From the NCBI GenBank assembly GCA_026990815.1, contig JALXCS010000380.1, forward strand, positions 1 through 34,002: DNA of 34,002 bases. Reading direction: 5' to 3'. The notes under the pieces were generated by a model that saw only the letters and a list, made by a program, of their open reading frames with translations, had not been told where the DNA came from and did no database searches. The position numbers and the translations under genes are program-made. Positions 1-34,002 of the stretch are shown here, one piece after another (position 1 is the first letter of the stretch; each line of letters opens with the position of its first letter). The DNA is from Methylomonas sp. Lineage in GTDB: Bacteria > Pseudomonadota > Gammaproteobacteria > Methylococcales > Methylomonadaceae.

Positions 1-153
1 TAACTATACTTAACCTAGCGAATTAGTCAACTATTTATTAAATAATTGATTTATAATGATATTAATGTGTCCCAATGGGGAAATATAACTACCTGGAATA
101 CTTTTGAGGGGAAACATCCTGACCCATGAAATTAGGGACAGGCTCAAGAACTA

Positions 154-210
154 GGTGCTGAAAAACTCAGCCTCTCACCCAAAAGATGTGAGGCTGAGAA
201 AAAAAGCACC
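154..210 (-). terminator. Rho-independent terminator downstream of the cytochrome c peroxidase-like gene
   Basis: Perfect 9-bp inverted repeat CTCAGCCTC (166-174)/GAGGCTGAG (190-198). Read on the minus strand the hairpin is followed by TTTTT. An outer GGTGCT (154-159)/AGCACC (205-210) arm also pairs. It lies just 3' of the minus-strand gene ending at 221. Confidence 0.8.
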
Positions 211-220
211 AAACCAAGAA

Positions 221-1687
221 CTAATCGTGTAGGCGAAGCCTGCTGGGTACTTTTTTGGGAACAGTTTTGCGCAAATCTATGCTATTCGGGTCTGTCAGTG
301 CATGTAAGAAAGCTATTAAATTCTGAAATTGATTGTCAGACAGTTGGATTTCTGAAAGTTCACTGGCATTTGCTATCTGTTCGACTAATTCCGGAGAATT
401 CTGCACTAAAAAATCAATCCTATCCAGATCTTTTCTGGAAGGTAAAGACACTTGTTTCTGATCATAGTTTTTTATACTAAAAATCGAATCTAAATGATGT
501 CTGACCATTGCCTCCAAGGTATCATAAGCTCCATCATGACCATACGGTGCTGTTAGAGCAATATTTCTCAAACTCGGTGTTCTGAACTTGAAACGATCTC
601 CCATATCCCCGGTAACTGCTTCTCGTCCAAAATCTTCGTGACCTGTTGCACCATGACCCTTACCCGGGCCAATTTGGGGCATTGCGATTGCATGAAAATC
701 CTGATCAGTCTGAAATTTTCCGGAATGGCAAGTTCCACATTCTGCTTTTCCATAAAATATACGCATGCCTTTCTTGGCCATTTTACTTAATGCTTTTCTA
801 TTGCCTCGAATAAATTGATCAAAGGGACTGCTGTCAGCACGGAAAGTCACTGCTTCATAAGCTGCTATCGCATTCGCCGCATGGACAAAAGTGATATCTT
901 TTTTCCTGCGAATTTCAGGGTAAGCTGCTTTAAACAATTGAACATATTCATTGTTTCTTCTTAATCTTTTCGCCAGTAGATGCCATACCATCGGTAAATT
1001 ATCATTTGCAGTGGCGTCAGCAATTCTGTTTTCACCAGCCTGGCCTGCCATTTCTGTTGGCGATGTTACAGGAAACATCGCCTGACAAGCCAATACTCCA
1101 TCCAGACCCTGTGGCAAATCATCTCCAGCAGGCGTAAAACAAGAACTTGGAAAAGAAGGGTCAACTTCCACCCTGCCATCATAAAACATGGCTGCAAATT
1201 CGTAAGCTCCCAGATTAAATACGGGTGGTGCATTTCTTGGAACTCTTTCATGAATTTTATGACGTCGTTTACCGGTATTTCGGGTTATTCCCAACCCTTG
1301 GCCTCCTTCACCAACAGGCAAGGAAAGACCATCCCCTGTATCAGCCAATCCATGATGGCAAGTTGCGCAGGATATATTTTTATTTCCCGACAAAATTTTA
1401 TCATAAAACAAAAACTTACCCAGTTCGACTTTCGCAGCATTATCATTTTTAATAATGTAATAATCGTCATTTGTAACTGGAGCAAGAAGATCAGATAAAC
1501 CGTGCTTTTTTTCTTTACGCTCAATATCAAATTTTCTTGAATCAGCTATTTTGGCAAGAAAAAAATCTTTATAGGGACCGATGTCGACAAGGAATGCTGG
1601 TATTCCTTGCGCCATGGTATTATTCACCCCCTGTATTAGCAGTAGCGATGTACATAAATAAACTATTCTTTGATTAAACATAACCAA
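221..1687 (-). CDS. Di-haem cytochrome c peroxidase / MauG family protein, exported
   Basis: 488-aa ORF with N-terminal signal peptide and two CxxCH haem motifs (SCATCHHG, CGTCHSG). The context 'LGKFLFYDKILSGNKNISCATCHHG...RNAPPVFNLG' and 'FRTPSLRNIALTAPYGHDGAYDTLEAMVRHH' is typical of the family. AAGGAT ribosome-binding-like site upstream. Confidence 0.9.
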   Translation of the reverse strand: MVMFNQRIVYLCTSLLLIQGVNNTMAQGIPAFLVDIGPYKDFFLAKIADSRKFDIERKEKKHGLSDLLAPVTNDDYYIIKNDNAAKVELGKFLFYDKILSGNKNISCATCHHGLADTGDGLSLPVGEGGQGLGITRNTGKRRHKIHERVPRNAPPVFNLGAYEFAAMFYDGRVEVDPSFPSSCFTPAGDDLPQGLDGVLACQAMFPVTSPTEMAGQAGENRIADATANDNLPMVWHLLAKRLRRNNEYVQLFKAAYPEIRRKKDITFVHAANAIAAYEAVTFRADSSPFDQFIRGNRKALSKMAKKGMRIFYGKAECGTCHSGKFQTDQDFHAIAMPQIGPGKGHGATGHEDFGREAVTGDMGDRFKFRTPSLRNIALTAPYGHDGAYDTLEAMVRHHLDSIFSIKNYDQKQVSLPSRKDLDRIDFLVQNSPELVEQIANASELSEIQLSDNQFQNLIAFLHALTDPNSIDLRKTVPKKVPSRLRLHD

Positions 1688-2394
1688 ACTATCCTTTTTC
1701 CAAAATTAAAAAATACTTCTTACTTAATTCAATATCCGATTTTTCTTATATTTCTACCATAAGCTGAAGACTACTTTAAATCGGACCCAATAAATTCTAA
1801 AGCGCAAGAAACTTATTTACAGGTAAAAATATAATTTTTGATTGTGAACAAATAACTTGATTTGGTAACAATAATTAACCTGTTTTGATAATCAATATTC
1901 CTTTTCAACCTGATCTTGAGTATTAACCGGAAGAATACCAGCCGGTCTAAAAAACTAATATTGTCCATTCGGTCAATATTCAAACCATTAAAAATATCAA
2001 TTCAACCCTTTTCCTCGCAATAATTATTCAGCATCTGTCCTGCGGCAATAAGCAAAAATACGACTTTAAAATGAAATTATTTAACCATTAATCAAGAAGT
2101 CTTAAGACTACATTAAAAGGAAGAAATTGTAAATTATTTCAATCGCTTTGGATCATCATACTGGTTTTTGAGACATTAAATTGGTTATTAATTGAGGAAA
2201 GAATTGCTGAAAAATGAGTCAGGGGAGAACTATACAAAAATTATCGAAATAAAGCGATCAAAAATGGAGTTAAGGCTAAAAGCATATATTAACCTTATGA
2301 AAAATAATGGAATTATTTGGTTTCAAGTCCTTTTCCTCACCAGTGCCTATGGTTTAATACGAATCACAATGAAAAAACAAAATGGCCAGAATTT

Positions 2395-3162
2395 TTACTC
2401 GCTGCTACCATCTTCTATTTCACAACCATCCAGTTCAGGAAAAGGCTGTTCCTCGCACTCAATGCCGGCTTCATTTAGAGCTTTGGTTAAACATTCCAGT
2501 CGATTATCCATTAAATGGATATGATCCAGCATGTGGTTGATAGCTTGTGCAATCGGGTCTGTCATGTCAGCAGTAGCGCCATAGGCATCAAAACCAATTT
2601 TTTTGGCAATTTTGTCCCGTTCAGACTCGGCTTTTTTAGCATTCGGGTCAATAATATGGCCCGGAATACCAACAATGGTTGCTCCTGCAGGTACTGGTTT
2701 AACCACGACAGAATTAGAACCAACCCTGGCCCCTTCTCCAACCTCAATAGGGCCAAGAACCTTTGCTCCAGCACCGATCACGACTCCTTTATGTAAAGTT
2801 GGATGGCGTTTTCCCTTTTCCCAGCTGGTTCCACCTAAAGTTACGCCATGATACAAGGTACAATCATCACCAATAACCGCAGTTTCTCCAATCACCACAC
2901 CCATTCCATGATCGATAAAAAATCGCCTGCCGATTTTTGCACCCGGATGAATTTCGATTCCGGTTAACCAACGCCCTATATGGGAAGTAAACCGACCAGC
3001 CCAGTGAAATCCGTATTGCCAAAGCCAATGCGCAAATCGGTGAATAATCAAGGCATGAAACCCCGGGTAGGTTGTAACTACCTCAAATACGGTTTGAGCA
3101 GCCGGATCCCTTTCGAACACACACTTTATATCTTCCTTTAGCAAAGATATCCAATTATTCAT
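2395..3162 (-). CDS. cysE: Serine O-acetyltransferase
   Basis: 255 aa with left-handed beta-helix hexapeptide region '[42 protein letters not shown]'. Directly downstream of trmJ with overlap. Confidence 0.95.
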
Positions 3163-3883
3163 TACATTTATTTCCTTGGGACATTCTCAAAATACCTCTT
3201 AAAATATCAACTTCCTTGCTATCAAGTTGACTTCGATTATAGATACGGCGTAAACGACGCATAATAGACTTGGATTTATCCGGGTGCATAAATCCAACAT
3301 CAATTAGTGCCTGATGCAAATGCTGGTAAAACATTTCCATTTGCTCGGATGTTGCCAAAGTTTCATGATTTGTTTCTGGATCGCAAGGCTCTTGCTGTTT
3401 TTCACCAGCAACAAAAAGTTCATAACCTACCACCTGCACGGCAGTCGCCAGATTGAGTGAACTAAAATCTGGGTTACATGGAATTCTCAGCAAAAAGTGA
3501 CATAAATCGAGTTCCTGATTGGTTAACCCTGAGTTTTCCCGCCCGAATACAATCGCCACATTGGTAAAATCAGCGTTTAAGACGATCATTTGTGCACAGT
3601 CTCTGACTGTCAATGTTGGCCAGCTCAAGGTTCGGTCTCTGGCACTGGCCCCAAATACCAAGGTACAATCGGCTATAGCCTCTTGCAGACTGTCGCAGAC
3701 CCGAGCAGCCGCCAAAATTTCATCAGCGCCTGATGCCCTTGATGTTGCATCGGCACTAGGAAAAATTTTCGGAGAAACCAGATAAAGCCGATCAAGTTTC
3801 ATATTTTTCATCGCTCGTGCAACGCCACCAATATTCCCTGGATGTGAAGTTTCAACTAAAACGATTCGTATTTTTCCCAACAA
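3155..3883 (-). CDS. trmJ: tRNA (cytidine/uridine-2'-O-)-methyltransferase TrmJ (SPOUT family)
   Basis: 242 aa. N-terminal '[26 protein letters not shown]' and '[46 protein letters not shown]' are SpoU/TrmJ signatures. Confidence 0.93.
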
Positions 3884-3973
3884 ACTATAACCGTACCTTG
3901 GATATTAAAAACTAACGAATTCTAACAAAATATTTGTTATCCTATCTTTCTTTCTGTTCCGAAAAAATTTTGT

Positions 3974-4771
3974 ATGCATCCAATGCTCACTATAGCTATC
4001 CGTGCCGCCAGGAGCGCAGGTAATCATATTCTTCGTGCAGTTGACAGTGTTGGTCAACTGCAAATTGATCAAAAAGGCAAAAATGATTATGCCAGTGAAG
4101 TGGATCGCAAAGCTGAAAGTGAAATAATTCGAATTATCAGTAAAGCCTACCCGAGTCACGGTTTCCTAGCCGAAGAAAGTGGCCATCAGAAAAGTGATAG
4201 TGATTATATTTGGGTCATTGACCCTTTAGATGGCACAACCAATTTTTTACATGGTTTTCCGCAATTTGCTGTTTCCATAGCGTTGAAGCATAAAGGTATT
4301 CTTGAAGTTGGAGTGGTCTATGACCCGCAACGGGATGAACTGTTTACTGCAGAACGCGGCGGCGGCGCCATGCTGAATAATCGCCGCATTCGGGTGACAC
4401 GGCAAACAAGTTTGACTGGTTCATTATTAGGTACCGGATTTCCATTCAAGAAACAGCAGCACTTTGATGCCTATCTGGAAATGTTCCGAGCGCTATTTAT
4501 TGATTCAGCCGGTATTAGACGTGCAGGAGCGGCCGCGCTAGATCTTGCCTATGTTGCCACAGGAAGACTTGATGGCTTTTGGGAAATCGGCCTGCATGAA
4601 TGGGATATGGCAGCAGGAGTATTATTAATTAAAGAAGCTGGCGGTGTTGTAACAGATTTTTCTTTTCGGGATAAATATCTGGAATCGGGAAACCTGATTG
4701 CTGGTAATCCTAAAATGCATCAGATTATGTACCAAGCTATTGAGCCACATGTAACCGACAGTCTGAAATAA
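3974..4771 (+). CDS. suhB: Inositol-1-monophosphatase family protein
   Basis: 265 aa with 'WVIDPLDGTTNFLHGFPQFAVSIAL' and 'GLHEWDMAAGVLLIKEAGGVVTDF' inositol monophosphatase motifs. Divergent from trmJ. Confidence 0.95.
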   Translation: MHPMLTIAIRAARSAGNHILRAVDSVGQLQIDQKGKNDYASEVDRKAESEIIRIISKAYPSHGFLAEESGHQKSDSDYIWVIDPLDGTTNFLHGFPQFAVSIALKHKGILEVGVVYDPQRDELFTAERGGGAMLNNRRIRVTRQTSLTGSLLGTGFPFKKQQHFDAYLEMFRALFIDSAGIRRAGAAALDLAYVATGRLDGFWEIGLHEWDMAAGVLLIKEAGGVVTDFSFRDKYLESGNLIAGNPKMHQIMYQAIEPHVTDSLK

Positions 4772-4981
4772 GTTTCCCTTTTTTTCTGGCTACTGGCTGG
4801 TTTAATAAAGCACTACTGGATCCAAACCTGGTTCTAAAAATCCACTGTAAAGTAATTACACACTTCCTTGTGTATCAATATTGCCTGCAATTAATTCAAC
4901 CCGAAAATTCCCTCTATAAACCGCACACGAAGAAAAATCAGTTCTTATTTGTCAAAGTCACGAAAACCAGCTTATAGTATC

Positions 4982-5140
4982 TCAATCCTGCTGCTTTTGC
5001 GTTGGCCTCATTACGATATTACTAAAAAGAGCGGAACTAGCAAAAACCATGGTTGAAATAATAAATTGCCCTGAGATAAAACTCCAAACGCCAGCAATAA
5101 TTAAAGTTCCGATTATTACATCTCTAGTAAATTCACTCAT
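4982..5140 (-). CDS. Small (52 aa) predicted single-span membrane protein, not in the supplied ORF track
   Basis: Manual reverse-strand translation: MSEFTRDVIIGTLIIAGVWSFISGQFIISTMVFASSALFSNIVMRPTQKQQD*. ATG start with GAGAGG 6 nt upstream. Long hydrophobic segment. Confidence 0.6.
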   Translation of the reverse strand: MSEFTRDVIIGTLIIAGVWSFISGQFIISTMVFASSALFSNIVMRPTQKQQD

Positions 5141-5393
5141 GTTTTTCCTCTCGAATATTGAATTAAAGTTACAAGAATAGTGTTTTATTACTACATTTAT
5201 ATGAACAAGCTCAAAATATTCTGATAACTGGCTTTTAATTTCCAGTTATTTGAACACCATCACACTTTTGAGTCAGAAATCTAATAAAACAACCTGGCCA
5301 AATCTGGTTTTAATCGGGCCATAGGACATAAAATCCAGATAAAAGTTTCTTTCGAATAATAAGTCATTTTATCAATCCTCAATTACAAAACTT

Positions 5394-6173
5394 ATGTCTT
5401 TAATGAACAAGAAAACTTTTTTTTGCAGTTGCCTTCTATTAATTATCGGTAATGCTTGGCCATCTGATGTGCTACGAGAACAGCAATACGTAATAGAAAT
5501 TATAAAAGATCTTCGTTCCGGTTCGGCAATTTATCTTGGAGAAAACCAGTACTTTGCTCTTTATAATGAAACTGAAACAACAGAAAACAGAGGGACTGCT
5601 ATTTTATTGCATAATGCGGGTCAACATTCTGATTCAAAACCGTTAATTCATAATCTAAGAATCCAGTTACCTGAACATCAATGGGCTACTTTATCGTTAC
5701 AACTTCCCGTTTACGAATTTGGCACAAATACCAATGAATATTTTGAATTGTTTCCGGAAGCATTTAAACGCATTCAGGTAGCTGTCGATTACTTACAGAA
5801 AAATGAGGTGAAAAATATCGCATTGATCGGCTATGGAATGGGAAGTTTAATGGCAGTTTATTATGCATTTGAATCAAAAAGCCCAGCGATCAAGGCAATT
5901 GTTGCAATCAGTCTTCCCACTCCTGAAACAAAAAATAAATTTGCCAAGACATTGAAGTTTTTAGAAAAAATCAATCAGCCATTACTTGATATTTATGGTT
6001 CAGCTGATATAGCCACAATCAGTAGTAATGCAAGAAAAAAACGTATTGCAGCCAAACATAATCCACAATACCGACAAGTTATGATTAATGAAACTCAACG
6101 CCCATATCGAAATTATCAAGAACTTATGGTAAAGCGAGTTTATAGCTGGTTAATTCAGGTCTCAGACAATTAA
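5394..6173 (+). CDS. DUF3530-like exported alpha/beta-hydrolase-fold protein
   Basis: 259 aa, signal peptide, 'GTAILLHNAGQH...LRIQLPEHQWATLSLQLP...NIALIGYGMGSLMAVYY' pattern. Confidence 0.7.
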   Translation: MSLMNKKTFFCSCLLLIIGNAWPSDVLREQQYVIEIIKDLRSGSAIYLGENQYFALYNETETTENRGTAILLHNAGQHSDSKPLIHNLRIQLPEHQWATLSLQLPVYEFGTNTNEYFELFPEAFKRIQVAVDYLQKNEVKNIALIGYGMGSLMAVYYAFESKSPAIKAIVAISLPTPETKNKFAKTLKFLEKINQPLLDIYGSADIATISSNARKKRIAAKHNPQYRQVMINETQRPYRNYQELMVKRVYSWLIQVSDN

Positions 6174-6175
6174 TA

Positions 6176-7222
6176 TCAATCAGAATATTCCACTACGCTA
6201 TTTTCGGAGGAAACAGTAACCTCACCAATGCTAAAGACAATTTCTTCTTGATCACGCAATATTTCTTTAGCCCGTAATTCTTGTTCTTGTGGGACACAAA
6301 TAATCATGCCAATGCCGCAATTAAAGGTTTTCAGCATTTCACGATCATCAAGGTTTCCTTGCTGCTTTAACCATTGAAAAATCAAAGGCTGTGGCCATGA
6401 ATTCAAGTCAATTGATGCCGATAGTCCTTCTGGTAATACCCGTGGCAAGTTTTCGGTAATTCCTCCTCCAGTGATATGTGCCAATGCATGGACCGGAACT
6501 AACTCTGTTAGAGCTAATAATGATTTGACATAAATTCTGGTCGGCTCCAGCAGTGATTCACCAATAGTTTTATCATCTAAAGGATCCGTCAGCGCAACAG
6601 TATTATGTTCAATAATTTTCCGAATCAACGAATAACCGTTGGAGTGGGGGCCAGAAGAGGCAATTCCAAGCAATTTATCGCCAGCTTTAACTTTTGAGCC
6701 ATCAATCGCTTTGTGTTTATCAACAATACCAACACAGAACCCGGCCAAATCATAATCGCTGTCTGCATACATGCCTGGCATTTCAGCCGTTTCACCACCA
6801 ACCAACGCAGCGCCAGCAAGTTGACAGCCTTTCCCGATGCCTTCAACTACAGAAGCGGCAACATTGACATCCAGCTTGCCACAGGCAAAATAATCCAGAA
6901 AAAATAGAGGCTCAGCGCCTTGCACAATAATATCATTGACACACATCGCGACCAAATCGATGCCGATCGTATGATGGATATTCATTTCATTGGCGAGTTT
7001 TAATTTGGTTCCCACTCCATCGGTGCCAGAAACCAGCACCGGATTTTGAAAGCGATCCAAAGGCAACTCAAACATTGAACCAAATCCACCAAGACCAGCC
7101 AAAACACCTTGTGTACGGGTGGCAGCAGCAATGGGCTTGATTCGATCAACAAGAGCATTGCCTGCTTCAATATCCACACCGGCATTCTTATAACTTAAAC
7201 TTTGTTGGTTTTGTTCACTCAA
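6176..7222 (-). CDS. purM: Phosphoribosylformylglycinamidine cyclo-ligase (AIR synthetase)
   Basis: 348 aa with '[15 protein letters not shown]', '[12 protein letters not shown]' and '[16 protein letters not shown]' motifs. Confidence 0.97.
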
Positions 7223-7425
7223 TGTTATTCTCTTACTGCTAAAATTAAATATAGACCGCTAAACGATTTGCAAACGCATCAATTTGCAAGGTAGATACAT
7301 TTAAATCACTAGCAATAAATATGCGCAGGGATTTTCAATCCACCTTATCCGGCAGTTAATGCAAGCGAGCGGCTGGTCTGCTTGGTTACCTATTGTACAA
7401 GACAAAATTATTTTCGTGTGAGGTT

Positions 7426-8496
7426 ATGCAACGACTATTAACTGTATTTTTATTTATTTTACTCAGCCACTCTGAAATCTCGCCTGCTGTTGAAATGCAT
7501 GGACTGTTTGAAGCTGAAGTTATTACCCAAAGCCAGTCTCCTAAGGACCGAAACAAAGCGATAAAAGATGCGTTGGCTATTGTATTAGGAAAAATAATGG
7601 CCGGGGAAAATATTTTTGATGACCCTACTGTAAAATTGGCTTTGAATGATGCCCCTCGCTACACGGCAAAATATCGATATTCACTCATTCCTTCAAATTC
7701 TGATGAAAATTCAGCAAGGTTAATGTGGGTAGAATTTGACCAAAATGCTCTGCTGGAACTCGTGCGTTCTAGTAAACTCGGTATCTGGAATGAAGTTCGT
7801 GATGAAACCCTGGTATGGTTGGTTATAGAAAGAAATGGCAAAAAACAGATTTTTAATGAAGAACTAATGCCTGATATTGCTAATGCACTAGCAAAAGCAG
7901 CAAAACGCAAAGGACTCCCGCTATTATTTCCTCTAATGGATTTAGAAGAAAATCAAAAAATCACTATTCCTGATATATTAGGAGCCTACTCTGATAAACT
8001 ATTAGAAGTTTCAAAGCGTTATGCAACCCCATCTATTCTTGTGGGCCGGGTAAAAAAACACAAAAAATGCTGGAAATCGGAATGGGCACTGTATTTTAGC
8101 AATGACATCAAGCAATGGAACAGTGAATGCGAGACTTTGGATGAAGCCATCCTCTCGGGCATGAAAGGAACATATGATAAGCTTTCAAAATTTTATGCAG
8201 TTAAACCCGACACATTAGAAATAGATACTGTTATTTTGAAAGTATCAGGGGTGAAGACCATGACCGACATGAGTAAAATAACGGATTATTTAAATTCTTT
8301 ACCGATGACAGAATCAGTCAATTGGTTAAAGATTAAATCCGGAATTAATTACTTTAAAGTAAAAACATCTGGCAGTCGCCGCACCTTTGTTGATGCGGTT
8401 GGGCTGGGAAGAATTCTTGACCCACTAGATCCTGAAGATTTACAGGATAAGAATGAGTTAAAATACCGGTTGCTCCCGGGTGACTCTAGCCGGTGA
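7426..8496 (+). CDS. DUF2066-type exported protein
   Basis: The ORF track starts at TTG 7393. ATG at 7426 (MQRLLTVFLFILLSHSEISPAVEMHGLFEAEV) gives a clean signal peptide. Divergent from purM. The 'LFEAEVITQSQSPKDRNKAIKDALAIVLGKIMA' N-terminus resembles DUF2066. Confidence 0.7.
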   Translation: MQRLLTVFLFILLSHSEISPAVEMHGLFEAEVITQSQSPKDRNKAIKDALAIVLGKIMAGENIFDDPTVKLALNDAPRYTAKYRYSLIPSNSDENSARLMWVEFDQNALLELVRSSKLGIWNEVRDETLVWLVIERNGKKQIFNEELMPDIANALAKAAKRKGLPLLFPLMDLEENQKITIPDILGAYSDKLLEVSKRYATPSILVGRVKKHKKCWKSEWALYFSNDIKQWNSECETLDEAILSGMKGTYDKLSKFYAVKPDTLEIDTVILKVSGVKTMTDMSKITDYLNSLPMTESVNWLKIKSGINYFKVKTSGSRRTFVDAVGLGRILDPLDPEDLQDKNELKYRLLPGDSSR

Positions 8497-8538
8497 CATG
8501 ATAAACCAATAAAAAATGGCAATAGGAGGGATATTCCA

Positions 8539-9036
8539 ATGACAACTAAAAAAAACATTTTTCTGCATCTTTCATTATTATTTCTCATGGCATGTTTTAC
8601 TTTTTTCACTCAACCCGCCTCAGCCTATGAGGATGATGAAAAAATAGAATGTAAGCCCCCCAGACTCCGAAGTATTAAACCCGAAAGCTATACTAAGAAC
8701 CATTCAGAAGTTTCTCCTGAGAGTGAATTTTCATTTACCTTGCCTGTTTGGACTGACCCTGAAAAGGTTACAGTGACGGTGAAAAAAATACCTACTAACG
8801 TGACAGTTGAAGATCATGGAAGTTTTTTTCTGGTCAAGGGAAAGCTGCCTGCTGAATTGGAAAACACCTATGCCCGAATTAGTGTCAGAGCAGTTGCTAA
8901 ACTGGGATGTTTAAAAAGAGATGGTTGGCTATTAAAAATTTCAGAACGGGTGACTAATGAACCGAAATCCGAAACAGAATCGAAACCTAATCCAGAAGAA
9001 AACCCCGAAAAACAACAACCCGCTATAGCTCAATAA
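8539..9036 (+). CDS. Hypothetical exported protein
   Basis: 165 aa; signal peptide MTTKKNIFLHLSLLFLMACFTFFTQPASAYE. Upstream AGGAGGG sequence. Follows the DUF2066 ORF by about 42 nt. Disordered E/P/K-rich C-terminus. Confidence 0.75.
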   Translation: MTTKKNIFLHLSLLFLMACFTFFTQPASAYEDDEKIECKPPRLRSIKPESYTKNHSEVSPESEFSFTLPVWTDPEKVTVTVKKIPTNVTVEDHGSFFLVKGKLPAELENTYARISVRAVAKLGCLKRDGWLLKISERVTNEPKSETESKPNPEENPEKQQPAIAQ

Positions 9037-9494
9037 GGAGTTTTTTCAGAAAAATTGTTCCAGACTTGAAAAGGTTTATTGGCATCAGCGATGTCAATTT
9101 GTAGCATTGGTATTGTTCGTTGCTCGGGCATTAACTGAATTTCTTGATAAATAAAGCTGTCATCAAAGCCTGCTTGTGCCGCATCAAATCGATTGCAAGC
9201 AAAATAAACTTTTTTCAGTCTGGCCCAATAAATCGCTCCCAAACACATGGGACAAGGCTCACAACTGCTGTAGAGAACACAATCTGTTAGCCAAAAACTA
9301 TTAATGTTTTGGCAGGCGCGTCGAATTGCTAGAATTTCCGCATGCGCTGTAGGATCATTTTTTTTAGTAACCAGATTAGCGTTGCTGGCTAATATTTGTT
9401 CATTTTTAACAATAACAGCTCCATAAGGCCCACCGCCTTTTCTTGGGTTTTCGGCGGCAAGATCAATAGCCTGCTGTAAAAAATCTATTTTCAC
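9030..9494 (-). CDS. Nucleoside deaminase, guanine deaminase-like (cytidine deaminase fold)
   Basis: 154 aa with 'TAHAEILAIRRAC' (HAE) and 'SSCEPCPMCLGAIYWARLKKVYFACNRFDAAQAGFDD' (PCxxC) zinc motifs; the C-terminal part is closer to GuaD than TadA. Confidence 0.88.
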   Translation of the reverse strand: MKIDFLQQAIDLAAENPRKGGGPYGAVIVKNEQILASNANLVTKKNDPTAHAEILAIRRACQNINSFWLTDCVLYSSCEPCPMCLGAIYWARLKKVYFACNRFDAAQAGFDDSFIYQEIQLMPEQRTIPMLQIDIADANKPFQVWNNFSEKTPY

Positions 9495-10564
9495 TGCTTC
9501 AAGCCAAGAGGATTTTCCGGATCAATTCCTTCCATGAAAGGCAATCGTCGATCCTTATTAGTTATTTGGTAAACCTTGCCCAACCAGTTGTTAATTACCG
9601 CCTTGGCCGTATCTCGCCAGGTATTATCCAAATTCTCAATAATTTGTTGCTCTGGAAAATCTTCCAGCTCCCTTCCCAAATTTTTAGCTTCAATCACATG
9701 TTTATTATAATCCCGTAAAATTTTCTGAGCTTCTGGGTTGAAATAGTTTTCCGGAAAAGGTGGGGAATCTTTTCTTTCTCCGTGAAAAAAACGAATGACT
9801 TCCCGTTTATATTCTTTCATCAAACTGATTTCGTCATATTCAGGATGCCCTTGAAAAAAAACAATTCTGAAACCATCAGGACTGACCGCCAAATGAACAC
9901 CTGCTTGCTCACTGATTGCCAACACTTTCAATCCATTTTCCTCCATATCCTTTTGAAAAATTTCATTATATCTCGAATGCGGCACATCAAAGCGGGTATT
10001 GATTTCGGCCACTAATGGGTGTCGACGATCCAGCAATTTATGGGCAAATACTCCCCAACGCTTTCCTGTTGCTAATGGCGTTCTTTCAATCCCGTAGCAA
10101 TAATGAATTAAAGCATGTGTTGCCAAACAGGAACAAAGAATGGATGTTACATTCTTTTTTGCCCAATCAAAAACTTCAGTTAGAGGTTGCCAGAAATCCT
10201 CTTCAGGTATGTGTGGATGAGTAACATTGGCGCCGCTGATAATCAAGGCATCTAGGCCATCCTGTTTGATCTTGTCAAAGGATTCATAGTATTTTTCAAT
10301 ATGAGCCTTCGCCTCAGGGCCACGCTGCAACCCTTCGACAGTGAATAGGTGGACATGGAATTGGGCTATTTGATTGCAGGCGCTAACCAATCTGAAAAAT
10401 TGCCTTTCCGTTGCTTCAAGCGCAGAATCTGGCATCATATTGAGTAACCCAATATGAATTTCCCTAATATCCTGGTGACTGGCTCTTTCTGGATTTAATA
10501 TATCCTCCCCTTCATCACGTAAACGCTGGAAAGTAGGCAAATCAATATGAGCAACAATTGGCAT
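9491..10564 (-). CDS. metA: Homoserine O-succinyltransferase (MetA/MetAS family)
   Basis: 357 aa with 'IREIHIGLLNMMPDSALEATERQFFRLV', 'GANVTHP', 'SILCSCLATHALIHYCYGIER' and 'FFQGHPEYDEISLMKEYKREVIRF'. Confidence 0.93.
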   Translation of the reverse strand: MPIVAHIDLPTFQRLRDEGEDILNPERASHQDIREIHIGLLNMMPDSALEATERQFFRLVSACNQIAQFHVHLFTVEGLQRGPEAKAHIEKYYESFDKIKQDGLDALIISGANVTHPHIPEEDFWQPLTEVFDWAKKNVTSILCSCLATHALIHYCYGIERTPLATGKRWGVFAHKLLDRRHPLVAEINTRFDVPHSRYNEIFQKDMEENGLKVLAISEQAGVHLAVSPDGFRIVFFQGHPEYDEISLMKEYKREVIRFFHGERKDSPPFPENYFNPEAQKILRDYNKHVIEAKNLGRELEDFPEQQIIENLDNTWRDTAKAVINNWLGKVYQITNKDRRLPFMEGIDPENPLGLKQ

Positions 10565-10581
10565 ATTCTTAGCCTCCTTTA

Positions 10582-11430
10582 TTAATTAGTTTGAACGTCA
10601 ATTGCATTTGCAATTAACTGAATAAAATCTTGTTCGCTTTGAATTGACGCAGCTTGACCAGCATCAATTGTATATCCGTACTGTTCAGCTATTGCCTGAT
10701 AACGTGGTAATCTGGATTTAAAAAGTTCGGGGAATACCCAGCGAACAAAATCATCCGGATCAATTTCATCCGTATCATGAAGCTTTTTCAAGTTCAAATA
10801 ATCTTCCAATTTGGTTTCAAGAAAAGCCTCCCGATAATACATGGGCTTGGGGTCTGAGACGGCACGATCAATAATCGTTTGTTCAAGATTTTCCGGAATT
10901 TTGAGATACACGATCAAGGTATGTTCGGCCAGGACAGACAAGGTTTCCGGGTCATCCAGTTCACAAACACTACCGCCGGCGTCATTAACAAAATGTTTAT
11001 AACCGTATATATCTTCAGCTTTATGGATAAATTCCGGTACATCACGCATTGCCATAATCTCAGCATGGCGATGCAAATATTGTCTCCTTTTAAATTCTTC
11101 CAGGGATAATCCACCCAATTCAGGACTCCCTATTTTCCCCAAAAAACTGGAAACGAGAGTCAGGTTATCAACAGTTATGTTATTACAAATATAAATAGAA
11201 TCGGAAAGCAACAAATCCCGTAGAAAAGGCACATCCATCGCCTGTCGCTTAATATTATCCAGAATCGGCTCTTCGAGATATTTGGTGCCAATGCGATAAT
11301 CACCGGAATAATGAAACCATTTTTCTTTGGGTAATTTATTAGCCAATGTGGTTTTTCCTGCACCTGACATGGCTAACAAGGTAATTCTTTTTGATTCCCA
11401 GTCGAGGAATTCCTGGGTGCTCATTTTCAT
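10582..11430 (-). CDS. P-loop ATPase/kinase-like protein of unknown function in the metA operon
   Basis: 282 aa; Walker A 'AMSGAGKTTLANKLP' near the N-terminus. 17 nt upstream of metA in the same direction. Confidence 0.75.
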   Translation of the reverse strand: MKMSTQEFLDWESKRITLLAMSGAGKTTLANKLPKEKWFHYSGDYRIGTKYLEEPILDNIKRQAMDVPFLRDLLLSDSIYICNNITVDNLTLVSSFLGKIGSPELGGLSLEEFKRRQYLHRHAEIMAMRDVPEFIHKAEDIYGYKHFVNDAGGSVCELDDPETLSVLAEHTLIVYLKIPENLEQTIIDRAVSDPKPMYYREAFLETKLEDYLNLKKLHDTDEIDPDDFVRWVFPELFKSRLPRYQAIAEQYGYTIDAGQAASIQSEQDFIQLIANAIDVQTN

Positions 11431-11507
11431 GATTTGGATTCTTGCTTGGTGAAAAAGACTGGCTATATTAACAAACTACCACTTGCATACAAGAAAAAAC
11501 CAGGAAT

Positions 11508-11888
11508 CTAAACTGTCATATAATAATCCCGTTTTGCGGTTTGCCATACCTGATAGGTCATTGTACAAGTGGCATAAAGGGATATTAAATCTAAAGGAAC
11601 CCCCAACCCAGCTACATCGATTTCCAGAAAAAGCATAATAACCAGCGTCCATACCGAATTGTAAATCAAACTGGCTAATACTAATGCCGTATAGAGGTAA
11701 TCAGAACCCGTTGTGACAGGCTTATCCTTATAAACTTTATAACCAATATGAATAATGACAACACCAGCGATGACATCCAAAACAGTAAAAATAAATGGCC
11801 CGGTATCCCAAATATAATAGATGATAACACTCCATAAAACAGAGTATTCAAGACCGAAAATCATGATAAATTTCTTAAATTTCGCCAC
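11508..11888 (-). CDS. Hypothetical integral membrane protein
   Basis: 126 aa with about four hydrophobic segments (FIMIFGLEYSVLWSVIIYYIW, FIFTVLDVIAGVVIIHIGY, YTALVLASLIYNSVWTLVIMLFL, LDLISLYATCTMTYQVW). Confidence 0.7.
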   Translation of the reverse strand: MAKFKKFIMIFGLEYSVLWSVIIYYIWDTGPFIFTVLDVIAGVVIIHIGYKVYKDKPVTTGSDYLYTALVLASLIYNSVWTLVIMLFLEIDVAGLGVPLDLISLYATCTMTYQVWQTAKRDYYMTV

Positions 11889-12065
11889 TTGTTAGTTACC
11901 TTTTTTCATCCATTACATTCAAAAAACAAAGATGGGGAAGCTATGATTTTTAATAAGACAGTGTGCTTTTGCTCATCATTCATATAATAGTAGCAGAACA
12001 GGGAGATAGATTTTTTCGGTGCGTCCTTGCCCCACAAAGTTTTTTGAAAATACTTATTCTGAGTG

Positions 12066-12572
12066 TTATTTTCTCATTTCACTAAGTATTTCTCCATTAT
12101 TATCTAATGTTATTTCCAAAATATTTCCTGAAACCATAAGATCAATATCATATTCTTCGCCATATCGATTGGGATTATTAATCATTTTCACAGCTAAAAT
12201 TTTGTAATCTGGATAATTTGATTGCAAACTTTTAACTGCCTGATCTGAAATGACATTAAACGAATGCTTTTCCACAATAATAATATTAGTAAATAACTGA
12301 CCATTAGGCCTGAATAATTCCCCCATTTCATCTTCGTAAGGCATATTATTTTGATCAGTTTTATTTTCCTCAAACGTCACTTGATAAAAAGATTGGCCAA
12401 AATGGTTTTTTTCTTGTACAGAAATAGCCTTTGCTTTGGGATGGTTTTTATGCATATAGTCCAAGGCTTTTTGTGGTAAGTCTTGCATGCTGATATTTTT
12501 AGCATTGACAGTAAAAGATGTTGATGTTAAAGACAGTAGCAGCCAAAATATTTTAATAAATTTTTTTTGCAT
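12066..12572 (-). CDS. Exported PepSY-like protein
   Basis: 168 aa, signal peptide. Two tandem-like segments 'LPQKALDYMHKNHPKAKAISVQEKN...' and 'SDQAVKSLQSNYPDYKILAVKMINN...YDIDLMVSGNILEITLDNNGEIL' with PepSY-like pattern. Confidence 0.65.
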   Translation of the reverse strand: MQKKFIKIFWLLLSLTSTSFTVNAKNISMQDLPQKALDYMHKNHPKAKAISVQEKNHFGQSFYQVTFEENKTDQNNMPYEDEMGELFRPNGQLFTNIIIVEKHSFNVISDQAVKSLQSNYPDYKILAVKMINNPNRYGEEYDIDLMVSGNILEITLDNNGEILSEMRK

Positions 12573-12644
12573 GATAATCCTCCATTAACTTGATATATAA
12601 ATATAGATACTTTGTTTTATTTAAAGCATCACCGAAAATTGGAT

Positions 12645-15398
12645 TCAAATATGATCCAATAATTTCAAACCAGGCGGTAATGATTCACCAAAAACCTGCT
12701 TTTCCTCCTGCTCGTCCAGCTCGGTTATTTGTGTAATCATATTTATCCAGGAAGCAGGAGACTTGCTGGATTTTAGTTTTGCTCCAACTTTTTCACGGAG
12801 CTTAGTATTCACATCCCTGTTTCGATCTCCTGTCATTCGAGTCATCAAAGTGGCGGCAAAACCAGCCTGAGGTATTTTTTTCCAATCAACGCTCAAACAT
12901 TGCTGCAGCCATAATTCAATTTGACCGGGAGGAATAACAAAATGGTCGCTGCCATGAAACAGTTTTCTTGAGCCAACTCGTCCCAAAGCCCACCAACTCT
13001 GCACCGATTCGCTGGGTTTTTTCAGACGTTTTAACAACCATTCTCCAAGCTGAGTTTTTTTATCAACTGAGAGTCGTTCCAATGATCCTGCCAACCTGAC
13101 CATTTCGTCATAGCTGTGCAATTTGCTCAGTTTGGCGATATTGCCTTGTCTTGCAGAAGCAGGGTTAATAAATTTTGCCAGATCAGCAAATATTTTTTCC
13201 TGGGCCAGGGTATCAAGTCCACCGGCAATTCTGCGCCACAAAGTCCACCATTCCGTCCAATTTTGAGTTTCAGTCACAAACTGAATGCCCTTGGGATAAA
13301 TTTTCCACAATTGTTCAATCCGCCAATCATCCAGTTGGTAGCCAAACCCCGGTCTCAAACAAAAACCCGTCAAATTCAACCAAGCCCGCTCATGATTAAT
13401 CGAGCGTCGGCGGTTTTTCATGGTTTCAAGCAATAACGAAAATAATTCCCGTAATAATAGCGTGTGCCAGTCCTGACGGGGACCAAGCATTTTTTCCAGA
13501 TCAGAGCGTAAACTTTTTACCGCTTTGGGATTGACAGTTTTTGATTTACCACCAAAAATTTCCAGTATCTTTTCTGCCGCCTGATTAAAATTATCGGGCA
13601 AACCCTGACGCTGCACAGATTGCGTTCTGCGCCGAATCTCAAATTCAACATCCCAGCGTTGCTGAGGGTTATCAACTGCAACACACTGAATTCTCAAGGT
13701 TCCCACTTCCGTCAAAGTTATTGCCAATTTAACAGTGACTTCATTAAGCGTTGCCCCATCCTGCTGTTCAAGCGCAACAGCCAAAGGCGGTAAATCATGA
13801 AACCGGTCATCCATTTCCTGAACAAGCTCACCCGGCTTTAATTGGTTATCCCCTGTCAAAGAAGCCAGATGAAAACGCACGGGCTGACCCAAACGCAATG
13901 CAAATTGCCTGTTTTCCAGAATGATTTCCTCACCTTCCTCGGTTCCCTGCGGCAAAATACAAATTGCTTGCCGTGATTTCTCAGTTTCCAAATCAATCAC
14001 CAAAAAATAACTGCGTGATGCACCACCGCCAATCTTTATCTGTTTACCCTGTCTGGCTATCGCATAACTGACTGCACCAAAAGCAACAGCCAATTCCGGA
14101 TGAATATTTTCCAGATGTTTAACCGGCTGGTCACTCCAGGAACCGAGCAAATCAAGAACCCTCTGACGAATCACTTTGCTGCGAAACACTCCGCCATTAA
14201 ACAAAACCGCATCAGGAACACCCTGCTCGCTTTGTGTCGCCTGTTGCGCCCCCTGTTTATGCAGATTCAAAAAAGCGGCAATATGTTTGCTGATCGCAGG
14301 ATCTGCCGCATAAGGCAAGCCGAATTCCACCACACCACTGCGTTTCTTGTCTGGAAACTGATCTATTTTTGATAGGGGAAAGAAGCCATCCAGGGCAATC
14401 ACATTAACTACCTCTTTACTCAATTCAACTGAACGCGTACTACCAATTAATCGAGAACCGCCGCCCAAAAGCGTTACTGCATATTTTTCTGGCGCTTGGT
14501 CATTGAGTAACTGCTCCTTGCAAATCCGGCATTGTTCAATCAACTGCGCCAATTCAGCAACGGAAACCCGCTTGCCATCCGGATACAAGCTTTTTTCGAC
14601 GCGATGTGCCAAGGTTAAATCAATATTATCGCCTCCCAGCATTAAATGTTCGCCGACACCTATTCTTGTCAGTTTAGGCTTCGGACCACCTGGTTCAACT
14701 TTAATCAGAGTCAAATCGGTCGTGCCGCCGCCAACATCACATACCAAAAGCAGCCGAACATTTTCCAATGCCTGATCTAAATCATGCTGATGCCTACGCA
14801 GCCAGTCATAACAAACCGCTTGTGGCTCTTCCAGCAAGCGCAGCTTGGGAATTCCGGCAATTCGTGCAGCCTCAAGCGTTAAAGAGCGTGCGGCTTCATC
14901 AAATGATGCGGGAACGGTAATCACAACATCCTGATTTTCCAGTAAGGCATCCGGAAATTTATGATTCCACACGGCACGAACATGGGCCAGATACCTGGCG
15001 CTAGCATCGAGCGGAGAAACCTTAGGCACATCCTCACTACTACCCCAGGGTAATATCGGTGCAGTATGATCAATGGACGGATGAGACAACCAGCTTTTGG
15101 CACTGGTCACCATTCGTCCTTGGGTTTTCGCACCCAAAACTCGGGCTGCTTCGCCAATCACTGCCGAATCGCCAGATGGCGAAAATGCAATATCAGATTC
15201 GACCAGCTCACCTTCGGCAGGATGATAACGAACGGACGGCAGCAAATCCCTCGCAGCCACTTCACCCGGCGCCACCAGTTGTTGAATTTGGAAAAGCTTT
15301 ATTTCGGAATCAGATGGATCGGCGTTGGCATATGCGACAACAGTATGGGTTGTCCCCAAATCAATACCGACCAGGTATTGTGGATTTTGATTTTGCAC
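12645..15398 (-). CDS. Hsp70 family protein with long C-terminal extension (DUF3731-type)
   Basis: 917 aa; 'VGIDLGTTHTVVAYA', 'VITVPASFDEAARSLTLEAARIAG', 'LLVCDVGGGTTDLTLI' and 'VLFNGGVFRS' are Hsp70 ATPase signatures. Roughly 300-aa helical/W-rich C-terminal region. Confidence 0.9.
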   Translation of the reverse strand: MQNQNPQYLVGIDLGTTHTVVAYANADPSDSEIKLFQIQQLVAPGEVAARDLLPSVRYHPAEGELVESDIAFSPSGDSAVIGEAARVLGAKTQGRMVTSAKSWLSHPSIDHTAPILPWGSSEDVPKVSPLDASARYLAHVRAVWNHKFPDALLENQDVVITVPASFDEAARSLTLEAARIAGIPKLRLLEEPQAVCYDWLRRHQHDLDQALENVRLLLVCDVGGGTTDLTLIKVEPGGPKPKLTRIGVGEHLMLGGDNIDLTLAHRVEKSLYPDGKRVSVAELAQLIEQCRICKEQLLNDQAPEKYAVTLLGGGSRLIGSTRSVELSKEVVNVIALDGFFPLSKIDQFPDKKRSGVVEFGLPYAADPAISKHIAAFLNLHKQGAQQATQSEQGVPDAVLFNGGVFRSKVIRQRVLDLLGSWSDQPVKHLENIHPELAVAFGAVSYAIARQGKQIKIGGGASRSYFLVIDLETEKSRQAICILPQGTEEGEEIILENRQFALRLGQPVRFHLASLTGDNQLKPGELVQEMDDRFHDLPPLAVALEQQDGATLNEVTVKLAITLTEVGTLRIQCVAVDNPQQRWDVEFEIRRRTQSVQRQGLPDNFNQAAEKILEIFGGKSKTVNPKAVKSLRSDLEKMLGPRQDWHTLLLRELFSLLLETMKNRRRSINHERAWLNLTGFCLRPGFGYQLDDWRIEQLWKIYPKGIQFVTETQNWTEWWTLWRRIAGGLDTLAQEKIFADLAKFINPASARQGNIAKLSKLHSYDEMVRLAGSLERLSVDKKTQLGEWLLKRLKKPSESVQSWWALGRVGSRKLFHGSDHFVIPPGQIELWLQQCLSVDWKKIPQAGFAATLMTRMTGDRNRDVNTKLREKVGAKLKSSKSPASWINMITQITELDEQEEKQVFGESLPPGLKLLDHI

Positions 15399-15413
15399 GT
15401 TTGTTACTGGAAT

Positions 15414-17327
15414 CTATTCCTGATGTACATCTGTTTCGGAAGATTCGCAGTCATCTTCACCCGCTCGAACATCAAATTCAATTTTCCAGCGGTTACCGTC
15501 CTGGGTCGATACAGCTTGTAACTCAAGTGTTCCTACTTCAGTCACTGCGGCACATAAATGGACGGGAATCACCTCTCCCGGATTATGATTTTCAACCGGC
15601 AAAGTGATTTCGATTTCATCAAGTTCTTCAAGTTCACCTTCAGACCAGTGTTCAAGTCTTGCTCCAACCTGATCATCACGGCGAACCGTGGAACTGAAAA
15701 AACGGAATCTGACCGGCTCTCCAATTACCAGACCGAACTCATCACCCACCAGTTTCTGTTCAGTACCTTCTTCCATGCCAAAAGGGGCGATACAAAGCGC
15801 TTGCAATTCTGGCAACATTCCAGGGACAGCAGGCATTGTGCTCTCAATACCCACATAATAGGCAGCGGCAGTTCCGCCTTTGATGCGGACGCCCTGGCCT
15901 TTTCTGACGAACCCATAATAGGCTGCACCACGCGCGACTGCCAAATCCAGATCAGCACCTTCAAGTAATCTGGCTTCTGGCGCGGCTTCGCCCGTCAACC
16001 AGGAATTCAGTACTTCCATTAATCGTTGACCCAACAAATCAGATTTTAATACCCCACCGTTAAATAACACAGCCGATGGATGTAAAAAGCTGGCATTTTC
16101 CGGCAAGGAAATATCGGACAATTCTTCGGTTGCTGAAAGTTGTTTTGATAAAAATGCCGCTAAATGGCGAGTAATACCGGCATCTTGCGCATAAGGCAGG
16201 CCAACTGTTCTTAATCCTGTTCTTGCGCGACTAACAGGCTGTTCAGTAACGGAAATTTTTGGAAAAAAGCCTTCAACCAATACCCGGTTGACTTCCTCGC
16301 GGGTTAATTCAGTACGAAGTGTTCCACCAATCAATGACGAACCCCGGTTGGGAACAACCAATGGAATGTTATCCGCTTCCGGATCACTGAGGATTTTTTC
16401 TTTGGCATCACGGCAACCATGCGTCAATGCCTGTATTTGCCATGGTTCAAGACATTTGCCATCCTGTTCAAGTTTAGCTTTGACGGTATAAGCCAGAGCT
16501 AAATCCATATTGTCACCGCCCAGCAAAATATGATCACCGACCGCAACACGAGTTAATTCTAGGTTGCCTTCCCGCTCTGTAACTGCAATCAAGGATAAAT
16601 CTGTGGTGCCGCCACCAACATCAATGACCAGAATAATATCGCCCACTTTAACCTGATCCCGCCATTCACCTTGACTTCTTTCAATCCAGCTATACAAAGC
16701 AGACTGCGGTTCTTCTAGCAAAATAGCCTGATCCAGCCCCAGGGTTTTAGCCGCATCGACTGTAAGTTCACGTGCCGCGGGATCAAATGATGCCGGCACC
16801 GTAATCGTGACATCCTGTTGCTTTAATGGAGCTTCAGGATGTTGATTGTTCCAGGCATTTAACAAATGCTCCAGATAGGCACAAGTAGCCTGAAAAGGTG
16901 AAATTCGTTCAACTTCATCAGGCGCTTCAGCCGGTAATATCGGAGCTTTACAGTCTACTCCAGCATGGCACAACCAGCTTTTGGCGCTGGATACCAATCT
17001 GATCGGAGTTTTACTACCTAAATTCCTAGCAATTTCACCGACAATGTGTTCTGGATGCGGATCCCAGGGTAATGCAATCTCTCCTTCTGAAATTTCCGCT
17101 CTATGCGCTTGATACAAAAATGAGGGTAGCTGTGATTTTTCCTCAACCGTACCCGGTGCAGTTAGTTGTGGTATCGGCAACACTTCTTGAAAAACTTCAG
17201 TATCTTCAGATTGATTAATATCAACCCAGGACAATACACAGTGGGTGGTCCCTAGGTCAATTCCCACTGTAAACACGGACTCTCCGTTATCAGCCCCGTT
17301 TTGGGTGACTGATTCGGTTTCACTCAT
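15414..17327 (-). CDS. Hsp70 family protein (shorter paralogue)
   Basis: 637 aa; 'VGIDLGTTHCVLSWVD', 'TITVPASFDPAARELTVDAAKTLG', 'ILVIDVGGGTTDLSLI', 'AVLFNGGVLKSD'. 15 nt from the downstream Hsp70. Confidence 0.92.
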   Translation of the reverse strand: MSETESVTQNGADNGESVFTVGIDLGTTHCVLSWVDINQSEDTEVFQEVLPIPQLTAPGTVEEKSQLPSFLYQAHRAEISEGEIALPWDPHPEHIVGEIARNLGSKTPIRLVSSAKSWLCHAGVDCKAPILPAEAPDEVERISPFQATCAYLEHLLNAWNNQHPEAPLKQQDVTITVPASFDPAARELTVDAAKTLGLDQAILLEEPQSALYSWIERSQGEWRDQVKVGDIILVIDVGGGTTDLSLIAVTEREGNLELTRVAVGDHILLGGDNMDLALAYTVKAKLEQDGKCLEPWQIQALTHGCRDAKEKILSDPEADNIPLVVPNRGSSLIGGTLRTELTREEVNRVLVEGFFPKISVTEQPVSRARTGLRTVGLPYAQDAGITRHLAAFLSKQLSATEELSDISLPENASFLHPSAVLFNGGVLKSDLLGQRLMEVLNSWLTGEAAPEARLLEGADLDLAVARGAAYYGFVRKGQGVRIKGGTAAAYYVGIESTMPAVPGMLPELQALCIAPFGMEEGTEQKLVGDEFGLVIGEPVRFRFFSSTVRRDDQVGARLEHWSEGELEELDEIEITLPVENHNPGEVIPVHLCAAVTEVGTLELQAVSTQDGNRWKIEFDVRAGEDDCESSETDVHQE

Positions 17328-17986
17328 AATTCAACCTCCGCTGGGACAATCACTTTTGGATTATGATGTTCGGTTAATTTTGGTAATTTCACATTGGTAA
17401 CTTGCCAACCTTTATGTATCAAAGCACCAGTGAATGGCGGCTCGCCGATGATGTTACCAATCAAACGCACAGCTGAGGCATCAAAGCCCTTGTTCAAGGT
17501 GATTTTATTGCCTTCCTGTTCGTTACGGATAGGTTGTAAATCAAAGTGTTCATTAATTACTTTACGGCAACCGTCATGGACAACGCGTGCGGCGGCACCC
17601 ACTTCACTATCGCTGTAATTTGAAACGTCTTCTTTAACAAAATCGATGAAGCGTGCTTGTTTTTGTAATAGACCCAACAATTGCAATGCAGAATCCGTTG
17701 TTGATTCCTTCAGGACAACTGGCTCTGGCGCCGGAGCTGGAACTTCTACTTCAACGATCTTCTCGACTTCAACAATTTTTTCAATAATTTTGGGTTCAGG
17801 TTCAACAACGGGTGTTGCCGTAATTAATGCTTGTTGTCTGGATCTTCGTGAAGCTCCTGCTAGCATGGCCAATAGTAAAATAATCAGCAGTAACGCTAGT
17901 GCAAAAATAATGCCTGCCATAACTGCATGATATAAATCAAAAGTAGTCGGAACCAGGGATAAATCGATATTATAATGGGTATTCAT
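17324..17986 (-). CDS. DUF2760-type membrane-anchored protein
   Basis: 220 aa; N-terminal TM helix 'AVMAGIIFALALLLIILLLAMLAG', charged linker 'EPKIIEKIVEVEKIVEVEVPAPAPEP', C-terminal globular domain. ATGA overlap with the downstream Hsp70. Confidence 0.78.
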   Translation of the reverse strand: MNTHYNIDLSLVPTTFDLYHAVMAGIIFALALLLIILLLAMLAGASRRSRQQALITATPVVEPEPKIIEKIVEVEKIVEVEVPAPAPEPVVLKESTTDSALQLLGLLQKQARFIDFVKEDVSNYSDSEVGAAARVVHDGCRKVINEHFDLQPIRNEQEGNKITLNKGFDASAVRLIGNIIGEPPFTGALIHKGWQVTNVKLPKLTEHHNPKVIVPAEVEL

Positions 17987-18007
17987 TGGCTATCCTGTTG
18001 TTAATTA

Positions 18008-18379
18008 TTATTTTCTTGATGCAGCGATCAGCATCAGTTCTTTCAGTAACTTACGCGCCGTTTTAGTTCGGGTCATTTTCATATAGCGATCGGCGCTTTT
18101 CGCTGGCACTTTTTCCTTAATAAAAGTTTCACGGACATTAACCAGAGATTTTTCGCATTCTTTTAAAATTTCATCTGCCAGCTTTCTAGAATCCATCTCC
18201 ACTTTTATGCGTTTTTTAACTCCATTGGTTATACAAGTCATATATTCGTATTTCGATTTCTGGATATTGGCAATGGTTGAATCTGACAGCGTTGAAGCTT
18301 GCCATTCCTCGCTTGATTTATCTGCAGCCAAAGCCTGCAAGGAAACAGCAAAAAAAATCAGTAACAGATACTTTCTCAT
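18008..18379 (-). CDS. Hypothetical small exported protein, first gene of the Hsp70/DUF2760 operon
   Basis: 123 aa; signal peptide MRKYLLLIFFAVSLQALAA; two cysteines in the mature part. 21 nt upstream of the DUF2760 gene, same strand. Confidence 0.75.
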   Translation of the reverse strand: MRKYLLLIFFAVSLQALAADKSSEEWQASTLSDSTIANIQKSKYEYMTCITNGVKKRIKVEMDSRKLADEILKECEKSLVNVRETFIKEKVPAKSADRYMKMTRTKTARKLLKELMLIAASRK

Positions 18380-18483
18380 AGAACTCTCCGGTGAGAACAG
18401 AAATAAACAGTAATTTTACGCGAACTGGCGATATTGAACAATAAACCCGACATTGGACAGAAAACCCGGCTTCCAACAATTTT

Positions 18484-19785
18484 TTAACATAAGTTTTTGT
18501 ATTTTTGTAAAAAAACCACAACCATCAAAAAACTCCTGATAATCATGAAACAGCTAAAAGCAAGCCATAAGCCATGATTTTGCAAGGACAAATTAAAATA
18601 ATAAACCGGTAAAAAGCAACCGAGCACAGAAATAATCATTGTGTCTCGCATTTGCTTTGACAAGGTTGCGCCAACAAAAATCCCGTCAAATAAAAAACTG
18701 GGGGAAGAAATTAGTGGCAATATCAACAACCAGGGAAGATACTCCAGGGCAGTATTTCTGATTGATTCAAGATTTGTCAGCAAATAAATAATTTCCTTGC
18801 CAAAAAACAAGTAAATTGCTGAAAAAACAATGGCTATTAGCAATGACCATAAACCAGTTGTTAGCACTGCCTGCTTAAGTAGTTGTTTATTTTTTCTGCC
18901 AATTGCTCTTCCACTCAGGACTTCTGCTGCATTGGCTAGGCCATCCAGGGTATAAGCCAGAAAAGTCTGAAAATGTAGCAGCACGGTGTTGGCTGCAAGA
19001 ATTATTTCACCAAACTGTGCACTTTGAGTGGTAAAAAAAGCAAACGCAAAAATCAGGCATAAAGTTCTGATAAATAAGTTTTGATTGACATAAAGCATGG
19101 CTTTTAATTTATTAAGCTGAAAAACCACTGACCAGACCGGCTTACGCATTAAATATTGTTTATTTCTCAATAATAGAGTGACAGCCAAAAACAACCCGAT
19201 ATATTCAGCACAAACCGACGCCAATGCGACTCCCTGAACGGCCCATTGAAACTTAACGACAAATAGTAAATCAAGGACGATATTGCTCAGGTTCGTGGTA
19301 ATAACAATGGCAAGAGGAGCTTTTACATTCTGCAAACCCAAAAGCCAGCCAGAAATAGCATACAAACTGAGTGTCGCAGGCGCACTCCAAATACGAATAT
19401 CAAAATATTGTAATCCTAGATTCTCAATTTCCGGACTACTTTGTATAACGAAAAAACCGAGTTGTCCGATAGGCTTTTGACAAAGCAAAATCACAAAACC
19501 GATAAGCAAGCTGATTAACATTGCCCGCCACAATATCGCAATAATTTCCGGCAGATTATTTTGACCAAATGCCTGTGCCGTCAATCCAGTGGTTCCCATG
19601 CGTAAAAAACCAAAGCCCCAAAAAAGAAAGTCAAAAATCATCCCGCCGATTGCCACTGCACCAAGATACAAGGGTGATGACAAATGCCCCATCATCGCAG
19701 TATCCACCAGACCCAACACTGGCGTGGAAATATTTGCAATAATCATGGGCAAGGCCAACTGCCAGACTTGTCTGTGATTAAACAT
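18484..19785 (-). CDS. MATE family efflux transporter (DinF-like)
   Basis: 433 aa polytopic protein; 'WQLALPMIIANISTPVLGLVDTAMMGHL' N-terminal MATE signature; about 12 hydrophobic segments. Confidence 0.92.
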   Translation of the reverse strand: MFNHRQVWQLALPMIIANISTPVLGLVDTAMMGHLSSPLYLGAVAIGGMIFDFLFWGFGFLRMGTTGLTAQAFGQNNLPEIIAILWRAMLISLLIGFVILLCQKPIGQLGFFVIQSSPEIENLGLQYFDIRIWSAPATLSLYAISGWLLGLQNVKAPLAIVITTNLSNIVLDLLFVVKFQWAVQGVALASVCAEYIGLFLAVTLLLRNKQYLMRKPVWSVVFQLNKLKAMLYVNQNLFIRTLCLIFAFAFFTTQSAQFGEIILAANTVLLHFQTFLAYTLDGLANAAEVLSGRAIGRKNKQLLKQAVLTTGLWSLLIAIVFSAIYLFFGKEIIYLLTNLESIRNTALEYLPWLLILPLISSPSFLFDGIFVGATLSKQMRDTMIISVLGCFLPVYYFNLSLQNHGLWLAFSCFMIIRSFLMVVVFLQKYKNLC

Positions 19786-19861
19786 CTATACTTTGCTAAT
19801 TTAGAAACGTAGAATTTTTAATTATTCGCCAATTCTCATCAAGGGAAATAGAATTTTACAT

Positions 19862-20662
19862 ATGTACAAATATAACGGTTTATTAGTCCACCAAAGCCAG
19901 GATGAACAAGGTATTCTGGAAATCATTGAAGAAAAAGGAGTTCGCTCCCTGCATTTTGGTTCCAGCCCAAAACAAAGCAGTATGCTGCTTGATGAACCGA
20001 ACCGCTTGTATTCACCTTATGCAAGAGCAATGATGGCCTGGCAGCTTTTCAAAGAAAAACCTGAAAAACTGTTAATGATTGGTCTTGGCGGTGGTATTCT
20101 AGCAAAATATTATTTGTACCATTTCCCGAAATGTCTTATTAAAGCGGTTGAGTATCGAAAAACTGTGGTCAAAATTGCAAGAAGTCATTTTGGATTACCA
20201 CTGGATCCCCGATTAAAAGTCATTATTGACGATGGTGGTCAATACATCCGCAAAAAATCCCGGCAACAGACTGATCTTCATGATCTTTTGATTATTGATG
20301 CCTTTGATCAGAAAGGCCTGGCTGAACCAGTCAAACAACAGGCATTTTTTGATGACTGCAAAAACTTGTTATCTGAGGATGGCATTTTGGTTGTCAACCT
20401 TTGGAGTACCGATAAATCCTTGTTCGAGGAAATTGCTTGGTATCTTGGAAGAAGTTTTAACTGGCGGGTGCTTTTTTTACCGGTCAGAAAAAGAGGAAAT
20501 ATTATTGGTTTTGCCTTTTCTGAAAACATGCCGCAAATAACCGTCAAGCAACTGAAGACCCGCGCTGCACAACTGGAAAATCAGTATCAAATTGAATTTC
20601 CCAAGTTTATTCGGGATTTTAAGAGACATAATCGGGAAATATTCAATCAAGCCATCCGTTAA
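19862..20662 (+). CDS. Spermidine synthase-like class I SAM-dependent protein
   Basis: 266 aa; 'KLLMIGLGGGILAKYYLYHFPKCLIKAVEYRKTVVKIARSHFGLP', 'LLIIDAFDQKGLAEPVKQQAFFDDCKNLLSEDGILVVNLW'. Confidence 0.85.
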   Translation: MYKYNGLLVHQSQDEQGILEIIEEKGVRSLHFGSSPKQSSMLLDEPNRLYSPYARAMMAWQLFKEKPEKLLMIGLGGGILAKYYLYHFPKCLIKAVEYRKTVVKIARSHFGLPLDPRLKVIIDDGGQYIRKKSRQQTDLHDLLIIDAFDQKGLAEPVKQQAFFDDCKNLLSEDGILVVNLWSTDKSLFEEIAWYLGRSFNWRVLFLPVRKRGNIIGFAFSENMPQITVKQLKTRAAQLENQYQIEFPKFIRDFKRHNREIFNQAIR

Positions 20663-20671
20663 TCGGCCTTA

Positions 20672-23600
20672 TCAATCAATTTCCTGTATCAGGTCAAGCA
20701 TATCCTCAACCGACATTTTGCCGCTGACATCGCCACCCTCGAGTAAGCTATTTGCCAGATCTCTCTTGTGTCTATGTAATTCAACAATTTTATCTTCGAT
20801 GGTGTCTTTGGCCACCAAACGATAAATTGTGACAGGTCTTTTTTGGCCAATGCGATGGGCGCGATCAGAAGCCTGATCTTCAACTGCAGGATTCCACCAG
20901 GGATCCATATGGACAACATAATCAGCCGCAGTCAAATTCAATCCGGCACCGCCCGCCTTCAGGCTGATTAAAAAAACATCACCTTCACCCGACTGAAATG
21001 TATTGACGGCTTTTTTACGGTTAGCCATGCTGGTCGAACCATCAAGATACTGGTATCGAATCCCTTTTTTATCCAGTAATTCCCTTATTAAAATCAAATG
21101 TGCGACAAACTGGCTGAACACCAATGCTTTGTGGCGATTGGCGATGAGTTCTTCAACCAGTTCTTCAAATGCCTGTATTTTTGAACTGGCAATATCGGTA
21201 TTTTCCATAACTAATTGCGGATGACAGCAAGCCCGTCGAAGCTTCATGATTTCTGCCAGAATCTGGAGTTGTTTTTGTCCTAAAGGAACGCCTTGTAACT
21301 CAGCTTCCAACATGGTTTCCTCGGCATTTTTTCTCAGCGCTTCATACAAGGTACGCTCTTCCTGGCTTAACTCAATATGCAAGGTTATTTCCGTACGTGG
21401 CGGCAATTCAGTCAGGACATCGCTTTTCAGTCTTCTTAGAATAAATGGTTGAATCAACTTTTTCAGGCGTTGCTGCGTTCCATAATCCTTCTGATTTTCA
21501 ATTTTTTGGGCAAAGCGTTCATTAAACTTCTTGATTGAACCCAGTAATCCCGGGTTGATAAAGTTGAACAGGTTCCACAATTCGCCCAGGTGGTTTTCAA
21601 TCGGTGTGCCAGTAGTGATTAATTTAAAATCACCTTTCAAAGCCATAGCTGCTTTTGATCTTTGCGTTTGTGGATTTTTAATCGCTTGCGCCTCATCAGC
21701 CACAATCGTGTGCCATTGTTTTTCAATCAGTTTTTCGGCTTCAGTCTGCAATAAACCATAACTGCAAACAATCACATCAAATGCACCTGCCTGATCAAGT
21801 GTTTGCTGTCGATCTCCCTTACCAAAATAATAGACATTCAAGGTGGGAGCAAAACGCTGTGCTTCTTCAATCCAGTTGTTGCAAACCGATGTTGGCGCTA
21901 AAATCAATGTCGGCCCCCGTTCTGCACGTGACAGAATTAATGCCAATGACTGAATGGTTTTTCCAAGCCCCATATCATCAGCCAGACAGGCGCCTGCGCC
22001 TAAATAGGCAAGTCTGGACATCCACTGGTAACCTTCCAATTGATAGTCCCTGAGTTCACCTTGCAAAGTCGAAGGCACTTTAGCTTCAAATTCATTTGCC
22101 TCAGCCAGTTTCTTTAATTGTTGCTGCCAATGTTTCCCAGCCTTGACATTCATGCCTTCGGTAATGTCTTCCAGCGCTTGGGAAGCCAATGGGTGAAAAC
22201 GAAACTCCTTTTCATGAAGTTCTCCGAGCCCTGTCAAATCATCCAGTCTTTGACGCAATTCCTGGGCCAGTGCAATAATCTGTCCATCTTCCAGTTTTAA
22301 AAATCTGCCTGATGAAGCGGCCAATAAACCCATCAGGTTTTGCATTTCCAAGACCTGCTCATCATCAATCTGAATTTCGCCTGAAACACTAAACCAGTCC
22401 CGTTCTTTTCGAACATTAAACTGAACACTGGAAAAACCGGTTTCTCTACTAATTTTAATGGCCTTGCCCTTTGGCCATTCCAGAACCACGAAATCACCCA
22501 ATGCCTGTAACTCAAGCAAGGCTTCCAGCGCCATTTCGGCATCATCCAGCTGCCATTTGGCATCGCTTGCATGATAAAGTGTCGGACAGTTTTCCAGAAC
22601 TTGATCCAGATATTGTCTTTCCAAATCAAAATCCCGGGTCGTTTGCAGCTGTTTGTCATTTATTTCAGCCAGCACAGTAGTTCCCCCTGCGCCCGGTTTA
22701 TAAACAGGACCACCATCAGCAAAAGGTTGCACGAAAACATCAATTAACAAACCCTCACCAACAGGTTGTAAATGAACATGCAACCGGCTGTCAGACTCTA
22801 CCCTCTCTGCCATACTGGTTTGACCGGCGATATCCGATTGCACGGTCAACTTTGAGGCAATGGCTGATATTGAATCCATTACCTGTTGCTTGGCTTTTTT
22901 AGGCACCAGCAAACCTTTTGGCCCCAATATTTCAGCTACCTGCCGATGTTCCGGCTCAACCGGATAGACAATTAAGTCATGGCTGGCCATCTTTTCTACA
23001 ACAACTTCATGAATGCCTGGATAAGGAAGCAATGCAATCAGCAGTTTGTCCTGCTGTTCGGATACAGAAAGCTGAATCTGTCCTTTGGAAAGATTAACCG
23101 GTGTATCAAATTGCGATGAATTCTCCCAGAAAATCAATGGATGACCGATTGCCTCAATAATGCCTTGCCGGCTGACCTGATAAATTTCACGGGCACGATA
23201 GCCATAAAAGTCATATTCGTACTTCATTTCGATACAGCGGCAAATGTTGCGATCCTGAACGGTCAAATAGGCAAAATCGTCAATTTCGTGATGTAACCGT
23301 TTGAGAGCTACATTTCGTCCTTTGGTCCATCGGCCATTTTTACCCAGGCGCTGCTCTTTGGGAGTCAAAGTAATTTCATGGTCATCAATATCAATCGTCC
23401 AGATTAACCGGAAGTTTTGCTGTTCTGCCTGCTTTTTTTGTGCCGCCTGTTCTTGATTGCCAATACGGGTCAAAGCATCCAGTGCGCGTTGCCAATTTTC
23501 AACGCGGGGTAATAAATCAAGAATATTGATAAAAGATGAGTCAGCATACTGTTCGGCCAGTTTTTTTACTTCCGGATTAGCAGCTTCCAATCGCTCCAGA

Positions 23601-24829
23601 AGATTCGAGCAAACAGCGGCATACCAGAAATATTGATGCTGCTCTGCCTGTACGCAGCGTTTGTTCAAATCGTCAATAAAGTTATACGGACCATTACTAA
23701 TAAGATTCAGCTCATCCAGCCAATAAAGCAATAGCAGGTGCAATAGATGATCATAAGGATAATTAGTCCCCGAATACAATAAATGATTATCTGGATCTGA
23801 TGCTTTGGTTTTAGCTTCATAAACATCCAGCCCAATCAGTAACCTCTGTTCTATAATCCCAAACAGGGAATGCTTGCCATTATGCTTGATTGAAATCTTT
23901 AACTGTTTCCTGAAGGTACTCAGGTTTTCAGGTTTTTGGCCATAAAGAAACGATAACTTCAAGAAATGACCTAGAATACCTGGAACATCTACATTACGTT
24001 TTTTTGTTTGTTTTCTGATCAGTTTCAAGACTGTGTCGTAAATCAAACAGGCTTCTTCATAATGGCCTTGCATAAACTTGAGTGCAGCCAAAAGAATAAG
24101 CCCTGGCTCCGAGTCATCATCTTTAAGCAAATCGTCAAGACCATCCAGATCGCCACGAATTAAATGCAGTTCAATGGATTTATAAAAAAATCTTCTAGGT
24201 ACCTTCTCCTTGTTTTCAACAAGTTCATTCATTAATCGGTATTGAAAACTACACTTACCCAAGTCCAGGTTCATGGCAAACTGATATCGCTGTAACAAAG
24301 TCATGGCAATACCGATGGGTAACGAGTCGAACCATTCCCGGTCAAATTGCTGAAAAACAATATCGTCTAAAGACTGAACAATTTTTTCTGAATAATAGCG
24401 CTCAAATTCTTCAAAATAATTTAAAAATTGTTGCTCTTTCCCTAGATACAGATAAATACGCCATACTTTAATATGATGCAAATAAACAATATGATGGCTT
24501 GTCCCCACACTTTCCTTTATTGCATAAGGTGCCAGTTTATTAAAAAATTCAGGTCTGGCAGCAGCCTTGCGGGTTAAAATCTCAGAAATTTCTAAAGAAC
24601 AGCGCCAGCCAGCGCTGGTGACCTCAATCAAGCCCATTTCTTCCAATTTGGTTCGTAAAGGCTTTGCGACAATATTAGCAATCGCAATAGGAACACACCC
24701 GGATATCTTGAGTAAATTTTGGAATCGGTTTTGTCCTATTGGGGCATAAATAACCGACAAAGCTAAAAGAATGTCCTGTTCACCAATAGAAAGAGCTTCA
24801 TAGCGATCCAGTAATTTTTTTTTCATCAA
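20672..24829 (-). CDS. SNF2-family DEAD/DEAH helicase with about 900-aa N-terminal region
   Basis: 1385 aa; 'LADDMGLGKTIQSLALI', 'VADEAQAIKNPQTQRSKA', 'TGTPIENHLGELWNLFNFINPGLLG', 'SLKAGGAGLNLTAADYVVHMDPWWNPAVEDQASDRAHRIGQ'. Confidence 0.93.
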   Translation of the reverse strand: MMKKKLLDRYEALSIGEQDILLALSVIYAPIGQNRFQNLLKISGCVPIAIANIVAKPLRTKLEEMGLIEVTSAGWRCSLEISEILTRKAAARPEFFNKLAPYAIKESVGTSHHIVYLHHIKVWRIYLYLGKEQQFLNYFEEFERYYSEKIVQSLDDIVFQQFDREWFDSLPIGIAMTLLQRYQFAMNLDLGKCSFQYRLMNELVENKEKVPRRFFYKSIELHLIRGDLDGLDDLLKDDDSEPGLILLAALKFMQGHYEEACLIYDTVLKLIRKQTKKRNVDVPGILGHFLKLSFLYGQKPENLSTFRKQLKISIKHNGKHSLFGIIEQRLLIGLDVYEAKTKASDPDNHLLYSGTNYPYDHLLHLLLLYWLDELNLISNGPYNFIDDLNKRCVQAEQHQYFWYAAVCSNLLERLEAANPEVKKLAEQYADSSFINILDLLPRVENWQRALDALTRIGNQEQAAQKKQAEQQNFRLIWTIDIDDHEITLTPKEQRLGKNGRWTKGRNVALKRLHHEIDDFAYLTVQDRNICRCIEMKYEYDFYGYRAREIYQVSRQGIIEAIGHPLIFWENSSQFDTPVNLSKGQIQLSVSEQQDKLLIALLPYPGIHEVVVEKMASHDLIVYPVEPEHRQVAEILGPKGLLVPKKAKQQVMDSISAIASKLTVQSDIAGQTSMAERVESDSRLHVHLQPVGEGLLIDVFVQPFADGGPVYKPGAGGTTVLAEINDKQLQTTRDFDLERQYLDQVLENCPTLYHASDAKWQLDDAEMALEALLELQALGDFVVLEWPKGKAIKISRETGFSSVQFNVRKERDWFSVSGEIQIDDEQVLEMQNLMGLLAASSGRFLKLEDGQIIALAQELRQRLDDLTGLGELHEKEFRFHPLASQALEDITEGMNVKAGKHWQQQLKKLAEANEFEAKVPSTLQGELRDYQLEGYQWMSRLAYLGAGACLADDMGLGKTIQSLALILSRAERGPTLILAPTSVCNNWIEEAQRFAPTLNVYYFGKGDRQQTLDQAGAFDVIVCSYGLLQTEAEKLIEKQWHTIVADEAQAIKNPQTQRSKAAMALKGDFKLITTGTPIENHLGELWNLFNFINPGLLGSIKKFNERFAQKIENQKDYGTQQRLKKLIQPFILRRLKSDVLTELPPRTEITLHIELSQEERTLYEALRKNAEETMLEAELQGVPLGQKQLQILAEIMKLRRACCHPQLVMENTDIASSKIQAFEELVEELIANRHKALVFSQFVAHLILIRELLDKKGIRYQYLDGSTSMANRKKAVNTFQSGEGDVFLISLKAGGAGLNLTAADYVVHMDPWWNPAVEDQASDRAHRIGQKRPVTIYRLVAKDTIEDKIVELHRHKRDLANSLLEGGDVSGKMSVEDMLDLIQEID

Positions 24830-24866
24830 TACAATAACAAAAAAGGACTGTTTTTATTTTAACTGT

Positions 24867-24890
24867 AATTGCACATATGAGTTGAATCTA
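24867..24890. repeat. 24-bp dispersed repeat, copy A
   Basis: AATTGCACATATGAGTTGAATCTA; 23/24 identical to the reverse complement of 33891-33914. Confidence 0.85.
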
Positions 24891-25104
24891 AGATTATGTA
24901 CGGAACTTTTATTGTTCAAATAAAAGATTATCTCATATTCCCAACAGGCGTACTTTAAGTATCCGAAACCCGGTACCAAATTATTACCCGTAATGGATTT
25001 GAGAGAAGCAACCTGGGCTACTTTTACCGTTCTGAAAAACCCAATGATCTTTTCGGGGGAAAATTACACAGATTTTTTTGGAGGCAGCCGGTTAGAGTTA
25101 ATTA

Positions 25105-25650
25105 TCATTCATATAGGCAATCATCCAGACTGGGTAATTTTGCCAATTCAGATTGGTAATAACTCCAGGCCTCATCGTATATAGAAACTCCTTTAGCTGA
25201 TAAAAGTTTCATATGATTATTATGTGTCACTTGAAAAGCTTTATCAAAGTCTGCGTTCAGAAAATTTCTGGTCAAAAGCTTACATAAATTATAGGTATCG
25301 GAATAGGCTGTGAGATTGCCATTTGCACATTGACTGATTTTCTCTGACATCAACCTCACTATGGAAATCACAAAGCCATCGTGCTGCCAGTTCAGGGTAT
25401 TTTCCGGGACATCGTTTCCGGAAACCGCTATAGCCCCTAAAGCTACATAGGATAAATTCACAAAGCCAGAAAGGATTTCGGTCATTTCTCCTGATTTTAT
25501 AGCATAAAACAACAAACCTCCCGCATCCATCAACATGGCTTGGTGTTGAATACATTCCATATCTGAAACATGGCCCTGTTCGCCAAATTTTGCCTGTTTG
25601 AAAGAACAAGCTTCATGATGTTCTCTAACTAATTGCAAATGTTTATTCAT
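25105..25650 (-). CDS. Hypothetical protein, possible MazG/PRA-PH-like all-alpha NTP pyrophosphatase relative
   Basis: 181 aa; 'GFVNLSYVALGAIAVSG...FLNADFDKAFQVTHNNHMKLL' resembles the 'DxxYVxxGxxxxxG...DxAFxxVHxxNMxK' pattern of this superfamily. Family assignment is tentative. Confidence 0.6.
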   Translation of the reverse strand: MNKHLQLVREHHEACSFKQAKFGEQGHVSDMECIQHQAMLMDAGGLLFYAIKSGEMTEILSGFVNLSYVALGAIAVSGNDVPENTLNWQHDGFVISIVRLMSEKISQCANGNLTAYSDTYNLCKLLTRNFLNADFDKAFQVTHNNHMKLLSAKGVSIYDEAWSYYQSELAKLPSLDDCLYE

Positions 25651-25788
25651 GGTTTTGCTCCTTTGTGATTTAAGAAAAACGATTCTACTGTCGATGGAGC
25701 AGTTTCAAAATGATTTGACTTGTAAACTTTTCATGCCCCTAACTAATTGTTTTTATTTATGAACGATTGCAATCCAAAATGGAGTGCC

Positions 25789-25914
25789 TCACTCCACAAT
25801 AAACAGCTTGTTATCAAAAGCTCGTGATAAAATCTCCCCAGAACTTTCGTTCAAATCTTTGTACATGACAAAAAACTCACCATCTTGGAAGTTAAAGAGA
25901 TAAGAAATTGACAT
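25789..25914 (-). CDS. Possible small ORF (41 aa) or gene fragment, not in the supplied track
   Basis: Manual translation: MSISYLFNFQDGEFFVMYKDLNESSGEILSRAFDNKLFIVE*. Composition is protein-like, but the ribosome-binding site is weak and the open frame extends upstream without a clear start. Confidence 0.3.
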   Translation of the reverse strand: MSISYLFNFQDGEFFVMYKDLNESSGEILSRAFDNKLFIVE

Positions 25915-26217
25915 AACAAGACTTTCTATCGCTTGAATGTACTTGAGAACTACAATGACTTATTTACACGTTTCTTTTTTTCAATCATTTATCTCCATTC
26001 CACAAATTTTTGTCATGTTATGTATAGAACATTCAAATAAATTCGGAATTTATTATCTATGACCTTTTGTCATCCAGTTGGTTCTGACTCTAAAAAATAA
26101 GTCAAACCCGATAGCAACTCACACTTCCACTGGGTCTGTTAAATATCAGTAAAATAACGTATTATTAAAGTTTAAATTATTTCATTTTTTAATAGTTAAT
26201 TTGTTCAGGAGTAAAAA

Positions 26218-27390
26218 ATGCCCATAAAGAAAATGGTTGATCTGGATTTGGCGGGAAAACGGGTTTTAATCCGCCAGGATCTGAATGTACCCATTAAAGA
26301 CGGCAAAGTCACTAGCGACATCAGAATTCAGGCCAGTGTACCAACCATAAAAATTGCACTGAAAGCGGGAGCCAGTGTTATGGTGGTGTCACATCTTGGT
26401 CGACCGGTTGAGGGCGAATATAACGAAGAATTTTCGTTAAAACCAGTTGCTGAAAGACTTACTGACTTGTTGGGCCAACCAGTCATGCTGGAAAAAGACT
26501 GGCTTAACGGCATTGACATTAAACCCGGTGAGGTCGTGCTTTGCGAAAATGTCCGTTTTAACAAAGGCGAAAAGAAAAATGATCCTGAACTAGGTAAAAA
26601 AATGGCTGCCCTTTGTGATATTTTCGTAATGGATGCTTTTGGTACTGCCCATCGCGCTCAGGCGTCTACTCACGCTGTTGCCCAATTTGCCCCGATTGCC
26701 TGTGCTGGACCATTGCTTGCAAAAGAACTGGAAGCTTTGGGCAAAGCTCTGGAAACTCCGGACAGACCTCTGGTTGCCATTGTTGGTGGCTCTAAAGTTT
26801 CAACAAAGCTGACAGTTTTAAAAAGCCTGTCTGAAAAAGTTGATCAGCTCATAGTGGGCGGTGGCATAGCTAATACTTTTATTGCGGCTGAAGGTTATCC
26901 GGTTGGTAAATCGCTCTATGAAGCTGATTTGGTTGATGAAGCCAAAAGGCTAATTTCGGATGCAAAAAAAAATGGTTCGGATATACCCGTCCCTGTTGAT
27001 GTGATTTGTGCCAAAGAATTTTCTGAGACTGCTGAAGCGACGATAAAAAAAGTTGCCGATGTGGCTGATGATGACCTGATTCTCGATATTGGTCCCGAAA
27101 CCGCCAAACAATACGCCGAAATTGTAAACAAAGCTGGAACAATTGTCTGGAATGGACCGGTTGGTGTTTTTGAGATTGATCAATTTGGTGAAGGCACCAG
27201 GTCTCTCGCTATTGCCATAGCCGAAAGCCCTGCATTTTCAATTGCTGGCGGCGGCGATACACTGGCTGCCATTGATAAATACCAGATCAAAGATAAAATT
27301 TCTTACACATCAACCGGCGGTGGGGCTTTTCTGGAATTTCTGGAAGGTAAGGAATTGCCTGCTGTGGCAATATTGGAGCAAAGAGCTTAG
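26218..27390 (+). CDS. pgk: Phosphoglycerate kinase
   Basis: 390 aa; '[25 protein letters not shown]', '[15 protein letters not shown]', '[17 protein letters not shown]', '[19 protein letters not shown]'. AGGAG ribosome-binding site upstream. Confidence 0.97.
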
Positions 27391-27466
27391 CCCAATAAAA
27401 CACTTGTATTTTTAGATAAAACCCTTATATGTATCAGTATGATATTAAATAAATTTAGGAGATAGA

Positions 27467-27727
27467 ATGGCTAGAGTTACTGTAGAAGATTGCCTGGATA
27501 ATATTGAGAATCGCTTTAAATTGGTTTTATTGGCCGCAAAAAGAGCGCGACAATTACAAAAAGGTGCGGAGGAATTTATACCTAGAGATAAAGACAAAGA
27601 TACCGTTGTTGCCTTACGTGAAATCGCAGAAGGCCATGTGACTGAAGATAATATAGACTTGTTGCACCAAGTCGGTGAAGTTGAAACCAGTTCTGCGCCA
27701 ATTGAAAAACTGACCGAAGCTTTCTAA
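27467..27727 (+). CDS. rpoZ: DNA-directed RNA polymerase omega subunit
   Basis: 86 aa; '[30 protein letters not shown]'; upstream of spoT. Confidence 0.96.
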
Positions 27728-27741
27728 GAACTTATTTTAAG

Positions 27742-29910
27742 ATGGTGGAATTGGCTGAAAAAATCAATATTGAATTGCCTCAGGACAAGTTACTGAGGCA
27801 ATTATGTACAATTTTGAGTCGATATTTGCATCAATCTCAAATTGATGAGGTCATTCACGCCTACGAATTTGGAGCCAACGCCCATTCTGGACAAGTTCGG
27901 AAAACCGGCGAAGCATACATTTGCCATCCGCTTTCAGTCGCCATTTATCTTGCTGAAATGCGTATGGATGCCCAAGGGATTATGGCGGCTTTGTTACATG
28001 ATGTGCTTGAGGATACCGAGGTAACAAAGTCCGAATTACAACATTTGTTCGGAGAAGATGTTGCCGAGTTAGTCGATGGATTGACCAAACTCTCAAAAAT
28101 TGACAACAAACCGCACGATGAAGCTCAAGCTGAAAATGTCCGTAAAATGATTCTAGCCATGGCTGACGATTTACGCGTCATCTTGGTCAAGCTAGCTGAT
28201 CGCCTGCATAACATGCAAACTCTGGATGTTATGAAAAGCAAAAAAAAACAACGGATAGCAAAAGAAACATTGGATATTTATGTGCCTATTGCCAATCGTT
28301 TAGGTATGAACGACATGCGCAGACAATTGCAATCCCTTGGATTTTACAATCTGTATCCAATGCGCTTTCGGGTTTTACAAAAAGCCTTGAAAAAAATTCG
28401 TGGTAACCGTAAGGAAATTGTCGACACGGTTGAATCAGCGATCAAAAACAGGCTCATTGAAAATCAGTTAAATTGTGAAGTCACCGGCAGGGAAAAAAAT
28501 CTTTACAGCATTTATCAAAAAATGCTGAAAAAAAAAATTTCCTTTTCGGATGTTGCCGATATTTATGCTTTTAGAATTTGCTGCGATACTGTTGATACCT
28601 GCTACCGGGTTCTGGGTGCCGTGCATAACCTATACAGCCCGGTGCCAGGCCGTTTTAAGGATTATATTGCCTTACCCAAAGCCAATGGCTACCAATCGCT
28701 TCATACCCTGCTAATCGGCCCTTTTGGATTACCTATCGAAATCCAGATCAGAACCCATCAGATGCACCAAATTTCTGAATCTGGAATCGCTGCCCACTGG
28801 CTATACAAATCTGATAACGAAAAAAAATCCACTTTGCAGGATTTAGCCCATGAGTGGCTTAGAGATTTGCTTGAAATTCAGAAAAGCGCAGGCAATCCAT
28901 TGGAGTTCATTGATAATCTAAAAATTGATTTATACCCACAGGAAGTTTTTGTATTTACACCACAAGGAAATATTATTAAATTACCCAGAAATGCTTCAGT
29001 AGTTGATTTTGCATATGCCGTGCATACAGATATTGGCAATTCCTGTATTTCTGCCCGTATTGACAAACAGCTGGTTCCTTTACAAACCAAACTTGAAACC
29101 GGTATGACTATCGACGTCATCACTGCTGAGTGGGCGAGACCAAACCCGCTGTGGCTGAATTATGTGGTAACGGCAAAAGCCAGAAGCGGCATCAGAAATT
29201 TTCTAAAACATTTTAAACAACAAGAAGCCATTGACCTTGGAAAAAGATTACTGGAAAAGGAATTGAACAGTATGGATTTGTCTTTTGACAAAATACCTGA
29301 ATCGCATCTCACCAAACTTCTAGAAGCGTTGGAAATATCCACCAAGGAAATTTTGCTGGAAGAAATTGGACTGGGAAATCGCATGCCTTTTTTGATTGCC
29401 AAAAGAATCAGTCAAAATGACATGCTGGAAGCCGTCAAACTGGAAGACATCGAACATAACCAAAAATCGCCATTACTGATTAAAGGTACAGAAGGGATGG
29501 TTGTGACACTTGCAAAATGCTGTCATCCGATTCCCGGTGATCCGATTCTCGGCTATTTCAATCCTGGTCGAGGTATTGTCGTTCATCATCATGAATGCCG
29601 CAACAGTAAAGACAATCGAATCAAAAAAACCAATTGGCTTGATGTTGAATGGGGTCAAGACATTACAGGAGAATACCCGGTTGAAATTCACCTTGAATTA
29701 CTCAACCGCCAGGGGGCCTTAGCAACCGTTATTTCTACAATTTCGTCAATGAAATCCAATATTGAAAACATTCAGGTTATTGGCCAGGATGATTCAATAT
29801 CAGTTGATCAAATTATTTTAAGTGTTAAAGACAGAGTACATCTGGCCAACATCATGCGTAAACTAAAAAAACTCTCATTCGTTTTAAAATTATCACGTAC
29901 TAAATCCTAA
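27742..29910 (+). CDS. spoT: Bifunctional (p)ppGpp synthetase/hydrolase
   Basis: 722 aa; intact HD hydrolase motif '[11 protein letters not shown]', synthetase motif '[19 protein letters not shown]', TGS and ACT regions; rpoZ-spoT-ridA-recG order. Confidence 0.95.
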
Positions 29911-29915
29911 CCGAC

Positions 29916-30317
29916 ATGAACAAGGAAATCATCCAGACACCAAAAGCCCCCCAGGCCATTGGAACCTACTCGCAAGCCGTTAAAGTTGATCAAACTGTTT
30001 ATCTTTCTGGACAAATCCCGCTTGACCCGGAGACGATGGAAATTGTCGAAGGTGATATTACCGCTCAAATCAGACGCGTTTTTGATAATCTGAAGGCGGT
30101 AACGGAAGCTGCTGGCGGTAATCTTTGCCATATTGTTAAATTAAATGTTTTTTTAACCGATTTAAGCAATTTTCCTGTTGTTAATGATGTCATGGCTGAA
30201 TATTTTGCCGAGCCCTACCCTGCCCGCGCTGCAGTGGGTGTTGCCGCACTACCCAAAGATGTTGCAGTCGAAATGGATGCGATCTTGCATTTGCCGGAAC
30301 AGGAATACACCATTTAA
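29916..30317 (+). CDS. ridA: RidA family reactive intermediate/imine deaminase
   Basis: 133 aa; '[36 protein letters not shown]', '[21 protein letters not shown]'. Confidence 0.93.
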
Positions 30318-30325
30318 TTCTCAGC

Positions 30326-32410
30326 GTGCATGAATCGCTTACCCAACCTGTTACCACGCTTGCTGGAATTGGCGGACAGACGGCAAAACGCCTAGAAAAA
30401 CTTGGAATTCAACAGGTTATTGATCTGATTTTTCATCTCCCCCTGCGTTATGAGGATCGCACCCGCATCTTACCCATCGGTTCATTAGTACCCGATCAGA
30501 ATGCGTTGATTTGTGGAACCATAGAATTCACTGACATCATAACCAGCGGTCGAGGAAGCTTTATTTGTAAAATCAGTGATGGCACTGGTTTTATCAGCTT
30601 GCGGTTTTTTCATTTCAATGCGGGATTGCAAAAACGACTTGTGGCAGGAGCACTAATAAGTTGTTTTGGAGAAGTTCGGTTTGGTTTTTCCGGGCTTGAA
30701 ATGATTCATCCAGAATACAAAAAAATCTCCTCAAAAGAGGACTGCATCACTGAAACCAAATTGACCCCTGTTTACCCTCTTACTGAAGGTGTTCGGCAAA
30801 CAACAATGCGAAAAGCCATTCAACAAGCTCTAAATTTGTTTTTTCAATCCGGACAAAGCCAAATTGATGAATTGCCTGAAATCATCCGAAAAAAAATGGC
30901 CTTTTCAACGCTTCATGAAGCCCTGGAAACACTCCACTCACCAGACCAAAACATAACACTTGAAGACCTGGAAAATGGCAATTTACCGGCCCGTAGGCGT
31001 CTCGCTTTTGAAGAATTACTCAGCCATCATCTGAGCCATTTGCAAACAAAAAAAGCCAACCGACAATGGCAGGCACCTGTATTTAATACTAATCAACAAT
31101 GCATAAGACAATTTCTTCATGCACTGCCTTTTACACTAACCACCGCTCAAAAACAAGTGATCAAAGAAATCGAACAGAACTGTCAACTACAAACGCCAAT
31201 GATGCGGCTTATTCAGGGTGATGTTGGTTCCGGGAAAACTGTAGTTTGTGCCTATGCTTCGTTGCTTGCTGTTGAATCCGGGTTTCAGGTTGCCATCATG
31301 GCTCCAACAGAGCTGTTGGCTGAACAGCACTACCGTAGTTTCTGTGATTGGTTTCAGTTCAAAGAATATAAAATAAGTTTGCATACCGGTCAGAACAAAG
31401 GCAAACAGCGCGAAAACATCTTGCAGGCTATTGCCACTGGAGACAGTCAAATCATTATCGGTACACATGCTTTGTTTCAGGAAGCAGTCAATTTCTCTAG
31501 GCTGGGTTTAATCATTATTGATGAACAACACCGGTTTGGTGTCAACCAGCGGTTAGCATTAAGAGAAAAAGGCAGCCATTCGAACATCAAACCTCATCAA
31601 TTAATCATGACCGCTACACCAATTCCGAGAACCTTGGCGATGTTAAATTATTCTGAACTGGATATTTCAATTATTGATGAACTCCCGCCGGGAAGAAAAA
31701 AGATTGTTACTCGTGCGGTCAGCTCTGAAAGAAGGGATGAAGTGATTTCCAGGATCAATCATTGGACAGAACAGGGATTCCAAAGTTACTGGGTTTGCAC
31801 CTTGATTGAAGAATCAGAAATTCTACAATGTGAGGCTGCTGAAAAAACTGCCGAAAAACTGATTACCGCTTTGCCAGAAGTCAAAATTGGCTTGGTTCAT
31901 GGCAGGATAAAATCATCGGAAAAAGAGCAAGTCATGTCTGACTTTAAACAACACAAACTAGACATGCTGGTTGCAACAACTGTCATTGAAGTTGGCGTCG
32001 ATGTTCCCAATGCGAGTTTAATGATTATTGAAAATCCCGAACGCCTCGGGCTGTCACAACTTCATCAATTACGTGGTCGAGTTGGCAGAGGCGCAAATGA
32101 AAGCTTTTGTCTGCTTATGTACCAACCACCATTGTCTGATACTGCCAAGCAGCGATTGGGAATTTTGCGAGAAACCAGCGATGGTTTTGTCATTGCAGAA
32201 AAAGATCTGGAACTGAGAGGCCCGGGCGAAATGCTGGGAACCCGGCAAACCGGACAGATGCAGTTTAAAATTGCTGACCTGTCAATTGATTCAGATTTGT
32301 TGGAATCAGTACAATCTTCCGCACAATTCATAGAACAGCAATCACCCCAGATCATTCAGCCATTAATACAGCGATGGCTGGGTAATACATCACATTATGC
32401 TGAGGTATAG
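30326..32410 (+). CDS. recG: ATP-dependent DNA helicase RecG (GTG start)
   Basis: 694 aa; 'RLIQGDVGSGKTVVCAYASLLAVESGFQVAIMAPTELLAEQHY', 'IIDEQHRFGVNQR', 'MTATPIPRTLAM', 'QLRGRVGRG'. Confidence 0.96.
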   Translation: MHESLTQPVTTLAGIGGQTAKRLEKLGIQQVIDLIFHLPLRYEDRTRILPIGSLVPDQNALICGTIEFTDIITSGRGSFICKISDGTGFISLRFFHFNAGLQKRLVAGALISCFGEVRFGFSGLEMIHPEYKKISSKEDCITETKLTPVYPLTEGVRQTTMRKAIQQALNLFFQSGQSQIDELPEIIRKKMAFSTLHEALETLHSPDQNITLEDLENGNLPARRRLAFEELLSHHLSHLQTKKANRQWQAPVFNTNQQCIRQFLHALPFTLTTAQKQVIKEIEQNCQLQTPMMRLIQGDVGSGKTVVCAYASLLAVESGFQVAIMAPTELLAEQHYRSFCDWFQFKEYKISLHTGQNKGKQRENILQAIATGDSQIIIGTHALFQEAVNFSRLGLIIIDEQHRFGVNQRLALREKGSHSNIKPHQLIMTATPIPRTLAMLNYSELDISIIDELPPGRKKIVTRAVSSERRDEVISRINHWTEQGFQSYWVCTLIEESEILQCEAAEKTAEKLITALPEVKIGLVHGRIKSSEKEQVMSDFKQHKLDMLVATTVIEVGVDVPNASLMIIENPERLGLSQLHQLRGRVGRGANESFCLLMYQPPLSDTAKQRLGILRETSDGFVIAEKDLELRGPGEMLGTRQTGQMQFKIADLSIDSDLLESVQSSAQFIEQQSPQIIQPLIQRWLGNTSHYAEV

Positions 32411-32416
32411 AAACAG

Positions 32417-32989
32417 TTGAAAAAAAGCATTTTATATTCAACAGAGCCAGACTGGAAAATCAACCATCCTGGAACACATCGACATATTTCCGAACAAGCT
32501 GCAAGCTGGATTTATGAACCAGAATCTATTACCCGACGATTACGATGCCTATACAACAATCAAGTCAATGTCGAACTGTTATTGCATCAATATAGTCTCC
32601 CTTATATAAGCGAAAACCAGTTGCTAGGACAATCTAATCATCAATATTCCCTGATTCGGGAAGTCATCCTCAAATCCAATGGCAAACCGTTGATCCTGGC
32701 ACGTACTGTTATCCCGAAAAAAACCTTGCATGGTGCTCAACGAATTTTATCCCGGCTTGGAAACAAACCATTGGGAGAAGTGATATTTTCTTACCCTAAA
32801 TTGCAACGTTTGGAAATACAAGTCTGCCAAATCGAACCATCCCTGTGGTGTCCAAAAATTAAAAATCGAATTGACCTAAATAATCCGATCTGGGCCAGAC
32901 GAACTATCTATGCAATTAAAAACAGACAACTGCTAGTTAGTGAATTTTTTCTACCGGAAATAACAGGGAATCTTCCCAATACGATGTAA
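32417..32989 (+). CDS. ubiC: Chorismate lyase (probable, TTG start)
   Basis: 190 aa; 'SWIYEPESITRRLR', 'REVILKSNGKPLILARTVIPKKTLHG', 'LGNKPLGEVIF', 'WARRTIYAIKNRQLLVSEFFLPEI' match the chorismate lyase pattern. Confidence 0.9.
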   Translation: MKKSILYSTEPDWKINHPGTHRHISEQAASWIYEPESITRRLRCLYNNQVNVELLLHQYSLPYISENQLLGQSNHQYSLIREVILKSNGKPLILARTVIPKKTLHGAQRILSRLGNKPLGEVIFSYPKLQRLEIQVCQIEPSLWCPKIKNRIDLNNPIWARRTIYAIKNRQLLVSEFFLPEITGNLPNTM

Positions 32990-32996
32990 CAATATC

Positions 32997-33893
32997 ATGT
33001 CCCTTTTTCGTTTCTCATTTAAAGCGCTAGGATCAATATGTGAACTGCAACTTTACTCTGTTAATAAAAGACACGCTGACAAAGTTGCCCAACTTGTAAA
33101 AGAGGATGTTTTTCGTATTGAACAGCGATATTCAAGGTATCGGGAAGACAGTATTTTATCAATTATCAACCAAACAGCCCATCAAGGTGGATCTTTAACT
33201 ATCGATGATGAAACTCTCGCGTTGTTAAATTATGCACGTACCTGCTATCAACAAAGCGATGGTTTATTCGATATTACTTCAGGAGTTTTAAGAGAAGTCT
33301 GGGATTTCAAATCACAAATTATCCCGACAGAACAACAAATAAAAGCTGTTTTACCACGTATTGGCTGGGAAAAAATCAGCATTGAAAACAATGTTCTCAG
33401 CTTTACTATTCCCGGTATGCAGCTTGATTTTGGCGGTATCGGTAAAGAATATGCTGTTGACAGAGCCGCCACTATTTGTCGACAACAGGGAATTGAATAC
33501 GGTTTAGTTGATTTGGGTGGAGACATCAAAATTATTGGCCCTCATGCAAATGGCAAACCCTGGTCAGTCGGAATTCGTCATCCCGGAAAATCCGGCCAAC
33601 TGATGGCAAGTATTGATGTTTCGAAGGGTGCTCTGGCAAGCAGCGGTGATTACGAACGCTGCATTATTATCAATGGCGAAAGGTACAGTCATATCCTTAA
33701 CCCTAAAACCGGCTGGCCAGTTCGAGGATTATCATCTATTACAGTGATTGCCGAGCAGTGCGTCATTGCTGGGAGTTTGACCACAATTTGCATGTTAAAA
33801 CAAAGTCAGGGGAAAAAGTGGATTGCTGAACTAAGTGTTCCTCATATCTGGATGGATGATAAAAATAAAATTGGCGGATCATTAGCAACCTAG
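32997..33893 (+). CDS. apbE: FAD:protein FMN transferase (ApbE family)
   Basis: 298 aa; 'FDITSGVLREVWDF', 'LDFGGIGKEYAVDRAATICRQQGIEYGLVDLGGDIKIIG', 'YSHILNPKTGWPV'. Confidence 0.93.
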   Translation: MSLFRFSFKALGSICELQLYSVNKRHADKVAQLVKEDVFRIEQRYSRYREDSILSIINQTAHQGGSLTIDDETLALLNYARTCYQQSDGLFDITSGVLREVWDFKSQIIPTEQQIKAVLPRIGWEKISIENNVLSFTIPGMQLDFGGIGKEYAVDRAATICRQQGIEYGLVDLGGDIKIIGPHANGKPWSVGIRHPGKSGQLMASIDVSKGALASSGDYERCIIINGERYSHILNPKTGWPVRGLSSITVIAEQCVIAGSLTTICMLKQSQGKKWIAELSVPHIWMDDKNKIGGSLAT

Positions 33894-33914
33894 ATTCAAC
33901 TCATAAGTGCAATT
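33891..33914. repeat. 24-bp dispersed repeat, copy B (inverted relative to copy A)
   Basis: TAGATTCAACTCATAAGTGCAATT; its first three bases are the apbE stop codon. Confidence 0.85.
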
Positions 33915-33990
33915 CATTTTAATGGAAATGGAAGGGCCAGCTGATGTATAGTTCAAGCTTTTTCAATCCGACCAAAGAATGAGGAAACTT

Positions 33991-34002
33991 ATGAAGAAAT
34001 AT
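33991..34002 (+). CDS. 5' end of a truncated CDS (MKKY...)
   Basis: ATGAAGAAATAT at the window edge, preceded by GAGGAAACTT ribosome-binding-like sequence. Confidence 0.5.

Follow-up and report, generated by a model that had tools for sequence, protein, structure and literature searches.

The window is a 34,002-nt stretch of DNA from Methylomonas sp., to which all positions below refer unless another contig or locus is named. ORF calling confirmed four minus-strand ORFs at 18379–12645 (Table 1), which in gene order encode a 123-aa exported protein (here called exp), a DUF2760 protein, and two Hsp70-related proteins of 637 and 917 aa, designated HspA and HspB. The first two genes are 21 nt apart, the second and third overlap by 4 nt (ATGA) and the last two are 15 nt apart; the junctions and family assignments put forward in an earlier, sequence-only reading of this DNA were confirmed both by coordinates and by Pfam. 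The 220-aa product matched DUF2760 with E = 1.7e-55 (186.6 bits against a gathering cut-off of 25), and both large products passed the cut-off for HSP70 (PF00012; 2e-16 and 4e-16), in their N-terminal part only. Downstream of the Hsp70 nucleotide-binding domain (NBD), residues 667–913 of HspB matched DUF3731 (E = 1e-105, 353.5 bits against a gathering cut-off of 25). A chance arrangement of these genes is ruled out, because the 4-nt overlap recurs in 68 of 78 loci and the gene order is kept across distant genomes, and the four genes are probably co-transcribed, judging from the sequence. A scan of the locus for promoters and terminators gave matches at chance level.

Table 1. Genes and sequence features of the exp–DUF2760–HspA–HspB locus (positions in the window).
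Feature	Position	Strand	Remarks
exp	18008..18379	(-)	Exported 123-aa protein; predicted signal peptide at about residues 1–18, invariant Cys 49 and 75; lineage-specific partner (supported within Methylococcales); no Pfam family
DUF2760 protein	17324..17986	(-)	220 aa; predicted TM helix at the N-terminus and a disordered linker, followed by a conserved C-terminal core that ends in AEVEL
DUF2760 transmembrane segment, residues 21–39	17870..17926	(-)	RRSR on C-terminal side; N-out/C-in predicted by the positive-inside rule
DUF2760 core domain (PF10816)	17330..17698	(-)	Predicted cytoplasmic
Stop/start overlap, DUF2760/HspA	17324..17327	(-)	ATGA; ATGA/GTGA in 68/78 homologous loci
HspA	15414..17327	(-)	637-aa divergent Hsp70; NBD and beta-type domain, no helical lid
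HspA interdomain segment, VRI(R/K)GGTA	15867..15890	(-)	Stands where DnaK has its VLLLDV linker
HspB	12645..15398	(-)	917-aa divergent Hsp70; GTG start, DUF3731 C-terminal helical domain
HspB interdomain segment, IGGG(S/A)xRS	14010..14033	(-)	Stands where DnaK has its linker
DUF3731 domain (PF12531) of HspB	12660..13400	(-)	All-helical

The gene for a 168-aa PepSY-like exported protein (12066–12572, minus strand) begins 72 nt beyond HspB in the same orientation, and could be co-transcribed with it; no gene following HspB is conserved across the compared loci. The window also carries a SNF2-family helicase of 1385 aa (20672–24829, minus strand) whose PADLOC similarity to DpdE and ZorD is strong, although it falls far below the NCBIfam equivalog cut-offs.

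Well-studied Hsp70s rely on a J-protein for their cycle. The sequence-only reading had recognized no J-domain protein or GrpE in the window, and none of the window ORFs that were scanned matched either. Both are encoded elsewhere in the genome, which carries five J-domain ORFs and a GrpE. Its two other full-length Hsp70 genes, on contigs C294 and C118, each have a gene for a J-domain protein and one of GrpE type next to them, while the HspA/HspB pair has neither. The arrangement on C118 (L224) is a compact triad of a J-domain (3691–3858, in an ORF of 111 aa), a divergent GrpE-like gene (4153–4662, E = 2e-22) and an Hsp70 (4692–6416, a protein of 594 aa), distinct from the main dnaK locus, which lies on C294.

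The DUF2760–HspA–HspB module across genomes

The core of the locus is a three-gene module, DUF2760–HspA–HspB(DUF3731), the parts of which are almost never found apart. Among 369 genomes sampled across the Gammaproteobacteria, DUF2760 was present in 13 and DUF3731 in 14, the single mismatch coming from a contig that stops within the HspA gene. With an HspA profile at E < 1e-60, HspA and HspB were both detected in precisely these 14 genomes and nowhere else in the sample; the positive genomes span about ten families. A second sample, taken across the Pseudomonadota, gave nested sets (DUF2760 in 28/399 genomes, DUF3731 in 27/399), and the odd genome has DUF2760 without DUF3731. The hypergeometric p values for co-occurrence, which ignore shared ancestry, were about 5e-23 for the 369 genomes and about 4e-41 for the 399.

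More than 560 DUF2760 loci were returned by a scan of GTDB genomes, and 80 of these were fetched for comparison at the locus level. HspA directly follows DUF2760 in nearly all of the 80 where the contig permits, and HspB follows HspA in most. In ten methanotroph genomes (Methylomonas and relatives) HspB does not adjoin DUF2760–HspA and is encoded elsewhere in the genome in all ten, so the association is not one of physical linkage alone. The neighborhood analysis of DUF2760 and DUF3731-Hsp70 homologues, proposed as a check when the locus was first read, thus revealed near-perfect co-occurrence even of unlinked genes, and a functional link between the genes of the module is supported. Four Chromatiaceae-type genomes (purple sulfur bacteria) carry DUF2760–HspA and are devoid of DUF3731, which indicates that HspB is not strictly needed and counts against reading the proteins as a paired machine. 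Together, the co-occurrence and these exceptions identify DUF2760–HspA as the tightest pair, and HspB as a nearly constant third part. Distance-matrix correlations of 0.90 (HspA–HspB) and 0.75 (DUF2760–HspA) fit co-inheritance and are confounded by species phylogeny.

On chromosomes the module is single-copy, and its neighbors are conserved in Vibrio and Duganella. It is found on plasmids too; one example is a conjugative plasmid of Bradyrhizobium, where it lies between transfer genes. On the Candidatus Thiodictyon plasmid pTs485 (L049) DUF2760–HspA occurs without HspB and adjoins several annotated anti-phage genes and a TIR protein. Such plasmid settings would suit an anti-phage or island-borne defense system, but no defense theme was seen around the 80 loci, where Pfam and PADLOC tallies found no further common neighbor and no Pfam family occurred more than three times among 101 flanking ORFs. 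The PADLOC matches are weak, and a search of viral contigs for homologues of the module found none, giving no sign of a viral origin. With the single chromosomal copies and their conserved neighbors, these results make a defense role very improbable.

ATPase and J-protein contact positions of HspA and HspB

HspA and HspB share 39% identity over 613 aa. The positions equivalent to D8, T11, K70, E171, D194, T199 and D201 of DnaK are invariant in 40/40 HspA and 40/40 HspB sequences, so that at all seven positions checked the phosphate-1, phosphate-2 and catalytic Lys and Glu elements of the NBD are retained in both Hsp70s (numbering follows what we take to be the E. coli DnaK sequence, and the compared parts agree with PDB alignments). 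R167 of DnaK makes the principal contact with the HPD motif of J-domains. At the corresponding position 39 of 40 HspA have T, I or V, whereas Arg is retained in 26 of 40 HspB, and HspB may therefore still make some contact with a J-protein. At the N170 position both proteins have Glu, and in both D393 and the VLLLDV linker have been lost, with glycine-rich segments in place of the linker (Table 1). The two Hsp70s had been called divergent from the sequence alone, and their divergence can now be located: it falls where J-proteins act, with the linker and most of the J-contact residues lost. The SBD-alpha helical lid is also absent, as HspA stops after the beta domain and HspB runs on into DUF3731, and the DnaK substrate-pocket position V436 is not conserved in the pair. 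Neither protein comes near the cut-offs of the curated NCBIfam equivalog models for DnaK, HscA and YegD, the scores being 51–58 bits against a cut-off of 822 for DnaK and 71–105 against 709 for HscA.

The AlphaFold2 model of HspB (pLDDT 82) was aligned by Foldseek over the NBD and beta region to ATP-bound, full-length Hsp70s, the best match being 4b9q (E = 8e-23), and its TM-score against DnaK (7kzu) was about 0.72. Alignment over both regions implies that a substrate-binding-type domain has been kept in HspB, and the beta domain of HspA is probably of the same type, given its identity to HspB. The same alignment bears upon whether the two proteins are chaperones at all, since they could instead be ASKHA-fold ATP switches (actin/MreB-like or signaling), with DUF2760 as a membrane receptor. 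PF00012 is the only family passing the cut-off, there is no lid, the V436 position is not conserved, and a weak similarity to MreB was detected, all of which would accord with a switch; the match to full-length Hsp70s over NBD and beta domain argues otherwise, and we regard this explanation as quite improbable.

The HspB model also matches Sse1/Hsp110, with E about 1e-18. HspB is the longer of the two paralogues, carries an additional domain at its C-terminus, and accompanies HspA in all sampled genomes except the purple sulfur bacteria, so it might be an Hsp110/Ssz1-like regulator (e.g., a nucleotide exchange factor) rather than an equal partner, with DUF2760 as the anchor. This appears unlikely, given that every ATPase residue checked is kept in HspB and that its resemblance to Hsp110 is no closer than that to DnaK.

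A further possibility is that the general DnaJ and GrpE of the cell drive HspA and HspB, and that DUF2760 merely targets or recruits clients. The five J-domain ORFs and GrpE of the genome are consistent with this, as are the Arg retained in many HspB proteins and the match of the HspB model to DnaK in its ATP state, one such structure being the J-domain complex 5nro, and the J-proteins encoded elsewhere count against a J-independent machine. However, the loss of R167 in all HspA, the change of N170 to Glu in both proteins, and the loss of D393 and the VLLLDV linker affect the contacts on which DnaK chiefly relies for J-domain binding and allostery, and we consider it fairly unlikely that the general set is the driver.

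DUF2760, exp and the proposed machine

The AlphaFold2 model of the DUF2760 protein has a pLDDT of 82, and most of the core exceeds 90. This core ends with AEVEL in 75 of 80 homologues. A fold search with this model against the PDB and viral models returned nothing below E = 0.1, and a search of PDB sequences with the DUF2760 profile found no relative. Two identities were considered and rejected. As a J-domain protein it would be expected to resemble PF00226, and there is no such match, no HPD in the sequence and no PDB fold match. The idea of a GrpE homologue stemmed from a by-eye likeness between the end of the DUF2760 domain (H-x-G-W ... PAEVEL) and GrpE (Q-K-G-Y ... RPAMV), but the hhalign score of 12.1 compares with up to 21.5 for column-shuffled GrpE and 13.9 for the reversed profile. 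A co-chaperone role is suggested by the position of the gene.

A TM helix is predicted in 30 of the 80 DUF2760 homologues, including every exp-bearing locus (25/25 of these, against 5/54 without exp, a difference confounded by lineage). Positive charges lie C-terminal to the helix in all 30 helix-bearing proteins, from which an N-out/C-in orientation is predicted by the positive-inside rule; this would place the DUF2760 core on the side of the cytosolic Hsp70s, and exp outside. Most of the helix-less homologues have an amphipathic N-terminus with a motif like SFFxRIxIAxGAFFRxL, which may bind the membrane surface. The sequence-only reading had envisaged a membrane-tethered machine, and tethering holds for the DUF2760 protein of this window, but not as a core or family-wide property. 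One divergent homologue of 364 aa (L047:2099-3193, G028) has an extended, multi-helix hydrophobic N-terminal region and a different membrane architecture.

The exp gene has been observed only in Methylococcales, and always immediately upstream of DUF2760. The 25 homologues share invariant W, C, C, R and P residues, and several arginines are common to them. Of 17 newly sampled Methylococcales relatives, 14 were positive for both DUF2760 and exp; one further genome had exp alone, its gene being cut by a contig end. In three Methylococcus-type genomes (L126, L094, G136) exp and DUF2760 share a single ORF uninterrupted by a stop, and the linkers vary in sequence and length while the frame is kept. 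Single frames in Methylococcus lie at L126:9527-10615, L094:830-1927 and L035:6490-7605. The fused frames have an internal ATG before DUF2760, preceded in L126 by the ribosome-site-like AGAAGGG, so free DUF2760 could also arise, and both fused and free products are possible. In-frame gene fusion is standard evidence for association of the products. The exported protein had been suggested as a client or envelope partner, and from these sequence comparisons its partnership with DUF2760 is supported within Methylococcales, through the shared presence pattern and the fusion; outside that order exp is not part of the core.

On this evidence we give a probability of about 0.5 to a dedicated machine, in which the two lid-less Hsp70 paralogues most likely form one complex, DUF2760 is an obligatory adaptor or co-chaperone replacing the J-protein/GrpE set, and the assembly in methanotrophs reaches across the inner membrane. 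The HspA and HspB ATPases would work as a pair. In Methylococcales, DUF2760 would span the inner membrane once, exposing its N-terminus on the outside and keeping the conserved core cytoplasmic, and its periplasmic side would pair with exp as an exported disulfide protein, so that the two cytosolic ATPases would be coupled to the state of the envelope, or to an envelope client. The N-terminus of DUF2760 in other lineages would mostly be an amphipathic helix that does no more than touch the membrane, and the restriction of the membrane link and of exp to some lineages counts against a transmembrane reading in general. The stronger proposal, that the new-fold DUF2760 itself controls the ATPase cycle of the paired Hsp70s in place of J-protein and GrpE, gated in methanotrophs across the inner membrane via the periplasmic disulfide protein, is tentative and rather doubtful. 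If the dedicated machine proves real, a widespread, tightly co-inherited pair of Hsp70s, largely stripped of the J-contact surface and equipped with a small partner of its own that has no known fold, would show that the Hsp70 engine can be driven in a second manner, and the functionally blank Pfam families DUF2760 and DUF3731 would gain a joint, testable role. The in-frame exp–DUF2760 fusion makes the topology and the set of partners directly testable.

Comparison with known systems

A PMC full-text search found no paper naming DUF2760, DUF3731, PF10816 or PF12531, and none that describes or tests the module as one system, in line with the earlier remark that the joint function of these families is not established. 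An apparently orthologous operon, VC1373–VC1375, is present in Vibrio cholerae, where VC1373 and VC1374 are called DnaK-related, VC1375 would by synteny be the DUF2760 protein, and there is no exp. In the literature found, mention of these genes is confined to tables and lists of promoters. HapR, a quorum-sensing regulator, activates the promoter of VC1375 both in vivo and in vitro (PMC10328515), and biofilm is listed as a condition in which the operon is repressed (PMC9201469). The two observations agree, and suggest quorum or lifestyle control in V. cholerae rather than a classical heat-shock response. Other Vibrio loci have DUF2760–HspA–HspB with a GGDEF gene divergently upstream; one gene family occupies this position in all six loci compared (L096, L108, L110, L119, L125, L128), and its L108 member, the one tested, is a diguanylate cyclase of the CHASE-GGDEF type, which may connect the module with biofilm regulation. 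Many divergent Hsp70s have been reported in Myxococcus, their specific functions being unknown, and the parts of that report available to us do not describe a DUF2760–HspA–HspB unit (PMC8265645).

The module resembles DnaK/DnaJ/GrpE in its NBD, with all ATPase residues checked, in its Hsp70-type beta domain, and in the model match to ATP-bound DnaK, but it has no J-domain or GrpE, has lost the linker and most J contacts, is without the SBD-alpha lid, contains two paralogues per unit, and scores far below the DnaK equivalog cut-offs. In the proposed joint action of two Hsp70 paralogues it recalls Hsp70–Hsp110 and Ssb/Ssz1–RAC, which are eukaryotic; here the module is bacterial, its pairing is putative, and HspB carries DUF3731 instead of the Hsp110 extension. 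Recruitment of an Hsp70 to the membrane by a membrane protein would parallel DjlA–DnaK, Sec63–BiP and Pam18–mtHsp70, although DUF2760 has neither a J-domain nor a known fold, and its membrane helix is not universal. The encoding of a specialized Hsp70 beside its own helper gene is shared with HscA/HscB and with HscC and DjlB/DjlC, where the helpers are J-domain proteins.
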